Source: Paucibacter sp. TC2R-5
GTDB taxonomy: Bacteria > Pseudomonadota > Gammaproteobacteria > Burkholderiales > Burkholderiaceae_C
Direction of reading: 5' to 3'
NCBI RefSeq assembly: GCF_025717605.1
Contig: NZ_JAJIRQ010000005.1
Coordinates: 1-64,000, forward strand
Length of the DNA: 64,000 bases
The translations under genes and the position numbers were made by a program. Shown here in pieces: positions 1-64,000 of this stretch (its first letter is position 1; each line of letters begins with the position of its first letter). The notes beneath the pieces are model-generated. The model made no database searches. It was given only the letters and a program-made list of their open reading frames with translations, and was not told the DNA's origin.

Positions 1-280
1 TTGTACGGCATTCGAGCTAATCGAGGTGAGGACTTTTTCAAAAGAATAGCTGCGAAGCAGTATTTCAGTCAAGGGCAAGACCAGCGGTTTAGTTCACCCC
101 AGCGGGCGCGGTGGTGAACACGTATCAGTGCCCTCACTCCAAACCAGTTCCAGATTGAATGCGACAAATATCCGAAAATGCCAAGTTAAATGAGACAGCA
201 ATTCAGGACTCATTGACATGGGCGCTTCCAACTGTCGGATTCACAATGTTTGCCGGTTCCACGTTCAGTGCGAACCGACA
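1..280. other. Left-edge stretch without a recognisable gene
   Basis: No convincing gene is seen here. Plus frame 1 is open from the first base to a TGA at 115-117, so bases 1-117 could be the last 38 codons of a gene that begins outside the window, but the peptide resembles nothing I recognise and such a run can occur by chance. The remainder is the 3' side of the glutathione S-transferase gene. Its base composition looks more AT-rich than the neighbouring genes, as expected for intergenic DNA. Confidence 0.4.
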
Positions 281-946
281 CTAGCCGCCCTGCGCCTTCA
301 GCAGTGCGATGCGTTCTTGATCGGCCTTGCGGTCGGCCGCCACCTTCAATGCCGCCGGGCGTTCGCCGACCAGCTTGGCATAGGGCTTCCAGTCGATGCC
401 GCCAGCGGCCAAGAGGTCTTCGCCCAGGACGGCTTTGCTGGCCATGGCCACTAAGGGCAGGCTTACCCAGGCGGCGCAGTCGGCCATTCCGAACTGCGCG
501 CCGCCAACATAGGGGCCAAAGCGGGCCAGGCGCTTGAAGCCGGCAATATGCTGGATCAGCAATTTGTGCACCCGGGCCTTGGTCCCCTCGCTGACCGTGC
601 CGCCGAAGAAGGCCTGGCCGTAAAGCTCGCGGGCGACCAGCTCCAGGTGCAGCTCGATGAAGGTGATCAGCTCGCGCTGCTTGGCCGCCTCGAAGGGGTC
701 GGCCGGCAACAAGGCCGGGCTGGGGTAAGCGGCTTCCAGGTAATCCAGAATGACCTGACTCTCGCACAGCGAACCTTGCGGCGTGCGGATGAAGGGCACC
801 TTGCCGAGCGGGCTGCAGTTCAAGACCGCCTCCTCATGCGAGTGCGTCATTACCAATTCTTCTTCGAAGGGGATGCCCTTCTCCAGCAGGACGAACTTGA
901 CCTTGTTGTAGTAATTGGAGAGTGAAAAACCGCAGAGCTGAATCAT
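281..946 (-). CDS. Glutathione S-transferase
   Basis: This 221-residue protein is a cytosolic glutathione S-transferase, conjugating or transferring glutathione on small electrophiles. The N-terminal thioredoxin-like half carries the cis-proline motif (V50-P51) and the glutathione-binding Glu-Ser pair at E62-S63. The C-terminal half is the usual all-helical domain with a GGAQFGMAD segment. The ATG at 946 is chosen because AGGAGG lies just upstream of it, and the frame open further upstream encodes arginine-rich sequence unlike a GST. It is the last gene of a minus-strand series running from glnE, 94 bases after the solute-binding protein. The substrate cannot be told from sequence. Confidence 0.9.
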   Translation of the reverse strand: MIQLCGFSLSNYYNKVKFVLLEKGIPFEEELVMTHSHEEAVLNCSPLGKVPFIRTPQGSLCESQVILDYLEAAYPSPALLPADPFEAAKQRELITFIELHLELVARELYGQAFFGGTVSEGTKARVHKLLIQHIAGFKRLARFGPYVGGAQFGMADCAAWVSLPLVAMASKAVLGEDLLAAGGIDWKPYAKLVGERPAALKVAADRKADQERIALLKAQGG

Positions 947-1040
947 GGATCGGCCTCCTGTGCAGGGATTGAAAAGAGGCCCGAGTCTACGGTGAGGGCG
1001 GCGGCGTATTTGTCGCCATGGCGCCAAGTTCGGCAGGCTC

Positions 1041-1961
1041 TTAGAGCCTGAGCCAATCGCTGACGCGCGGGTTGAAGAAGCCCGATTGCATATAGGCCTT
1101 GCGGATCACACCTTGCTGGCGCAACTGCTGCAGGCCTGTGTTGAGCGCTGCCTGCAGGTTCGCGCCATCCGGATGTATCTTGGAGATCAGGTAGTGGCGC
1201 GTGCCCTGCATACCGAGTTTGAGCCCGGGTATGGGCTGCAGGCGCACGGTGCCGACTTGCAAGCTCAGGTCGGGCGTGGCTTGGAATGGTGCCAACAAGA
1301 AGTCGGCTCGCCCGGCCGCGACCATTTTTGGCATCAATTCCCAGTTGGTGACATGTTGGGCGCGGATGCCAAGCCGTTTCAAATTGCGCCAGTCCACCAA
1401 CCAGCTCTGATTGGACAAGGCGCTCAAGCCCTGCAGATCCTTCAGGCTCTTGGCACTCATGGCGCGGCTATTGCTTTCCACCGTGTAAAAGCCGGCCTCA
1501 AACTCGCCATCCCCAATCACCGCCTGACTGAGTTGCACGGAAGCCTCCGCGCCGCTGATGTCTTCGCTCCAATAGCTGGTGCTGCTGGAAACGACCTTGC
1601 CGCTGCCCAGTTCGCGCAACAGGCGCTCGACCGATGGCATGTCTTGAAACTTCAGGGGCGCGCGCCAGCCGCCGCGGTGCAGGGCCTGGAAAAAGAGCGC
1701 GACTTCCACCACATCGCGACGCGAGTAAGGGCCGCTGAAATCGCTCAGCTGCAATACATCGCGCTGATTCAAAAAGCGTTGGTAGTCCGCCATCACATCG
1801 GCCGGCCCGGCCGCCAGCACCGCTCCCGGTTCGGCTTGAGCGTCCGAGGCCGCCAGACCGCTCATCAGCCCAGCCGGCAGGGCCGCAGCGGCCAAGCCAA
1901 GCCGCAGGCAATCGCGGCGTTTCAGTTCAGCAGTGGATGAAATCAAGGTAGACGAATACAC
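1041..1961 (-). CDS. Tat-type periplasmic solute-binding protein (amino-acid ABC family fold)
   Basis: This is a secreted protein of about 306 residues resembling SBP_bac_3-type binding proteins. The N-terminus has a twin-arginine-like motif (KRRDCLRL), a hydrophobic stretch and an AQA cleavage site. The body has the alternating segments of a type II periplasmic binding protein. No permease or ATPase gene is adjacent, so it may be an orphan sensor-type binding protein rather than a transporter subunit. I chose the GTG at 1961, four bases after the stop of the EamA gene. A TTG at 2006 would overlap that gene and put extra residues before the signal sequence. The ligand is unknown. Confidence 0.7.
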   Translation of the reverse strand: MYSSTLISSTAELKRRDCLRLGLAAAALPAGLMSGLAASDAQAEPGAVLAAGPADVMADYQRFLNQRDVLQLSDFSGPYSRRDVVEVALFFQALHRGGWRAPLKFQDMPSVERLLRELGSGKVVSSSTSYWSEDISGAEASVQLSQAVIGDGEFEAGFYTVESNSRAMSAKSLKDLQGLSALSNQSWLVDWRNLKRLGIRAQHVTNWELMPKMVAAGRADFLLAPFQATPDLSLQVGTVRLQPIPGLKLGMQGTRHYLISKIHPDGANLQAALNTGLQQLRQQGVIRKAYMQSGFFNPRVSDWLRL

Positions 1962-1965
1962 CCGA

Positions 1966-2880
1966 CTATTTTGCCTGCCGCTGCGGCCCTTGATTGACCA
2001 GAACAACCCCTATTGCCAGGGCTAGCAGCGCCAAAATCAGGCGTAGCGTGATTTGTTCCTGCAGGAGCAGGGCGCCCGCGAGCAGGCCGAACAGTGGCGT
2101 GGCCAAGGTAAAGGTGGCCAGCCGGGTGGCCGGGTAATGCCGCACCATCCAAAACCAAAGCAGATAACTGGCGAAGCTGACGACGACGGTCTGAAACAGC
2201 AGCAAGCCGCTCAGGCGCAGCGACCAAGCCGCAGGCCAGGCCTCGCCGCTCAGGGCCGCCGCCACGCACAGGCCCAGGCCCGAGACGGCCAGCTGATACA
2301 GCAGTGTCTTCTCGGCGCTGACCCGACTGAGTCTGCTGGCGCGAATCGTCAGCGTAGTGCCGCCCCAGAACAGTGCCGCCAACACGCCCAAGGCGTCACC
2401 CAGCCATTGCTGCGGATTGGCGGCGGCTTGGCCGAAGCCCTCCGAAAAGGCCCAGGCGACCGCAGCAAAGGCCAGCACCAGGCCACTGATCTGGCGCAGA
2501 TTGAGGCGCTCGGACGCAGCAATAAACGGCATGCCCAGCGCCACCACAAAGGGGCTGAGATAGATGAATACCACCATGCGCGAGGCGCTGGTGTACTGCA
2601 GGCCGACAAAGACGCAGGCGAACTCCAGGCCGAACAGCAGGCCCGCGATCAAGCCGCCGCGCAGACTGCCGTCGCGCTCGAACAGCTTGATGCCGCGCGC
2701 CACAGCCCAAGCCCAGACCAAGAGCGCCGCGCCACTGGAGCGCAAGCCAGCCTGCCAGAGTGGGCCAATCTCGCTCAAGCCGGCCTTGGCAGCGACCTGG
2801 TTCAGGCCCCATAAGGCGCAGCACAGCAAGAGGCTGCAAATGGCGACGCGGTCGAGATGAGTCTTGCGTAGTTCGGTCAT
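1966..2880 (-). CDS. EamA/DMT-family inner-membrane transporter
   Basis: This 304-residue protein is strongly hydrophobic, with about ten transmembrane helices arranged as two repeats of the EamA (drug/metabolite transporter) fold. Typical features are the small-residue-rich first helix (ALWGLNQVAAKAG) and a C-terminal repeat ending in a basic tail. Members export amino acids, purines or other metabolites; the substrate here cannot be assigned. It starts 18 bases after the rhombosortase stop and is followed by the solute-binding protein, which suggests one transcript. Confidence 0.88.
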   Translation of the reverse strand: MTELRKTHLDRVAICSLLLCCALWGLNQVAAKAGLSEIGPLWQAGLRSSGAALLVWAWAVARGIKLFERDGSLRGGLIAGLLFGLEFACVFVGLQYTSASRMVVFIYLSPFVVALGMPFIAASERLNLRQISGLVLAFAAVAWAFSEGFGQAAANPQQWLGDALGVLAALFWGGTTLTIRASRLSRVSAEKTLLYQLAVSGLGLCVAAALSGEAWPAAWSLRLSGLLLFQTVVVSFASYLLWFWMVRHYPATRLATFTLATPLFGLLAGALLLQEQITLRLILALLALAIGVVLVNQGPQRQAK

Positions 2881-2898
2881 GGCGGCATGATGCCCGCA

Positions 2899-3492
2899 CT
2901 ATTTAAGGCGGCGGGCCAGCCCCAGCAAGGCCAGGGCGCTCAGCGTACCGGCCAGCGCACCGGTCAGATGCGAAAAAGGCACGACGGCGATATCCCATTC
3001 GGCCAAGTGACGCATTGGCTCGCCCAAGGGCTGCTCTTGCCAGAGCTTGATGAGAAGTCCCAGGCTGACGCCAACACCTATCAGGCGCTCGCGGCCCCGG
3101 CGGCTCAGCAGCTCCACCAGCACTACCGCCACGCCCGCATGCAGCACGCCCGAAAGGCCGCCGAAATGCAGCAAGCTCGGCTGCTGCAGCAATGCCATTT
3201 GCGTCAGCGGCCAGGCAATGAACCAAGCCAGGGCGCAGCGGCTGGGCACGCGCGCGCCCCAGCCAAACAGCGTGACCACGGCGCAGGCGAGCAAATTGGC
3301 CCAAAGATGCTGCTGGCTCCAATGCACGAAGGCGCTGCTCCAGGCGCGCCAGGGCTGGCTGGCGGCGAGCTGAGGTTGCCAGTCCAGCGCCGCACTCGGG
3401 GCCAGCCATGCCAGTAGCGCGGCCAGGCCCAAGAAGACGCCAAAGCCGCTCCAGGCGTGACGCGCCACTTTCAGGCGAACACCGCCTGCCAC
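2899..3492 (-). CDS. rrtA: Rhombosortase (rhomboid-family intramembrane serine protease)
   Basis: This is a 197-residue polytopic membrane protein of the rhomboid superfamily. It shows the HLWANL segment in an early helix, the catalytic-serine motif GGLSGVLH, and a late helix with FSHLTGALAG that supplies the histidine. The short length without cytoplasmic domains fits the rhombosortase branch, which processes proteins ending in a GlyGly-CTERM tail. A protein with just such a tail, a subtilisin-like protease, is encoded at 37244-39274. The reading frame overlaps the end of glnE by 22 bases, so translation is probably coupled. A GTG at 3480 is an alternative start. Substrate pairing is inferred from the tail, not shown. 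Confidence 0.8.
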   Translation of the reverse strand: MAGGVRLKVARHAWSGFGVFLGLAALLAWLAPSAALDWQPQLAASQPWRAWSSAFVHWSQQHLWANLLACAVVTLFGWGARVPSRCALAWFIAWPLTQMALLQQPSLLHFGGLSGVLHAGVAVVLVELLSRRGRERLIGVGVSLGLLIKLWQEQPLGEPMRHLAEWDIAVVPFSHLTGALAGTLSALALLGLARRLK

Positions 3493-6281
3493 AGCGCCAG
3501 CATGGCATCGCGGTGCAGGTCCAGACCGAGGGCGGCCAGATCCGCCGCTTCGACTGCCGTGGGCTGCTCATCCAGCCTGGCCTTGTGCTGGGCGCGGCGC
3601 AGCTCGCGGTAGGCATTGGCGGCCTTGCTACCGACACCGGCAGGCAACAAGCCCGCTGCTTCAGCCCGCTGCAGCAGCGCGATGGCGCCCGCATTGGCGA
3701 TCAAGGCCGGATGCTCGGCTGCATGGGCCAGCACCAGATATTGCAGGGCAAACTCGGCGTCCATCATGCCGCCGGGGCTGTGCTTGACGTCGAACTTGCC
3801 GGCCCTGATGGGGTGGGCGGCGCGCACCTTGTCGCGCATGGCCTGAATCTCCTGGCGCAGCGCCGCATGGTCGCGCGGAGCGGTCAAGACATGGCGGCGC
3901 ACCGCCTCGAAGCGCTCGGCCAGGGCGGGGTCGCCGGCGCAAAAGCGCGCCCGCGTGATGGCCTGATGCTCCCAGGTCCAGGCGGTATTGCTGCCGCGCC
4001 CGGTTTGGTACTTTTCGAAGGAAGCGAGCGAGGTCACCAACATGCCGGAGTTGCCATTCGGGCGCAGCGCGGTGTCGATGTCGAACAGCTCGCCGGCCGA
4101 GGTGCGCACGGTCAGCCAGGTGATCAGCTTGCGCACGAAGGCACCGTAGATTTCGGGCACCAGGTCTTTGTCCGCCTCGTCGCTGTCGTCGAACAAAAAC
4201 ACCACGTCGAGGTCGCCGCCATAGCCCAGCTCTTTGCCGCCGAGCTTGCCGTAGGCAATCACGGCAAAGCGCGGTGCAGGGCGATGCGCTTGCTTGAGCC
4301 GGGCCCAGGTCCAGTCAATCGTGCATTGCAAAATCGCGTCGGCCAGCGCCGACAACTCATCGCCCGCCTCCTCGACGGTGATCTGTCCCTCGATATCACG
4401 CACCAGGGTGCGGAACACTTCCGCCTGATGGGCGCGCCTGAGGGTGTCGAGCAAGGCTTCTTCATGCGCCTCGCCGCCGCGCTCCCAGGCCGCGTGTCGC
4501 TCTTGCAGGTCTTGCAGGAACACGGCACCGTCAAAGCGGTCATGCTGCAGGCGGCTGTCGGCCAACTCGTCGATGACGCCGGGGTGCAGCATCAAATAGC
4601 GCATCGGCCAGCGCGCCAAACCGAGCAAGCGCAGCAAGCGGCTTTGCACGGCCGGGCGCTCGACCAAAAGTGCCAGATAGCTCTCGCGCCGCAGCAAGGG
4701 CTCGATCCAATCGACAAAGCGCAGCGCCGCCGCCATGCTGCAGGCTTCGTCCCTTACCGCGACGGCAGCGCGGCCAACCAGCTTGGCCAGGCGCAGGCGT
4801 GATTCTTCGCGCAGGCTTTGCACGCGAGGCTGATCGGCCCAGCGCCGCACGGCGACGGCCAACTCGGTCGGCAGTTTGGCCAGAAACTCTTCCGAATCGA
4901 CCGGCAATGCCGGCCCATTGCAACTGCGGCAGCCATTGCCGCCGGCCTTGGGCGCTTGGCCGTCGTGCAAGAGCGAGTCGAACTCGTTGGCGACGATCTC
5001 GCGCACCTCGCCGAGGCGGTCAAGCAGCTCGCAGGAAATCCTTGTCCCTGCATCTTGGGTCTGGCCTGCTGCGCCATGCTTGCAAGCCAGGCCCATGCTG
5101 CGCGCGATCCACTTCAAGTCTTCATCATTGCTCGGCAGGCAGTGGGTTTGCTGATCGTCGAGGAACTGGATGCGGTGTTCGACCTGGCGCAAAAAGACAT
5201 AGGCGGCGCTCAGCTTTTCGGCCGCCTCGGCCGTCATCAGGCCGCGCTCGGCCAACCTGGCCAGCGCCTTGACGGTCGAGCGGGTACGGATCTCCGGGAA
5301 TTGGCCGCCGCGTACGACTTGCAGCAGTTGCACGGTGAACTCGATCTCGCGAATGCCGCCGCGCGAGAGCTTGACGTCATTGGCGCGCTCGGGTCGGCCG
5401 ACGGCGCGCGAGCGCGCCTCGTCGCGGATCTTGCGGTGCAATTGCCGTAGGCCTTCGAACACACCGTAGTCCAGATAGCGGCGGTAAACAAAAGGCGTCA
5501 CGAGCGAGCGCAGGCCCAGGGCACGGCCCAGTTGCACGCTCTCCAGCGGCGCCACCACGCGGCTCTTCAGCCAGGCAAAACGTTCCCACTCGCGGCCCTG
5601 GACGAGGAAATATTCCTCCAGCATCGCCATGCTGACGGCGGCCGGGCCCGAGTTGCCGTTCGGCCGCAGCGCCAGATCGACCCGGAAGACCTGGCCGTCA
5701 TCGGTGACCTCGCCGATCAGCGCATAGAGCTTCTTGGCGACCAGGGCGAAGTACTCATGCGCCGAAATCGAGCCTTTGCCGCTCGAGTTTCCATCCGTGT
5801 GGCCGTCATCGTCATAGACGTAAATCAGGTCGATGTCGGAGGAGACATTGAGCTCGCGCGCGCCCAGCTTGCCCATGCCCAGCACCCAGAATTCGATCAC
5901 CTCGCCGGCCTCGTTACGGGCCGCGCCGCTGAGCGCATCTTGCTCGGCGCGGGCACTTTTGAGCGCCAGGCACAGCGTCACCTCGGCCAAGCTGGTCATC
6001 ACCTCGGTGATCTCATGCATGGCCGCACCGGCTTCAATATCCAGCACCGCCAGACGCTCCAGCACCAGGTGGCGGGCCACACGCAGCGCCGGGCCTAGCG
6101 CGCGGCCGGCGGCCTGCAAGTCATGGATCAAGCGCTCGATCGCGGCCCGGTCCGGCCGGCCGGCCGGCAGCAAAGGCAGCTCGGCGGCGTAGCGGCGCCG
6201 AATTCTTTGCACAAATCGACTGTGTTCGGCCAATGCTGCAGGTGCAGTCTCGGGGACAATGAAAGAATCAATGGCTGTCAT
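3471..6281 (-). CDS. glnE: Bifunctional glutamine synthetase adenylyltransferase/deadenylase
   Basis: This 936-residue protein adds and removes AMP on glutamine synthetase, switching nitrogen assimilation in response to PII and glutamine. Both nucleotidyltransferase halves are visible. The N-terminal deadenylase half contains GMGKLGARELN followed by SDIDLIYVYDD. The C-terminal adenylylase half contains AYGKLGGKELGYGGDLD followed by FLFDD. The length matches the family. The start gives MTAIDSF and faces the divergent yhdP gene across 86 bases. It is the first gene of the minus-strand run that continues with the rhombosortase. Confidence 0.97.
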   Translation of the reverse strand: MTAIDSFIVPETAPAALAEHSRFVQRIRRRYAAELPLLPAGRPDRAAIERLIHDLQAAGRALGPALRVARHLVLERLAVLDIEAGAAMHEITEVMTSLAEVTLCLALKSARAEQDALSGAARNEAGEVIEFWVLGMGKLGARELNVSSDIDLIYVYDDDGHTDGNSSGKGSISAHEYFALVAKKLYALIGEVTDDGQVFRVDLALRPNGNSGPAAVSMAMLEEYFLVQGREWERFAWLKSRVVAPLESVQLGRALGLRSLVTPFVYRRYLDYGVFEGLRQLHRKIRDEARSRAVGRPERANDVKLSRGGIREIEFTVQLLQVVRGGQFPEIRTRSTVKALARLAERGLMTAEAAEKLSAAYVFLRQVEHRIQFLDDQQTHCLPSNDEDLKWIARSMGLACKHGAAGQTQDAGTRISCELLDRLGEVREIVANEFDSLLHDGQAPKAGGNGCRSCNGPALPVDSEEFLAKLPTELAVAVRRWADQPRVQSLREESRLRLAKLVGRAAVAVRDEACSMAAALRFVDWIEPLLRRESYLALLVERPAVQSRLLRLLGLARWPMRYLMLHPGVIDELADSRLQHDRFDGAVFLQDLQERHAAWERGGEAHEEALLDTLRRAHQAEVFRTLVRDIEGQITVEEAGDELSALADAILQCTIDWTWARLKQAHRPAPRFAVIAYGKLGGKELGYGGDLDVVFLFDDSDEADKDLVPEIYGAFVRKLITWLTVRTSAGELFDIDTALRPNGNSGMLVTSLASFEKYQTGRGSNTAWTWEHQAITRARFCAGDPALAERFEAVRRHVLTAPRDHAALRQEIQAMRDKVRAAHPIRAGKFDVKHSPGGMMDAEFALQYLVLAHAAEHPALIANAGAIALLQRAEAAGLLPAGVGSKAANAYRELRRAQHKARLDEQPTAVEAADLAALGLDLHRDAMLALWQAVFA

Positions 6282-6367
6282 GGCTCGCTATGCTTGGTGT
6301 CTGCCCGGGGCCTTAGCGGCCAGCTTCCCACTACTCGAACTCTGTCTCACGGCTTGCTCCCCTTTTA

Positions 6368-9300
6368 ATGTCAGTAAAGCCTTCTTCACTGCCCACGCGC
6401 CTGTTTTGGCTCAGACGACCCGGCCGTTGGCTGCGCAGCTTGATCAGCTGGGCCTTGGCCTTGCTTTTGCTGGCATGGGGCTTGGTGGTGGTGGCGTGGG
6501 GCGGCTTGCACTGGGTGATTCTGCCGCACATCGATGAGTGGCGTCCGGCAATGGAGCGCCATGCCTCACAGGCTTTGGGGGCAAGGGTGCGCATCGGCAG
6601 CATCATGGTCACCTCGGGGGGCTGGATGCCGGCGATCGAGATGCGCGAGGTGCGCCTGCTCGACCCCAGCGGCCGCGAGGCGCTGCGCTTGCCCAAGGTG
6701 GCGGCGGCGCTGTCGGCGCGCTCGTTGCTGAGTCTGAATCTGCGCTTCGAGCAACTGTTGATCGACGCGCCGCAAGTCGAGGTGCGCCGCGACGCCAAGG
6801 GTCGCTTCTTTGTGGCGGGTTTGAGTGTTGAAGAGGCGGTGCAGGCCGAGTCCACCGGTCTGGCCGAGGAATGGGCGGACTGGCTGCTGTCGCAACATGA
6901 ATTTGTGATCCTGAATGGCCGCGTGCGCTGGATAGACGAGCGCCGCGCCACGCAGGCGTTAGAGTTGTCGGACCTCAATCTGGTCTTGCGCAGCGGCGTG
7001 CGCCGTCACGAGCTGCGTCTGGACGCGACGCCGCCGCCGGAATGGGGGCAGCGTTTTGGCCTGCGCGGGCGCTTCACGCAAGCGCTGCTGGGCCGGCCGA
7101 GTGATTTTCAGGGCTGGAGCGGCCAGCTCTATGCCGATTTGCCACGCGCCGATTTGCGCGAGCTGCGTCGCCATATAGACCTGCCCTTCGAGCTGAGCGA
7201 GGGTGACGGCGCCTTGCGGGCCTGGATAGACTTCAAGCAGGGCCAGCCGCAAGGCGTGACGAGCGATCTGGCCTTGCGTGCGGTCAAGCTGCGCCTGACA
7301 CCGAAGGCCGATCAGCTCGATCTGGAACAAATTGAAGGTCGCCTGCAGTTTATGCACGCCGCGCAGTCACTCAGCCTGCAGGCTAGCCAGCTCGGCTTTG
7401 TCAGCGGCGACGGCGTGATTTGGCCGCGTACGGATTGGAAGTTGGCCTTGCGCCTGCCCAAACCGGGCGCGGGCAATGCGGCGCAGGGCTTGCCTTTGGG
7501 CGGCGAGCTGTCGGCCGAGCGGCTTGACCTGGCCTTGATGAGCCAGTTGGCACAGCGCCTGCCTTTTGACGAGCAAACCCATGCCTGGTTGGCCGAGATG
7601 GCGCCGCAAGGGGTCTTGAGCCGGCTCAGCGCGAGTTGGGATGGTCCCTTGATGGATCCGCGCCGCTACCAAATCAAGGGCCGTCTTGAGGGCTTGCGCT
7701 TGGGTGGGCGCCGCCAGGGCTTGGAGCACATGGGGCTGAGTGGCCTGACCCTGCAGCTCGATGCCGGTGAAAAAGGCGGTCAGGCGCAGCTGAGCATGGC
7801 CGATGGCTCGCTTGAGCTTCCGGGCTTGTTCCGCCAAGACCTGCCGCCCATTCAGCGCCTGAGCGCTAAACTGGACTGGCGGATTGAAGCCGCACCCAAG
7901 CAGCCGCCGCACTATGAGCTTCGAGTCAGCCGGCTGGAGCTGCTCAATCAAGATCTGCGCGGCGAGTTCGATGCGGTCTGGCGTAGCGGCAAGGCGGCCG
8001 GCCAAGGCCGCTTGCCGGGTTGGCTGGAGCTGAGCGGGCAGATCGAAAGAATCGATGCGGTCAAGATCCATCGCTATTTGCCGCTGGCCATCGGGGACCA
8101 TGCGCTGGACTATGTGCGCGACGCTATTCGCGCCGGCGAGGCGCGAGCGATCCATGTCCGTTTGCGCGGCGAGTTGGCCAAGTTTCCTTTCGACGGCGAG
8201 CGTGAGCGCGACGGCCAGTTCCGCATCACGACCCAGGCACGTGACATCGATTTGCTTTATGTGCCCGGCGTCGAGGGGCGGCCTTCCAATTGGCCGGCGC
8301 TGGAGCATGTCAATGCCGACCTGATATTCGAGCGCGGCGGCATGCAGATCAAGGGCGGCCGCGCCAAGGTGTTTGCCTATGAGCTCAGCGGCATTAAGGG
8401 CGGCATCAAGGACTTGCTGGTCAAGCACCGGTTGGAGATCGAGGGTCAGGGCAATGGGCCGGGCGCCGAGTTGCTGAAGTTTGTGCGCCAGTCCCCGGTC
8501 AACGAGGCCAGCGGTGGTTTGCTGGCGGCTGCCACGGCCGGCGGCGCGGCCAACCTGAAGCTGAGTTTGAATCTGCCCCTGCAAGACATGGACAAGTCGG
8601 TCGTCAAGGGCGCCGTGCAACTGCTGGGCGGGGAGCTGCGGCTGCGGCCCGATCTGCCCTTGTTGACCAACACCCGCGGCAGCGTGGAGTTTGATCGTCA
8701 GGGCGTCAAACTGCAGGCGGTGCAGGCGCGTGCTTTTGGCGGAGAGCTGAGCGTCGAGGGCGGCAACCAGGCGGACGGTAGCTTGCGGTTCACGGCGACT
8801 GGCCTGGCAACCGCCGAAGCCTTGCAGCGTTCGCCCGAGCTGGGCGGCGTCGCCAAATTGGCGCAGGCAGCCAGCGGCCAGGCCAGCTACCGGCTGCAAG
8901 TCGGGCTGAACCAGGGGCAGGCGGATTTTTCCCTGACCAGCAATCTGCTCGGACTGGGCCTGGATCTTCCGGCGCCGCTGCGCAAGGAGGCCGCTAGCGC
9001 GCTGCCGCTGCGCCTGCTGCTCAAGCCCGACATCAATCGCGACAGCAATCGGGATGAGCTGAGGCTTGAGTTGGGCAATCTCTTGCAAGCTCATTACCAG
9101 CGCGACCTGTCGGTCGAGCCGGCGCGGGTGCTGCGCGGCGCGCTGAGCGTGCAGGACAGCTTGCCCGGCCTGCCCAGCAGCGGCGTGCAGCTGCAGGCCA
9201 ATCTGGACAAGGTTAATCTGGATGCCTGGAACAAGACCGTGCAGCGGCTGTGGGGGGCACCTGCAGCTTCAAACAGTGAGAACGGCTCGGGTGTTGTCGC

Positions 9301-10504
9301 AGCGCCAAGCTTGGGCGGCGCCTATATGCCTAGCCAAATTGTCTTGCGCGCCAATGAGTTGCATTTTTCAGGCCGCTCACTGACCAAGGTTGTGGCCGGC
9401 CTGACGCAGGCGCCAGCACCGGCCACAAACACCTGGCGCTGCACCATCGATGCCGTTCAAATGGCGGGCTATGTCGAGCTGCGCGGCGCCCAGACCGGGC
9501 AGGCTGGGCGGGTGTTCGCAAGGCTGAGTCGTTTGTCTCTGCCGCATCAGGAGGCCGATGGCGTGGCGGAGGTGCTGGACAAGCAGCCAGGCAGCGTGCC
9601 CGATCTGGACATTGTCATCGAGGACTTTGAGCTGCGCGGCAAGCGTATGGGCCGGCTGGAGGTGGAGGCTCAGGCCAGCGGCCCGGCGCATGACTGGCGC
9701 TTGAGCAAGCTGCAGCTGAAGGCGCCGGATGCGATCCTCAATGCCACCGGCCAATGGCTCAAGGAACCCGGTCGGGCACAGCGCCGCACCCAGCTGGATT
9801 GGAAGTTAGAGCTGCTCGATGCCGGCGACATGCTGGAGCGCATGGGGCAGGGTCGGGTCTTGCGTGGCGGCAAGGGCCAGTTGACGGGGCAGCTGGGCTG
9901 GGCGGGCGAGCCACTGGCGCCTGATTTCGCCAGCATGAACGGGCAACTCCATGTGCAGCTGGAGTCGGGGCAATTCCTCAATGTCGAGCCCGGCGTGGGG
10001 CGCTTGATGGGGGTGCTGAGCCTGCAATCGCTGCCGCGGCGGTTTTTGTTTGACTTTCGCGACGTGTTCTCCGAAGGCTTTACCTTTGACGGCGTGAGCG
10101 GCGACGTCAAGATCACGCGCGGCGTGGCCAGCAGCAGCAATCTGCGCACGCGCGGCGTGCAGGCCACCGTCTTGGTGGATGGGCAAGCCGACCTGGCGGC
10201 CGAAACACAAAACCTGCGCGTGCTGGTGGTGCCCGAGTTCAACACCGGTGGCGCTTCGCTGGCCTATATAGCGATCAATCCGGCGATAGGATTGGGGACA
10301 TTCTTGGCGCAGCTGGTCTTGAGCAAGCCCATCGCCGCCGCCAATACGCGTGAATTCCGCATTACCGGCAGCTGGGTGGACCCCAAGGTCGAGCGGGTCG
10401 AGCACCACAGCAATCTGTTTGAAACCGCGCCGGCGGGCGATGGCGCATCAGCGGCCAATGCCGCATCAGCTGCATCAGCTGCAACATCCGCCAGTGCCCC
10501 TTGA
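6368..10504 (+). CDS. yhdP: YhdP family AsmA-like envelope protein
   Basis: This 1378-residue protein has a cytoplasmic basic N-terminus, one transmembrane helix near residues 20-45, and a very long periplasmic region of AsmA/TamB-like beta-strand repeats (DUF3971 and AsmA_2 type). YhdP proteins are thought to bridge inner and outer membranes and carry phospholipid to the outer membrane. The C-terminal part shows the conserved RFLFDFRDVFSEGF-type block, and the tail is a low-complexity Ala/Ser stretch. It is followed after 12 bases by the amidase gene, an arrangement often seen in betaproteobacteria. The start is the first ATG after the divergent gap; no strong ribosome-binding site is visible. 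Confidence 0.92.
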   Translation: MSVKPSSLPTRLFWLRRPGRWLRSLISWALALLLLAWGLVVVAWGGLHWVILPHIDEWRPAMERHASQALGARVRIGSIMVTSGGWMPAIEMREVRLLDPSGREALRLPKVAAALSARSLLSLNLRFEQLLIDAPQVEVRRDAKGRFFVAGLSVEEAVQAESTGLAEEWADWLLSQHEFVILNGRVRWIDERRATQALELSDLNLVLRSGVRRHELRLDATPPPEWGQRFGLRGRFTQALLGRPSDFQGWSGQLYADLPRADLRELRRHIDLPFELSEGDGALRAWIDFKQGQPQGVTSDLALRAVKLRLTPKADQLDLEQIEGRLQFMHAAQSLSLQASQLGFVSGDGVIWPRTDWKLALRLPKPGAGNAAQGLPLGGELSAERLDLALMSQLAQRLPFDEQTHAWLAEMAPQGVLSRLSASWDGPLMDPRRYQIKGRLEGLRLGGRRQGLEHMGLSGLTLQLDAGEKGGQAQLSMADGSLELPGLFRQDLPPIQRLSAKLDWRIEAAPKQPPHYELRVSRLELLNQDLRGEFDAVWRSGKAAGQGRLPGWLELSGQIERIDAVKIHRYLPLAIGDHALDYVRDAIRAGEARAIHVRLRGELAKFPFDGERERDGQFRITTQARDIDLLYVPGVEGRPSNWPALEHVNADLIFERGGMQIKGGRAKVFAYELSGIKGGIKDLLVKHRLEIEGQGNGPGAELLKFVRQSPVNEASGGLLAAATAGGAANLKLSLNLPLQDMDKSVVKGAVQLLGGELRLRPDLPLLTNTRGSVEFDRQGVKLQAVQARAFGGELSVEGGNQADGSLRFTATGLATAEALQRSPELGGVAKLAQAASGQASYRLQVGLNQGQADFSLTSNLLGLGLDLPAPLRKEAASALPLRLLLKPDINRDSNRDELRLELGNLLQAHYQRDLSVEPARVLRGALSVQDSLPGLPSSGVQLQANLDKVNLDAWNKTVQRLWGAPAASNSENGSGVVAAPSLGGAYMPSQIVLRANELHFSGRSLTKVVAGLTQAPAPATNTWRCTIDAVQMAGYVELRGAQTGQAGRVFARLSRLSLPHQEADGVAEVLDKQPGSVPDLDIVIEDFELRGKRMGRLEVEAQASGPAHDWRLSKLQLKAPDAILNATGQWLKEPGRAQRRTQLDWKLELLDAGDMLERMGQGRVLRGGKGQLTGQLGWAGEPLAPDFASMNGQLHVQLESGQFLNVEPGVGRLMGVLSLQSLPRRFLFDFRDVFSEGFTFDGVSGDVKITRGVASSSNLRTRGVQATVLVDGQADLAAETQNLRVLVVPEFNTGGASLAYIAINPAIGLGTFLAQLVLSKPIAAANTREFRITGSWVDPKVERVEHHSNLFETAPAGDGASAANAASAASAATSASAP

Positions 10505-10516
10505 GGAGAGTGATCG

Positions 10517-11317
10517 ATGAAAGTTGCCGCCGTTCAAATGGTCTCCGGCCCCGATCTGGCCGTCAATCTGGCGCGGGCGCGTCATTGGCTGGAGCAGGCT
10601 GCAGCCCAGGGCGCCGAGTTGGTGGCGCTGCCCGAGTATTTTTGTTTGATGGGCCTTGCCGACAGCGACAAGCTGGCGGTGGCCGAGCAGGGCGGCGACA
10701 CCCACGCGCCCATCCAGCACATGTTGAGCCAGGCTGCCGCTGAGCTGGGGCTGTGGCTGATTGGTGGCACGATTCCGCTGCACACGGTGCAGGCCGGGCG
10801 GGTCCGCAATGCCTGTTGCGTCTACGCGCCCGATGGCGCTGAAGCCGCGCGTTACGACAAGATGCATCTGTTCCGCTTTGACAATGGCAGCGAGAGCTAT
10901 GACGAAGGCCGCGTGCTGGAGGCCGGTGACGCGCCGGTCGCGCTGCAGGCGGGGCCGCTGCGGGTGGCTTTGAGCGTTTGCTATGACCTGCGCTTCCCCG
11001 AGCTGTACCGCAGCCTGGGGCCTGTAGACCTGATCAGCGTGCCGGCTGCCTTCACCTATGTGACCGGTCAGGCCCACTGGGAATTGCTGTTGCGCGCACG
11101 AGCGGTCGAAAATCAGGCCTATGTCATCGCACCGGCGCAAGGCGGCCTGCATCAAAATGGCCGCAGGACCTGGGGCCATACGATGATCATCGATCCCTGG
11201 GGCGAGGTGCTGGCCTGTCTGCCCGAGGGCGAAGGTGTGGTGCTGGCCGAGCTGGATATGGCGCGTTTGGCTGCGGTGCGGCGCCAGTTGCCGGCGCTGC
11301 AGCATCGGCGGCTGTAG
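10517..11317 (+). CDS. Nitrilase-family amidase (deaminated glutathione amidase-like)
   Basis: This 266-residue carbon-nitrogen hydrolase has the full catalytic triad in the expected contexts: E40 in LPEYF, K115 in YDKMHLF and C155 in SVCYDLRFPELYR. This pattern is typical of the Nit1/YbeM branch, which repairs deaminated glutathione, a side product of transaminases. It probably acts in the cytosol. The gene follows yhdP by 12 bases with a GAGGAGAG-type ribosome-binding site, and a lipoprotein gene follows. A broader omega-amidase activity cannot be excluded. Confidence 0.9.
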   Translation: MKVAAVQMVSGPDLAVNLARARHWLEQAAAQGAELVALPEYFCLMGLADSDKLAVAEQGGDTHAPIQHMLSQAAAELGLWLIGGTIPLHTVQAGRVRNACCVYAPDGAEAARYDKMHLFRFDNGSESYDEGRVLEAGDAPVALQAGPLRVALSVCYDLRFPELYRSLGPVDLISVPAAFTYVTGQAHWELLLRARAVENQAYVIAPAQGGLHQNGRRTWGHTMIIDPWGEVLACLPEGEGVVLAELDMARLAAVRRQLPALQHRRL

Positions 11318-11349
11318 ATCTCGGGCCGCAATTCTGGAAGGCTGATGCA

Positions 11350-11898
11350 ATGACGAGGCGATTTCTATTCGGTTTAGGTTTGCTGATTGCCTTGGCCGGC
11401 TGCGGCACGGCCACCGATCCGCCCAGCATGGCGCTGAGCTCGCAAGACAGCTTGCAGATGCGCGGCTGGGTGCCCGATCGCTTGCGGGGCCAGATCCTGC
11501 TTTCACCGGTCACCGGCGGCCAGCCGACCGGCAGCATGTGGGGCAGCAAGATCAGCAATCGTGCGCTGCAAGAGTCAATCGAGGAATCGCTGCGCGCCAC
11601 CGGCATGCTGGCGCTGCGCCCTGGCACGGGCAGCTATCAAATGGAAGTGCAATTGATCGAGTTGGAGCAGCCCATCGTCGGGCTGAACACCCGGGTGGCC
11701 GTGACCTTGGCCTATACGGTGGTTGAAAAACGCAGCGGAGCTGTGGTCTATCAGCGCCACTTGCGCAGCGCCTATGTGGCGGAATTCACCGCCGCCATGG
11801 TGGACCCGAACGAGCGCCTGCGTCTGGCCACCGAGGGCGCGGTGCGCAGCAATGTCAATTTGATGCTGCGTGACTTGATCGCCTTGGCGCTCAACTGA
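11350..11898 (+). CDS. Small lipoprotein of unknown function
   Basis: This 182-residue protein begins with a lipoprotein signal peptide whose lipobox LAGC puts the acylated cysteine at residue 18. The mature part has alternating polar and hydrophobic strands and a central segment (SYQMEVQLIELEQP) of the kind seen in small outer-membrane lipoproteins of the DUF799/YajG-like type, but I cannot assign a named family. It follows the amidase by 32 bases and is convergent with ubiH, whose stop lies 4 bases away. Outer-membrane location is inferred because there is no Asp at the +2 position. Confidence 0.75.
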   Translation: MTRRFLFGLGLLIALAGCGTATDPPSMALSSQDSLQMRGWVPDRLRGQILLSPVTGGQPTGSMWGSKISNRALQESIEESLRATGMLALRPGTGSYQMEVQLIELEQPIVGLNTRVAVTLAYTVVEKRSGAVVYQRHLRSAYVAEFTAAMVDPNERLRLATEGAVRSNVNLMLRDLIALALN

Positions 11899-11902
11899 CG
11901 AG

Positions 11903-13141
11903 TTAGCGGCGCCCGAACATCATCTGCCGCGCCAGCGCCTTTTTCAGCGGCGAGGCCGCCTGCAAGGCCGCCAAGGCCAAGCCTCGCGCAATCGGTAGCC
12001 CAGGCCAGCGCCAAGCAAAGCTGCGGGCCAGAAAATCGGTGGTGGAGATCATGCTCCAGCGGTCCGGCGCGCGCTGCCATTCGACCCGGCGCAAAGCCGC
12101 CTCGATATTGCCCCCGGCGCGCAAGGCGTCCACCAGCGCATAGCCATCGCGTAAGCCCAGATTGAGCCCCTGGCCGGCAACCGGGTGCAGGGTCTGCGCG
12201 GCATTGCCGATGCGCACGATGCGGCCGTTGACCAAGCTGCGCTCGGCGTTCAACCCCAAGGCAAAGCATTTCAAGGGGCTGATCGCCTGCAAGGTGCCAA
12301 CGCTGTCGGGCAACAAACTCTGCAGCACGGCCAGGCGCTGGCTGTCGCTCAGTTCGGCGATCTCGTCTTCGGCCTGCGGCATGCACCAGACTAGGGCCGC
12401 ACGGCGCTCGCCTCCTTTGGGTGGCAGCGGCAACAGTGCCAGCGGGCCATTGCGCGTGAAGCGCTCATAGGCTGCGCCGGCTGGGCTGTCGGCCGCCAAG
12501 GTGAGCGTGCCGACCCAGGCGTTTTGCTGGTAATCATGCGAGATGGCTTTGCGCGCCTGCTCGGCAAACACGCCGCCCTCGGCCACCACGGCCAGATCAA
12601 ATTGCTCGGCGATCTCGGCATCGATTTCCACCCCATCCGCCAAGGGCTTGAGCCCCCGAACGGGTGTGCCGAAGCGGCTGCTCAAGCGGGTCGGCTCTAG
12701 CGCGGCGCGGGCCAGCCAGCGTGCTTGCAAGGGCGCGACCAACTGGCCGTAGCTGATCACCGCACCGAGCTCGCTAACGCCTTGCTCCGCCGCACTCAAG
12801 GCCACGGCCGGCGCTGCGGACGGGCCGAACAGCGGGTGCGTCAAGGTCGGCGGCGCTTGGCTGACCTCGACGGTCAAAATCGCCTGCGCCTGGCTCGCGT
12901 CCCAGGCCTGCAAACGCTGCAAGAGCTGCACGCTGCCCAGCGCCAAGGCCAGGGTGCGCGGGTCAGCGGACACATCGCGGTCCAGCGGCCTGGCGTCAAA
13001 CAAGGTGATCTGTGCCTGCGGCAACAACTGCGCGGCCAGCAAGGCCAAGGTCAAACCGGCCGGTCCGGCGCCGACCACGGCCAAGCGCAGCTGATTGGCG
13101 GTGGCGGCCGAGGCGGCGTCGGGTGGAGGGATTGTGCGCAT
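11903..13141 (-). CDS. ubiH: FAD-dependent ubiquinone-biosynthesis hydroxylase (UbiH-type)
   Basis: This 412-residue flavoprotein monooxygenase hydroxylates the ring of a ubiquinone precursor. The N-terminus has the dinucleotide-binding motif [13 protein letters not shown]. The second FAD motif reads [16 protein letters not shown], including the GN-for-GD substitution that is typical of UbiH itself. The frame stays open far upstream, but the ATG at 13141 is preferred because it lies directly before the FAD fold and before the divergent aldo/keto reductase gene. The upstream extension is antisense to that gene. Confidence 0.9.
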
Positions 13142-13252
13142 AGCGTGTTGATCTCGTGGGGGCTGCTGCGGGCATTTGGCCCGCCACGAACTATAGCGGC
13201 CGGCCTGCTGTACGCTACGGCGATCAGCTTTGTCCACATCCGAAAGTACCCC

Positions 13253-14233
13253 ATGCAATACCGTCGTTTGGGCCGCAGCGGCCTGCAAGTCTCCGAACTC
13301 TCTTTGGGCTCCTGGGTCACCTATCACAAGCAAGTCGACACCAAGGCGGCTGCCGAGATGTTGGCCGCCGCCTTTGACGCTGGCGTCAACTTCTTCGACA
13401 ACGCCGAGGTCTATGCCCTGGGTCAGAGCGAAATTGTCATGGGCGAGGCTTTCAAGGCGCTGAAATGGCCGCGCCTGAATTACATCGTCTCGACCAAGTT
13501 TTACTGGGGTTTGGGTGGCGAGGGCAATCCCGTCAACCGCAAGGACACGCTGAACCGCAAATACCTGATGCAGGCGATTGACGGGTCCTTGAAGCGCCTG
13601 CAGCTCGATTTCATCGACCTGGTCTATTGCCACCGCCCCGACCCGCACACGCCGATCGAAGAAACCGTGCGCGCGATGAGCGACATGATCACGCAAGGCA
13701 AGGCGCTTTATTGGGGCACTAGCGAATGGTCGGCCAGCGATATCCGTGCCGCCTGGGAGATTGCCGAGCGCCACCACCTGCACAAGCCGGTGATGGAACA
13801 GCCGCAGTACAACCTCTTCCACCGCAGCAAGGTCGAGCAGGAATATGCCCGGCTGTATGAGGACCTTGGCCTGGGCCTGACCACCTGGAGCCCATTGGCC
13901 TCGGGGCTGTTGACCGGCAAGTACAAGGACGGTGTGCCGGCCGGCAGCCGCGGCGCGCTCGACAATATGAGTTGGATGGTCGAAGGCCTGACCGACAAGG
14001 CCAAGAATGCCGCAGTGACGCAGCTGGCCGCCGTGGCCGCCGATTTGGGTGGCAATGTCGCGCAGCTTGCGATCGCCTGGGCCAATCACAATCCGCGCGT
14101 CTCGACCGTTATTCTGGGCGCCAGCAAATTTGCGCAGCTGCAAGACAATCTCGGCGCACTGGCCTTGACGCCGAAGCTGACGCCCGAGGTGCTGGCACGC
14201 ATCGACGCGATCACCTTGCCTTTGGCCAAATAA
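13253..14233 (+). CDS. Aldo/keto reductase (Kv-beta-like subfamily)
   Basis: This 326-residue NADPH-dependent oxidoreductase has a TIM-barrel sequence with the AKR tetrad in place: Asp and Tyr in FFDNAEVYA, Lys in VSTKFYW and His in YCHRPDP. The opening [16 protein letters not shown] and the late [10 protein letters not shown] segment match the subfamily related to voltage-gated potassium channel beta subunits. The open frame extends upstream, but the ATG at 13253 is the natural start and leaves a 111-base divergent promoter region shared with ubiH. The substrate is unknown. Confidence 0.93.
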
Positions 14234-14237
14234 TCTA

Positions 14238-14251
14238 TTGACCCAAGTCAA
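14238..14251. promoter_or_regulatory. FNR/CRP-family-like palindrome upstream of the propeller-GGDEF gene
   Basis: The sequence TTGACCCAAGTCAA is a perfect inverted repeat of TTGAC with a 4-base centre. It sits between the aldo/keto reductase stop and the start of the sensor cyclase, 52 bases before its ATG. The FNR consensus is TTGAT-N4-ATCAA, so each half site differs at one base, as in several Anr/Dnr-type sites. This suggests, but does not prove, oxygen- or nitric-oxide-linked control. Confidence 0.45.
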
Positions 14252-14303
14252 GCGGCGGGTTTCTTGGGGGCGAAGCCGTCACCCACTCATGTCATAGTGA
14301 GAA

Positions 14304-17300
14304 ATGATTTGGCTTCGTCGATTTAGTACCTTACTTCTGCTGACAATTGCGGCGCTGCCTTCCTTCGCGTTGATCGAGCCCTTGGCCGAGCCGCGCTTTG
14401 AGTCGGTGGGGGTCGACGCCATCCCGCGCGGCGTGGTGGCGTCGCTGGCACAAGACCGGGCGGGCTTTATCTGGGTCGGCACCGGCGACGGCTTGGTGCG
14501 TTATGACGGCTATCGCTTTCGTCCTCAGGAGCGCGCCAGCAAGATCGCCACAGTTCGCAATCTGGGTTGGCTGCGCGCACTGCTGCCGGCCCGGGACGGG
14601 CGCTTGTGGATAGGCACCGAGACCGATGGTTTGGCGGTTTATGACCCCTTGACCGAGCAGGTCAGCAGCTTTCGCTTTGAGCATGAAGTGCATGAGGCGA
14701 GCGCGAACTCGGTGGAAAAGTTGGCGCCCTTGCCGACCATCCGGGCCTTGGCCGAGGATGTTGATGGCTCGATCTGGCTTGGCACGCTCGGCGGCGGCCT
14801 GTATCGCTTTGACCCCCGCACGCAAACTTTCAGCCACTTCCGGCACAGCGCCGCTGCCGGCAGCTTGGACGATGCACGGGTGCAATCGCTGCTGGTCGAC
14901 GGGCAAGGCACGCTGTGGGTCGGGACTTGGTCGGGGTTGAGCCGTTTTGACAGGGCGAGCCAGCGCTTTGAGCCAGTGCTGCGAGGCTTGGTCGGGCAAC
15001 GCGTGCAAGCGCTGCTGCAAGCGTCCAATGGGCAAATCTGGGCCGGTACACAGCGTGGCAGCTTGGCTGTGATGGACCCGCAAACCGGTCAGGGCAAGCT
15101 GCTTGACAATGATGAGCAAAGTGCGGGCGGGTCGACAGCCGGGCGTGGAGAAATCAATAGCTTGATCGAAGCGACGAGCGGCCAGATCTGGGTTGGCCAT
15201 GCGGGTGGCATTGATGTGCACGACCTGCGCTCGCAGCGCTTGCAGCAAACCTTGCGGCATGACCCGCGCAAGCCGGCCGGTTTAGCCGGCGACGAAGTGG
15301 TGAATTTGCTGGTCGACCGCGCCGGCTGGGTGTGGGCGGGAGGCTTTGGCATGGGCTTGCAGCGCCACAACCCAAACAATCACAGCATTTGGGTGCGCGG
15401 CGCCGGCACTGCTGTCGGCCTCGTGGGCGGGCCTGCAGCAGATCTTAAGAAAGCCGATGTGCGCAGCCTCTTGCCATTGAAGGATGGCGAATTTCTGGCC
15501 GCCGGCCATGATGGGCAAGTGGCGCGGTTTGACACTGGGCTGCGTGTGATTGGCGGGCTGCGGCCACAGCTGATGGCGTGCTCGAGCCAACTCAAAGAGT
15601 CCGCCGCACTCTCGCCCGCCGCGTTGCTGGAGGCTGCGCGCATCACCGCGATGGCCCAGATGCCCGATGGAAAAACATGGTTGGGTGCGGAAGGCTTGCT
15701 TTATCAATTTGATGCGCAATATCGGCAGCTGCTCTGCTTGCATCTGGATGCCGGCAAGACTCGGCGATTGATGGCCGGCAGCGACGGCGCCTTATGGATC
15801 GGGGCAGACGATGGCCTGCATGTCTTGCGGCCTGGGGCCGCCAAAGTGCAGCGTTTGGCGCGGCCTGGCGGCCAAGCCCTAACGGGTGAAATACATGTGA
15901 TGACCGAGGCGCCGGATCAGGCCATTTGGGTCGGCAGCATGCGTGGCTTGTTCCGGCTGGCGGCGGGCAGCGTGGAGTTGCAGCGAGTCACTTCGCCGGC
16001 CGGCGCTGAGTTGGCCAACCCGGTCGTACTCGGCCTTTTGTTCGACAGCAAGCAGACCTTGTGGGTGGACACCGCCGTGGCCGGCCTGCACCGTATGAAG
16101 GCCTGGGACGGCAAACAAGCCAGCTTTGAGCGCATCAGCGAGCGCCATGGCATTGTCAATCGGCCCTTCGGCGCGAACTTGCTGGAAGACGGGCGTGGTC
16201 GCATCTGGACCCAGATGAATGTCTATGACCCGGCCACCGATAGCTTGGACGAGCTGACTCCTACCGATGGTCTCGACATCGGCACCCCCTGGTTCTACTC
16301 TTATGCCAAGGCCTTGGACGGGCGCTTCCTGTTCGGCGGTAGCAAAGGCATCGCGGTGGTTTCGCCGGATCAATTTGATCGCTCGAACCATGCTCCGCCG
16401 CTCGTGGTCTCTGAGCTGCGCATCAATGGCGAGCGCCAGCAAGCGGGGCAGTTGCAGGACGGTTTGCGCCTGAGCCCGCAGCAACGCAGCTTCAGTCTGG
16501 AGTTTGCGGCGCTGGACTACAGCAACCCGGGCCGCAGCCGCTATGCCTATAAGTTAGAGGGCTTTGATCCGGACTGGATAGAGACCGGCGCCGACCTGCG
16601 CGTGGCCAGTTACAGCAATCTGAGTCCCGGCGACTATGTCTTGCGGGTGCGTGCGCACAACCGCAGCGGCGTCGCCAGCGAGCAGGAATTGGCTATTCCA
16701 GTGACGGTCTTGCCCACCTGGTGGCAGCAATGGTGGTTTCGCGTCGCGCTGCTGGCGCTGTTGGCCGCTGCGATTGGGGCCTTGGTGCGTTCGCGCACGC
16801 GACTCTTGCGCCGGCGTCAAGTCTGGTTGGAAAACAAGGTGCGCGAGCGCACGGCAGAGCTGGAGGCATCCAGCCTGACCGACCCCTTGACGGGTCTGCG
16901 CAATCGGCGTTTTCTGGCGCAGCAGATCGAATCCGATGTCGCCTTGACTTTGCGCCGCCATGAAACGCCCAGGCAGGGCGCAGCCTTGGAGGATGGCGAC
17001 CTGATCTTCTTCCTGGTCGACATTGACCATTTCAAGCAAATCAACGATGAGCTTGGCCATGCCGCCGGCGACGCAGTCTTGCGGCAAATTCGCGGTCGCC
17101 TGCAGCAAGTGTTCCGTGACAGCGACTACCTGGTGCGTTGGGGCGGCGAAGAGTTTTTGATCGTTGCGCGCGAGACTTCGCGCCTGCATGCCGCTGAACT
17201 GGCCGAGCGAGCCTGCCGGGCAATCGCCGATCAGCCCTTCAAGTTGGATGACGGCAGCTATTTGAGCAAGACCTGCTCGCTCGGTTTTGCCTGTTTCCCT

Positions 17301-17567
17301 CTGGCGCCTCGGGCGGCGCGGGCGTTGGACTGGAACACCACCGTCAATCTTGCCGATGCGGCGCTGTTGGCCGTCAAGCGCGCCGGCCGCAAGGGCTGGT
17401 GCGGCGTGCTCAGCGCCCCCGGCGCCTCGGAGCAGTGCTTGACCGAGAGGTCACGCCAGCCCATGGCCGACTGGCTGGCCAGTGGCGAGTTGGAACTGGT
17501 CGGCTCAGCTTTGCAAGTTGTTCAAGCGCTCGACGGTACCCACATCGACCCAGCGGCCGCTCAGTAA
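14304..17567 (+). CDS. Two-component-propeller sensor diguanylate cyclase
   Basis: This 1087-residue membrane protein has a signal peptide (residues 1-23), a long periplasmic sensor and a cytoplasmic GGDEF output that would make c-di-GMP. The sensor contains repeated propeller blades recognised by recurring IWVGT/LWIGT strands (Reg_prop repeats), followed by a Y_Y_Y domain ending near residue 800. A transmembrane helix around 812-832 and a short linker precede the cyclase. The active site is GGEEF at 947-951, and an inhibitory RxxD site (RDSD) lies five residues upstream, so the enzyme is probably active and product-inhibited. The last 63 bases overlap the convergent murU gene. An FNR-like palindrome precedes it. 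Confidence 0.93.
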   Translation: MIWLRRFSTLLLLTIAALPSFALIEPLAEPRFESVGVDAIPRGVVASLAQDRAGFIWVGTGDGLVRYDGYRFRPQERASKIATVRNLGWLRALLPARDGRLWIGTETDGLAVYDPLTEQVSSFRFEHEVHEASANSVEKLAPLPTIRALAEDVDGSIWLGTLGGGLYRFDPRTQTFSHFRHSAAAGSLDDARVQSLLVDGQGTLWVGTWSGLSRFDRASQRFEPVLRGLVGQRVQALLQASNGQIWAGTQRGSLAVMDPQTGQGKLLDNDEQSAGGSTAGRGEINSLIEATSGQIWVGHAGGIDVHDLRSQRLQQTLRHDPRKPAGLAGDEVVNLLVDRAGWVWAGGFGMGLQRHNPNNHSIWVRGAGTAVGLVGGPAADLKKADVRSLLPLKDGEFLAAGHDGQVARFDTGLRVIGGLRPQLMACSSQLKESAALSPAALLEAARITAMAQMPDGKTWLGAEGLLYQFDAQYRQLLCLHLDAGKTRRLMAGSDGALWIGADDGLHVLRPGAAKVQRLARPGGQALTGEIHVMTEAPDQAIWVGSMRGLFRLAAGSVELQRVTSPAGAELANPVVLGLLFDSKQTLWVDTAVAGLHRMKAWDGKQASFERISERHGIVNRPFGANLLEDGRGRIWTQMNVYDPATDSLDELTPTDGLDIGTPWFYSYAKALDGRFLFGGSKGIAVVSPDQFDRSNHAPPLVVSELRINGERQQAGQLQDGLRLSPQQRSFSLEFAALDYSNPGRSRYAYKLEGFDPDWIETGADLRVASYSNLSPGDYVLRVRAHNRSGVASEQELAIPVTVLPTWWQQWWFRVALLALLAAAIGALVRSRTRLLRRRQVWLENKVRERTAELEASSLTDPLTGLRNRRFLAQQIESDVALTLRRHETPRQGAALEDGDLIFFLVDIDHFKQINDELGHAAGDAVLRQIRGRLQQVFRDSDYLVRWGGEEFLIVARETSRLHAAELAERACRAIADQPFKLDDGSYLSKTCSLGFACFPLAPRAARALDWNTTVNLADAALLAVKRAGRKGWCGVLSAPGASEQCLTERSRQPMADWLASGELELVGSALQVVQALDGTHIDPAAAQ

Positions 17568-18200
17568 CTCGGCCCCCAGCTTGTGGTGCCGAATCGCATC
17601 CTCTAGATACGGGCGCAAGGCTGCCTTGGCTCCGGGCTGAATGGTCTTAAACATGCGGCTGCGGAACAGTCCGACGCTGGCCCAGGTGTAGCGCTGTGAG
17701 GCAGTGTCGCTCAAGCCCAGGCCCTCGGCGCTGATGCCGAAGTCACCGTTGGGGTGGTGAGGGCTGTTGTGCGTCAGCCAGAGCAGTGCATCCAGATCGC
17801 GTTGCAAGAATTGCTCGGCGGCTTTGGGAGGGAAATGAAAGTCCGGCAAGAACACATCACCGGCGACAACCCAGAAGGCCTCATCGCCCTCGGCACATAA
17901 CAGCGGCAACGCCCGGGCAATGCCGCCGGCCGTCTCCAGCGCGCCGACCGGCTCGGCTGATTCGTCGCTGAAATGCAGACGAACGCCAAAGCGTGTGCCG
18001 TCACCCAAGGTGGCCGGAAACTGCTCGCTCAGCCAGGCGGTGTTGACGATGATGTCTTGCACGCCGGCGGCGGCCAGCGCCTCGATGTGGAATTCGATCA
18101 AGGGTTTACCGCCGCGCACGCACAGCAGCGGCTTGGGGGTGATGTCGGTGAGCGGCCGCATGCGCTCACCGCGCCCGGCCGCGAGGATGATGGCTCGCAT
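17505..18200 (-). CDS. murU: Sugar-1-phosphate nucleotidyltransferase, MurU-like
   Basis: This 231-residue nucleotidyltransferase opens with MRAIILAAGRGERMRPLTD and then PKPLL, the nucleotide-binding signature of the RmlA-like fold. Short single-domain members of this size are N-acetylmuramate alpha-1-phosphate uridylyltransferases, which recycle peptidoglycan sugar to UDP-MurNAc. The usual partner amgK is not adjacent, so the symbol is a best guess. The ATG at 18200 is preferred over an in-frame codon at 18239 because the family motif begins immediately there. Its 3' end overlaps the convergent sensor-cyclase gene by 63 bases. Confidence 0.8.
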   Translation of the reverse strand: MRAIILAAGRGERMRPLTDITPKPLLCVRGGKPLIEFHIEALAAAGVQDIIVNTAWLSEQFPATLGDGTRFGVRLHFSDESAEPVGALETAGGIARALPLLCAEGDEAFWVVAGDVFLPDFHFPPKAAEQFLQRDLDALLWLTHNSPHHPNGDFGISAEGLGLSDTASQRYTWASVGLFRSRMFKTIQPGAKAALRPYLEDAIRHHKLGAELLSGRWVDVGTVERLNNLQS

Positions 18201-18224
18201 GGGGCGCGAGTCTAGAGCATCCAC

Positions 18225-18254
18225 TGCGCGGCCCGACATATGCGGGGCCGCGCA
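18225..18254 (-). terminator. Strong hairpin between the PstS-like gene and murU
   Basis: Bases 18225-18234 (TGCGCGGCCC) and 18245-18254 form a perfect 10-bp GC-rich inverted repeat around a 10-base loop. It lies 12 bases past the PstS-like stop on the minus strand and 25 bases before murU. No T-run follows, so it may be a weak or factor-dependent terminator, or an RNA-stabilising stem. Confidence 0.45.
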
Positions 18255-18266
18255 TATTGCTCGGCC

Positions 18267-18683
18267 TTAGCGCTTGGTCACCACCTTGACCGTGGCATTG
18301 GCCTTGCCGGCATCGACATAGCCGATCGCACCCGGCGTGCTGGCGACGAACTTGATGACCTCTTCGTCGCTGGCCAGTTCACGCGGTGGTTTGGCGCCAC
18401 CGGTGAAGATCTGCCTTGCCCACAGCGCCTTCAGCTGCGAGGGGTTCTTCTTCAAAACCTTGTTGCCGAACTCTTCGCGCACCGGGCTGTCCTTGATGTC
18501 CACCGGCGTGGCTTCGGCACCACCGGAGAAGGTCTTGGTTTGGCCGAGGAAAATCTTGGTGATTTGCTCTTCGTCGATGGTGGCGGCATTGCTGGGGTGG
18601 ACGATCACGGCCACATCGGCCGCCGCGAGCGGCGCCGCGCCGGCCAACAAGACCAGGCTGAATACTTGATGTTTGAATAACAT
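18267..18683 (-). CDS. Small PstS-like phosphate-binding family periplasmic protein
   Basis: This 138-residue secreted protein has a signal peptide cleaved after AAA near residue 21. It resembles the N-terminal lobe of phosphate-binding proteins: the segment ITKIFLGQTKTFSGG followed by FVASTPGAIGYVDAG is typical of PBP_like_2 proteins. It is far shorter than PstS (about 340 residues), and no pstCAB genes are nearby. It begins 16 bases after the outer-membrane barrel gene, so the two are probably co-transcribed and may work together at the envelope. Whether it binds phosphate is unproven. Confidence 0.8.
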   Translation of the reverse strand: MLFKHQVFSLVLLAGAAPLAAADVAVIVHPSNAATIDEEQITKIFLGQTKTFSGGAEATPVDIKDSPVREEFGNKVLKKNPSQLKALWARQIFTGGAKPPRELASDEEVIKFVASTPGAIGYVDAGKANATVKVVTKR

Positions 18684-18699
18684 GATCTTTGCTCCAGCT

Positions 18700-19863
18700 T
18701 CAGAAGATCATGTCGTAGGAGACGGTCACCAACTTGCGGTAGCTGTCGGTGCCGTCCAAAAAGTCCCAGCGGCTGCGGTCGACTTGAAGCTTTAGGCTGC
18801 TGCTGTCGTTCAATTGATAGCGCAGCGTGACGCCGATATTGCTGTCGGTCTCGACATGTTTAGACGCATCACCTGAGCTGAAGGCCTTCAATTGACTGAT
18901 GGTGAGCATGGGCAAGAAATTGCCGATGCGGTAGCCGCCACCGATCATGTAGCCGCGGTAGCTGCCGCGCGCTGGGGTGCGGGTGACGCGCGAAAACTCG
19001 CTGCGGCCGACCCAGTTGTCGAGGTCAATATTGAAGGCCGCCGAGCTAAAGGTCTGCGGCGAAGACTCACCGTAAACAGCCGGGTCCGGCGAGGTCTGTA
19101 CCTTGCCTTCGGGCAGCCAGGCGACCGAGCGCTGTTTGGACTTGTTGTAGGAGAAGCGCGCGGTGAACCAGTCGCGATTGAGCTCCAAGTCAATGCCCAT
19201 CATATTGTCCCAGCTGATGTCTTGGCGCTCGGGGCGCTCCAGCTTGCCGATCGGGTTGTCTTTGGAGTGTTCCTGGCCCGCGTAGGCATTGGACTTGACC
19301 GCCCAGCCGGCAATGTCATCGCGGTAGGTGATGTTGGCGCCGTTGTAGTTGACGACCGCCCAGCCGTACACATCGGGCGGTACACGCACCCAGTTGTAGG
19401 CAAAGCTGACGTCCTGGAAGTCCGAGTAATAGAACAGCGGCAAGCGCTTGCGACCGGCCTGCAGCGTGAATTTAGGGCTCAGGTTGTAGCTCAGAAAAGC
19501 CCATTCAATATCCAGCTTGGCCTTCTCGGCGGCGTGGCGCGCCATCAACTGGCCGGTGAAGGAGAAGTCGGAAGTGAAGTTCACCGTGCCTTGCAGGCCG
19601 GCTCGCGACTCTGGTTTCAAGGTCCAGCTGGTTTCATAGACCGAGCCATGCGAGAAGTCGGCCACATAGCAGGACGGGCATTTGGACCAGGTGTCTGGGT
19701 TGGGGTAGCCGATGTTCAGTCCGCCGCCGCTGAAGACGCGTCCGGCGGTCACATTGGCGAAGCCGGAATAGCTGTAGTCAATCGCTGACGCCGAGCCGGC
19801 CGCGAACAGCAGGGCAATGGCGGAACCGATTTTTGGCAGTTTGACAGCGTGAAGTTTTCTCAT
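18700..19863 (-). CDS. Outer-membrane beta-barrel (porin-like) protein
   Basis: This 387-residue protein has a signal peptide ending near ASA and alternating amphipathic strands throughout. It finishes with a terminal phenylalanine (VSYDMIF), the hallmark of Bam-assembled barrels. An unusual CPSC motif lies near the mature N-terminus and could form a disulfide or bind metal. The ATG at 19863 is supported by AAAGGACG just upstream, and the longer frame upstream overlaps the kinase stop. The pairing with a small PstS-like protein and the location downstream of a kinase/regulator pair suggest a regulated uptake or sensing role. Confidence 0.8.
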   Translation of the reverse strand: MRKLHAVKLPKIGSAIALLFAAGSASAIDYSYSGFANVTAGRVFSGGGLNIGYPNPDTWSKCPSCYVADFSHGSVYETSWTLKPESRAGLQGTVNFTSDFSFTGQLMARHAAEKAKLDIEWAFLSYNLSPKFTLQAGRKRLPLFYYSDFQDVSFAYNWVRVPPDVYGWAVVNYNGANITYRDDIAGWAVKSNAYAGQEHSKDNPIGKLERPERQDISWDNMMGIDLELNRDWFTARFSYNKSKQRSVAWLPEGKVQTSPDPAVYGESSPQTFSSAAFNIDLDNWVGRSEFSRVTRTPARGSYRGYMIGGGYRIGNFLPMLTISQLKAFSSGDASKHVETDSNIGVTLRYQLNDSSSLKLQVDRSRWDFLDGTDSYRKLVTVSYDMIF

Positions 19864-19969
19864 CTTCCGTCCTTTCGTGGTGGGCAGGCGCCATCCCAAC
19901 AATGGCGCTCGTAGGACGGTATCGGCCCGGAGCGTGATTTCTTGAACGGTTTGTCTGGCCGTTTTTGCC

Positions 19970-22123
19970 TCAAGCATTCGGCCCGCGCACCGGCAGCCAG
20001 ACCTTGAAGCAGCTGCCCGCGCCGGGGCTGGAAATCAGCTCGATGCGGCCACCATGCTTTTTGACGATGGAAAAGCTCAAGGACAGGCCCAGGCCCGTGC
20101 CTTGGCCGACCGGCTTGGTGGTGAAGAAGGGGTCGAAGATACGCCGCTGGACCTCGGCGCTCATGCCGCAGCCATTGTCTTGCACGCTGACGCAGACGTG
20201 ATCATCGACCTGTTCGGTGCTGAGCTTGATCTCGCCGCGCTGTGCGATCGCGTGCGCCGCGTTGATGATCAGGTTCATGAAGACTTGGTTGAGCTGGCCG
20301 GCCAGGCAGCGCACCAAGGGCAGGCGGCCGAAGTTGCATGTGACCTCGGCCTGGTATTTGATTTCGTGGCGCACGACATTGAGCGTGGAGGCCAGGCCTT
20401 GGTTCAGGTCGGCCTCTTGCCAGTCGGCCTGGTCGACGCGCGAGAAGTCCTTCAAGTCCTGCACGATCTTCTTGACCCGGCTCAGGCCTTCGTCGCTTTC
20501 CTTGAGCAACTGCGGCAAGTCCTCGTGGATGAACTCCAGATCTGCCTGCTCGGCCAGGGCCTTGATTTGGGCCAGCCGCGCGGCCGGCTGCGCAGAAAAG
20601 TCCATGCCGCTGTAGAGCGTCACCAACTGCAGCAAGGGTTCGACATAGCGGCGCAGCGTGCCGAGATTGGAGCTGACGAAACCCACGGGGTTGTTGATCT
20701 CATGCGCGACACCGGCGGCCAACTGCCCGATCGAGGCCATCTTCTCGGACTGCAGCAACTGGTTCTGCGCTTCTTCCAGCCGGGCATGGGCTTGCTTGAT
20801 GTCGCGGTAGTTGTTGACCAACTCGCGTTGCGCGCGCGTCACCTCGCTGCGGTCCTGCAGCAGCCACCAGACGCCCGAATGCAGATCGGCCGGGTTGGCC
20901 GGATAGGCAATCAGCTGCACCCAGATGCGGTTGCCGCTGGCGGTCAGCATTTCCATCTCATGGATCAGCGACTGCCCCTTGCTCAACACCGGCGCGGCAA
21001 TCGTCAGCAGCTCCTGGTAGGCCTGCGGGCTGCTGAAGAATTGCGTGGCCAGCAACTCGGCGGGGTCACTGGCGTCGAGCTCGAAAATCTCGGCGAACTT
21101 TTTGTTGCTGCGGATGATTTTGTGGCGGCTGCTGTAGAGGATGCCGACGGAGGCGTTCTCCATGAAAGCGGCCAGTTCGCGGTGGCTGCGTGAGAGCTCG
21201 GCTGTACGCTCCACCACCGTGCGCTCCAACTCGGCCTGATGCTGGCGCAATTGTTCTTCGGCCAGATGGCGCTCGGTCACGTCGAGCAGCGTGGCAATCG
21301 CGCCGACCACCTTGCCCTGCATATCGTAGAGCGGCGCTGCGGTACAGAAGATCCAGCGCCCGGCCTCGCCGAATTGGGGGAAGAAGTCCTCGGTTTCATA
21401 GGCGCGCAGCACCAGGCTGGAGGCGCGCAAATTATCGCCGTAGAGGCGTTCGCGGGCTTCGGCCACCGAACCTTCAACGATCAGGTCCACCAAGAGCGGG
21501 CGCGCTTCAGCGTAGAAGGGCTTCCAGGCTTCGGTGCTGCCCACCACGTCGGAGGCCGCCACGCCGGTCAACTGGGCGCATGCCCCATTCCAATGCGTGA
21601 TGCGGTGGTTTTTGTCGATCACAAAGGTCGGCACCGGGTTGTTTTCCAGGATCTGATGCATCACCTGCCCGACCTCCAGCAAGCTCATCTGCACATGGCG
21701 CATATCGCTCAAATCCTGGCAGCTCAGCAGCACCAGCTTGCCCTGCGCCGTGACCAGGCCGCGCGCGGTGATTTCCAAAAAACGCACCGCGCCGGTGGCG
21801 GTCATGGCCTCGCATTCCAGCGTCGGCAAGGCATCTTCTTGCTGCAAGCAGCGCTCACCATAAGCCTTCAGGTTTTCGACGTCCGCGTCATTGGCCCAGG
21901 CGTAATGCGGCAGGCTTTGCAGCTGCTCTAGGTCATAACCCAAGAGGCGCAACATGGCCGGGTTGGCGTAGATGATCAGGCCGCCGCCATGCACCAGCAA
22001 AGGCGCGCTGACCGCATCCAGCGCCTGTCGCTGAAGGTCATCGAGCTCTCTGGTCCGTGGCGCGCCAAACGCGGCAAGCTTGGATGTGGCGCTGCTGACG
22101 TCTGGCGTGTGATGCGCTTGCAT
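19970..22123 (-). CDS. Cytoplasmic multi-PAS sensor histidine kinase
   Basis: This 717-residue protein has no clear transmembrane helix. Three PAS-type domains are visible (about residues 30-150, 150-280 and 320-430), with coiled-coil linkers between them. The kinase core has the phospho-acceptor H474 in GVAHEINNP, followed by an N box (NLIINAAHAI), a DNGCGM G1 box and a GTGLGLSLS G2 box. The HEINNP variant is typical of HisKA kinases that act on stand-alone response regulators. The gene starts 23 bases after the response-regulator gene, so the two are very likely partners. Confidence 0.93.
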   Translation of the reverse strand: MQAHHTPDVSSATSKLAAFGAPRTRELDDLQRQALDAVSAPLLVHGGGLIIYANPAMLRLLGYDLEQLQSLPHYAWANDADVENLKAYGERCLQQEDALPTLECEAMTATGAVRFLEITARGLVTAQGKLVLLSCQDLSDMRHVQMSLLEVGQVMHQILENNPVPTFVIDKNHRITHWNGACAQLTGVAASDVVGSTEAWKPFYAEARPLLVDLIVEGSVAEARERLYGDNLRASSLVLRAYETEDFFPQFGEAGRWIFCTAAPLYDMQGKVVGAIATLLDVTERHLAEEQLRQHQAELERTVVERTAELSRSHRELAAFMENASVGILYSSRHKIIRSNKKFAEIFELDASDPAELLATQFFSSPQAYQELLTIAAPVLSKGQSLIHEMEMLTASGNRIWVQLIAYPANPADLHSGVWWLLQDRSEVTRAQRELVNNYRDIKQAHARLEEAQNQLLQSEKMASIGQLAAGVAHEINNPVGFVSSNLGTLRRYVEPLLQLVTLYSGMDFSAQPAARLAQIKALAEQADLEFIHEDLPQLLKESDEGLSRVKKIVQDLKDFSRVDQADWQEADLNQGLASTLNVVRHEIKYQAEVTCNFGRLPLVRCLAGQLNQVFMNLIINAAHAIAQRGEIKLSTEQVDDHVCVSVQDNGCGMSAEVQRRIFDPFFTTKPVGQGTGLGLSLSFSIVKKHGGRIELISSPGAGSCFKVWLPVRGPNA

Positions 22124-22146
22124 GCTGTGTCCCTGGCGATATGTGC

Positions 22147-23715
22147 TTAGGCTGCTGCGCTAGCGACCGGGGCGGTTTGAGCAGGCTTTTTGCTCGCGCT
22201 GGCCGACTTCGCGTCCTGCGGCTTCTTGACGAAGAAGCTGAAGGGCTGCCCCAGCCGCTGCTCAAAATCCAGCACCTGTTTGATCACCGGTGGCGTGAAG
22301 CGGAAGGCTGCGGGCAGCAAGACATTGCCATGCGGGCTCAGCACAGGCCGGCTCAGCACCATGCCCGCTTTCAGCTGATCGGACGGCACTTCCATGTCCG
22401 CGCCGGCCTCGGCCGCCATTTCTTGCAAGACGGTGTCGAAGGCTTCTTGCACCGCCGCCTCTTGGCGGGTACCCAGGCCTTCGCGAATGGCTGTGGCTGC
22501 ATCCTCGGTCGAGTAGACCTTCTCCGCCAAGCGCCCGCTGATCAGCGACTCAAAAGTGGCCGCCACCTGGATGATTTGGGCGCCCAGCGGCAGCTCCAGG
22601 CCTTGCAGCCCGTCGGGGAAGCCCTTGCCGTCGACCCGTTCATGCTGGGCACGGATGATCACGGCCGTCTGGCGCAGCCGGCCCAGAGGCATCAGTGCTG
22701 CTTGTGCATGTTGCGGGTGCAGCTTGTATTGCTCGAACTCGTCGCCTGTCATCAGCGACACGGTCTTTTGCAAAAGATGGTCGGGCAGGCCGATCTTGCC
22801 GACCTCATGCAGCAGACCGGCGTTGTAGATGTCGGTCACTTCGACGGCGCTCAGATCCATTTGCTCGGCCATGCGCCGGGCCAGCGTGGCCACCCGGTGG
22901 CCATGGCCGGCGACGCTGCCATCGCGCAGCTCCAGCAGGCCGGCAAACACGCTGATCGAGAGCGCGAAGTTTTCTTCCAATTGCAGATTGGCCGCGTTCA
23001 GCTGCTGGTTGGCTTTTTCCATCTGCGCATTGGCGGCGCCGAGCTGCACATTGGCGTCGGCCAGTTGGCCGTTGGATGCTTCGAGCTCCTGCGTGCGTGC
23101 CTTGACGCGCAGCTCCAACTCTTCATTGACGCCGTGCAGCTGTTGATTGGCGGTTTGCAACTGGCCATTGACCTCTTGCAGCTGGGTATTGGCCTCGTTC
23201 AGCTGGCCGTTGACCGATTGCAGCTGCAGGTTTTGTTCCTGGGTCAGCTGGACCAATTGGCGGTTTTCACGCTCCAGCCGGCTGCGGGTCAGGCCGTCGC
23301 TGACCGACAGCAAGATGTCCTGATCGTCCCAGGGCTTGGCGATATAGCGGTGGATCTCTCCGCGGTTGATGGCACCTATGGTGGAGCTGATGTCGGCATA
23401 GCCGGTCAGCATCACCCGCACGACTGCCGGCCAGCGTTGGCGCACCTGTTCCAGAAACTGCACGCCGTCCATCTCGGGCATGCGCATATCCGACACGACC
23501 AGATCGACCGACTCCAGCTCCAGCAGCGCCAAGCCGGCCGCCCCGCCTTCGGCCATCAAGACCTTGTAGCCTTGCGGGCGAAACAGGCGCCGCAAGGCGC
23601 TCAGGATGGAGGGTTCATCGTCGACGAACAAGATCGTGGCAATGGCGGCAGCTGGCGCAACTGCTGCTGTGGCGTCTGCTGCGGGCTCCGAGACGGTGGC
23701 AAGTTCTTCGCTCAT
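22147..23715 (-). CDS. Response regulator with altered HD-GYP domain and long coiled coil
   Basis: This 522-residue protein has an N-terminal receiver domain (phospho-acceptor D76, conserved K127) and a long heptad-like linker from about 162 to 248 rich in QL-x-x-AN and QL-x-x-VNG repeats. A C-terminal HD-GYP-type domain follows. In that domain the normal HD pair is H303-E304 (LLHEVGKIG), and the HHExxDGxGYP block reads QHERVDGKGFP. Phosphodiesterase activity on c-di-GMP is therefore uncertain. The tail is Ala/Lys-rich. The ATG at 23715 is supported by AAGGAG nine bases upstream. The kinase gene follows after 23 bases. Confidence 0.88.
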   Translation of the reverse strand: MSEELATVSEPAADATAAVAPAAAIATILFVDDEPSILSALRRLFRPQGYKVLMAEGGAAGLALLELESVDLVVSDMRMPEMDGVQFLEQVRQRWPAVVRVMLTGYADISSTIGAINRGEIHRYIAKPWDDQDILLSVSDGLTRSRLERENRQLVQLTQEQNLQLQSVNGQLNEANTQLQEVNGQLQTANQQLHGVNEELELRVKARTQELEASNGQLADANVQLGAANAQMEKANQQLNAANLQLEENFALSISVFAGLLELRDGSVAGHGHRVATLARRMAEQMDLSAVEVTDIYNAGLLHEVGKIGLPDHLLQKTVSLMTGDEFEQYKLHPQHAQAALMPLGRLRQTAVIIRAQHERVDGKGFPDGLQGLELPLGAQIIQVAATFESLISGRLAEKVYSTEDAATAIREGLGTRQEAAVQEAFDTVLQEMAAEAGADMEVPSDQLKAGMVLSRPVLSPHGNVLLPAAFRFTPPVIKQVLDFEQRLGQPFSFFVKKPQDAKSASASKKPAQTAPVASAAA

Positions 23716-23911
23716 GGCCTGTGGCTCCTTGACCGGCAGCGGCGTCAACGAACGCCGCCGGGCCGACCGCAATGCTGGACTCTAGCTTGATCGCATTTGC
23801 TTGCAAGTGCGCAAGTGCAGCACATGGGCTGCGTGAGCAAACGCACGACATCGGCAAGAAAAACATCGCGCCAACCGTCGCCAACCCTCGCAAAGCGGCC
23901 TTGCCTGCGAA

Positions 23912-26575
23912 TCAGGGGCGGCTAGCTTGCTTGAGAGCCGGTCGCTGCGCCACCTCACCGTTTGCGCCCATGCCCAGCAAAAGCTCGCCCGCTTCCTGGC
24001 GCGCCGGTTGCACGCGCTGCAGCTTCCTCAAGAGCTGCTGCGCCTTGACAGGGTCGCTGCCGGCCATTGCCTGGGCCATGCGCAACAGCGGGTCATAGGC
24101 TGGGCGGAAGTCCGGGCTGAGCTGCAAGACTTTGAACAAGGGCTGCTCAACCTGAGCCAGCATCGCGCGCAGATCGCTGCTGGGCTGAATATGGCGCCCG
24201 GCCTCGATGAACTGACGGCGCGCCTGCCAATAGGCGCTCAGGCGGGCGGTGCTGTCGCTGTCGGTGTCGGTGTCGGAGCCCTTGTGGGCGCTCAGCAAGT
24301 CTGCGGGTTCAATGCTCAGAGCCGACAGCAGGTCCAGCAGCCGCTCCCGCGGCGCCGAGTCGGGCGCGTAGGTGATGCGCGGCGCCAAGTGCGCGACGAC
24401 CGGATGGTCGTCGGTATTGGCCGCCACATCGCCCGCAAAGGCTTTCAGGGCCGCCGGCCCGGCGACAAAGCTGCCCAAGAGTGCAAATTCGTCCTCGATG
24501 CCGAATTGCGCCGGTGGCCGCTTGAAGGCGGCCGCGTCCAGCCGCGCACGCGCCGCCGCCAGGCTGGTGAAGCCGCCGGTGCCATCAGTTTGGCGGCCAA
24601 TCAAGCCGAGCACCGGTGTCTCCAGGCTGTTGTTGGCCAGGATGGCGCTCGCTGCGGGGTTGGCGATCAAAAAGGCCTGCACGATGCTGCGCAGGCTCGC
24701 CAGGTCCAGCTGATGCAGCGGCAGCCATTGGCAGAACAGGCCGCCAGGGGCCAGCCTTGCACGCACCGCCTGAAAATGCTCGACCGTGTAGAGCGAGCCC
24801 GAGCCGCTGCGCGCCGGGTGGAAGTTGTCCGAGATGATGACGTCATAGTGCGTCGCTGCGGCTCTGACATAACGCCGTGCATCGGCGGCAATGAGTTGCA
24901 GATTGGCCTGTGGCTGGCCCTCGTTGAGGGTTTGGGTGAAATGTCCCGATGCGCTGATCACCTCGGGCAGCAGTTCCACCGCATCGACACGCAGCGTCGG
25001 GTCTTGCGCGGCCGATGCGGCCGTCATGCCTGTCCCTAAGCCCAGGAACAAGGACTGCTTGGGGGCAGGGTGCAGCAAGAGTGGCAGCAAGGCTTGGCGG
25101 GCATCGAACCAGAGGCTGGAGCTGCTGCCTTCTTGCTGGCGGTTGTTGATGCGCAGGCGTGATACGCCCTGCGCGTCTTCGACCACGCTGACGGCGGCCA
25201 TCGCGCCCTCTTGGTAGCTGACGATGCGCCCGCCTTCGGGCACCTCGATAAAGGCCAGCGGCGGCGTCAGCAGCGCCAGCGCCAAGCAGGCGGCTGCGGG
25301 CATCAGCGTGATCGGGCGCAGCCAAGCCTTGCTTTGAATCAGCGCCAGATAGCCCAGCGGAATCAATAGCAAGGCCCACTTGATGCCCAGCAGCGGCGTC
25401 AGCAGCACGCCGAACAAGAGCGGAGCAAGCGCGGCGCCCAAGGTGTTGAAACCAATCGCGCGGCCGAAGCTCAAGCCCGCCTGGGCGGCTTGCGCGCAGA
25501 GTTGGCTGAACAGCGCACCCATCACCAGCGTCGGCAAGGCAAACGCGGCCACGGCCAAGGCGGCTTCGACGGCCATCGCCGCCGCCATGCCGGGCCCAAA
25601 GGCGCTCAGCAGCATGGCGCGCAGCCCTTCGGCCGCCCACAGGCTGGCGGCGCCCAAGAGGCAGGCCAGCGCCAGGGCCGCGAGCAAGCGATCGGTGAGC
25701 CCTGCGCCGCTTCCTTCGGGGCGCAGTCGGCGCTGCCACATCTGCCAGAGCACTGCCCCTGCTGCGGTGCCGATCAGGTAAACCGCCAGCAGCATGGCAA
25801 AGGTATAGACCGTGTCCTCGGTAACCTGGCTGAGCAAGCGCACCACCATCACTTCATAGCCTATGCCCAGCAGGCCGGTCAGGGCTAGGCGCATCAGCAG
25901 GGAGCCTTGACCGGCCGGTGAGTCGTTTGATGCAAGGTCGGCGCGGGCCAATGCGGGGCCGCGCAGCAGCAGCATGGCGCCGGCCGCGCACAGCAGATTG
26001 AGCAAGACGCACAAAACGGCCGTGCTGCTTAAGCCCAGCGTGGGAATGAGCCAGAAGGCGCTGGCCAGCACGCCCAAGACAGCGCCGGCCGTGTTGCTGG
26101 CATAGAGCGTGGCGATCGACCTGCCGGCGCTGCGCCACTGCGCCATCACGCGCTCCAGCGCCGGCAAGGTGGCCCCCATGGCGACGGTGGCCGGCAGCAG
26201 CAAGATGAAGCTGCCAGCGAAGGCGATCGTCCATTGCCAGGCCGGGCTGGGCCGCGCGCCGGTCAGCGTCAGCAGCGCGGCGCTGGCCGGCGCCATCAGT
26301 AGGATCAGCGCGACGCCCCAAGCGGCGATGATCAGCTCCATCGCCGCATACCAGCGCAGTGGATGGAGCGAGCGTTCGATGCGGGCACCCAGCCCTAAGG
26401 CGCCCAGCGATAAGCCCCCAAAAAACGCCGCGATCACCGCCAGCACGGCAGCCGATTCATGGCCCAGCCAGAGCCCGGCCTGCTGCGTCCAGACGATTTG
26501 GTAGCCCAGGCCCGCAAAGCCCGAGGCCAGCATCAGGGCCAGGGCGGCGCCTTCACCTCGTTTGATCGCCCTCAT
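23912..26575 (-). CDS. Membrane-fused spermidine-synthase-like protein
   Basis: This 887-residue fusion has a polytopic N-terminal half of about twelve to fourteen hydrophobic helices resembling a transporter. Its C-terminal half resembles the Rossmann domain of spermidine synthases, with GLGTGMTAAS, VELLPEV and a later SDNFHP motif. The spermidine-synthase DD-type proton-acceptor motif is not clear, so the reaction may not be aminopropyl transfer. The last part (about 750-887) is helical and may contain TPR-like repeats. The ATG at 26575 lies one base after the stop of the oxygenase gene, implying tight coupling. Substrate and function are unknown. Confidence 0.82.
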   Translation of the reverse strand: MRAIKRGEGAALALMLASGFAGLGYQIVWTQQAGLWLGHESAAVLAVIAAFFGGLSLGALGLGARIERSLHPLRWYAAMELIIAAWGVALILLMAPASAALLTLTGARPSPAWQWTIAFAGSFILLLPATVAMGATLPALERVMAQWRSAGRSIATLYASNTAGAVLGVLASAFWLIPTLGLSSTAVLCVLLNLLCAAGAMLLLRGPALARADLASNDSPAGQGSLLMRLALTGLLGIGYEVMVVRLLSQVTEDTVYTFAMLLAVYLIGTAAGAVLWQMWQRRLRPEGSGAGLTDRLLAALALACLLGAASLWAAEGLRAMLLSAFGPGMAAAMAVEAALAVAAFALPTLVMGALFSQLCAQAAQAGLSFGRAIGFNTLGAALAPLLFGVLLTPLLGIKWALLLIPLGYLALIQSKAWLRPITLMPAAACLALALLTPPLAFIEVPEGGRIVSYQEGAMAAVSVVEDAQGVSRLRINNRQQEGSSSSLWFDARQALLPLLLHPAPKQSLFLGLGTGMTAASAAQDPTLRVDAVELLPEVISASGHFTQTLNEGQPQANLQLIAADARRYVRAAATHYDVIISDNFHPARSGSGSLYTVEHFQAVRARLAPGGLFCQWLPLHQLDLASLRSIVQAFLIANPAASAILANNSLETPVLGLIGRQTDGTGGFTSLAAARARLDAAAFKRPPAQFGIEDEFALLGSFVAGPAALKAFAGDVAANTDDHPVVAHLAPRITYAPDSAPRERLLDLLSALSIEPADLLSAHKGSDTDTDSDSTARLSAYWQARRQFIEAGRHIQPSSDLRAMLAQVEQPLFKVLQLSPDFRPAYDPLLRMAQAMAGSDPVKAQQLLRKLQRVQPARQEAGELLLGMGANGEVAQRPALKQASRP

Positions 26576-26576
26576 T

Positions 26577-27206
26577 TCAGCCGCTGAAGCTGACTTGATA
26601 GCCCCAGGAATCGAGCCTGGCGGGAATCGCATTGAAGGCCAGAGTGATGCGTCGCTCGCCTTCGTTAGGCGGCACCGCATGCATCAGATAGCTGGGGAAC
26701 AGCACCAGATCACCGGCCGCCGGATTGGGGCTGATCCACTTCTCGGCATTGAAAGGCCCGGTGGTGACGCCGGCATGGTCGTTCTTGAAGGAAAAATCGG
26801 TGCCGCCCGGCGACTTCATGAAGACGGTGCGTGAGGACTCGTGCGTCGGCGTCAGATAGACCACGCCGGAGATAAAGCTGTTGGCATGGTTGTGCATGGC
26901 CTGGCGACCGCCCTGGTCCAGCACATTGACCCACATTTCCTTCAGCGACCAGCCCATTTGCTCGCCGAACATCAGTGCGCCGAATTCGCTCAATTTGGGC
27001 GTTATCAAGGCAGCCGCGTCGACCAGCAAGGGGCTTTCGCTGGGCTTGAGCATGCGGGTGTGGGAGAGATTCGTGGAGGCATTGTTTTCTTGCTGCGCTT
27101 GCTGGCTGAAATGCTGGACCAAGGCGTTCACCAAGGCGGGCGGCAAGGCGCCCGGCGCGCGCAAAAAAGGCGTGGGGAAAAGGGGGATGATTTCGGAGCT
27201 GGACAT
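26577..27206 (-). CDS. Putative 2-oxoglutarate/Fe(II) oxygenase
   Basis: This 209-residue protein matches the small bacterial family annotated as putative 2OG-Fe(II) oxygenase (TIGR02466 type). A metal-binding histidine region is seen in MHNHANSFISGVVYL, and the distal histidine and the arginine for 2-oxoglutarate in LMHAVPPNEGERRITLAFN. Members hydroxylate unknown substrates. It is 47 bases after the HupE-like gene and one base before the spermidine-synthase-like fusion, so it sits in the middle of a compact operon. Confidence 0.85.
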   Translation of the reverse strand: MSSSEIIPLFPTPFLRAPGALPPALVNALVQHFSQQAQQENNASTNLSHTRMLKPSESPLLVDAAALITPKLSEFGALMFGEQMGWSLKEMWVNVLDQGGRQAMHNHANSFISGVVYLTPTHESSRTVFMKSPGGTDFSFKNDHAGVTTGPFNAEKWISPNPAAGDLVLFPSYLMHAVPPNEGERRITLAFNAIPARLDSWGYQVSFSG

Positions 27207-27253
27207 GGTCGGAGGTCAAAGGGATCAGGCAGCAAGGGTCAGACGGCAAAGGA

Positions 27254-28240
27254 TCATGCAAAGATCGTGGTGATGCGCAGCAAAGACCAATAAGCAGCCA
27301 TGGCGCCTATCATGTACAGCAGCACGGTTCGCGCTTTGGCGGCCCAAGCCCAGCGAGCCGTCAGGCGCCACAAAACATAGGCCGCAGCGACCGTCATCAA
27401 CTGCCCGATCTCAACGCCGAGATTGAACGTTAGCAGCGCGATGAGCAAATGCTGGTCGGGCAGGCCGATTTCTTTCAGTGCGCCGGCAAAACCCAGGCCG
27501 TGCACCAGGCCGAACAAAAAGGCCACCAGCGCCGGCCAGCGCCGCGCAATCGTCTGGCGCGAGTGCAAGGCCTCGGCCGCGACCAGCACGATGGACAGCG
27601 CAATCGCCGCTTCCACCGGCGGCGGGCGCAATACCAGCCAACCTACGGCGCTGCTGGCCAAGGTCAGGCTGTGGGCGAGCGTGAAGGCGCTGATGGTCCA
27701 GATCAGGCGGCGATTGAAGCCCACCAACATCAGCATGGCGATCACGAACAGCAGGTGATCGATGCCGGCCAGGATGTGTTCAACACCCAGCAAGGTGTAG
27801 GCACGGGCGATCTCGCCCATGCCGCGTTGGTCATCGGCCGAGCCGAAGAGCTGCACGCTGGGTTGGCCGGCGGTCAGGGTGTAGACGCGGGTCTGGCCAT
27901 CGAGCCAGAAGACCTTGACCATTACCGCCGAATAGGCCTGACCCACACCGTCCATCGCCATGCGCCCGCTCAAGCCGGCGGCGCCGCAGTGCAGCACATT
28001 GCTCTCGACCTGGCAGGCCTCGGGCCAGACCGGCTGCAAGACATCGGCCGGGGCGCGCTTCTCGCTGGCCGTCCATTGCCAGAAGAACTCGCCGCGCGCC
28101 ATCTCGCGCAGCTGCATCTCGGCCATGCTCATTTCATGCGCTTGAGCCGCGCCCGGCAACAAGGCCAGAAGTGCCGAGAGGGCCAAAAGTGCTGGGAGCG
28201 CCAGGCCGCCCAGCAGCAGCTTGCACAGGCGCTGCATCAT
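27254..28240 (-). CDS. HupE/UreJ-type membrane protein
   Basis: This 328-residue protein has a signal peptide ending AQAHE, a periplasmic N-terminal region to about residue 150, and then about six or seven transmembrane helices. The helices carry the histidine-rich motifs HILAGIDHLLF and GLVHGLGFAGAL, and FNLGVEIGQ follows. This is the HupE/UreJ_2 family pattern, associated with metal (nickel or related) movement but mostly uncharacterised in this form. Its ATG overlaps the stop of the parvulin gene as ATGA, so translation is coupled. No hydrogenase or urease gene is nearby. Confidence 0.85.
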   Translation of the reverse strand: MMQRLCKLLLGGLALPALLALSALLALLPGAAQAHEMSMAEMQLREMARGEFFWQWTASEKRAPADVLQPVWPEACQVESNVLHCGAAGLSGRMAMDGVGQAYSAVMVKVFWLDGQTRVYTLTAGQPSVQLFGSADDQRGMGEIARAYTLLGVEHILAGIDHLLFVIAMLMLVGFNRRLIWTISAFTLAHSLTLASSAVGWLVLRPPPVEAAIALSIVLVAAEALHSRQTIARRWPALVAFLFGLVHGLGFAGALKEIGLPDQHLLIALLTFNLGVEIGQLMTVAAAYVLWRLTARWAWAAKARTVLLYMIGAMAAYWSLLRITTIFA

Positions 28241-29100
28241 GGCTTGCTGGCCTCGAATTTGACTTTGTACTTCTGCGTCAGCGCGCGCACCGCAGCGCTG
28301 CGCTGTTCGGACAGGGTGGCGTCGGTCCAGTCTTGCTGTATGACCGTGCGCAGCGCCTCGAATGCGGCGGGCTGGGGCTTGCTGAGCGCGTCGAGTCGCA
28401 TCGCGCGCCAGCCATCGCGGGTTTGCAGCGCATGCCATTCACCCGGCGCGATGGCCGCAAAGGTCTTGGCGAAGTCCGCGCCGTAGCTCTGCTCCAGATT
28501 GCTTTGTGGCCGGCCTTTGAAGACGCGCAGGCCGGCTTTTGCATCGCCCGCTGCGCCGGCATTCAATTCAGCGACGAAAGCCCGCACGGTGGCCTCTGAG
28601 TTGTCGCCCGCGAGCGCGGCTTCCTGGAAGTCAAAGCGGGCCGGCTCGTCGTATTTGACGCGGTTCTTTTCGAACCAGTCGCGCAAGACCTGCTCGGACA
28701 CCGGTGGCAGCTTGGTGTTGGCGTCCACCACGCTGAGTGCTTTGAAGATCACCCGCTCGCGGATGGCCGTATCGCCGCGGTCGACCTGCAGCGCCAGGCC
28801 TTCACGGTAGAGCACTTCGTTGTCCAGCCAGACCTGGCGCAGCGCCTTGAGCTCCTCGGCATTGGGTTCGCGTCCGCGCGCTGCGCTGAAAATTTGTTTG
28901 GCCTCGGCATCGACCTCGGCTCCGACAACGATGTTGCGCGGGTCATCGGCGCGGCCGACCAAATAGTGGTCGGCTGCAAACAACAGGGCGCCCAACAGCA
29001 GGAAATGCAGCAGGGGCTCGCGCAGCCATGCCGAGCGAGCTTGGCCGGCTGAGCTGTTCGCAAGGCTGGCGAGCGATGGGGTGGTTTGTGATGTGGACAT
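28237..29100 (-). CDS. Membrane-anchored parvulin-type peptidyl-prolyl isomerase
   Basis: This 287-residue protein has one N-terminal transmembrane helix near residues 30-48 and a periplasmic region resembling SurA/PpiC-type proteins. A helical chaperone-like part is followed by a rotamase-like segment around residues 150-240. Proteins of this kind with HupE-like neighbours are often labelled peptidylprolyl isomerases, though the catalytic parvulin residues are not obvious here and it may act only as a chaperone. The ATG at 29100 is the first that precedes the helix closely. The next gene, hupE-like, begins inside its stop codon. Confidence 0.75.
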   Translation of the reverse strand: MSTSQTTPSLASLANSSAGQARSAWLREPLLHFLLLGALLFAADHYLVGRADDPRNIVVGAEVDAEAKQIFSAARGREPNAEELKALRQVWLDNEVLYREGLALQVDRGDTAIRERVIFKALSVVDANTKLPPVSEQVLRDWFEKNRVKYDEPARFDFQEAALAGDNSEATVRAFVAELNAGAAGDAKAGLRVFKGRPQSNLEQSYGADFAKTFAAIAPGEWHALQTRDGWRAMRLDALSKPQPAAFEALRTVIQQDWTDATLSEQRSAAVRALTQKYKVKFEASKP

Positions 29101-29226
29101 GGGGGTCAAAGTTTGGCTCAGCGTGCGGGAGGATGAGCCGTTTGGCAGCAAATCCAAAGATCTTATGACGTCAGCATGTCAGGATGAAGACGATGCCTTG
29201 TGGCTTCGCTGCGCCCTGAGCCAAGT

Positions 29227-29260
29227 AAAAAGGGCGCCATGCCTTGCCGCATGGCGCCCT
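29227..29260 (-). terminator. Rho-independent terminator after the PHP-type hydrolase gene
   Basis: A perfect 12-bp stem (29231-29242 with 29249-29260, sequence AGGGCGCCATGC) encloses a 6-base loop and is followed on the minus strand by a run of five T residues. It begins about 25 bases past the stop of the hydrolase gene and so separates that gene from the parvulin operon. Confidence 0.9.
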
Positions 29261-29285
29261 TCAAGCGAGGCTTGTCAGTAATGGA

Positions 29286-31541
29286 TTACTTGACGCCGGC
29301 CACCACGGTGGAGCCGTTCACTTGCACATAGATCGGGTTGCTGTAGAACCACAGATCGGACCAAGCGGCGACGTCATAGGACACGGCCTTCTGGCCGGCG
29401 ATGGGCGAGGCGCCAGTGGCCGTGGCCAGGTGATCCGGGCAACCGTCGAACTGGTTGCCTGCGCTGTGCGCTGTCTTGCAAGCGATGGTCAGGCGGCTAG
29501 TGTCGCCGGCGTTGGTGTAAACGTCAGCCAGCGGGTTGCCATTGGCGTCGGTTTCAAAAGGCACGCCGGCCGGCAGATTGCTGCCGCGCAGACGCACATA
29601 CTGGGATGCCGAGACTGCGGGGATGCGGTAAGTCATCTTCAGGAACTTGCTGTTGTCGACGCCCGAGGCGAAGGCCACCCAAGGCGTAGCGCCAGCGCCA
29701 TTGAAGGTCTTGATCACTGCGGCGCTGGTGTTCTTGGCGGCAGCAGGCACCACGGACAGGTCGGCAGTCGTGCCGTCGGCCTTCAACCAATTGGTGTTGC
29801 GCGGCCATTCGCCAGCGTAATCGGCAGCACCAGGCGTCTTGTAGCCAGTCACCAGGCCACGTACTAGGTCGATGTGATCCAGCACCGGCTTGTTCAAGGG
29901 CTGGCTGACGCCGATCTGCGCCAATGAGGGGTTAGGGAAGCTGTAAGGCGAGTAGTTTTCGCCTTCTGGATCACGCACCACCACCGACACAATGATTTCG
30001 GCGCCAGGGCGAACCACCAGCTTTTCGCCCATGGTGGCGCAGCCGCTGGCATCAACGTCCTTGTTATTGGTTGCTGCGGCCACGGCCAGTGCTTCCACCG
30101 CTGCATTGCTGCGTGCGGCAGGGCCGGCGTAGGAGGCGCAGGCCACGAAGGCCAGGCGGTCGATCAGCTGGCCGCTGGATGCAAAGTTGTTGCCGCTGCG
30201 CAAGCCGTCAACAATCGTTTGTGGACGCAGCTTGTCGGCGCCGTTGCGCACCAGGGTGTAGTTGCGCTGATATTCGCCGGGGTAGAAGTCTTGCGTCGAG
30301 CGGCGGTCATCCGGGCCGAAGACGCCGCGGTTATGCCAGTCGGACGAAGCGAAGAACCAGAAGTTGCGGCCTTCGCCCAGCAAGGCGTCCCACACGCCGC
30401 CGACTTGAGCGCCGTAGACGCCGGTGCCGCCGTAGGTGGTACCGCCAACCGAGTCAACCAGCTGGCCGCCGAAGTTGTTGCGCTTGACTTGGTACTCACC
30501 GCGGTTGGACGAAGCGCCGTGGCCTGGCTGGGTCTCAAAGCCGAAGGCGATAGCCGGGCCGGCATTGTTGAAGTTGCGCAGATGCTCGACGTTGAAGCCT
30601 TGGTTGCCGTCGGCGTAGAAGGGGCCGGCGCGCTCCAAGTGGGCAGGTACATAGTAGCTGCCGTTGGCGTGGTTCTGGGCCATCCACTTGATGGCTTCCA
30701 CGGTCTTCAGGTGACCCTTGGTGCCGTTGCCGGTGCCGCCGGCGGGCATCAGCTTTTGGGCTGTGGCGTTCCAGCTGAGGTCGCCGGAGCTGTTGCTGCC
30801 TCCAACCGAGCAATTCCAGTTGTTGCCGATGGCCGAGCTGGTCACATTGCCGCGGCTCTTGTCGGTGTCATTGCGGTCAAAGCAATACGACCATTGCGAC
30901 AGCGCGTTGGCATTGCCCAAGGCGGTGTAGCCTGGTGTTGTTGGCATGGTGGCGCTATCCAGCGAGGCTGGCATCTGGCCGGTGATGATGCTCATCGAGG
31001 CGTGCTCATGGCCGGCCACAACCGACTCCATGCCGATGAACAAGGGCAGGCCTTTGGAAGTTGCCAGGTACTCGATCAGCGGGTACTGGAACTCCTGAAT
31101 CGACTGCCAGCGCCACATATTGCCGTTGCCGGTTGGGCCGCCGTTATCGCCCTTAATCGCGGCCTTGCCGATGCTATTGGCCCAGGTCGTTGACGGACCC
31201 GTGTCGGCAACGTATGGGTAGGCCGGTGTGCTCAATGTTGCATCTTCGACCAATGTGCAGTTGCGGTTGCCGTTGCCGCCATGGCCGGCTTGCACAAACC
31301 AGTCCAGGCCCCAAGGCGTGTTGCCGCCATTGCCGGCTTTGTCGGTGACCTTCTTGACCAGCTTCTGCATCGAGATCGAGCCGTCCGAGCAGGTGGTGTG
31401 GTTGTGGAAGTCACCTGCGACATATTGACCGGCCGCTTTGCCGGCGGGGGCGGCAGTGACAGCGCTGGCAGTGCTAGGAACGATGGCGATGGCCGCGAGC
31501 GCCGCGAGGGCGAGCTGGCTCTTGCTGAAACCGAATTTCAT
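29286..31541 (-). CDS. Secreted PHP-type metal-dependent hydrolase
   Basis: This 751-residue protein has a signal peptide cleaved after SASA (about residue 27), then the PHP-domain opening motif with H46 and H48 in DFHNHTTCSDG. Further metal-ligand candidates appear as AGHGG, HEHAS and SSDWHNRG. These suggest a phosphoesterase-like barrel acting outside the cytoplasm. Its substrate is unknown; some relatives are listed under DUF3604. The protein is unusually rich in Asn, Gly and Thr, as in many exported enzymes. The ATG at 31541 has AGGAG nine bases upstream. A strong terminator follows, so it is probably a separate transcript from the parvulin-HupE-like genes. Confidence 0.8.
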   Translation of the reverse strand: MKFGFSKSQLALAALAAIAIVPSTASAVTAAPAGKAAGQYVAGDFHNHTTCSDGSISMQKLVKKVTDKAGNGGNTPWGLDWFVQAGHGGNGNRNCTLVEDATLSTPAYPYVADTGPSTTWANSIGKAAIKGDNGGPTGNGNMWRWQSIQEFQYPLIEYLATSKGLPLFIGMESVVAGHEHASMSIITGQMPASLDSATMPTTPGYTALGNANALSQWSYCFDRNDTDKSRGNVTSSAIGNNWNCSVGGSNSSGDLSWNATAQKLMPAGGTGNGTKGHLKTVEAIKWMAQNHANGSYYVPAHLERAGPFYADGNQGFNVEHLRNFNNAGPAIAFGFETQPGHGASSNRGEYQVKRNNFGGQLVDSVGGTTYGGTGVYGAQVGGVWDALLGEGRNFWFFASSDWHNRGVFGPDDRRSTQDFYPGEYQRNYTLVRNGADKLRPQTIVDGLRSGNNFASSGQLIDRLAFVACASYAGPAARSNAAVEALAVAAATNNKDVDASGCATMGEKLVVRPGAEIIVSVVVRDPEGENYSPYSFPNPSLAQIGVSQPLNKPVLDHIDLVRGLVTGYKTPGAADYAGEWPRNTNWLKADGTTADLSVVPAAAKNTSAAVIKTFNGAGATPWVAFASGVDNSKFLKMTYRIPAVSASQYVRLRGSNLPAGVPFETDANGNPLADVYTNAGDTSRLTIACKTAHSAGNQFDGCPDHLATATGASPIAGQKAVSYDVAAWSDLWFYSNPIYVQVNGSTVVAGVK

Positions 31542-31713
31542 GGATGCAACTCCTGATTGTTCTGAGGGAGGGGTGGAGGGAAGGGCGGGGTAAAAGCCTG
31601 TCAAGGATCTGCCGGTGTTTTTTGGCAGGGCGACAGCATGCGGCGCGATCGTAGGCAGCGCAGGTGACCTGGGCGTGACGGTTTGCCCGTGCCTGATGGC
31701 CTACGGTGAATGT

Positions 31714-32163
31714 TTAGCTTTCGTAGTCGACGCTGAGGTCGGCTTCGATGCGACCACCTTTTTCGAACACCAGGGTCAAGGGGTAGCTGCGTCCTAGCTC
31801 GAGCGGATGCTTCAGGCCGGTCAAGCGGATGAAGGTGCCGGTTTCGCTGAGCAGGGTTTCCTGGCCGGCCGGGATCAAGAAATTCAATTCCCGCTTGCTG
31901 GCACCGACACCGACACCGCCCAGCTCAGCCCCGGCCGCGACCGGCGTTTCGAGGTGGATCAGGCGATCGTCGTCGGTGACCTCATCGAACTTCATGCTGA
32001 CGATAGCGGTCGTCGCGTTCGCGGCGGAGACGCGGGTCCAAGGGTGGGTGACGCGCAAGGTGGTGCAGAAAAACTCGCAGGCACGCGCCGATGGCAAGCA
32101 GGCGACGAGGCCGCTGACCATCAGGCCTCGCAACAAAAAGCGGCGATCAAAATGCTGAGTCAT
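31714..32163 (-). CDS. PCu(A)C-like copper chaperone with Tat signal
   Basis: This 149-residue protein has a classic twin-arginine leader (DRRFLLRG) ending near ARA. The mature part resembles PCu(A)C/DUF461 periplasmic copper chaperones, with the RVTHPWTRVSA strand and a C-terminal half typical of the fold. The usual methionine/histidine copper ligands are not well kept: the place of the H-x-M motif reads LIHLETP, so copper binding is uncertain. The mature N-terminus has a C-EFF-C pair. No cytochrome oxidase gene is adjacent. Confidence 0.7.
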   Translation of the reverse strand: MTQHFDRRFLLRGLMVSGLVACLPSARACEFFCTTLRVTHPWTRVSAANATTAIVSMKFDEVTDDDRLIHLETPVAAGAELGGVGVGASKRELNFLIPAGQETLLSETGTFIRLTGLKHPLELGRSYPLTLVFEKGGRIEADLSVDYES

Positions 32164-32409
32164 CGGGGGAGGCCTGTGGGTATGGGACGAGAAGCGCAGA
32201 GCGTAAGGTTGTCATATGAAGCGGCGATGACAGTGTTGCTCTGGGCCTTGCTAGCCGCACGCATTGCCTGATCCGAATGGCGGCCGCAAGAGGGGCGGCG
32301 TGGTCACACTGTTGTCGTGTTGCGTGCATAGACTGGCGGCGCAATGTGGCTATGTTGGCCACTCACTGTCTGTCTCTCCCTCCCTTCCTCCCCAACTTGG
32401 ATCATCCCC

Positions 32410-33054
32410 ATGAAGCTTTCTCGCCTGGCCGTTCTGGCCCTGTTTGCAGCCGCCCCAGCCTTCGCAGGCGCCACGAGCTTCGTGGTCGACTTTGAAAAGA
32501 GCTGGGACTACGGTGTCTCTGTCGATGGTTTCTACAGCGGTGGCAAGGCCTCCGATGCCACCACCGGCGACAATTTGGGTGTCGAGTTTTTCGGCATGAT
32601 GGGCTTGTCCAATGACGGCAACTTCACTTACTACAGTGGTGCACCGTCGTCCGATGGTATCGCCCAGGCCATCGACACTGATGCCAACGGTGCCCACACC
32701 AACTCCTATATGAACGTCGCCGCCGGCGTTCAGAACGGTCTGTCTTTGTTCTACGCCAGCTATGTTGACGTGAGCGGCGCCGTCAAGGCCTATTCCGGCT
32801 TGAATGGCACCGGCGACTTGCTCGGTACCTTCAAGTTGGACAAGACGGCAAACGCCGGCTTCGACAGCTGGAAGCAAGTGACCTTGAAGTTCAGCGGCAC
32901 CGCCAAGTCTTTCGATCTGACCGGCAGCGCCGGCCAGGGCATCGGCTTTGACAATTTCGCCAGCGTCTCGGCCGTGCCAGAAGCCAGCACCTCGCTGATG
33001 ATGTTGGCCGGCGGCTTCGCGCTGTTGGGCCTGACACGCCGCCGCCGCGGCTGA
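32410..33054 (+). CDS. PEP-CTERM-type exported protein
   Basis: This 214-residue secreted protein has a signal peptide (MKLSRLAVLALFAAAPAFA) and a Gly/Ser/Asp-rich middle. Its C-terminal tail has the three-part pattern of PEP-CTERM proteins: a VPEAST motif, a hydrophobic helix and an arginine cluster (TRRRRG). Such tails are processed by an exosortase, and the proteins are often found in biofilm matrices. No exosortase gene lies in this window. The ATG at 32410 starts the signal peptide directly. It is convergent with the hemerythrin-like gene, 28 bases away. Confidence 0.85.
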   Translation: MKLSRLAVLALFAAAPAFAGATSFVVDFEKSWDYGVSVDGFYSGGKASDATTGDNLGVEFFGMMGLSNDGNFTYYSGAPSSDGIAQAIDTDANGAHTNSYMNVAAGVQNGLSLFYASYVDVSGAVKAYSGLNGTGDLLGTFKLDKTANAGFDSWKQVTLKFSGTAKSFDLTGSAGQGIGFDNFASVSAVPEASTSLMMLAGGFALLGLTRRRRG

Positions 33055-33082
33055 TCAATACAGCGGCAGCCCATAGTGGCTG

Positions 33083-33718
33083 TCAGATGGCAAGGCGGTC
33101 GCCCGGTTCCTCGGTGCGGCCGCCTTTTTGCGTTGCTTGTACCGATTGCGGCAAGCTGAACTGGACCTTTTGAAACAAAGCCCGGTATTGCTCCTCGGGC
33201 TCGTGGCCGGTCAGCGGGTCGCGGTTGGCGGCAAAGGCTTCATCCAGGTCGGCCCAGTCCTCGGCACTCAGCATCTTGAGCGCCAGCGGCAGGATCTCGC
33301 GCTCTTCGATCTGCATATGGTTCAAATAGGCGCGGATATAGCGCTCGGTCATTTGCTCGAAGGGCGCCCGGCGCGGCTCCCCCATCATTTCGAAGGCGAG
33401 CAGCGCATGTTCCAAATCACGAATCGCGCGTTCGCCGCGCAAATGCTCCTCGTCCAACCTGTCCAGTACCCCGCGAATCTCCGGCGCGCGGGCGCGCAGT
33501 TTGGGGAACAAGAGCTCGGTCTCTTTCGGGTGATGCAGCTTCGCCGGGAATTCGTCGATGTAAAAAAGCATCGCCCGCAGGGTCGCGAAGTCGCTGGCCG
33601 TGGGCAGGGTTTGCCGGTGGCGCCAGTCGGCCAGCAGCAGCGGTACCGAACGCAGCATCTCGCCCAAGGCCAGATGTTCATCCTGAATAACCTTGATCGT
33701 CAGCGGCTTCGTCGTCAT
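33083..33718 (-). CDS. Hemerythrin HHE-domain protein
   Basis: This 211-residue cytosolic protein is helical with the iron-binding HHE pattern: H15 in IQDEH, HHPKE, DEEH, and HMQIEE in the last helix. Such proteins bind oxygen, nitric oxide or iron through a di-iron centre and often serve in stress or iron-sulfur cluster repair. The ATG at 33718 places the first histidine at the normal distance. It is divergent from transketolase across about 218 bases. Confidence 0.9.
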   Translation of the reverse strand: MTTKPLTIKVIQDEHLALGEMLRSVPLLLADWRHRQTLPTASDFATLRAMLFYIDEFPAKLHHPKETELLFPKLRARAPEIRGVLDRLDEEHLRGERAIRDLEHALLAFEMMGEPRRAPFEQMTERYIRAYLNHMQIEEREILPLALKMLSAEDWADLDEAFAANRDPLTGHEPEEQYRALFQKVQFSLPQSVQATQKGGRTEEPGDRLAI

Positions 33719-33936
33719 GCTTGTCTCCAGCGCTATCCGCGCCATTTGGCGCTTTGTCTGCTGCGAATATTTCGCGGCAGCTTGTCACGAATTGCGCCTC
33801 CGGGCTTGCTCTGGATCAATGGTTTTAGACGGGCTGTGATTTAGTCTTGCGGCCTTCAAGCGAGCGGCGCGCGCCGGCCTAGTAAAATCCCGGGTTACCC
33901 CTCCTCGAAACTCCAGCTCCTCAAGCTCCTCAAGCC

Positions 33937-35970
33937 ATGGCAACTACCGCTGCAAGCAACCCCACTTTGATGGCCAACGCCATTCGCGCACTGGCCATGG
34001 ACGCCGTGCAGCAAGCCAATTCCGGCCACCCCGGCGCGCCCATGGGCATGGCCGATATCGCCGTCGCGCTGTGGAACCGCCATCTGCGCCACAACCCAAC
34101 GAACCCTCAATGGGCCGACCGTGACCGCTTCGTGCTGTCCAACGGCCACGGCTCGATGCTGATCTATGCGCTGCTGCACTTGACCGGCTACGACCTGTCC
34201 ATTGAAGAGCTGAAGAACTTCCGCCAGCTGCACAGCAAGACCCCCGGCCACCCCGAAGTCGGCATCACGCCCGGCGTCGAGACGACCACCGGCCCGCTGG
34301 GTCAGGGCATCACCAATGCGGTCGGCCTGGCGCTGGCCGAGAAGATGCTGGCCAAGGAATTCAACCGTGACAAGCATGCGGTGGTCGACCACCACACCTA
34401 TGTTTTCATGGGCGACGGCTGCCTGATGGAAGGCATCAGCCACGAAGCTTGCTCGCTGGCCGGCGCCTGGAAGCTCAACAAGCTGATCGCCATCTATGAC
34501 GACAACGGCATCTCGATCGACGGCCAGGTCGCACCCTGGTTTGCCGACAACACCGCCCAGCGTTTCGAGGCCTATGGCTGGAACGTGATCGGTCCGGTTG
34601 ACGGCCATGACATCGACGCCGTCGACGCCGCGATTGCCCAGGCCAAGCTCAGCACCGACAAGCCGTCCCTGGTGATCGCCAAGACCCATATCGGCAAGGG
34701 CAGCCCTAACCGCGCCAACACGGCCAAGGCGCATGGCGAGCCGCTCGGTGGCGACGAGATCAAGCTGACCCGCGAGGCAATCGGCTGGGCGCATGCGCCT
34801 TTCGTGATCCCCAAGGAGGTCTACAGCGGCTGGGACGCCAAGGCCCAAGGCGCCAAGCTGCAAGCCGGCTGGGACAAGCGCTTTGCCGCTTACGCCAAGG
34901 CGCACCCTGCGCTGGCGGCCGAGTTCAAGCGTCGCATGGCCGGCGACTTGCCTGCCAACTTCGCGCAGACCGCCGTTGACGCGGTGATCGCCGCTCACAC
35001 GCAAGCCGAAACCGTCGCCAGCCGCAAGGCCAGCCAGATCGCGCTCGAAGCCTTTACTGCCGCCGTGCCCGAAATGCTCGGCGGCTCGGCCGACCTGACC
35101 GGCTCGAATCTGACCAATACCAAGGCCGCGACCGCCTTCCGCCTGGAAGGCGACGGCAGCAGCAATGGCGGCCGCCACATCAATTACGGCGTGCGCGAAT
35201 TCGGTATGGCCGCGATCATGAACGGCATCGCCCTGCATGGTGGCTACATCCCTTATGGCGGCACCTTCCTGACCTTCAGCGACTACAGCCGCAACGCCAT
35301 TCGCATGGCCGCGCTGATGAAGCTGCGCGTTATTCACGTGTTCACGCATGACTCGATCGGCCTGGGCGAAGACGGCCCGACGCATCAGTCGATCGAACAT
35401 GTGGCCAGCTTGCGATTGATCCCCGGTCTGGACGTCTGGCGCCCGGCCGACACGGCCGAAACAGCGGTCGCCTGGACCATGGCGCTGGGCAACGCCAGCC
35501 GCCCAAGCGTGCTGGCGCTGAGCCGCCAGAACCTGCCTTATGCGCCTAAGAAGGCGCTGGACGAAATCAGCAAGGGCGCTTATGTCTTGGCCGAGCCTGC
35601 TTCGGTCGGCATCAAGAGCAAAGCTCAAGCGGTGATCATCGCGACCGGCTCGGAAGTGCAGTTGGCCATGCGTGCGCAAGAGTTGTTGGCGCTGGACGGC
35701 ATTGGCGTGCGCGTCGTGTCCATGCCTTCGACCAGCGTGTTCGACCGCCAAGACGTCAAGTACAAGAAGTCTGTGCTGCCCGAAGGTCTGCCGCGCGTGG
35801 CGGTGGAGATGGGCGTTAGCGATGGTTGGTGGAAATACGGCTGCGCGGCCGTCATCGGTATCGACACCTACGGCGAATCGGCCCCGGCACCGGTGCTGTT
35901 CAAGCATTTCGGCTTCACGCCGGAGAATGTCGCCGCCACCGTCAAGGTTGCGCTGGGCAAGAAGAAGTAA
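33937..35970 (+). CDS. tkt: Transketolase
   Basis: This 677-residue thiamine-diphosphate enzyme moves two-carbon units between sugar phosphates in the pentose phosphate and Calvin pathways. The expected motifs are present: [11 protein letters not shown], the TPP-binding [13 protein letters not shown], and [14 protein letters not shown] in the pyrimidine-binding domain. The length matches the family. A TAAAAT hexamer at 33883-33888 may be the -10 element. A strong terminator follows, and gapA lies downstream, as is common in Burkholderiales. Confidence 0.98.
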
Positions 35971-35978
35971 TTGGGTGA

Positions 35979-37046
<1,068 letters not shown>

Positions 37047-37082
37047 AGCTAAAGCGTCGAGTCAATCTCGCGTCTTTCTTGT

Positions 37083-37116
37083 AAAGCCTTGCTTGGTCAA
37101 CAAGCAAGGCTTTTTT
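37083..37116 (+). terminator. Rho-independent terminator after gapA
   Basis: A 13-bp perfect stem (37083-37095 AAAGCCTTGCTTG with 37101-37113) with a 5-base loop ends in six T residues. It lies 37 bases past the gapA stop codon. Confidence 0.95.
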
Positions 37117-37243
37117 ATGTCCGGTTTGACACAAACTGAGGGGCGGCAATTGCCCTTCTTTACGCATGGGCCGCCAAGCCACCGTCTAAACTGCTTGGTC
37201 TTGCGCCGCGCGGACGGCGCCTCTCGTTTGGAGTTGTCCGGTC

Positions 37244-39274
37244 ATGAAGTCCCCCATTCTTGCTCTTGCCATCTTGTCGTCGCTGCTGGTGGGTGGAGCG
37301 CAAAGCCTGCCCTCCGCGCTCGCGGCGAGCAGCGAGGCTGCGCCGGTCAAACTGGACAATGCCCGTGTCATCGTGCGCTTCAAGGCCGCTGCGCCCAGCG
37401 TGCGCGCCAAGATCATGTCGGCCAAGGAAGGCCGAATTTCGGCCCAAGACATTGCGCAAACCCGCGCCACCGCTTTAGGCATGCGCACCGGCGTCAACAA
37501 GGGCGTGGTGCGCCTGGGAGCCCATCGCAGCCTGGATGAGCGCACCCATGTGTTCACGGCCAAGGGCATAGACTCGGCCACCTTGGCCAAGCGCTTGGCG
37601 CAAGACAGCGAGGTCGAGATGGTGGTCGTTGATCAGCGCCGGCGGCACAGCGCGGTGGCGCCCAATGATCCGCTCTACGCCGGCTTTGGCGGCGTCGCGC
37701 CGACGGCAGGCAATGGCTCGGCCAATGGTCAGTGGTACTTGAAGGCGCCCAGCAGCGTGCCCGGTGAGGCGGTCTCCAGCATCAACGCTCCGGCCGCCTG
37801 GAACATCACGACCGGCAACAACTCCGTCGTGGTGGCTGTCCTGGATACCGGCGTGCGCAAGGATCACCCCGACTTGGCCGGCCAGTTCGTGGGCGGCTAC
37901 GACATGATCAACAACGCGGCGACCGCAGGCGACGGCGACGCGGTGCGCGACAGCGACGCCTCCGACCCCGGCGACTATGTGACCCAGGCCGACATCAACA
38001 GCGGTGCGCTCGGTGCGGGCTGTGATGCCACCGACATCGGTAACAGCAGCTGGCATGGCACAAGAGTGGCCGGCTTGATCGCAGCGACCAGCAATAACGG
38101 CCTGGGCATCGCCGGCGTGGCCTGGGGTGTCAAGCTCTTGCCCGTGCGCGTGCTGGGTAAATGCGGCGGCTATGACTCCGACATCATGGCCGGGATGAAA
38201 TGGGCGGCCGGCATCGCGGTGTCAGGCTTGCCGACCAATCCGAACCCGGCCAAGGTCTTGAACCTGAGTCTGGGTGGCACGGGCAGCTGTGACACGAGCG
38301 GCACCGGAGGTCTGTACCGCGACACCATCAACCAAGTCATCGCCGCCGGCGCCACCATCGTCGTAGCGGCCGGCAACAGCGCGGGCTTGGCGGTTGGCTT
38401 GCCCGGCAATTGCCCGGGCGTGATTGCCGTCACCGGCCTGCGCCATGTCGGCAGCAAGGTCGGTTTTTCCAGCCTTGGGCCCGAGGTGTCCATTGCTGCG
38501 CCGGGCGGCAACTGCGTCAACCTGACCGGTGCTTGCTTGTTCCCCATGCTCAGCACCACCAATAGCGGCGCTACGAGCCCCGTTGCGGCCGACGCGGCCT
38601 ATACGAACAACTCGGCCTCGGTAGGCACCAGTTTCTCGGCGCCGATTGTGTCCGGCACGGTGGCTTTGATGCTGTCGGCCAAGCCCGCGTTGAAGGCAAA
38701 CGAGGTTCTGTCGATTTTGCAAAAGACAGCCCGCCCCTTTGTCGCCACCGGCGCCACGGCAGGAACCGCGCAATGTGCCGCGCCGACCTCATCCGAGCAG
38801 TTAGAGTGTTACTGCACCACCAGCACCTGTGGCGCCGGCATGCTGGATGCAGCGTCCGCGCTGGCCGCAGCTTCGGCCTTCAAGTCGGCCCAAACCATCA
38901 GCTTCAGCGCGCCGGCCGACCAGGTGCTGGGCGGTGGCGCTGTTGCCTTGGTGGGCAGTGCCAGCTCGGGCCTGGCGCTGGCCTTCGCCTCGGGCACGCC
39001 GGCGACCTGCACGGTCAGCGGCAGCACGGTGAGCTTGGTGGCGGTAGGCACCTGCACGGTGACGGCCACTCAGGCGGGTGACAGCAGTTATGAAGCGGCT
39101 GCACCGGTCTCACGCAGCTTTGCGATCGCGGCGGCCCCGGTGCCGGTGGCCGAAAGTGGTGGCGGCGGCGGTGGCGGGGCTTTCAGCGGCCTGTGGGTCG
39201 CGCTGCTGGGCTTCTCGACCTGGCTTTTGCGCCGTCCGAGCGCTGCGAATTCAAGGCGAACTGGCGGCGCCTGA
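37244..39274 (+). CDS. Secreted subtilisin-like (S8) protease with GlyGly-CTERM tail
   Basis: This 676-residue exported protease has a signal peptide, an inhibitor-like prodomain (to about 130) and an S8 catalytic domain with D201 (VLDTGVRKDHPDL), H271 (SWHGTRVAG) and S463 (GTSFSAP). An Ig-like domain containing GTCTVTATQAGDSSYEA follows. The C-terminus is a run of seven glycines, a hydrophobic helix (LWVALLGFSTWLL) and arginines, which is the GlyGly-CTERM pattern cleaved by rhombosortase. The enzyme is therefore probably exported, possibly via type II secretion, after tail processing. The last 24 bases overlap the convergent SPOR-like gene. Confidence 0.93.
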   Translation: MKSPILALAILSSLLVGGAQSLPSALAASSEAAPVKLDNARVIVRFKAAAPSVRAKIMSAKEGRISAQDIAQTRATALGMRTGVNKGVVRLGAHRSLDERTHVFTAKGIDSATLAKRLAQDSEVEMVVVDQRRRHSAVAPNDPLYAGFGGVAPTAGNGSANGQWYLKAPSSVPGEAVSSINAPAAWNITTGNNSVVVAVLDTGVRKDHPDLAGQFVGGYDMINNAATAGDGDAVRDSDASDPGDYVTQADINSGALGAGCDATDIGNSSWHGTRVAGLIAATSNNGLGIAGVAWGVKLLPVRVLGKCGGYDSDIMAGMKWAAGIAVSGLPTNPNPAKVLNLSLGGTGSCDTSGTGGLYRDTINQVIAAGATIVVAAGNSAGLAVGLPGNCPGVIAVTGLRHVGSKVGFSSLGPEVSIAAPGGNCVNLTGACLFPMLSTTNSGATSPVAADAAYTNNSASVGTSFSAPIVSGTVALMLSAKPALKANEVLSILQKTARPFVATGATAGTAQCAAPTSSEQLECYCTTSTCGAGMLDAASALAAASAFKSAQTISFSAPADQVLGGGAVALVGSASSGLALAFASGTPATCTVSGSTVSLVAVGTCTVTATQAGDSSYEAAAPVSRSFAIAAAPVPVAESGGGGGGGAFSGLWVALLGFSTWLLRRPSAANSRRTGGA

Positions 39275-39976
39275 GGCGGGCGCCGAAGCCGCAGCCGCAG
39301 CTGATGCAGCGCTTGCCGCGGTAGGCGCCGAACAAGCCCTGAAGCCCCCATGCAAGGCGGGCTCCTTAGCCAGGCCCAGCAGCTTGGCGGCCTGGCTGCT
39401 GTCAGCCTTGGGGACGATCAGCTTGTGGCGCTGCTGCGGTGCTTGCAGCTGCATCACCCGCAGGCCCTTCAACTGCCGCTGCGTCAAAGCATCGAGCGCG
39501 GCAAGAGCTGCCTTGTCGCTGGCGTGGCGGCTCAGCACCATGGTGGGCAGCTCTTCGGGCGGGCCACTCAGGTATTCAAAGCCGATTTTCATCTTCTTAT
39601 AGGTTTCTTCCTTGCGAGCCTGGAAGTCCTTGGAGGGCAGGCGAATCGTCGCCAGCGCCCACACACCAGGCAGCTCGCTGGTCTGCGCCTGCCAGTCGCT
39701 GGCCGTCAAGCCGGCGCGCTGCAACACGGCCTGCGCCTCGGCCAGCGCGGCGTCGCCATTCAAGGGCCCTAACTCCAGGCAGCTGCGGGTCTGTAGCGCG
39801 GCTGCGGCCTGCGGGCTGAGCAGCGTGATGAGCTCGGGGTGCACCTGGGCGGAGATACGCTGAGGCTCACGGTCGCCGCTTGCCTTGATGCCTGTTGCGC
39901 CGTCCAGCCAGCCCCGGGTCCAGGCGAAAAACAGTCCGTTCAACACGATCAAGAGCAGGACCAGGGCGCGCAGCAT
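39251..39976 (-). CDS. Membrane-anchored SPOR-like protein
   Basis: This 241-residue protein has an N-terminal transmembrane helix (residues 4-17 region) and a periplasmic part resembling SPOR domains, which bind denuded peptidoglycan glycans: the segment SCLELGPLNGDAALAEAQAVL followed by VWALATIRLPS shows the beta-alpha-beta pattern. The C-terminus is a low-complexity Ala/Ser tail. It starts 5 bases after the birA stop, so the two are probably co-transcribed. Its 3' end overlaps the convergent protease gene by 24 bases. Confidence 0.75.
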   Translation of the reverse strand: MLRALVLLLIVLNGLFFAWTRGWLDGATGIKASGDREPQRISAQVHPELITLLSPQAAAALQTRSCLELGPLNGDAALAEAQAVLQRAGLTASDWQAQTSELPGVWALATIRLPSKDFQARKEETYKKMKIGFEYLSGPPEELPTMVLSRHASDKAALAALDALTQRQLKGLRVMQLQAPQQRHKLIVPKADSSQAAKLLGLAKEPALHGGFRACSAPTAASAASAAAAASAPASGAASSP

Positions 39977-39981
39977 CAGGG

Positions 39982-40917
39982 TCAGCCTTGTTGCTGCGGC
40001 GTTGCACAGTCGTGCGTGCCTGCGCTCAGGCGCACGCTGACTTCGCCGCCATTGATCGCTACGACGCCTTGGTGGGTCTGCAGCAGCAATTCGCCCTGCG
40101 CGCCGACGCCACGTGAGATGCCCTCGACCGCGCCTGCTGTCACGCATTGGCCCAGGGTCAGGTCGCGCTTGGCATAGCGCTCGGCCCAGCCCGCAAAGCC
40201 GTTTTGCTCAAAATCTTGCAGGCATTGCACCAGCGCCGGGGCGATCAAGGCCAGTGCAGCGGGGGCGGTGCAGCCCGGCTGCAGCTCATCCAACGCGGCA
40301 AAACCGGTGTTGAACTGCAGGCTGGGGGAGTCCTCGCTGTCCTTACCGGCGTTCAATTCCTTGATATTCAATCCCACGCCTATCACCGCCATGCGGCCTT
40401 CGCCGGCCGTCACGGTCTCGATCAAGATGCCGCCGAGCTTGCGGCCGTCGAGCCAGATATCGTTGGGCCATTTCAGGGTCAGGCGCGGGGCTGTGCTGCT
40501 GGCTTGGCTGGGCTCCAGCGCCTCGGCAATCGCGCAGCCCACGGCCAGCGACAAGCCCGACCAATCGGCGGGTGCGAGGTTCAAGGCCAGTGAAAACGTC
40601 AGCGAGCTGCCCGGCGCCGATAGCCAAGCCCGGCCCAAGCGCCCACGGCCATGGGTCTGATGCTCGGCCACCAGCAAGCAGGGCTGCATATCGTGGGCCC
40701 GCCGGCCATAGGGCTGGGGCTCGCCGCTGCGGGCTTCGCTCTTGATGCGGTCCAGCAGCGCGCTATTGGTTGATTCGGCACGCGCCAGCACCTCAATGCT
40801 GATGCCGGGCAATAGCGGCAGCAGGGCCTCGTAAAGACTCTCTGCATTCCAGTTTTGATAAGCGGGTGTCACGGCGGCATAACTCAACGTTTCGGCGCCA
40901 GCATGGTGCCACGGCAT
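39982..40917 (-). CDS. birA: Biotin-[acetyl-CoA-carboxylase] ligase (no DNA-binding domain)
   Basis: This is a class I biotin protein ligase of about 300 residues, attaching biotin to the carboxyl-carrier protein. The biotinyl-AMP site is seen in HGRGRLGRAW, and KWPNDIWLDGRKLGGILIE follows. There is no helix-turn-helix domain, so it would not repress biotin genes as E. coli BirA does. The annotated ATG overlaps the end of the SET gene by 34 bases. The first residues look unlike the family and a later start is possible. Confidence 0.93.
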   Translation of the reverse strand: MPWHHAGAETLSYAAVTPAYQNWNAESLYEALLPLLPGISIEVLARAESTNSALLDRIKSEARSGEPQPYGRRAHDMQPCLLVAEHQTHGRGRLGRAWLSAPGSSLTFSLALNLAPADWSGLSLAVGCAIAEALEPSQASSTAPRLTLKWPNDIWLDGRKLGGILIETVTAGEGRMAVIGVGLNIKELNAGKDSEDSPSLQFNTGFAALDELQPGCTAPAALALIAPALVQCLQDFEQNGFAGWAERYAKRDLTLGQCVTAGAVEGISRGVGAQGELLLQTHQGVVAINGGEVSVRLSAGTHDCATPQQQG

Positions 40918-41402
40918 TCGGGGCTGCCACAGTAGCAGGCGAATTCTTTTTTCAGCTTGGCCGTGTAGCGCTCGTCAATCGTCAGGCCGTAGTCATAGAA
41001 CAATTCTTCGCCGGGGCAGATGTCGCGCAGCGCCGTGATGAACACCCGGCCGTCTTCCTCATCGGCTTCGCAGTTAGGGTCGCAGGCGTGGTTGATCCAG
41101 CGCGAGCTGTTGCCGCCATGCAGCGCGTCGATGACGCGGCCGTCTTCGATGTGGAAGTAAAAAGTATGGTTGGGCTGGGCCGGGTCATGGGGGTGGCGGT
41201 CCATCGCTTCGTCCCAAGAAATACGCTCGCCGGTGTATTCAATCAGCCGCTCGCCGGCATTGAGGTGAACGAGCGCATAGACTCCGCGCCCATGGACGCC
41301 GGAATTTCGTACCTGAATGCGTCGGCCTGCTGGTTTGGCCGCTTTGTCGGTTTTGGCCGCTGGCGCCGGCTTGACAGTTTTTTTCGCTGTTGACGAGCTC
41401 AT
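40884..41402 (-). CDS. SET-domain protein-lysine methyltransferase
   Basis: This 172-residue protein is a compact SET methyltransferase. It has a basic Lys/Ala-rich N-terminus, the SET-N motif HGRGVYA, the pseudoknot residues NHACDPNCEA and ELFYDYG, and a post-SET zinc cluster CYCGSPEC. All core SAM- and lysine-binding elements are present, so it should be active. Such proteins are close to eukaryotic histone methyltransferases and occur in some bacteria with unknown targets. It is divergent from topB, whose product carries a histone-like tail. birA overlaps its end by 34 bases. Confidence 0.9.
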   Translation of the reverse strand: MSSSTAKKTVKPAPAAKTDKAAKPAGRRIQVRNSGVHGRGVYALVHLNAGERLIEYTGERISWDEAMDRHPHDPAQPNHTFYFHIEDGRVIDALHGGNSSRWINHACDPNCEADEEDGRVFITALRDICPGEELFYDYGLTIDERYTAKLKKEFACYCGSPECRGTMLAPKR

Positions 41403-41430
41403 CGGCTTTTTAGGTACATTGAATTCATGG

Positions 41431-41473
41431 GTGTGCGCGCGTGTGGGTGCGTGCGTGCGTGTGTATGTGCGCG
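41431..41473. repeat. Alternating GT/GC tract, possible Z-DNA region
   Basis: The 43 bases run almost purely as alternating purine-pyrimidine steps, broken only by a GGG at 41445-41447: 15 bases of GTGTGCGCGCGTGTG, then 27 bases of GTGC/GTGT repeats. Such tracts can adopt left-handed DNA under negative supercoiling. The tract lies in the divergent promoter region between the SET methyltransferase gene (start 41402) and topB (start 41548). Confidence 0.8.
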
Positions 41474-41547
41474 AGGCCGGATTGTAGGCAGGGTCTAGCT
41501 TGGTTTGCTGTGACCCCGATCATTGACGAAAAGAAAACATCATCATC

Positions 41548-44235
41548 ATGAGCAAGACCCTGATCATTGCCGAGAAGCCCTCCGTGGCTCAAGACATCGT
41601 CCGCGCGCTGACTCCCAGCGCCGGCAAGTTCGAAAAGTTTGATGAATATTTCGAGAGTGACCAATATGTGGTCAGCTCCGCCGTCGGCCATTTGGTCGAA
41701 ATCAAGGCGCCGGAGGAATTCGACGTTAAGCGCGGCAAATGGAGTTTTGCCAATCTGCCGGTGATACCGCCGCACTTCGATCTGAACCCGATCGACAAGG
41801 TCAAGGGCCGCCTGAACGCCCTGGTCAAGCTGATCCGCCGCAAGGACGTCACGCACTTGATCAACGCCTGTGACGCGGGCCGCGAGGGCGAGCTGATCTT
41901 CCGTCTGATCGTTCAATATGCCGGCACCGCCAAGGCGGCCATTGCCAAGCCGATCGAACGCCTGTGGTTGCAATCGATGACGCCGCAAGCGATTCGCGAT
42001 GGTTTTGAGAAGCTCAAGAGTGACGCGCAGATGCTGCCGCTGGCCGACGCTGCGCGTTGCCGCTCCGAGGCCGACTGGCTGGTCGGCATCAACGGCACGC
42101 GGGCGATGACGGCCTTCAACTCGCGTGACGGCGGCTTTTTCCTGACCACCGTGGGCCGGGTGCAGACGCCGACCCTGTCCATCGTGGTCGAGCGCGAAGA
42201 AAAAATCCGCAAGCATGTCTCGCGCGACTATTGGGAAGTGCGCGCCAATTTCGACGCCGTTGCCGGTCAGTACGAGGGCAAGTGGTTTGACCCGGCCTGG
42301 AAGAAGGACGAGGACCTTGAGCGCCGCGCTGACCGCGTCTGGAACCGCGCCGACGCCGACGCCATCGCGATGGCGGCACTCGGCCAGCCGGCCAGCGTAC
42401 GCGAGGAAAGCAAGCCCACGACCAGCAGTTGCGGCGGCCTCTATGACTTGACGACCTTGCAGCGCGAGGCCAATTCGCGCTTTGGCTTCTCGGCCAAGAC
42501 AACGTTGAGCCTGGCCCAGGCCTTGTACGAAAAGCACAAGGTCCTGACCTACCCACGGACCGATTCGCGCTATCTGCCCGAGGACTATTTGGCCGTGGCC
42601 AAGCAGACCGCCGAGATGATCGCCAACGAGGACATGCCCGGCCCGCTGCGCGAGTTGTCTGTGCATGCCCGCAAGGCGCTCAAAGAAGGCTATATCAAGC
42701 CGACCAAGAAGGTCTTCGACAACGCCAAGGTCTCGGATCACTTCGCCATCATCCCGACGCTGCAAGCGCCCAAGAGTCTCAGCGATATCGAGGCCAAGCT
42801 TTACGACATGGTGGTCAAGCGCTTCTTGGGCGTGTTTTTCCCGTCGGCCGAATTCCTGGTCACGACGCGGATTTCTACCGTCAAGGCAGCGGGTAAGGAG
42901 CTGAACTTCCAGACCAATGGCAAGGTGCTGGTCAAGCCGGGCTGGCTGGCTGTCTACGGCAAAGAGGTGCAAGAGGACGACGCCAACTTGGTCGCGGTGG
43001 CGCCCGGCGAAGTGGTGCGCACCGAGTCCGTCGATGTGAAGAGTTTGCAGACCAAACCGCCGGCCCGCTACACGGAAGCGACGCTGTTGTCGGCGATGGA
43101 AGGCGCGGGCAAGCTGATCGACGACGAGGAGCTGCGCGCCGCGATGACCGAGAAGGGCCTGGGCACGCCAGCCACTCGCGCGGCGACTATCGAAGGCTTG
43201 ATCATGGAGAAGTACATGCTGCGCGATGGCCGCGAGCTGGTGCCCACCGCCAAGTCCTTCCAGCTGATGACCTTGCTGCGCGGCCTTGATGTGCAAGAGT
43301 TGACCAAGCCCGAGCTGACCGGCAACTGGGAATTCCAGCTGGCCGAGATGGAAAAAGGCCGCTTGAACCGCGACACCTTCATGGCCGAGATCGCCGCGAT
43401 GACCGAGCGCGTGGTGCAAAAAGCCAAGGAATATGACCGCGACACCATCCCGGGTGATTACGCGACCTTGAAGGCACCCTGCCCGAAGTGTGGCGGCGTC
43501 GTCAAGGAGAACTATCGTCGCTACACCTGCATCGGTGCGGAAGGCGCTGCCGAAGGCTGCGGCTTCTCGATCGGCAAGATTCCGGGTGGCCGCAGCTTCG
43601 AGTTACATGAGGTCGAGAAGTTCTTGACTGATAAGAAGATCGGCCCGCTGGAGGGCTTCCGATCCAAGGCCGGTTGGCCTTTCACCGCCGAGCTGGCGCT
43701 GGTCTATGACGACGAGATCCACAACTGGAAGCTCGAATTCGACTTCGGCGAAGACGCCAAGAAGGCCGAGGGCGACGGCGAGCCGGTTGACTTCAGCGCG
43801 CAGACTTCGCTGGGCGCCTGCCCCAAGTGCCAGGGCCATGTCTTCGAGCATGGGTCCAACTATGTCTGCGAGCACGCGGTCGGTGCGGCGGTGACCTGCG
43901 ACTTCAAGAGCGGCAAGATCATCTTGCAGCAGCCGATTGAGGTGGCGCAGATGCAAAAGCTCTTGAGTGAGGGCAAGACCGCTTTGCTGGAGAACTTTGT
44001 CTCCAACAAGACGCGGCGCAAGTTCAAGGCCTTCCTGGCCTATGACAAAAAGGAAGGCAAGGTGATGTTCGAGTTTGAGCCGCGTGCGCTCAAGCCTGGC
44101 GCCAAGCCCTCGGCCAAACCTGCCGCCAAGACCGCCGCGCCAGCCAAGACGGTGGCCGCCAAGAAGGTTGCGGCCAAGAAGGCGCCGGCAAAGAAGGCCG
44201 CCGCGAAGAAAGTCGCCGTCAAGAAAGCTGCTTAG
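41548..44235 (+). CDS. topB: DNA topoisomerase III with histone-H1-like tail
   Basis: This 895-residue type IA topoisomerase decatenates and relaxes DNA. The TOPRIM region shows IIAEKPS and ACDAGREGE, and the catalytic tyrosine is Y335 in LTYPRTDSRYL. Two C-terminal Cys-rich zinc-like modules follow (CPKCGGVVKENY and CPKCQGHVFEHG). The last forty residues are Lys/Ala-rich with repeated AAKK units resembling histone H1 tails, a variation over E. coli TopB (about 650 residues). The ATG follows a CATCATCATC run. A sensor kinase gene follows after 47 bases. Confidence 0.96.
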   Translation: MSKTLIIAEKPSVAQDIVRALTPSAGKFEKFDEYFESDQYVVSSAVGHLVEIKAPEEFDVKRGKWSFANLPVIPPHFDLNPIDKVKGRLNALVKLIRRKDVTHLINACDAGREGELIFRLIVQYAGTAKAAIAKPIERLWLQSMTPQAIRDGFEKLKSDAQMLPLADAARCRSEADWLVGINGTRAMTAFNSRDGGFFLTTVGRVQTPTLSIVVEREEKIRKHVSRDYWEVRANFDAVAGQYEGKWFDPAWKKDEDLERRADRVWNRADADAIAMAALGQPASVREESKPTTSSCGGLYDLTTLQREANSRFGFSAKTTLSLAQALYEKHKVLTYPRTDSRYLPEDYLAVAKQTAEMIANEDMPGPLRELSVHARKALKEGYIKPTKKVFDNAKVSDHFAIIPTLQAPKSLSDIEAKLYDMVVKRFLGVFFPSAEFLVTTRISTVKAAGKELNFQTNGKVLVKPGWLAVYGKEVQEDDANLVAVAPGEVVRTESVDVKSLQTKPPARYTEATLLSAMEGAGKLIDDEELRAAMTEKGLGTPATRAATIEGLIMEKYMLRDGRELVPTAKSFQLMTLLRGLDVQELTKPELTGNWEFQLAEMEKGRLNRDTFMAEIAAMTERVVQKAKEYDRDTIPGDYATLKAPCPKCGGVVKENYRRYTCIGAEGAAEGCGFSIGKIPGGRSFELHEVEKFLTDKKIGPLEGFRSKAGWPFTAELALVYDDEIHNWKLEFDFGEDAKKAEGDGEPVDFSAQTSLGACPKCQGHVFEHGSNYVCEHAVGAAVTCDFKSGKIILQQPIEVAQMQKLLSEGKTALLENFVSNKTRRKFKAFLAYDKKEGKVMFEFEPRALKPGAKPSAKPAAKTAAPAKTVAAKKVAAKKAPAKKAAAKKVAVKKAA

Positions 44236-44282
44236 ATAGATAGGCAGGCCGACAGACAAGCTGAACGCTGAGGAGCTGGAGC

Positions 44283-46139
44283 ATGGGACGTAGCCCGGTA
44301 AGCATTGGAATTCAGACCCGCTTGATTGCCGGCATCGGCCTGGTGGCGAGCATTCTGGTGCTGGCGCTGGGTTGGTACTGGACGGTGGCCGAAGAGCGTG
44401 AGTTGTCGCTGGCGCTGATGCAGCGCGAGCAGCGTATGGCCGATCTGGTGGCGCGCAGTTTTGCCGCGCCGATCTGGAATCTGGACGGCACTGCGATCGA
44501 GAACCTGCTCGATGCGGTGATGGCCGACCCGGAGGTGCATGCGGTCGAGATGATCAGTTTGGGCGTCAACGCCGCGCCGCTGCGGCGCGAACGCAATCGG
44601 CCGGCCGTGCTGCCGCTGCGCCGCGAGTTTCCGGTGATGTATCAAAGCAGCCCGCATGCCGAGCCCACGCTGGTGGCCCAGGCGGTGCTGATCTCCACGA
44701 GTGAGCTGGTGCAGGCCCAGGTCATGCATACGCGGCGTTTTGTCGCCGGGCTGCTCGCTGCAACCCTGGCAGCGGTGATTGCGACCAGCTATTTGCTGAT
44801 CAATCGCCTGGTGACGCGCCCGGTCAAGCGCCTAGGCGCGATGGCGCAGCGGGTGGCGGCGGGCGAGTTGGGGGCCAGCACCGAGGTTGAACACAGCGAC
44901 GAGATCGGCGTGCTGACCCAGCAGTTCAACTCGATGAGCGAGCGCCTGCTGAGTTCATCGGTGGGCTTGCGCCAAAGCGAGGAGCGCTACCGCAGCCTGT
45001 TCGAGAACGCCACGGAGGGTATTTTTCAGGCCGACTCGAAAGGTCGTTTGCTGAGCCTGAACCGGGCGCTGGCCAAGATGCTGGGCTATGCCTCGCCACA
45101 AGATGCGCTCAAGTCGGGCCGCCGCCTGCGTGCCTTGGTGCAGGTGGAGGCCCTGGAGTACAAGCGCATTGCCCGAGCGCTGACCCGTTACCGCTTGCTT
45201 CAGCAGGTGCCCTTGTTGATCGCCAACCGTGAAGGCATGCAGCTCTGGGTTGAGCTCAGCGCGCATGTGGTGGCCTCGGCCGACGGCAGCGGCACCCGCA
45301 TCGAGGGCATGGTCAGCGACATCAGTCAGCGCCGCCTGGCCGAGCAAGAGCTGACCCATCACCGTGACCATCTGGAAGAGCTGGTGACCGAGCGCACGCT
45401 TGAGCTGAGCCAGGCCAAGCATCGCGCCGAGGCCGCCAGCCAGGCCAAGAGCCGCTTTTTGGCCACCATGAGCCATGAGTTCCGCACGCCCTTGAACGCG
45501 ATCCTGGGCTTTACCCAATTGCTGCAGATGGACGACAGCCTGAGCGCTGCGCAGCAGAGCAAGATCGCACAGGTGCGCGAGTCGGGCGAGCATTTGCTCA
45601 ATCTGATCACGGACGTGCTCGACACGGCCAGCATCGAAGCCGGCAAGGTGCGGCTGCAGCCCAGCTCGGTTGACCTGCGCGCGCTCTTGGACATGGTGTG
45701 TGACAACGTGCGCCTGCGCATCGAGCAAAAGCATCTGCTGTTCAATATCGACCTGGGCCTGCAACTGCCCTCCAGAGTGATGGTGGACGGCCAGCGCCTG
45801 CGCCAGGTCTTGCTGAATCTGCTCTCGAATGCTCTGAAGTTCACCGACTCCGGCTCGGTCGGCCTCAGCGTGCGCCTGCTCAGCCTGCAAGAGGGTGTGG
45901 CGCGCTTGAACTTCGAGGTCCGCGATACCGGCATCGGCATTGCTGAGCATCAGCTCGGGCGCTTGTTCCAGCCTTTCGAGCAGGTGGTGGACGACGCACG
46001 CTGCCTGGGCGGCACCGGGCTGGGCCTGTCGATCAGCCAGCAGCTGATGCGCGAGATGGGCAGCGAAATCCATGTGCACAGCGAGTTTGGCGCGGGCAGC
46101 CGCTTTTCTTTCGAGCTCAGCCTGCACACGGTCTCGTGA
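44283..46139 (+). CDS. Membrane sensor histidine kinase with HAMP and PAS domains
   Basis: This 618-residue kinase has two transmembrane helices (about 11-31 and 150-172) flanking a small periplasmic domain, then HAMP (about 175-225), a PAS domain (about 230-350), HisKA with H398 in SHEFRTP, and a HATPase domain with N, G1 (DTGIGI) and G2 (GTGLGLS) boxes. No response regulator gene is adjacent. The ATG has GGAG upstream. It begins 47 bases after topB and ends 23 bases before the AEC transporter. Confidence 0.93.
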   Translation: MGRSPVSIGIQTRLIAGIGLVASILVLALGWYWTVAEERELSLALMQREQRMADLVARSFAAPIWNLDGTAIENLLDAVMADPEVHAVEMISLGVNAAPLRRERNRPAVLPLRREFPVMYQSSPHAEPTLVAQAVLISTSELVQAQVMHTRRFVAGLLAATLAAVIATSYLLINRLVTRPVKRLGAMAQRVAAGELGASTEVEHSDEIGVLTQQFNSMSERLLSSSVGLRQSEERYRSLFENATEGIFQADSKGRLLSLNRALAKMLGYASPQDALKSGRRLRALVQVEALEYKRIARALTRYRLLQQVPLLIANREGMQLWVELSAHVVASADGSGTRIEGMVSDISQRRLAEQELTHHRDHLEELVTERTLELSQAKHRAEAASQAKSRFLATMSHEFRTPLNAILGFTQLLQMDDSLSAAQQSKIAQVRESGEHLLNLITDVLDTASIEAGKVRLQPSSVDLRALLDMVCDNVRLRIEQKHLLFNIDLGLQLPSRVMVDGQRLRQVLLNLLSNALKFTDSGSVGLSVRLLSLQEGVARLNFEVRDTGIGIAEHQLGRLFQPFEQVVDDARCLGGTGLGLSISQQLMREMGSEIHVHSEFGAGSRFSFELSLHTVS

Positions 46140-46162
46140 ATGAGTGACGAGCGCGCTCAGGC

Positions 46163-47146
46163 ATGAGCAGCCTGGTGTTCTACAAGCTGCTGGCGATCTT
46201 TATCGCGGTGGCGATTGGCTGGTTTGTCGGCCGTATGCGCTGGCTGGGCGGCCCCACCGGCAGCGGCGCCGAGGCAAGCGACCCGGCCCGCGTGCTGTCC
46301 AATGTGGCCTTCTACATTTTTGTGCCAGCGCTGCTGTTTCGTACCACTGCGCGGCTCGATCTGGCGAGCCTGCCTTGGCTGACGCTGGCGGCTTTCTTCA
46401 TGCCGGTCCTGCTGCTTTTGCTCTTGGTCTACGGCCTGCAGCGTTGGCGATCCAAGCTGAATGAGGCGCCTGCCAGCCCCAGCGTGCAGGCCATCACCGT
46501 GACCTTCGGCAACACCTTGCAAATCGGCGTGCCGCTGGCTGCCGGCATCTTCGGCGAGGCCGGCTTGGCGATTCACATCACCGTGATCAGCATGCATGCG
46601 TTGACGCTGCTGACCGTGTTGACGCTGTTGGTCGAGCTGGACCTGGCGCGTGCCCGACCCGAAAAGGGCGGCCTGGCCGGCACGCTGGCGCTGACGGTGC
46701 GTAATACCGTGATTCACCCGGTAGTGCTGCCGGTGTTGGCAGGTCTGGCCCTGAATGCAAGCGGCATTGCCTTGCCGGCCGTGCTGGATGAGGTCTTGCA
46801 GATGTTGGGCACGGCGGTGGTGCCGCTGTGCTTGACGCTGATCGGCATGTCGCTGGCCTATTACGGCTGGCCCAAGGCCTGGCGCGGCGTGCTGGGCCTG
46901 GCGGCGCTGAAGCTGCTGCTCTTGCCGGCCTTGGTCTTGCTGGTGGCGCATTGGGGCTTTGGTTTGAGCGGCATCCCCTTGTCGGTGATCGTGATGGCGG
47001 CGGCGCTGCCGACCGGCTCCAATGCGCTGATCTTCGCCCAGCGCTACCGCTGCCAGGAGGGCGAAACGACGGCGGCCATCGTCGCCTCGACGCTGCTCTT
47101 CGTCCTGACGGCGCCACTGTGGCTGGCGGTTTTGAGCGCCATCTGA
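46163..47146 (+). CDS. AEC family transporter
   Basis: This 327-residue membrane protein has about ten helices in two repeats, as in the auxin efflux carrier family (malonate and related transporters in bacteria). It opens with MSSLVFYKLLAIFIAVAIGW and has the polar FGNTLQIGVPL and a GSNALIFAQRY segment typical of the family. Its stop codon abuts the stop of the convergent MerR gene. The substrate cannot be told from sequence. Confidence 0.88.
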   Translation: MSSLVFYKLLAIFIAVAIGWFVGRMRWLGGPTGSGAEASDPARVLSNVAFYIFVPALLFRTTARLDLASLPWLTLAAFFMPVLLLLLLVYGLQRWRSKLNEAPASPSVQAITVTFGNTLQIGVPLAAGIFGEAGLAIHITVISMHALTLLTVLTLLVELDLARARPEKGGLAGTLALTVRNTVIHPVVLPVLAGLALNASGIALPAVLDEVLQMLGTAVVPLCLTLIGMSLAYYGWPKAWRGVLGLAALKLLLLPALVLLVAHWGFGLSGIPLSVIVMAAALPTGSNALIFAQRYRCQEGETTAAIVASTLLFVLTAPLWLAVLSAI

Positions 47147-48205
47147 TCAAGCCCGAGTAGGAGGCAGGATGAGTCCCTCGTGCACGGCTATATGGGCCAG
47201 AGCGGCTTCAAAGCTGGCGCGCGCCTCGGCGGCCACGCAGCGCAAATAACGGTGTAGTTGTGCGTCGGCCGGGCTGCGGTCCTCGCACTCGGCGCTGTAG
47301 GCCTCAAAGTGAGTGAGTTGCAGCAGCAACTCGGCCACATGGCGTGGGCATTCGCAGGCGACGGTGGAGGACAGGCTGGCGAAATCGTTCAGCGCCGCAT
47401 CATCCCAGCGCCGCGCCGGTATCTGGCTGCCGGCCTCTGGCAGCGGCTCGCGCGTTCCGTCGGGGCCAGCAGCTGCAAGGCCGCTCAAGCTGCCCGTCAT
47501 GACATTCATTACGCCGCCCAGCCATTGCCCCAGCGTGCTGTCATTTTGCGGCTCGCGCAGCAGCGCCTTGCCGGCCCCGGCCAAGCCTTCGCAGTGGCTC
47601 TCGCTGGCAAAACGGTAGAGCAGCGCCATGGGCAAGCTCGCCAAGCTCGGCGCCGCCGCTTGCAGCTCGCTGGGCCAAGTCTCATGCAGCCTAGCCTGCT
47701 GCAGCAGCAAGAGATCTACCGGCTGGCCCGCCAAGGCGGCCTGTGCCTGCGCGGCGTCTTCAAACGGACCCAGCCATTGCACCGGCCGGCCCAGGCCGCG
47801 CAGCAAGGCGGGGGACTGCAGGCGGGCGGCCAGCGCCTTGCCGATGACTGCGACCCGCAAGCTGGGCCGCTTTGCTGCTGATGCGCGGCCATCAAGCCTA
47901 GCGCGAGCCGGCTGCTTGTCGGCCAGGGCGCCGGCATGCGTGGCGGCGACGTCTTGCAGCTGCTGCTGACTCAGCGCCGCCAAGCTGCCGATGGCGTGAC
48001 CCAGATCGCTCAAGCGCTTCAACAAAGACAGGTGTTGGACATCGGCGGCCGTGTACAGGCGCTGCCCGCTGGCACTCAGCTCCACCTGCGTGAGTCGGTA
48101 GCGACGCTCCCACACCCGCAGCGTAGCCACTGGCATGCGCAGCATGCGGGCGACCGCGCCGCTGCGATACCTGACCGCTGCCTCCGGTGACTTGCTTGGC
48201 TTCAT
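47147..48205 (-). CDS. MerR family regulator with helical Cys-containing C-terminal domain
   Basis: This 352-residue regulator has an N-terminal MerR winged helix (residues 12-80, with VATLRVWERRY and AADVQHLSLLKRLSDLG). A Rossmann-like middle (115-235) resembles a degenerate cobalamin-binding fold, without the DxHxxG cobalamin-ligand motif. The C-terminal helical domain has C284 and C286 (CECPRH), C307 and C323. The organisation is reminiscent of CarH/LitR light regulators that lost B12 binding, so it may sense redox or an iron-sulfur cofactor instead. It is divergent from the HiPIP-photolyase operon, which it probably controls. The ATG at 48205 starts just before the HTH. Confidence 0.82.
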   Translation of the reverse strand: MKPSKSPEAAVRYRSGAVARMLRMPVATLRVWERRYRLTQVELSASGQRLYTAADVQHLSLLKRLSDLGHAIGSLAALSQQQLQDVAATHAGALADKQPARARLDGRASAAKRPSLRVAVIGKALAARLQSPALLRGLGRPVQWLGPFEDAAQAQAALAGQPVDLLLLQQARLHETWPSELQAAAPSLASLPMALLYRFASESHCEGLAGAGKALLREPQNDSTLGQWLGGVMNVMTGSLSGLAAAGPDGTREPLPEAGSQIPARRWDDAALNDFASLSSTVACECPRHVAELLLQLTHFEAYSAECEDRSPADAQLHRYLRCVAAEARASFEAALAHIAVHEGLILPPTRA

Positions 48206-48228
48206 GCCCGCATTGTGCGTGAAGAGTG

Positions 48229-48288
48229 TTTGACGCCAATTAGCGGAGGTGATTAGTCGGGATTGAAAGATTTGACGATAGTTTGACT
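48229..48288. promoter_or_regulatory. Direct TTTGAC repeats between the MerR gene and the HiPIP operon
   Basis: TTTGAC occurs at 48229-48234, 48271-48276 and 48282-48287. TTGA also occurs at 48263-48266, so the last three copies are spaced 9 and 11 bases apart. Direct repeats of about 11 bases are typical operators of CarH/LitR-type MerR regulators. The copies could also serve as -35 elements. The assignment rests on pattern only. Confidence 0.35.
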
Positions 48289-48364
48289 CGAAAGAGCCTA
48301 TCCTGCGAAGCAGAGGCAAGGGTCCTCTGAATCACCCTCATTAGCCATCGCAAGGAGTAACCCC

Positions 48365-48676
48365 ATGACTCAATTGATCCAACGCCGTGTTTTTCTGATG
48401 ACCGTCGCCGCCTCCACCGCGGCCCTCGGCACCAGCGCCGCTTTCGCGCAGGCGATGGTGGACGAAAAAGACGCCCAAGCCGCAGCGCTGGGCTATGTGG
48501 CCGATGCCAAGCGCGTCGACGCGAAGAAGTTCCCCAAGTTCGCCGCAGGGCAAAACTGTGCGAGCTGCGCCTTGTATCAAGGCAAGGCCGGTGACAAGGC
48601 CGGTGGCTGCCCGCTGTTTGCAGGCAAGCAAGTGGCCGCAGCCGGTTGGTGCAGCGCCTGGGCCAAGAAGGCCTGA
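48365..48676 (+). CDS. High-potential iron-sulfur protein with Tat signal
   Basis: This 103-residue protein has a twin-arginine-type leader (QRRVFLM, cleavage near AQA) and a mature HiPIP fold. The four cluster cysteines are C65, C68, C82 and C96 (NCASC, GGCPLF, GWCSAW), the standard C-x2-C-x13-C-x13-C spacing for a [4Fe-4S] electron carrier. HiPIPs usually shuttle electrons in the periplasm. The ribosome-binding site AAGGAG lies upstream of the ATG. It heads the photolyase operon, an unexpected partner because the photolyase acts in the cytosol. Confidence 0.95.
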   Translation: MTQLIQRRVFLMTVAASTAALGTSAAFAQAMVDEKDAQAAALGYVADAKRVDAKKFPKFAAGQNCASCALYQGKAGDKAGGCPLFAGKQVAAAGWCSAWAKKA

Positions 48677-48707
48677 TCAGCGCCGCGACGCTAGCGCCCT
48701 TGTTGCC

Positions 48708-48902
48708 GTGAACGCTGACTCTCAATCGTTTCGTGGCAACAAGGCGGCGCTGCCGTCCAAGCCCTGCCTGGGCTGCGCGCGCCCCATGACTTGGCGCAAG
48801 TGTTGGGCCAAGAACTGGGCCGAGGTCAAGTATTGCTCCGACGCCTGCCGCCGGGGCAAGGTTCCAAAGGGCAAGCAGGGCAGCAAGGCCCTGCATGGCT
48901 GA
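48708..48902 (+). CDS. DUF2256 zinc-finger-like small protein
   Basis: This 64-residue protein, starting at GTG, contains C20, C23, C32, C43 and C47 in the DUF2256 pattern (SKPCLGC, RPMTWRKCW, VKYCSDAC), likely a zinc ribbon. Such genes are very often next to cryptochrome/photolyase genes. It ends with a basic KGKQGSK tail. Its stop codon lies inside the photolyase start region, overlapping by 8 bases, which implies translational coupling. An upstream in-frame start cannot be excluded. Confidence 0.85.
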   Translation: MNADSQSFRGNKAALPSKPCLGCARPMTWRKCWAKNWAEVKYCSDACRRGKVPKGKQGSKALHG

Positions 48903-50466
48903 GCTGCGCACGCTGGTGCTGGTCCTGGGTGACCAGTTGGACCTGGACGCCGCCGCCTTCGACGGCTTCGATGCCGCGCAAGACGCGGTTTGGATGGCCG
49001 AGGTTGCGGACGAGTCCACGCACATCGCATCCGGCAAGCCGCGCATCACGATGTTTCTGGCAGCGATGCGGCATTGCGCCCTCGCCCTGCAAGAGCAGGG
49101 TCGCCCGCTGCATTACATGCGCTTGGAGGATCCCGGCAACGCCGGTAGTTTGGCCGCGCAACTGTTGGCCGATGTGGCCCGCCTGAAACCCAGCCGCTTG
49201 CTGATGACGGCGCCCGGAGATTGGCGCGTGCTGCAAGCGCTCAAGGCCGCCGCTCAAAGCTGCGGCTTGGCGCTGGAGATCCGCGAAGACCGGCATTTTT
49301 TCAGCAGCGTGCGCGAGTTTGCCGAGCATGCGCGCGGGCGCAAATCGCTGCGTATGGAGTTCTTCTACCGCGAGCAGCGCAAAAAGCACCAGATCCTGAT
49401 GGACCCGGCGCAGGCCGGCTCGCCGCTGGGTGGGCAATGGAATTTTGACGCCGAGAACCGCGCCGCCTTCGGCGCCGAGGGGCCGGGGCTGTTGCCGACA
49501 CGCAGCCGCTTCGAGCCCGATGAGATAACGCGTGAAGTGATCGCGCTGGTGGAGCGCCGCTTTGCCCATCACCCGGGCAGCTTGGCGAGTTTTGCCTGGC
49601 CGCTGACGCGTGCGCACGCGCTGCAAGCCTTGCAGGCCTTCATCAGCGAGCGCCTGCCGCTGTTTGGTCGCTATCAGGACGCGATCTGGCCCGGCGACCC
49701 CTGGCTGTATCACGCACACCTGTCGGCCGCGCTCAACCTCAAGCTCTTGAATCCACGCGAGGTGGCGGCGGCGGCGGTCGCCGCTTACGAGGCCGGTCAG
49801 GCGCCCTTGGCGAGTGTGGAGGGCTTTGTGCGGCAGATTTTGGGCTGGCGCGAATATGTGCGCGGCGTTTACTGGACGCAGATGCCGGGCTATCTGGAGC
49901 TCAATGCGTTGGGGGCCGAGCAAGAACTGCCGGCCTGGTACTGGACTGGCGCCACCGACATGGCTTGCTTGCGCGACGCCATCACGCAGACCTTGACGCA
50001 GGGCTATGCCAACCATATCCAGCGGCTGATGGTGACCGGCGGCTATGCGCTGATGCTGGGCGTCAGGCCGCAGGCCGTCCACGCTTGGTATTTGGCCATG
50101 TACGTGGATGCGGTGGAATGGGTGGAGTTGCCCAACACCCTGGGCATGAGCCAGTATGCCGACGGCGGTTTGATGGGCAGCAAGCCCTATATCGCCACCG
50201 GCAAATACATAGACCGCATGAGCCCGCATTGCAAAGGCTGTCGCTACGACCCGGCCCAGCGCACCGGCGACAAGGCATGCCCTTACACCACGCTTTACTG
50301 GGATTTTTTGATGCACCACGAGACGGCCATGGCCAATAACCCGCGCATGGCGCTGCAGGTCAAGAACCTCGCGCGCCTGAGCGCCGAAGAGCGTGCAACT
50401 GTACAAGCCCGGGCCGACGCGATTCGGCGCGGCGAAGTTGGAGCGCTCCCCAATGCCTTGGATTGA
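48895..50466 (+). CDS. Iron-sulfur (6-4) photolyase / FeS-BCP cryptochrome
   Basis: This 523-residue protein is a photolyase-related flavoprotein of the bacterial iron-sulfur branch (PhrB/CryB type), repairing (6-4) photoproducts with blue light or acting as a photoreceptor. It opens with the Rossmann strand LVLVLGDQLDLD. The four [4Fe-4S] cysteines are C358, C446, C449 and C462, with spacing 88-3-13, identical to Agrobacterium PhrB (C350, C438, C441, C454). The FAD-binding helical part contains GGLMGSKPYIATGKYIDRM. It overlaps DUF2256 by 8 bases and is followed by the DCC-type oxidoreductase. Confidence 0.95.
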   Translation: MAELRTLVLVLGDQLDLDAAAFDGFDAAQDAVWMAEVADESTHIASGKPRITMFLAAMRHCALALQEQGRPLHYMRLEDPGNAGSLAAQLLADVARLKPSRLLMTAPGDWRVLQALKAAAQSCGLALEIREDRHFFSSVREFAEHARGRKSLRMEFFYREQRKKHQILMDPAQAGSPLGGQWNFDAENRAAFGAEGPGLLPTRSRFEPDEITREVIALVERRFAHHPGSLASFAWPLTRAHALQALQAFISERLPLFGRYQDAIWPGDPWLYHAHLSAALNLKLLNPREVAAAAVAAYEAGQAPLASVEGFVRQILGWREYVRGVYWTQMPGYLELNALGAEQELPAWYWTGATDMACLRDAITQTLTQGYANHIQRLMVTGGYALMLGVRPQAVHAWYLAMYVDAVEWVELPNTLGMSQYADGGLMGSKPYIATGKYIDRMSPHCKGCRYDPAQRTGDKACPYTTLYWDFLMHHETAMANNPRMALQVKNLARLSAEERATVQARADAIRRGEVGALPNALD

Positions 50467-50499
50467 AGCCGACCTGGTGCTCGCTGGCGAGGTGTCAGC

Positions 50500-50925
50500 A
50501 TGGTGAATCCAGTAACCACGAGCCCCACTGATAGGCCACTGACCGTGCTCTATGACGGCGCTTGCCCGCTGTGTCGACGCGAGATTGGGGTCTATCAGGG
50601 CTTACAAGCGAGTGAGCCTGTTTGCTTTGCCGATGTCAGCGATGCGGCCGCCATATTGCCGCCTGGCAGCACGCGTGAGCAACTGATGGCGCGCTTTCAT
50701 GTGCAGGCCGCCGATGGCCGCTTGCTCAGCGGCGCGCAGGCGTTTCTGGCCTTGTGGGCCACGCTGCCGGGCTGGCGCTGGCTGGCCAAGCTGGGTCAGG
50801 TGCCAGGTCTTGCCTGGGTGATGGAGCGGGCGTATCGTGGTTTCCTGTATCTGCGACCGGCTCTGCAGCGGGTCGCCAGACGTTTTGACGCCGCCTCAGC
50901 AAGGGCAAACTTCAAGGAGGATTGA
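50500..50925 (+). CDS. DCC-family thiol-disulfide oxidoreductase (DUF393)
   Basis: This 141-residue protein has the conserved DGACPLC motif that names the DCC family (DUF393), in the context VLYDGACPLCRREIG. Its fold is predicted to be thioredoxin-like, and the catalytic cysteines are in a C-P-L-C arrangement. A partner is unknown. It lies 33 bases after the photolyase and 3 bases before the Cys-rich miniprotein gene, within the same operon. Confidence 0.9.
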   Translation: MVNPVTTSPTDRPLTVLYDGACPLCRREIGVYQGLQASEPVCFADVSDAAAILPPGSTREQLMARFHVQAADGRLLSGAQAFLALWATLPGWRWLAKLGQVPGLAWVMERAYRGFLYLRPALQRVARRFDAASARANFKED

Positions 50926-50928
50926 GCC

Positions 50929-51099
50929 ATGAACGAAGACCCTCGCTGCTGCGGCAGTGGCACTTGCATCATCGATCCGGCGGGCCGCTGCTGGTGCGGC
51001 CAGCAATGGGATGGGCAGAAAATGAGCGCTGTGCCGGCCGTTCAGCCAGACCGGGCCGAGCCCATGGCGCTAGCCTCAGCTAAGGAACAAGCCCCATGA
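50929..51099 (+). CDS. Cys-rich miniprotein
   Basis: This 56-residue protein has five cysteines near the N-terminus: C7, C8, C13, C21 and C23 (RCCGSGTC and GRCWCGQ). The rest is a flexible Ala/Pro-rich tail. It has no signal peptide. The pattern suggests a small metal- or cluster-binding peptide, but I recognise no family with certainty. It starts 3 bases after the DCC gene with AAGGAGG upstream, and its stop overlaps the next gene's ATG as ATGA, so a real translated gene is well supported. Confidence 0.8.
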   Translation: MNEDPRCCGSGTCIIDPAGRCWCGQQWDGQKMSAVPAVQPDRAEPMALASAKEQAP

Positions 51100-51446
51100 A
51101 CTGGCTGAACAAGCTCCCCGGCTTCCAGCGCAGCCCGCCCGGCCTTGAATGGACGCTCTGGCAACACTTGCCCCGCATTCTCTGGGTCGGCACCGTGATC
51201 CCGGGTCTGCTGGCGCTGGCCTGCTGGTGGGCGGTGCCCGATCAGCTGACATCGGCCGCAGACCGCGATTTGTTGCTGACCAGCTACCGGTTGATGGGTT
51301 TGGTGATGCTGCACTGGACGCTGGTGCTGACGGTCGGCATCGGCTGCGTGCTGGTGATGGTGATGAAGGGCCCGGCCTATGTGGCCGACGCCTACCCGCC
51401 GCCGGAGCGCGAGGGCATCGACGACGAGCCGGGACGCGAGGCTTAG
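51096..51446 (+). CDS. Small membrane protein of the photolyase operon
   Basis: This 116-residue protein has two predicted transmembrane helices (about residues 29-48 and 69-90) and charged tails, ending in an acidic segment. I do not recognise its family. Its ATG overlaps the stop of the Cys-rich miniprotein, and its own end overlaps the eutC stop by 4 bases in convergent orientation. Its place at the end of the redox operon suggests membrane-coupled electron flow, but this is inference. Confidence 0.75.
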   Translation: MNWLNKLPGFQRSPPGLEWTLWQHLPRILWVGTVIPGLLALACWWAVPDQLTSAADRDLLLTSYRLMGLVMLHWTLVLTVGIGCVLVMVMKGPAYVADAYPPPEREGIDDEPGREA

Positions 51447-52219
51447 GGGCCTCCCAGCAGCTCACGCTCGCTATCGTCCTTCAGCCCCACGCCGCTCAAG
51501 CCCCGCCGCAAGGCTTCGCGCAGCAACCAGGCCAGACGCTGAGCCGCCAACTCGGGCACCAAGCCGGCCGGCCGGATATTGCTGACACAGTTGCGTTCAG
51601 CGTCACTGCGCCCGAGGGCCGGGCCAAAGGTCAGATAGGCGCCCAGGCTGTCGGGTGAGCTCAGACCAGGCCGCTCGCCCAGCAGTACCAACACCGCCCG
51701 GGCGCCCAAGACAGCGCCGATTTCATCACCCAAGGCCACGCGCGCCTGCGTGGCGATGAGCAGCGGGCCTATCCGCATTTGGCCGCCGAGCGCCTGTTTG
51801 AGTGGGCTCAACAGCCGCAGCGCATGCGTTTGGGTGGCGACGGCCGACAAACCGTCGCCCAGCACAATGACGAGATCGAGTGGCGCAGGCGCAGGCGCGG
51901 GCTCAAGCGGCAGCGAGCGCAGGCGCTCCAGGCTGGCCTCGTCAAGCCGGCGCCCCAGGTCGGGCCGGCGCAGGTAGATGTCGCGCCCCGCGGCCCGGCT
52001 TTGCACGCTCAGCCAGGCCCAGCCGGCGCCGCTCAAATCCGCGCCCAGCGCGGCCACATTCAGCGGCGTCAAGACGGCGTCGCGCGCCTGCGCATGGGCG
52101 GCGTTGAAGTCCAGCAGCTCGCGCGTCGGCAGGCTGGTGCCGGCACGGCCTATGCCGATACGGGCCGGGGTGTGGCGGCGCAGCGGCTCCCACGGGTCTT
52201 GTTGGACTTCGGTGCTCAT
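51443..52219 (-). CDS. eutC: Ethanolamine ammonia-lyase small subunit
   Basis: This protein of about 258 residues is EutC, the small subunit of adenosylcobalamin-dependent ethanolamine ammonia-lyase, which converts ethanolamine to acetaldehyde and ammonia. Typical segments are RIGIGRAGTSLPTRELLDF near the start and VVLGDGLSA in the middle. The ATG at 52219 overlaps the eutB TGA (TGATG). A GTG at 52222 is an alternative. It is convergent with the small membrane protein gene. Confidence 0.94.
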   Translation of the reverse strand: MSTEVQQDPWEPLRRHTPARIGIGRAGTSLPTRELLDFNAAHAQARDAVLTPLNVAALGADLSGAGWAWLSVQSRAAGRDIYLRRPDLGRRLDEASLERLRSLPLEPAPAPAPLDLVIVLGDGLSAVATQTHALRLLSPLKQALGGQMRIGPLLIATQARVALGDEIGAVLGARAVLVLLGERPGLSSPDSLGAYLTFGPALGRSDAERNCVSNIRPAGLVPELAAQRLAWLLREALRRGLSGVGLKDDSERELLGGP

Positions 52220-53607
52220 CACAGGCCGCTAATTTTTGCAGTTAGCGCATCGGCCAAGAGCGGCTGCCCACCGGCCGGCAGCAAGGCGCCGCTGGCATCG
52301 GTGATGCCCATGCGCTGCAGCCAGGCCTCGAACTCGGGTGCGCGCTTGAGCCCCAATAGCTTGCGCACAAACAAGGCGTCATGGAAGGAGGTGCTTTGGT
52401 AGTTCAGCATCACGTCGTCGGCGCCCGGCACGCCCATCATGAAGGTCAAGCCCGCGCTGGCCAAGAGCACCAGCAGATTGTCCATATCGTCCTGATCGGC
52501 CTCGGCATGGTTGGTGTAGCAGATGTCGCAGCCCATGGGCAGGCCCAGCAGCTTGCCGCAGAAATGATCTTCCAGGCCGGCACGGATGATCTGCTTGCCG
52601 TCGAACAAATACTCCGGCCCTATGAAGCCGACCACGCTATTGACCAAGAGTGGTTGATAGCGCCGCGCGACGGCGTAGGCCCGCGCTTCAAGTGTTTGCT
52701 GGTCAACGCCGTGATGCGCGTTGGCCGACAGCGCGCTGCCTTGGCCGGTCTCGAAATACATCACGTTTTCATGGCCGCGCCGTAGCGACAGCGCCGCCGC
52801 ATGGGCCTCGTCCAGCAGCGCCAGGTCGATGCCGAAGCTGCGATTCGCCGCCTCACTGCCGGCGATGGACTGGAACACCAGATCGACCGGCGCGCCTTGC
52901 TCAATCGCTTGCAAGGTGTTGCTCACATGCGTAAGCACGCAGCTTTGTGTGGGAATCTGGTGGCGCTGAATCAGCTCATCCAGCAGCTGCAAAAGGCGTG
53001 TTGTGGCCGCCACGCTGTCGCCCGCCGGGTTGATGCCGATGACGGCGTCGCCGGCGCCGTACATCAGACCATCCAGCATGCTGGCGACGATGCCGGCCGG
53101 GCTGTCGGTCGGGTGATTCGGTTGCAGGCGCACGGCCAAGTGGCCCGGCAGGCCCAAGGTCGAGCGAAAGCGGGTCAGCAGGCGGCAGCGGCTGGCCACC
53201 AGAATCAGGTCCTGGTTGCGCATCAGCTTGGCTGTAGCAGCGACCATCTCGGGCGTCAGGCCCGGCGCCAAGGCGCTCAGCGCGGCCGGCGTGGCCGCAT
53301 CCGACAACAGCCAGTCGCGCAAAGCCCCCACGCTGAGATGTGCGACCGGCGCAAACGCGTCCGCGTCATGGCTGTCAATGATCAGGCGGCTGATTTGATC
53401 CGTCTCGTAAGGGATCACCAGCTGATGCAAGAACAGGCGCAGCGGCACTTCGGCCAGCGCTCGGCAAGCGGCCACGCGCTCTTGCGCACTCGCTGCCGCC
53501 AAGCCGGCCAGGCTGTCGCCCGAGCGGGCCGGCGAGGCCTTGGCCATCAGCTCGCGCAGATCGGCGAAGCCGTAGCTGAGCGCGCCGACCGTGGCTTGGA
53601 AACCCAT
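52219..53607 (-). CDS. eutB: Ethanolamine ammonia-lyase large subunit
   Basis: This 462-residue catalytic subunit aligns in my reading with E. coli EutB throughout: RSGDSLAGLAAASAQERVAA near the start, RLQPNHPTDSP, GAGDAVIGINP, YFETGQGSALSA and EDHFCGKLLGLPMGCD. Only the C-terminus differs. No microcompartment, eutA reactivase or permease gene lies in the window. In some Burkholderiales and Pseudomonas the enzyme is used without a shell. A glyoxalase gene precedes it by 14 bases and may be co-transcribed. Confidence 0.96.
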   Translation of the reverse strand: MGFQATVGALSYGFADLRELMAKASPARSGDSLAGLAAASAQERVAACRALAEVPLRLFLHQLVIPYETDQISRLIIDSHDADAFAPVAHLSVGALRDWLLSDAATPAALSALAPGLTPEMVAATAKLMRNQDLILVASRCRLLTRFRSTLGLPGHLAVRLQPNHPTDSPAGIVASMLDGLMYGAGDAVIGINPAGDSVAATTRLLQLLDELIQRHQIPTQSCVLTHVSNTLQAIEQGAPVDLVFQSIAGSEAANRSFGIDLALLDEAHAAALSLRRGHENVMYFETGQGSALSANAHHGVDQQTLEARAYAVARRYQPLLVNSVVGFIGPEYLFDGKQIIRAGLEDHFCGKLLGLPMGCDICYTNHAEADQDDMDNLLVLLASAGLTFMMGVPGADDVMLNYQSTSFHDALFVRKLLGLKRAPEFEAWLQRMGITDASGALLPAGGQPLLADALTAKISGL

Positions 53608-53621
53608 CGCCTTGCTTTGAT

Positions 53622-54068
53622 TTACCAGCCGCCGATATTCGGCATCGAGATCCAGGGCTCGGCCGCAGCCAGCGCCGGGCCGTCTTGCAGCAGCTCGACC
53701 GAGATCAGGTCGGGCGAGCGCACAAAAGCCATACGGCCGTCACGCGGCGGGCGCACGACGACGACGCCATGGTCGAGCAGGCGCTGGCAGGCGGCATAGA
53801 TGTCGGGCACGGCAAAGGCCAGATGGCCGAAATTGCGCCCGCCTGTGTAGGCCTCGCTCTTGCCGTCGGCATCCGGCCAGTTATAGGTCAGCTCGACTTG
53901 CGGCTGGTATTTGCCGGCTTCATCACCGGGTGCCGCCAGATAGACCAAGGTGAAGCGGCCGGCCTCGTATTCGCTGCGGCGTACCTCGACCATGCCGAGC
54001 GCGTCGCGGTAGAACTTCATCGAGGCGTCGAGATCGGTCACACGGACCATGGTGTGTAGATATTTCAT
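53622..54068 (-). CDS. gloA: Lactoylglutathione lyase (glyoxalase I)
   Basis: This 148-residue VOC-fold enzyme converts the hemithioacetal of methylglyoxal and glutathione to lactoylglutathione. The four metal ligands of the E. coli enzyme class are in place: H5, E59, H82 and E125. The sequence is GloA-like with FYRDALGM, VELTYNW and FGHLAFAV. The ATG at 54068 is the natural start, since an upstream frame extension adds basic sequence. It is 14 bases from eutB, suggesting aldehyde detoxification linked to ethanolamine breakdown, though this is inference. Confidence 0.93.
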   Translation of the reverse strand: MKYLHTMVRVTDLDASMKFYRDALGMVEVRRSEYEAGRFTLVYLAAPGDEAGKYQPQVELTYNWPDADGKSEAYTGGRNFGHLAFAVPDIYAACQRLLDHGVVVVRPPRDGRMAFVRSPDLISVELLQDGPALAAAEPWISMPNIGGW

Positions 54069-54368
54069 GGGGGGGTGATTTGCTGATAGTGGGAATTGAG
54101 CCGAATGTAGCGTTTTCTTTTGTCCTTTCAGTGGCGGGCTCTTTTTCATGCATGCCCAGCCGCAGCCCCGAGGCCGTGTAAATCCGCAGCGGCCTTGAGC
54201 CTTTGAAGAGGCCGCAAACAGCCCGGCTTTTCCTGCGAAAGAGCAGGTCTTTGCTGCGCGAGCATGTAATGCTGGCTAAAACTCTTTGGAGGCGGCCGAA
54301 GCAGGGTGCGCAGCCTCTAAACTAGTTGCCGCTGAGAAGCAGATTTTTGACAAGGTGCAAGCTTGACG
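54069..54368. other. Intergenic region before the hybrid kinase, with two inverted repeats
   Basis: This 300-base gap has no gene. It contains a 7-bp inverted repeat GCGGCCT/AGGCCGC at 54189-54195 and 54209-54215, and a 5-bp one at 54232-54236 and 54243-54247. These may be part of the gloA or kinase promoter region or RNA stems; I cannot assign a function. An AAGGTG sequence at 54353-54358 probably serves as the ribosome-binding site of the kinase. Confidence 0.5.
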
Positions 54369-57300
54369 ATGCAATCCCCAGGACGCGGTGAATCACAAGC
54401 GCTGCCAGCGCAAGCAGGCACCGGGAGGGTGGCGGCGGGCAATGGCGTGGGGTGGGTCAAGCCGGGCTTGATTGCGCTCATCTTGTCGCTCGGCTTCGGT
54501 CTCTCCTATTGGTTGGCTGCATCCCAGCAAGCCCAGGCAGAGCGAGGCGCCGAGGCGCGATTTGAGCGCCTGTCAGAGCGTATCCAGCAAGAGGTCGAGC
54601 GTCGCTTGCGCCAGCCGCTCTATGGTCTGAAGGGCGCCCGGGGTGTTTTTGCGGCCAGCGACAGAGTTGAGCGCACTGAATTCAGGGCCTATGTCGAGTC
54701 GCGCCAAATGGCGACCGAGTTTCCCGGCGTGCGCGGTTTCGGCTTTATTGAACGGGTCATGCGCCCGCAACTCGATCAATTCGTGGCGGCGGCTCGGCGC
54801 GATGGCGCGCCCGACTTTGCGGTGCACAGCAATGGCCAAGAGGCCGATCTTTTTGTCATCAAATACATCGAGCCGCTTGCTCAAAATCGCCAAGCGCAGG
54901 GTTTTGATATCGGCCAGGAGGCTACTCGGCGCGAAGCCGCTGAGCGGGCCTTGCGCAGCGGAGCCGACACCTTGAGCGGGAAAATCTCGCTGGTGCAAGA
55001 TGCCAAAAGCCGGCCGGGATTTCTGCTACTGGTGCCGATTTACGAACGCGGCAGCAATCCGCAAACAGTGGAGGAGCGCGAACGCGACTTGCTGGGCTTT
55101 GTCTACGCACCCATCGTCGCTGCGGAATTGTTTGCGAGTGTGACCGAGGTGGCCGACCACCTGCTTGACTTTGAATTGCTGGACAGCCCGCCCGACGAAT
55201 CGCCCACGCTGGCCTTTCAGTCCAGCGGCGCTCAGTCGCCCTCGGACCTGAGCCGCCGATTCCAAGCGACACGGGTGCTGAGCTTTGCCGGGCGCAGCTT
55301 GACGATTGCTACGGGCAGCAATGCCGAGTTTGACCGCACGGCGGGCGCAAGTTCGGCTGCCTGGCTTGGCGCCACAGGTGCCGCCCTGAGCTTGGCTTTG
55401 GCCTTTGCGGCCTGGTTGCTGATTTCCGGGCGTGAGCGGGCCGAAGCCAAGGCCCTGGCCATGACCGCCGATCTTGAACGCTTGGCCCGCGTGGCGCGGG
55501 GCACCAGCAATGTGGTGATTGCCAGCGACGTGCAGGGTTGCATCACTTGGGTGAATGAAGGTTTCGCCCGTATCAGCGGCTACACCGAGGCGCAGGCCCT
55601 GGGGCGAAGGCCGGCCGAGCTGCTGGCCAGCGGGGAGCGGGATTCGCTCAGCCCGGCCGATCTGGCCGCCATGGCGATGAACCGCACGGGCCGCCGCAGC
55701 GAGTTCCAGCGCCGCCGCCCCGACGGTGAGCTGTACTGGGTCGAGGCCGATGTGCAGCCGGTGTTTGATGCCCAAGGTCAGCATTCCGGCTTTATCGAAA
55801 TCAGCCTCGACATCACCGAGCGCAAGCGCAACCAGCAGGTGCTGGCCCTGGCCCTGGCCGAGAACAAGGCCTTGCTGGAGACCATTCACCAGCATGCGAT
55901 CGTGTCGGTCACCGATGTGAGCGGCGTCATCATCGATGCCAATGCGGCCTTCAGCCGCATCAGCGGCTATTCGCGCGAAGAGCTTTTGGGCAGCCCGCAC
56001 AGCATCGTCAATTCCGGCCAGCATGAGCCCGAGTTCTGGGATGCGCTGTGGTTCAGGATTTCATCCGGCCAGTCCTGGCACGGCGAGATTTGCAACCGCG
56101 CCAAAGATGGGCGCTTGTACTGGGTCGATAGCATCATTGCGCCCATGTTGGATGCCGAGGGCAAGGTTCAAAAATACTTCTCCATCCGCACCGACATCAC
56201 CGCCGCCAAGCAGGCGACTCAGGCGCTGGCCGAGCAGCAAGAGAGCCTCAACCGCATCATCGAAGGCACCAACGCCGGCACCTGGGACTGGAACATCGTC
56301 ACCGGCGAGCTGCGCCTCAACGAGCGCTGGGCCGAGATGCTGGGTTATGTCTTGGCCGACTTGGCGCCCATCAATGTCGATACCTGGGTGGACCATTGCC
56401 ACCCCGACGACATGCCCAAGGCGCGCAATTTGTTGATGCGGCACTTCTTTGGCGAGACCAGTTTTTATGACTGCGAATTGCGCATGCGCCACCGCGACGG
56501 CCATTGGGTCTGGGTGCTGGCGCATGGCAAGCTGTACGCCCGCACGCCCGAGGGGCAGCCGCTCTGGATTGCCGGCACGCATATGGACATCAGTGCGGCC
56601 AAGGTGGCGGCCGACTTGCTGCAGCACAAGCAGTTGGTGCTAGACCGTGCCGAGCGCCTGGCCGGCCTCGGCGCTTGGGAGCTTGACCTCACGACCCAGG
56701 CGCTGAGTTGGTCCACACAGACCTACTGCTTGCATGACCTGGACCCCCACACGCACCAGGAGCCGATCACACAAGAGCATGCGCTGTCCTACTTCCCGGC
56801 GGCGGATCGCGCCCTCTTGCAAGAGGCGATGCGGCGCGCCGTCGAGGCCAGCGAGTCATGGGACTTGAATCTGCGCCTGCAAACAGCGCTGGGGCGCTTT
56901 TTATCGGTGCGCTCGGTCGGCGAGGCGGTGTTTGATGACGGCGGCGCGGTGCGCCTGGTCGGCACCTACCAAGACGTGACGCAGCAGCGCCAGCTGGAAG
57001 CCGAAACCAAGCGCAGCCATGCGGTGCTGCGCAGCGTGCTCGATAACCTTCCTTGCGCCTTGAGTGTGTTCGATGCCGACTTGAATATGCTCGCCCACAA
57101 CCAGCAGTTTGTTGAGATGCTGGACTTCCCGGCCGCCTTGTTCTCCGGCCCCACGACCTCGTTCGAGAGCATCATCCGCTACAACGCCGAGCGCGGCGAA
57201 TATGGCCGTGGCCTGGATGTCGAGTCCACCGTTTTGCAGATCATCGAGCGCGCCCGACACCCTAGCGTGCATCAGTTCGAGCGTCAGCGCCCCAATGGCA

Positions 57301-60300
57301 TCACGCTGGAAGTGCGCGGCGCCCCGATGCCTGACGGCGGTTTCGTAACGACTTATTTCGACGTCAGTGACCGCAAGCGCATGGAGGATGCGCAGCGCCG
57401 CAGCAATGAGCTGCTCAGTATCGTGCTGGAGAGCCTGCCTTGCGGGCTGACCATGATCGATGCCGAGTTGAATCTGGCGATCTATAACCACCGTTATGCC
57501 GACCTGTACGGTCTCGAAGAAGACTTTTTGAAGGCCGCGCCGCTGACCGTGGAGCGGATAGCTCGTCTGATGTCCGAGCGGGGTGAGTATGGGCCCATCA
57601 GCACTGAGGCAGCAATCGAGCAGGCGAATGGACGAGCGATGGCTGCGATGGCGGCACCACATCAATGGGCAAGACGCAGGCCCAATGGCCTGAGCCTGGA
57701 GATGCGCAGCAACCCGGTGCCCAGCGGCGGCTTCGTCACGACTTATATGGACGTCGGCGAGCGTGACCGTGCCGAGGCCGAGGTACGTCGCGCCGAGGCT
57801 TTGCTGCGCGGCGCCATTGACGCAGTCAACGAGGCCTTTGTGCTCTACGGGCCGGACGACCGGCTGGTGTTCTGTAATGAAAAATACCGGCAGATGTATG
57901 CCGCCTCGGCCGATCTGATCGTGCCCGGCGCCAGCTTTGAGGAAATCATTCGCGGCGGCGCCGAACGTGGGCAATACAAAGAGGCGCAAGGCCGCATAGA
58001 CGAATGGGTGGCCGAGCGTTTGGCGATCCATCGCAGCGGTGACTCGATGCTGGTGCAAAAGCTCGAGAACGGCCGCTGGGTGCGCGTGATCGAGCGCCAG
58101 ATGGCGGACGGCCACACGGTGGGCTTCCGTATCGACATCACCGATCTGATGCTGGCCACCGAGGCGGCCGAAGATGCTTCGCGCTCCAAGAGCCAGTTCC
58201 TGGCCAATATGAGCCACGAGATCCGCACGCCGATGAATGCCATTCTTGGCATGCTCAAGCTGCTGCAGAAGACCGAGCTTGACACCCGCCAGCATGACTA
58301 CGCCAGCAAGACCGAAGGTGCGGCGCGCTCGCTCCTGGGCTTGCTCAACGACATTCTGGACTTCTCCAAGGTCGAGGCCGGCAAGATGACGCTGGACGCC
58401 CAGCCCTTTGCGCTGGAGCAGCTGTTCCGCGATCTGTCGGTGATTTTGTCGGCCAACGTCGGGCCCAAACCGCTGGAGGTTTTGTTCGATATCGACCCCG
58501 CTTTGCCGCCGGTACTGAATGCCGATGCGATGCGCTTGCAGCAGGTCTTGATCAATCTGGGCGGCAACGCGATCAAGTTCACGCAGCGCGGCGAAGTGGT
58601 GCTGAGTGCTCGGCTCTTGGGCCGGGTGGGCAGCGAGGTTGAAATCGAGTTTGCGGTGCGCGACTCCGGCATTGGCATCGCCCCCGAACACCAGGCGAAG
58701 ATTTTTTCAGGCTTCACGCAGGCCGAGGCCTCGACCACGCGGCGCTTTGGCGGCACCGGCTTAGGGCTGGCGATCAGCCAGCGCCTGGTGCAGCTGATGG
58801 GCGGTGAGCTGGCGCTGGAAAGCGCACCGGGCAAGGGCAGCTGCTTCTCCTTCCGCATGCGGGTGGCGGCCGAGGCCTTGCCGATGGATGCCAAGTCGGG
58901 CTTGAGTCAGCCGCCGCTGCGCGCTTTGATCGTCGATGACAACGCGATTGCACTCGATGTGCTGGGCCATATGAGCGAGGCCCTGGGCTGGCAGGTGGAC
59001 CTGGCCTCGTCTGGAGCCGCTGCACTGAGCTTGCTGCAGCGTCAGGTGGATTCGAAGCAGCCCTATGAGGTGGTGCTGATCGACTGGCAAATGCCTGGCA
59101 TGGATGGTTTTGAGACGGCGCAGCGCATCCGAGAGTTGGGCGGCGAGCACATGATGCCGCTGCTGGTGATGGTGACGGCGCATGGGCGCGAGATGCTGTC
59201 GCAGCGCAGCGAATCCGAGCAAAGCTTGCTGGACGGATTTTTGGTCAAGCCGGTGACGGCCTTGATGCTGCAAGAGGCGGTGCAGGCTGCCCGCGCGGGT
59301 GAGGCCGCAGCGGCCGTGGCGCCGAAAGCGGCAACAAGCCTCGCTGGCCCCAAGCCCCTGCAAGGGATGCGCATCCTGGTGGTGGAAGATAACCTCAATA
59401 ATCAGCAGGTCGCAAAGGAGCTGCTGGAGGACGCGGGCGCACGCGTGCATTTGGCCGATAACGGCCAGATCGGCGTCGACCTGCTGCGCGCCGACTCGGG
59501 CGCTTTTGACATCGTGCTGATGGATATGCAGATGCCGGTGATGGACGGCTACACCGCTACGGGCATCATCCGCAAAGAGCTGGGCTTGAGCGGTCTGCCG
59601 ATTGTGGCGATGACGGCCAATGCGATGGCCTCCGACCGCGAGGCCTGCCTGGCGGCGGGCATGAATGAGCATGTGGGCAAGCCCTTTGACCTGGAGCGGC
59701 TGGTGGCGCTGCTCTTGCGCCTGACGCGGCCGCCTGATGTTGCGGGAGAGGCTGCGGGCGCCGAAGCAGGCGGCAAGGCTGTGCCCAAGCTGGCCAGCCT
59801 GGCGGTGCCGCCGGAGCTGCGTGACCGCGCCACCGCGCAGGGCTTTGATTTGCAAGCGGCGATGGACCGTTTCATGGGCAAGACGGCCTTGTTCCGGCGC
59901 ATGGTGCATTCCTTCACCAGCTCGGCTCAGACCTTGCCGGCGGAGCTGAGCACGATGTTGGCCGAAGCTCGTGTCGATGAGGCCGCCATGGCCCTGCATT
60001 CCTTCAAGGGCTTGGCGGCCACGCTGGGCGGCTTCCAGTTGGCCGAGCTGGGCGGCGAGGGCGAGACGGTCTTGAAACGCGGCGACAGCCTCGGTGCGAT
60101 CTGGTTGAGCGAGCTGGACAGAAACATCCAGACCGCTTGCCGAGATATGCTGCGCTTGGCCGACGATTTGTCGGCCTTGGGTCCCAAGCCGGCCATGCCG
60201 GCACAGGCGCAGCCCGCCGACGCTCAGGCCTTCAAGCTCGGGCTGAGCCGATTGATACAGTTATTGAGAGACTTTGATATGGGTGCGACCGAAGCACATG

Positions 60301-60431
60301 CACAGTTACGTGAGCGCTACCCGGCTTTGCTGGGCGCCGGGCAGGACGCACTGGAAGCGGCCATGGCGGCGCTGGACTTTGGCCGCGCACAGGAATTGTG
60401 CGAGGCCTTGCTGGCGGAGACCCCCGCATGA
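54369..60431 (+). CDS. Giant CHASE-multiPAS hybrid histidine kinase
   Basis: This protein of about 2020 residues has transmembrane helix 1 (33-52), a periplasmic CHASE domain (about 60-320), transmembrane helix 2 (331-352), then at least seven PAS-type domains. The last three (starting near 885, 1014 and 1144) are near-duplicate modules with NLPCAL/SLPCGL and ERGEYG motifs. HisKA has H1283 in NMSHEIRTPMN, then HATPase, two receivers (D1572 and D1719) and an HPt domain with H1877 (MALHSFKG). The ATG at 54369 is preferred over the TTG at 54363 because of the AAGGTG spacing. It ends ATGA-coupled to a REC-GGDEF gene. Confidence 0.93.
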   Translation: MQSPGRGESQALPAQAGTGRVAAGNGVGWVKPGLIALILSLGFGLSYWLAASQQAQAERGAEARFERLSERIQQEVERRLRQPLYGLKGARGVFAASDRVERTEFRAYVESRQMATEFPGVRGFGFIERVMRPQLDQFVAAARRDGAPDFAVHSNGQEADLFVIKYIEPLAQNRQAQGFDIGQEATRREAAERALRSGADTLSGKISLVQDAKSRPGFLLLVPIYERGSNPQTVEERERDLLGFVYAPIVAAELFASVTEVADHLLDFELLDSPPDESPTLAFQSSGAQSPSDLSRRFQATRVLSFAGRSLTIATGSNAEFDRTAGASSAAWLGATGAALSLALAFAAWLLISGRERAEAKALAMTADLERLARVARGTSNVVIASDVQGCITWVNEGFARISGYTEAQALGRRPAELLASGERDSLSPADLAAMAMNRTGRRSEFQRRRPDGELYWVEADVQPVFDAQGQHSGFIEISLDITERKRNQQVLALALAENKALLETIHQHAIVSVTDVSGVIIDANAAFSRISGYSREELLGSPHSIVNSGQHEPEFWDALWFRISSGQSWHGEICNRAKDGRLYWVDSIIAPMLDAEGKVQKYFSIRTDITAAKQATQALAEQQESLNRIIEGTNAGTWDWNIVTGELRLNERWAEMLGYVLADLAPINVDTWVDHCHPDDMPKARNLLMRHFFGETSFYDCELRMRHRDGHWVWVLAHGKLYARTPEGQPLWIAGTHMDISAAKVAADLLQHKQLVLDRAERLAGLGAWELDLTTQALSWSTQTYCLHDLDPHTHQEPITQEHALSYFPAADRALLQEAMRRAVEASESWDLNLRLQTALGRFLSVRSVGEAVFDDGGAVRLVGTYQDVTQQRQLEAETKRSHAVLRSVLDNLPCALSVFDADLNMLAHNQQFVEMLDFPAALFSGPTTSFESIIRYNAERGEYGRGLDVESTVLQIIERARHPSVHQFERQRPNGITLEVRGAPMPDGGFVTTYFDVSDRKRMEDAQRRSNELLSIVLESLPCGLTMIDAELNLAIYNHRYADLYGLEEDFLKAAPLTVERIARLMSERGEYGPISTEAAIEQANGRAMAAMAAPHQWARRRPNGLSLEMRSNPVPSGGFVTTYMDVGERDRAEAEVRRAEALLRGAIDAVNEAFVLYGPDDRLVFCNEKYRQMYAASADLIVPGASFEEIIRGGAERGQYKEAQGRIDEWVAERLAIHRSGDSMLVQKLENGRWVRVIERQMADGHTVGFRIDITDLMLATEAAEDASRSKSQFLANMSHEIRTPMNAILGMLKLLQKTELDTRQHDYASKTEGAARSLLGLLNDILDFSKVEAGKMTLDAQPFALEQLFRDLSVILSANVGPKPLEVLFDIDPALPPVLNADAMRLQQVLINLGGNAIKFTQRGEVVLSARLLGRVGSEVEIEFAVRDSGIGIAPEHQAKIFSGFTQAEASTTRRFGGTGLGLAISQRLVQLMGGELALESAPGKGSCFSFRMRVAAEALPMDAKSGLSQPPLRALIVDDNAIALDVLGHMSEALGWQVDLASSGAAALSLLQRQVDSKQPYEVVLIDWQMPGMDGFETAQRIRELGGEHMMPLLVMVTAHGREMLSQRSESEQSLLDGFLVKPVTALMLQEAVQAARAGEAAAAVAPKAATSLAGPKPLQGMRILVVEDNLNNQQVAKELLEDAGARVHLADNGQIGVDLLRADSGAFDIVLMDMQMPVMDGYTATGIIRKELGLSGLPIVAMTANAMASDREACLAAGMNEHVGKPFDLERLVALLLRLTRPPDVAGEAAGAEAGGKAVPKLASLAVPPELRDRATAQGFDLQAAMDRFMGKTALFRRMVHSFTSSAQTLPAELSTMLAEARVDEAAMALHSFKGLAATLGGFQLAELGGEGETVLKRGDSLGAIWLSELDRNIQTACRDMLRLADDLSALGPKPAMPAQAQPADAQAFKLGLSRLIQLLRDFDMGATEAHAQLRERYPALLGAGQDALEAAMAALDFGRAQELCEALLAETPA

Positions 60432-61390
60432 TGCAGCCGCAGCATCTTGACCCACAGGACCGCCCGCTCAACCCGATGCTGCAACTCGGGCGCAAGCTGC
60501 GGCTCTTGATCGTCGACGATCAGCCGGTCAATATCCAGGCGCTTTACCAAGTTTTTGCCGCCGACTACCAGGTGTTTATGGCCACTTCCGGGCCGCAGGC
60601 GCTGGCGATATGCCGCGACAAGCATCCCGATCTGGTCTTGCTGGACGTGCAGATGCCGGGCATGGACGGCTATGAGGTGTGCCGCCAAATCAAGGCCGAC
60701 GCCGAGTTGCAAGACCTGCCGGTCGTGTTCGTGACGGCACACAGCGAGCCGCAGGCCGAGACCCTTGGGCTGGAGGTCGGGGCGGTGGACTTCATCTCCA
60801 AGCCCTTCAATCCGGCGGTGGTGCGAGCGCGCGTCAAGACCCATCTGACGATCAAGTTGCAAGGCGACCTGCTGCGCCAGATGGTCTTCATCGATGGCCT
60901 GACCGGCGTCTACAACCGGCGCTTTTTTGATGAGCGCCTGGCGCTTGAGTTTCAACGCGCCAAGCGCAGCGGCACGATGCTGTCGCTGATGGTGGCCGAT
61001 GTGGATTACTTCAAGCGCTTCAATGACCGTTACGGCCATCTGGCCGGTGACGAAGCCTTGCGCGCGGTGGCCGCCACCTTGGCCAAACAGCTCAAGCGCC
61101 CCGGCGATATGGTCAGCCGCTACGGTGGGGAGGAGTTCGCCTGCATCTTGCCCGATACCGATGCGGCCGGTGCGCTGAGCTTGGCCGGCGAGATGAATGC
61201 CGCGATCCGGGCGGCCCACATCATTCACGCCGAGTCCGAGGTCTGCGACGTCATGACCGTCAGTCTGGGCGTGGCGAGCTTCAGGCCCGACGCCACTCGC
61301 CTGGCCGAGGAGCTGATTGTGGCGGCCGATCAGCAGCTCTATCTGGCCAAGTCGCAAGGCCGTGGGCGCGCTTGCGGGGCCGTCATCTGA
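60428..61390 (+). CDS. REC-GGDEF diguanylate cyclase
   Basis: This 320-residue response regulator has a receiver domain (D73 in LVLLDVQMPGMDG) and a GGDEF cyclase with GGEEF at 233-237 and the inhibitory site RPGD five residues before it, so it should make c-di-GMP and be product-inhibited. Its ATG overlaps the kinase TGA (ATGA), and a second ATG three bases later is possible. The coupling makes the giant hybrid kinase its likely phosphodonor. It is convergent with a GNAT gene across 9 bases. Confidence 0.95.
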   Translation: MMQPQHLDPQDRPLNPMLQLGRKLRLLIVDDQPVNIQALYQVFAADYQVFMATSGPQALAICRDKHPDLVLLDVQMPGMDGYEVCRQIKADAELQDLPVVFVTAHSEPQAETLGLEVGAVDFISKPFNPAVVRARVKTHLTIKLQGDLLRQMVFIDGLTGVYNRRFFDERLALEFQRAKRSGTMLSLMVADVDYFKRFNDRYGHLAGDEALRAVAATLAKQLKRPGDMVSRYGGEEFACILPDTDAAGALSLAGEMNAAIRAAHIIHAESEVCDVMTVSLGVASFRPDATRLAEELIVAADQQLYLAKSQGRGRACGAVI

Positions 61391-61399
61391 GCAGCAGGT

Positions 61400-62041
61400 T
61401 CAGCGCAGCGCCTTGAGGCGCTTGAAGTAAAGCGTCGCGTCCTGCAAATTGCCGTCGGCGCTGGCGTTGTAGTCGGGGATTTCACCGGCGCGCTGCCAGT
61501 CCAGATGCACACAGACCGCTTCGGCCTGCGAGGCCGACGGCGCCTTCAAGACCAAGAGCGTGCGGGCCTGCGATGCCGCCACGCATTCCAAGCGGGCCAT
61601 CAACTGGCTGGCCACGCCCCGGCCACGCGCGCGGCTGTGCACCATCAAGCCCTGCACTTCACCACGGTGGTGCGCGTTCAGGCGCGGGCACAAAGACAGT
61701 TGCACCGCGCCCAAGAGTTGCTCTCCGACATGGGACTCAGACGCCGCGCAAGCGATCCACAGATTGTGATGAGGCCCCAGGCGGGCAAATACGCCCTGCC
61801 AATACTCCATCGCCGCGTAGCGCGACAAGGGGGCCAAAAAACCCAGGCTTGCGCCTCTGTGCACGCCGTCGATCAGCAAGTCGGCCAAGGCCGGCAACCA
61901 TTGCAAGTCGTGGCTGCTCAGCTTGCGTATGCCGGTCGGTGCTTGGGTTTGAGCGTGTTGGCCTGCGGCGGCATGGGCCTCAAAATTGCGCCGGCTGGGT
62001 GCCAGCGTAGAGAAAACCGATTGGTTGGCGGACGTGAGCAT
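61400..62041 (-). CDS. GNAT-family N-acetyltransferase
   Basis: This 213-residue protein has a GNAT acetyl-CoA motif with the V-x-x-x-x-RGRGVASQLM pattern (RARGRGVASQL), preceded by VQGLMVHS. Some N-terminal residues look low-complexity, so a later start is possible. The acceptor is unknown. It is convergent with the REC-GGDEF gene. Confidence 0.85.
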   Translation of the reverse strand: MLTSANQSVFSTLAPSRRNFEAHAAAGQHAQTQAPTGIRKLSSHDLQWLPALADLLIDGVHRGASLGFLAPLSRYAAMEYWQGVFARLGPHHNLWIACAASESHVGEQLLGAVQLSLCPRLNAHHRGEVQGLMVHSRARGRGVASQLMARLECVAASQARTLLVLKAPSASQAEAVCVHLDWQRAGEIPDYNASADGNLQDATLYFKRLKALR

Positions 62042-62135
62042 TGTTTCGAGACCTTTGCATGAGGAAACCCAGCGCCGTCTCGTGGACGATGCTGCTGTTA
62101 ACCCTAATGCAAGCCGCGTGCCAGCCGGACAAGTT

Positions 62136-63338
62136 CTAAGTTTCTAAACCAGGCTCGGCCTGCAACTGGCCATGGCCGCCGCGCTTGGCCTCGTACAAGG
62201 CGGTCTCGGCGCGCCGCATCAAATCATCGATATTGCGGTCACCATGGCGCAGCTTGGCCCACCCCGCGCTGAAGTTCAGCGTGTAGCCCAGCTCCGCTTG
62301 CGCGCGGGCGTTCAGCGCATTGCGCAGGCGCTGGTCCATCGCCTGCGGGCCTTGCAACTCGCAGCGGTCCATCAGCAGGCCAAAATTCTCCGCACCGATG
62401 CGGCCGGCCAAGTCGCCCAGGCGCATCTGCGCTTGCACGCAGCTGCTGAACAGCGCCAAGGCGCGCTCGGCGCCGGCCGCGCCATGTTCCGCCTCGATGG
62501 CTTTGAAGTTGTCGATCTCCAGCAGCATCAGGGCGAGCTCTTCCTGATGGCGGCGCGCAGCCGAGATCATGTCCACCGAGCGCGCCGCAAAGGCGCGGTT
62601 GTCACTGAGGCCCGTCAGCCTATCGGTCTGTGCCAAATGCGCCAATTCGGCTTCGGCCTCACCGCGCCACGCCAGCACGATGGCCAGTGCCGCCATCCCC
62701 AAGCCCCAGAGCACTGCCAAGGCCAAAGCGCTATTGGCCGCGCCGGGCGCCATCAAGCTGCTCGGCCCGGCCCCGAAAGCGGCGCTGCTGGCCCGCCACA
62801 GGCACACCATCAGCAGCGGCAGGACGCCGGCCAGCAAGACCGAGCGCCAGCGGCGCGTATCCGAGCTGGGCCCGGCCTCGGGCGGCGCTTTGGACAGGAT
62901 GTCATGCAGCTCTGCGCTTTTGTTCGGCAACACCAGACACAAGACCAGCAGGCCGAGTTGCAGCGACAGCCAATACAGCGCCCAGGCGGCCCGAAACCCC
63001 AGGTCCTCAAACTGCAGGCCGTAGATCAAAGGCATCAGCAGCGGCGCCAGTAGGGCCAGGGCCCGACCCGGGTGGGGCTTCAACCAACGCTGCAGCGCCC
63101 ACCATAAAGCGCTCAAGCTGGCGCTGAAGGCCGCCATCGCCAAGCTCAGCCAAAGCCGCTCATGGCCCAAGTTAGCACCGGCCAGCAGCAGCCAGCCCAA
63201 GGCTTGCAAGCCCATGAATGCATGTCCTCGCTCGGCCGCAGGGCTGGGCCGCCAGCCCATCAGCAGCAAGAGCAGGGCGGTCGAAGACAGCGCCTGCAGC
63301 AGCGCCAGATTGAACAGAGTCGGGTTGTCGAATTGCAT
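62136..63338 (-). CDS. Membrane protein with degenerate GGDEF domain
   Basis: This 400-residue protein has about six or seven transmembrane helices in residues 8-222 and a C-terminal GGDEF fold (LTGLSDNRAF, LLEIDNFKAIEAEHG). The active-site motif is GAENF at 315-319 in place of GGEEF, so cyclase activity is doubtful. It may bind c-di-GMP or GTP as a sensor. It stands alone, divergent from a LysR gene. Confidence 0.87.
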   Translation of the reverse strand: MQFDNPTLFNLALLQALSSTALLLLLMGWRPSPAAERGHAFMGLQALGWLLLAGANLGHERLWLSLAMAAFSASLSALWWALQRWLKPHPGRALALLAPLLMPLIYGLQFEDLGFRAAWALYWLSLQLGLLVLCLVLPNKSAELHDILSKAPPEAGPSSDTRRWRSVLLAGVLPLLMVCLWRASSAAFGAGPSSLMAPGAANSALALAVLWGLGMAALAIVLAWRGEAEAELAHLAQTDRLTGLSDNRAFAARSVDMISAARRHQEELALMLLEIDNFKAIEAEHGAAGAERALALFSSCVQAQMRLGDLAGRIGAENFGLLMDRCELQGPQAMDQRLRNALNARAQAELGYTLNFSAGWAKLRHGDRNIDDLMRRAETALYEAKRGGHGQLQAEPGLET

Positions 63339-63655
63339 GGCGGCTCACTCGGGGGAGACATGCCATTCTCTATCCGGATTGGCAGCGCGAGCTGGGCTTG
63401 CGTCAAGAATCTGAATCCAATAAAGAGACAAAGTGATTCAGCGGCATGGGGTGGGGTAGACCTCAGATTGAAGAATTTACGCGGAGCCTGTTTGCTTGTC
63501 GTCTTGGGGGCGGCGGTAGCAAAGTGCTCGAAGCAGCCGCTTTCGCTTCGAAAGTGGATCTTTCCCGGCCGGCCTTACAACCAGCGAAGCTGAGCTAGGT
63601 GTTTGTTGGCAAAAATGCTAACCTCCAGCGGCCCTGTACTGCATAGAGAGAATCT
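63339..63655. other. Intergenic region with inverted repeats between GGDEF-like and LysR genes
   Basis: No gene is seen in these 317 bases. It contains a 7-bp inverted repeat TCGAAGC/GCTTCGA at 63528-63534 and 63545-63551, and the operator-like palindrome described separately at 63605-63622. Confidence 0.5.
63605..63622. promoter_or_regulatory. LysR-type operator-like palindrome
   Basis: The 18-base sequence GTTGGCAAAAATGCTAAC pairs GTT-x-GCA with TGC-x-AAC around an A/T-rich centre. It lies about 34 bases upstream of the likely LysR start and is a plausible autoregulatory site. It resembles the T-N11-A class but has a 12-base spacer between T and A. Confidence 0.4.
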
Positions 63656-64000
63656 ATTTCGCTTCAGTCCTTCAATCTGAACTTGCTGCGTACGCTCGAC
63701 GTACTGCTGGAAACACGTAACCTCACGGCAGCGGGACGCTTGCTAGGCATGACCCAGTCTGCTGTGAGTCGGCAATTGGTGCAGTTGCGGGATCAATTGC
63801 GCGACCCGCTGCTCATTCGTGAAGGCCAGCGCTATATCCTGACGGCACGCGCCGTGTCGTTGCGCGCACCACTCAAGGCAATGCTGGTCGACATGGCGGC
63901 CTTGATGGAAGGGCCACTTTTTGACCCGGCCGAGTGCACACGGCGGTTCGCCATTTCCGGCTCCGACTACATTGCCGACAATATGCTACCCGACGTGATG
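63656..64000 (+). CDS. LysR-family transcriptional regulator, 3' end outside the window
   Basis: The frame runs from an in-frame TAG at 63644-63646 to the end of the window, so at least 115 codons are present. The N-terminal winged helix is clear: NLLRTLDVLLETRNLTAAG, GMTQSAVSRQL and DPLLIREG. An effector-binding domain begins (RRFAISGSDYIADNMLP). No ATG lies before the helix; the possible starts are ATT at 63656, with GAGAG five bases upstream, or a CTG or TTG a few codons later. The protein is cut by the window edge, so the target cannot be judged. Confidence 0.75.
   Translation, partial: MSLQSFNLNLLRTLDVLLETRNLTAAGRLLGMTQSAVSRQLVQLRDQLRDPLLIREGQRYILTARAVSLRAPLKAMLVDMAALMEGPLFDPAECTRRFAISGSDYIADNMLPDVM

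Follow-up and report, generated by a model that had tools for sequence, protein, structure and literature searches.

What is a HiPIP gene doing at the head of an operon that encodes a photolyase, and what controls that operon? The question is raised by a locus in Paucibacter sp. TC2R-5 (Burkholderiales; GCF_025717605.1), contained in the window analysed here, a stretch of 64,000 nucleotides (contig NZ_JAJIRQ010000005.1, positions 1-64,000, forward strand). A preliminary description had listed six packed plus-strand genes and a divergent MerR gene, a layout that the coordinates confirm, with Pfam matches for MerR and the first four genes (Table 1). It had also proposed that HiPIP, the DCC oxidoreductase, a miniprotein and a membrane protein form an electron or cluster supply chain for the photolyase, and that the combination would be a new functional unit. 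What the arrangement resembles is a set of genes already known from light responses, in variant form, and not a system that wires the repair enzyme; the operon is apparently controlled by a light- or stress-sensing repressor.

Table 1. Features of the locus, numbered from the first position of the window.
Feature	Position	Strand	Support or remark
MerR-family regulator, class III LitR-like	47147-48205	-	MerR_1, 1e-12 (Pfam)
MerR-proximal half site, TTTGACGCC	48229-48237	+	53 bp from operon-proximal site
Putative operator, two 11-bp direct repeats, TTTGACGATAG/TTTGACTCGAA	48271-48292	+	Recurrent pattern
-10-like element, TATCCT	48299-48304	+	Recurrent distance from repeat
HiPIP	48365-48676	+	HIPIP, PF01355, 6e-25 (Pfam)
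DUF2256 small Cys protein, GTG start	48708-48902	+	DUF2256, 1e-18 (Pfam)
Predicted FeS (6-4)-type photolyase (FeS-BCP/CryPro), four cluster Cys	48895-50466	+	DPRP, 2e-73 (Pfam)
3' remnant of deleted gene X, ADLVLAGEVSAW*, 39 nt	50468-50506	+	Overlaps DCC start
DCC1-like thiol-disulfide oxidoreductase	50500-50925	+	DCC1-like, PF04134, 9e-25 (Pfam)
Cys-rich miniprotein, 56 aa, 5 Cys	50929-51099	+	Open frame
Small membrane protein, two hydrophobic segments	51096-51446	+	Open frame

The six genes are separated by 31 nt (HiPIP-DUF2256), 33 nt (photolyase-DCC) and 3 nt (DCC-miniprotein), or overlap by 8 nt (DUF2256-photolyase) and 4 nt (miniprotein-membrane protein). The last two proteins have no Pfam match above the cut-off. 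Terminator-like sites number four in the locus, against a shuffle mean of 3.1.

Residues 6-512 of the photolyase align with PhrB (4dja; E 7e-155), and its cluster cysteines stand at 358, 446, 449 and 462, with a spacing of 88-3-13. Those of PhrB are 350, 438, 441 and 454, and the reported rule sets Cys1 and Cys2 86-89 residues apart, with Cys2-x2-Cys3 (PMC3204975), so the exact PhrB spacing noted earlier is borne out. The DPRP domain, full-length similarity to PhrB and agreement with the cysteine rule place the protein among the FeS-BCP or prokaryotic (6-4) photolyases, beside PhrB of Agrobacterium, CryB of Rhodobacter and Cc(6-4)PL. It is a predicted FeS (6-4)-type photolyase, its repair activity and bound cluster being assigned by sequence. 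It differs from PhrB in an Asn that aligns with the first His of the HHIQRLM segment, and from the family in its operon partners. The literature search returned no paper joining photolyase with DUF2256.

A second photolyase-like gene, X, follows the photolyase in 51 of 86 relatives. Only a remnant persists in TC2R-5; the operon is therefore derived, and the locus records the loss of this gene from a recurrent photorepair operon. The 3' end of X, overlooked in the preliminary description, sits in the gap between photolyase and DCC. Relocation of X within the genome was rejected, as the sole FAD_binding_7 match is a 506-aa open frame (C1:328037) with a classic photolyase sequence. Circular permutation as an origin for X was not retained either: its backing is the domain order in a model, and the profile of the C-terminus against classic photolyases gives E 0.18. 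No title among the matches listed in the literature search concerns circular permutation of a photolyase.

The divergent MerR protein comprises an HTH, a B12/CheY-like alpha/beta domain and a helical C-terminus containing C284-x-C286-x2-H289, C307 and H318. Pfam matches only the HTH, and the best partial match in NCBIfam, CarH, also lies across it. Class I LitR/CarH proteins are AdoB12 photoreceptors, and Pfam gives no B12-binding domain match (PF02607/PF02310) in this MerR; its LitR/CarH-type HTH joined to a different C-terminus is the composition of class III LitR. Ranked by E-value, CarH is the first PDB match of the MerR model (9e-7), a weak fold match with a TM-score of 0.21 of the query and an rmsd of 18.5, and the model's pTM of 0.51 leaves the domain arrangement uncertain. 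A separate locus of the TC2R-5 genome encodes a MerR protein with B12-binding_2.

The reference for whole-length comparison with LitR was a B. anthina protein from a folE/sigma/cfa/phr-type cluster. It is identical to the TC2R-5 protein at 132 of 346 aligned positions (38%), a full-length relationship, and its gene neighbours encode a sigma-70-family factor, GTP cyclohydrolase I (folE), cyclopropane synthase (cfa), DUF1365, DUF2256 and a photolyase. A Caballeronia homolog adjoins folE and a sigma-70-family factor, and the LitR of B. multivorans goes with litS, folE2, cfaB and phrB2. An uncontrolled search of the TC2R-5 genome turned up no relative of the B. anthina sigma factor. In Pseudomonas, LitR is reported to control phrB, cryB and other genes; the class III protein of Burkholderia is reported to show light-dependent absorption and, apparently, to sense light by a novel mechanism (PMC9758184). 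Taken together, the evidence suggests a class III LitR-like regulator that, by analogy with its LitR relatives, may sense light.

MerR is divergent from the photolyase operon in 35 of 78 loci, or 42 of 82 with partial matches included. The 11-bp direct-repeat pattern occurs in 13 of 36 MerR-divergent intergenic regions (mean 0.01 and maximum 1 over 100 shuffles), having been picked after inspection of the same sequences; the strict repeat is absent from the other 23, and the core operator motifs have no match in 18 of the 36. The -10-like element recurs at its distance from the repeat in 16 of the 36 regions (shuffle mean 0.28, maximum 2), and the locus scan found no sigma70-consensus promoter. 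TGAMTC sites are likewise spaced by 53 bp in loci L049, L053, L071, L075 and L091. Operators of CarH contain 11-bp direct repeats. The putative operator is thus one likeness to the LitR/CarH regulons (class III in Burkholderia, class II in Pseudomonas), and another is a regulator of MerR type whose HTH resembles that of CarH and whose gene neighbours include a photolyase and DUF2256. In contrast to those regulons, the operon here is compact and HiPIP-led, without a folE, cfa or sigma-factor gene.

Conserved co-occurrence of the six genes, which the idea of a functional unit presupposed, holds for part of the operon. Of the 86 photolyase loci with enough flank, 22, titled as several genera, have HiPIP upstream in the same orientation (a raw count); in two of 91 loci (L065 and L123) it is nearby in another orientation. 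A DCC gene stands next to the photolyase gene at 33 of the 91 loci, on its downstream side in 21 and on its upstream side in 12. Since both recur, the association is real at the level of the operon. The miniprotein and the membrane protein, however, are rare beside FeS photolyases (8 of 73 and 5 of 71 loci), and the full set of six appears in one locus of 91, that of Paucibacter sp. B2R-40 (L049). These counts exclude partial matches, many at contig ends and among them eight MerR, four DCC, eight X and one membrane-protein rows, and are therefore on the low side.

HiPIP carries PF01355, four cysteine ligands (Cys 65, 68, 82 and 96) and a Tat-like signal, QRRVFLM, seen in the sequence. It should therefore be periplasmic, and is probably exported. 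In all three features it resembles the periplasmic HiPIPs known from purple bacteria such as Rubrivivax and, with its hip gene, Roseateles depolymerans (PMC10037100), but it is encoded inside a photorepair operon, in a genome without a match to the reaction-centre profile PF00124, and a role as reaction-centre donor was rejected on that ground. It is the only PF01355 match of TC2R-5. No title among the matches listed in the literature search links HiPIP with light-induced or photooxidative stress.

The reading towards which the evidence leans, though not strongly, is a photorepair operon inducible by light or photo-oxidative stress in a non-phototrophic host, with a class III LitR-like repressor and a co-induced periplasmic HiPIP that is not wired to the photolyase. 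In the dark, MerR would occupy the direct repeats in the intergenic region that separates its gene from the operon, and illumination or the ensuing stress would free it, as LitR relatives suggest. The operon would then yield DUF2256 and the FeS photolyase that it commonly accompanies, an enzyme that would act in the cytosol on (6-4) photoproducts. Exported HiPIP and the small membrane protein may form a co-induced electron-transfer module at the periplasmic face, with the DCC thiol protein serving redox upkeep, and HiPIP would share regulation with the photolyase without electron wiring to it.

The proposed supply of electrons or a [4Fe-4S] cluster to the photolyase by HiPIP, DCC, miniprotein and membrane protein draws on the tight gene packing and on the HiPIP-like EPR behaviour of the cluster of prokaryotic (6-4) photolyases (PMC12082625). 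The same source, however, calls the function of the cluster elusive and direct cluster-flavin transfer negligible. The supply chain is unsupported because HiPIP should be exported, is missing upstream in 64 of the 86 loci (the miniprotein and membrane protein being absent from most of those examined), and also occurs with the membrane protein away from the photolyase; we regard the supply chain as highly improbable. A LitR-type light regulon accounts for the grouping, and 'new functional unit' proves too strong a term. Those same absences would fit HiPIP and the last three genes being neighbours without a common role, with HiPIP an ordinary respiratory carrier placed by chance and inherited with the operon. 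In the family as a whole HiPIP is frequent, with 69 of 150 genomes encoding it, and of 19 among 59 related genomes with both HiPIP and FeS photolyase, the two are adjacent in seven, as read by eye, and apart in 12, some of these genomes being fragmented. Against chance stand the 22 same-orientation loci and the HiPIP tree, on which 23 photolyase-linked rows need six label changes (shuffled mean 14.9; none of 500 as low), a clustering that kinship among rows inflates. The largest operon-HiPIP clade has 11 of 12 rows linked (support 100/99); the tree leaves out five of 35 HiPIP matches that lack a locus, and assigns L065 and L123 to neither group. Chance placement is rather unlikely.

Light could also act only indirectly, with MerR a redox, metal or iron-sulfur sensor acting through CxCx2H...C...H and the operon answering oxidative or metal stress. 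MerR has no B12 domain in Pfam, and its Cys/His set is near-invariant: all 53 aligned proteins of the full-length type have C284, E285, C286, C307 and H318, and 52 of them have H289, a count that leaves out eight further matches aligning to the HTH only. In the model, however, C284/C286/H289 and C307/H318 lie near opposite ends of a single long helix (286-307), so a single shared site in the monomer is doubtful. The light-regulon setting of the relatives and the light-dependent absorption reported for class III LitR (PMC9758184) also speak against this sensor, which appears unlikely.

The preferred light-inducible operon leaves room for a bolder, at best tentative, extension, in which iron-sulfur or metal chemistry would underlie both the sensing and the output of the response: the CECPxH...C...H centre of MerR would sense light or photo-oxidation, and in a host without photosynthesis the operon would couple the cytosolic photolyase with an electron module formed in the periplasm by HiPIP and the membrane protein. 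The near-invariant residues provide named candidates for the light-sensing mechanism of class III LitR, and the operon places HiPIP in a setting outside photosynthesis. The MerR C-terminal domain that bears these residues is unnamed in Pfam.

Elsewhere the membrane protein is found beside HiPIP or DUF2256, or near DUF1924, dihaem cytochrome and b561 genes. A family-wide pair with HiPIP was not borne out: across 150 family genomes the two lie at most 5 kb apart in four of 32 membrane-protein genomes (G000, G009, G165 and G430, read by eye). Among the genomes examined, close pairing of the two is a trait of the same genus (G003, G007, G009 and G015).

All seven genes of the preliminary description are real and placed as it described, with slightly corrected coordinates, and our preferred reading of the operon is a variant of the LitR-type light regulons. 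Pfam matches among the seven proteins are MerR, HIPIP, DUF2256, DPRP and DCC; the 56-aa Cys-rich miniprotein and the 116-aa membrane protein gave nothing above cut-off. The photolyase can be aligned along almost its entire length with PhrB, the Agrobacterium FeS (6-4) photolyase, and its four cluster cysteines are spaced as in that protein. It carries Asn in place of the first His of the PhrB HHIQRLM segment, a position near the photolyase active site. Downstream lies the convergent eutC, whose stop runs 4 nt into the end of the membrane-protein gene. Microbacterium-titled loci (L112, L114, L115, L116, L119) encode FeS photolyases that share 67-68% identity with that of the window, and their fetched flanks hold no HiPIP, X or LitR-like matches; transfer between phyla is possible.

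Coordinates of the operon and of related features
Feature	Location	Strand
MerR gene	47147-48205	-
Six-gene operon	48365-51446	+
FeS photolyase	48895-50466	+
Remnant of gene X (39 nt)	50468..50506	+
Gene X, Paucibacter sp. B2R-40	L049:9559-10764	
LitR-type light cluster, Burkholderia anthina plasmid	L160:1-17333	
Second LitR-type MerR and divergent genes, window's genome	L167:6765-14302 (G000:C43)	

Conservation of the neighborhood was assessed in 91 non-redundant photolyase loci (9 duplicates removed), comprising 11 others and the best 80 of 592 matches, a choice that biases the latter part towards close relatives. Only loci with enough flank served as denominators, and partial matches were dropped. 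Upstream of the photolyase lie DUF2256 (64/90), a same-strand HiPIP (22/86) and a FAD amine-oxidase-like gene (12/81), and a divergent MerR is found at 35/78. DCC occurs downstream in 21/77 and upstream in 12/82; HiPIP and DCC are therefore members of a recurrent, variable operon. The miniprotein (8/73) and the membrane protein (5/71) are mostly local additions, and the complete gene set recurs only in L049 (1/91). In a separate sample of 59 relatives' genomes, the photolyase is present in 26, a HiPIP in 23 and both in 19, the two being adjacent in 7 of these 19.

A second flavoprotein gene, X, follows the photolyase in 51/86 loci and separates it from DCC in 19 of the 21 with DCC downstream. 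Intact X is absent from the window, and a PF03441 search found none elsewhere in the genome. Read in the X frame, however, the 33 nt before DCC and the beginning of that gene encode ADLVLAGEVSAW and a stop, resembling X C-termini of relatives such as AADLLAVNEVPAW, with an identical stop/start overlap. The close gene packing remarked on earlier is partly the result of X deletion. X consists of a photolyase FAD-binding domain and then an alpha/beta domain, the latter seen in the predicted model (AF2; pLDDT 89, pTM 0.90) and weakly supported by sequence (E 0.18). The top Foldseek match is the classic photolyase 1iqr (244 alignment columns of 402 residues, E 9e-8, TMq 0.45), and on the model X may be a circular permutation of photolyase. 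Its domain order is the reverse of that in classic photolyases; alignment A1 covers gene X of L049 and of 30 further loci.

The HiPIP, the only one in the genome, has a Tat-like motif and four ligands, and no PF00124 reaction-centre match was found in the genome. Operon HiPIPs cluster on the tree without forming one clade (6 label changes vs a shuffled mean of 14.9). The membrane protein directly follows HiPIP in four genomes (G003, G007, G009, G015), DUF2256 in G008 and G011, and the miniprotein in G018. In a 150-genome family sample, HiPIP lies within 5 kb of it in 4/32 genomes, a pairing that therefore recurs without being the rule; in G165, which is among these four, a FAD_binding_7-type match lies between them on the opposite strand. 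Homologs also lie upstream of DUF1924-, dihaem-cytochrome c- and cytochrome b561-type genes (genomes G019 and G030; loci L201 and L203). An FeS photolyase is near 3/15 further membrane-protein loci (G430, G393, G351); the G430 contig matches that of L055 in length, and G430 is therefore probably not independent.

Gene order, domains, the repeats of the putative operator, the X remnant and the Tat-like motif are read directly from sequence; beyond these, light or photo-oxidation would release the repressor, HiPIP would be exported for periplasmic electron transfer, and DCC would perform redox upkeep. The operon itself stood up, but the proposed supply chain from HiPIP, DCC, miniprotein and membrane protein to the photolyase conflicts with the expected location of HiPIP and with the absence of HiPIP from many FeS photolyase loci. 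Also counting against it, direct cluster-flavin transfer is called negligible in PMC12082625.

The MerR-operon intergenic region contains 11-bp direct repeats, a pattern that was defined only after inspection of the regions and is present in 13/36 MerR-divergent regions (shuffle mean 0.01) and missing from the other 23. The HTH of the regulator is CarH-like, and Pfam detects no B12 domain. Its predicted structure (34 sequences; pLDDT 87, pTM 0.51) comprises the HTH, a B12/CheY-like alpha/beta domain and a helical end. Thermus thermophilus CarH gives the first PDB matches by E-value, with TM-scores of only 0.20-0.26 of query because the domains fail to superpose together. The helical end bears CECPxH...C...H; among 53 aligned proteins, picked for similarity beyond the HTH, C284, C286, C307 and H318 are present in all and H289 in 52. 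This near-invariant Cys/His set is the most interesting lead. Over its length the regulator shares 38% identity with a protein encoded on a B. anthina plasmid, among the neighbors of which are a sigma-70-family factor, GTP cyclohydrolase I, cyclopropane synthase, DUF1365, DUF2256, DUF2878 and photolyase, and a similar Caballeronia protein adjoins folE and a sigma-70-family factor. The B. anthina plasmid is typed conjugative, and its light cluster holds lipocalin, cyclopropane synthase, DUF2256, GTP cyclohydrolase, sigma factor and photolyase genes. The second LitR-type MerR of the window's genome has a B12-binding_2 domain and is divergent from glutathione peroxidase, amine oxidase, DUF1365, cyclopropane synthase and MFS genes.
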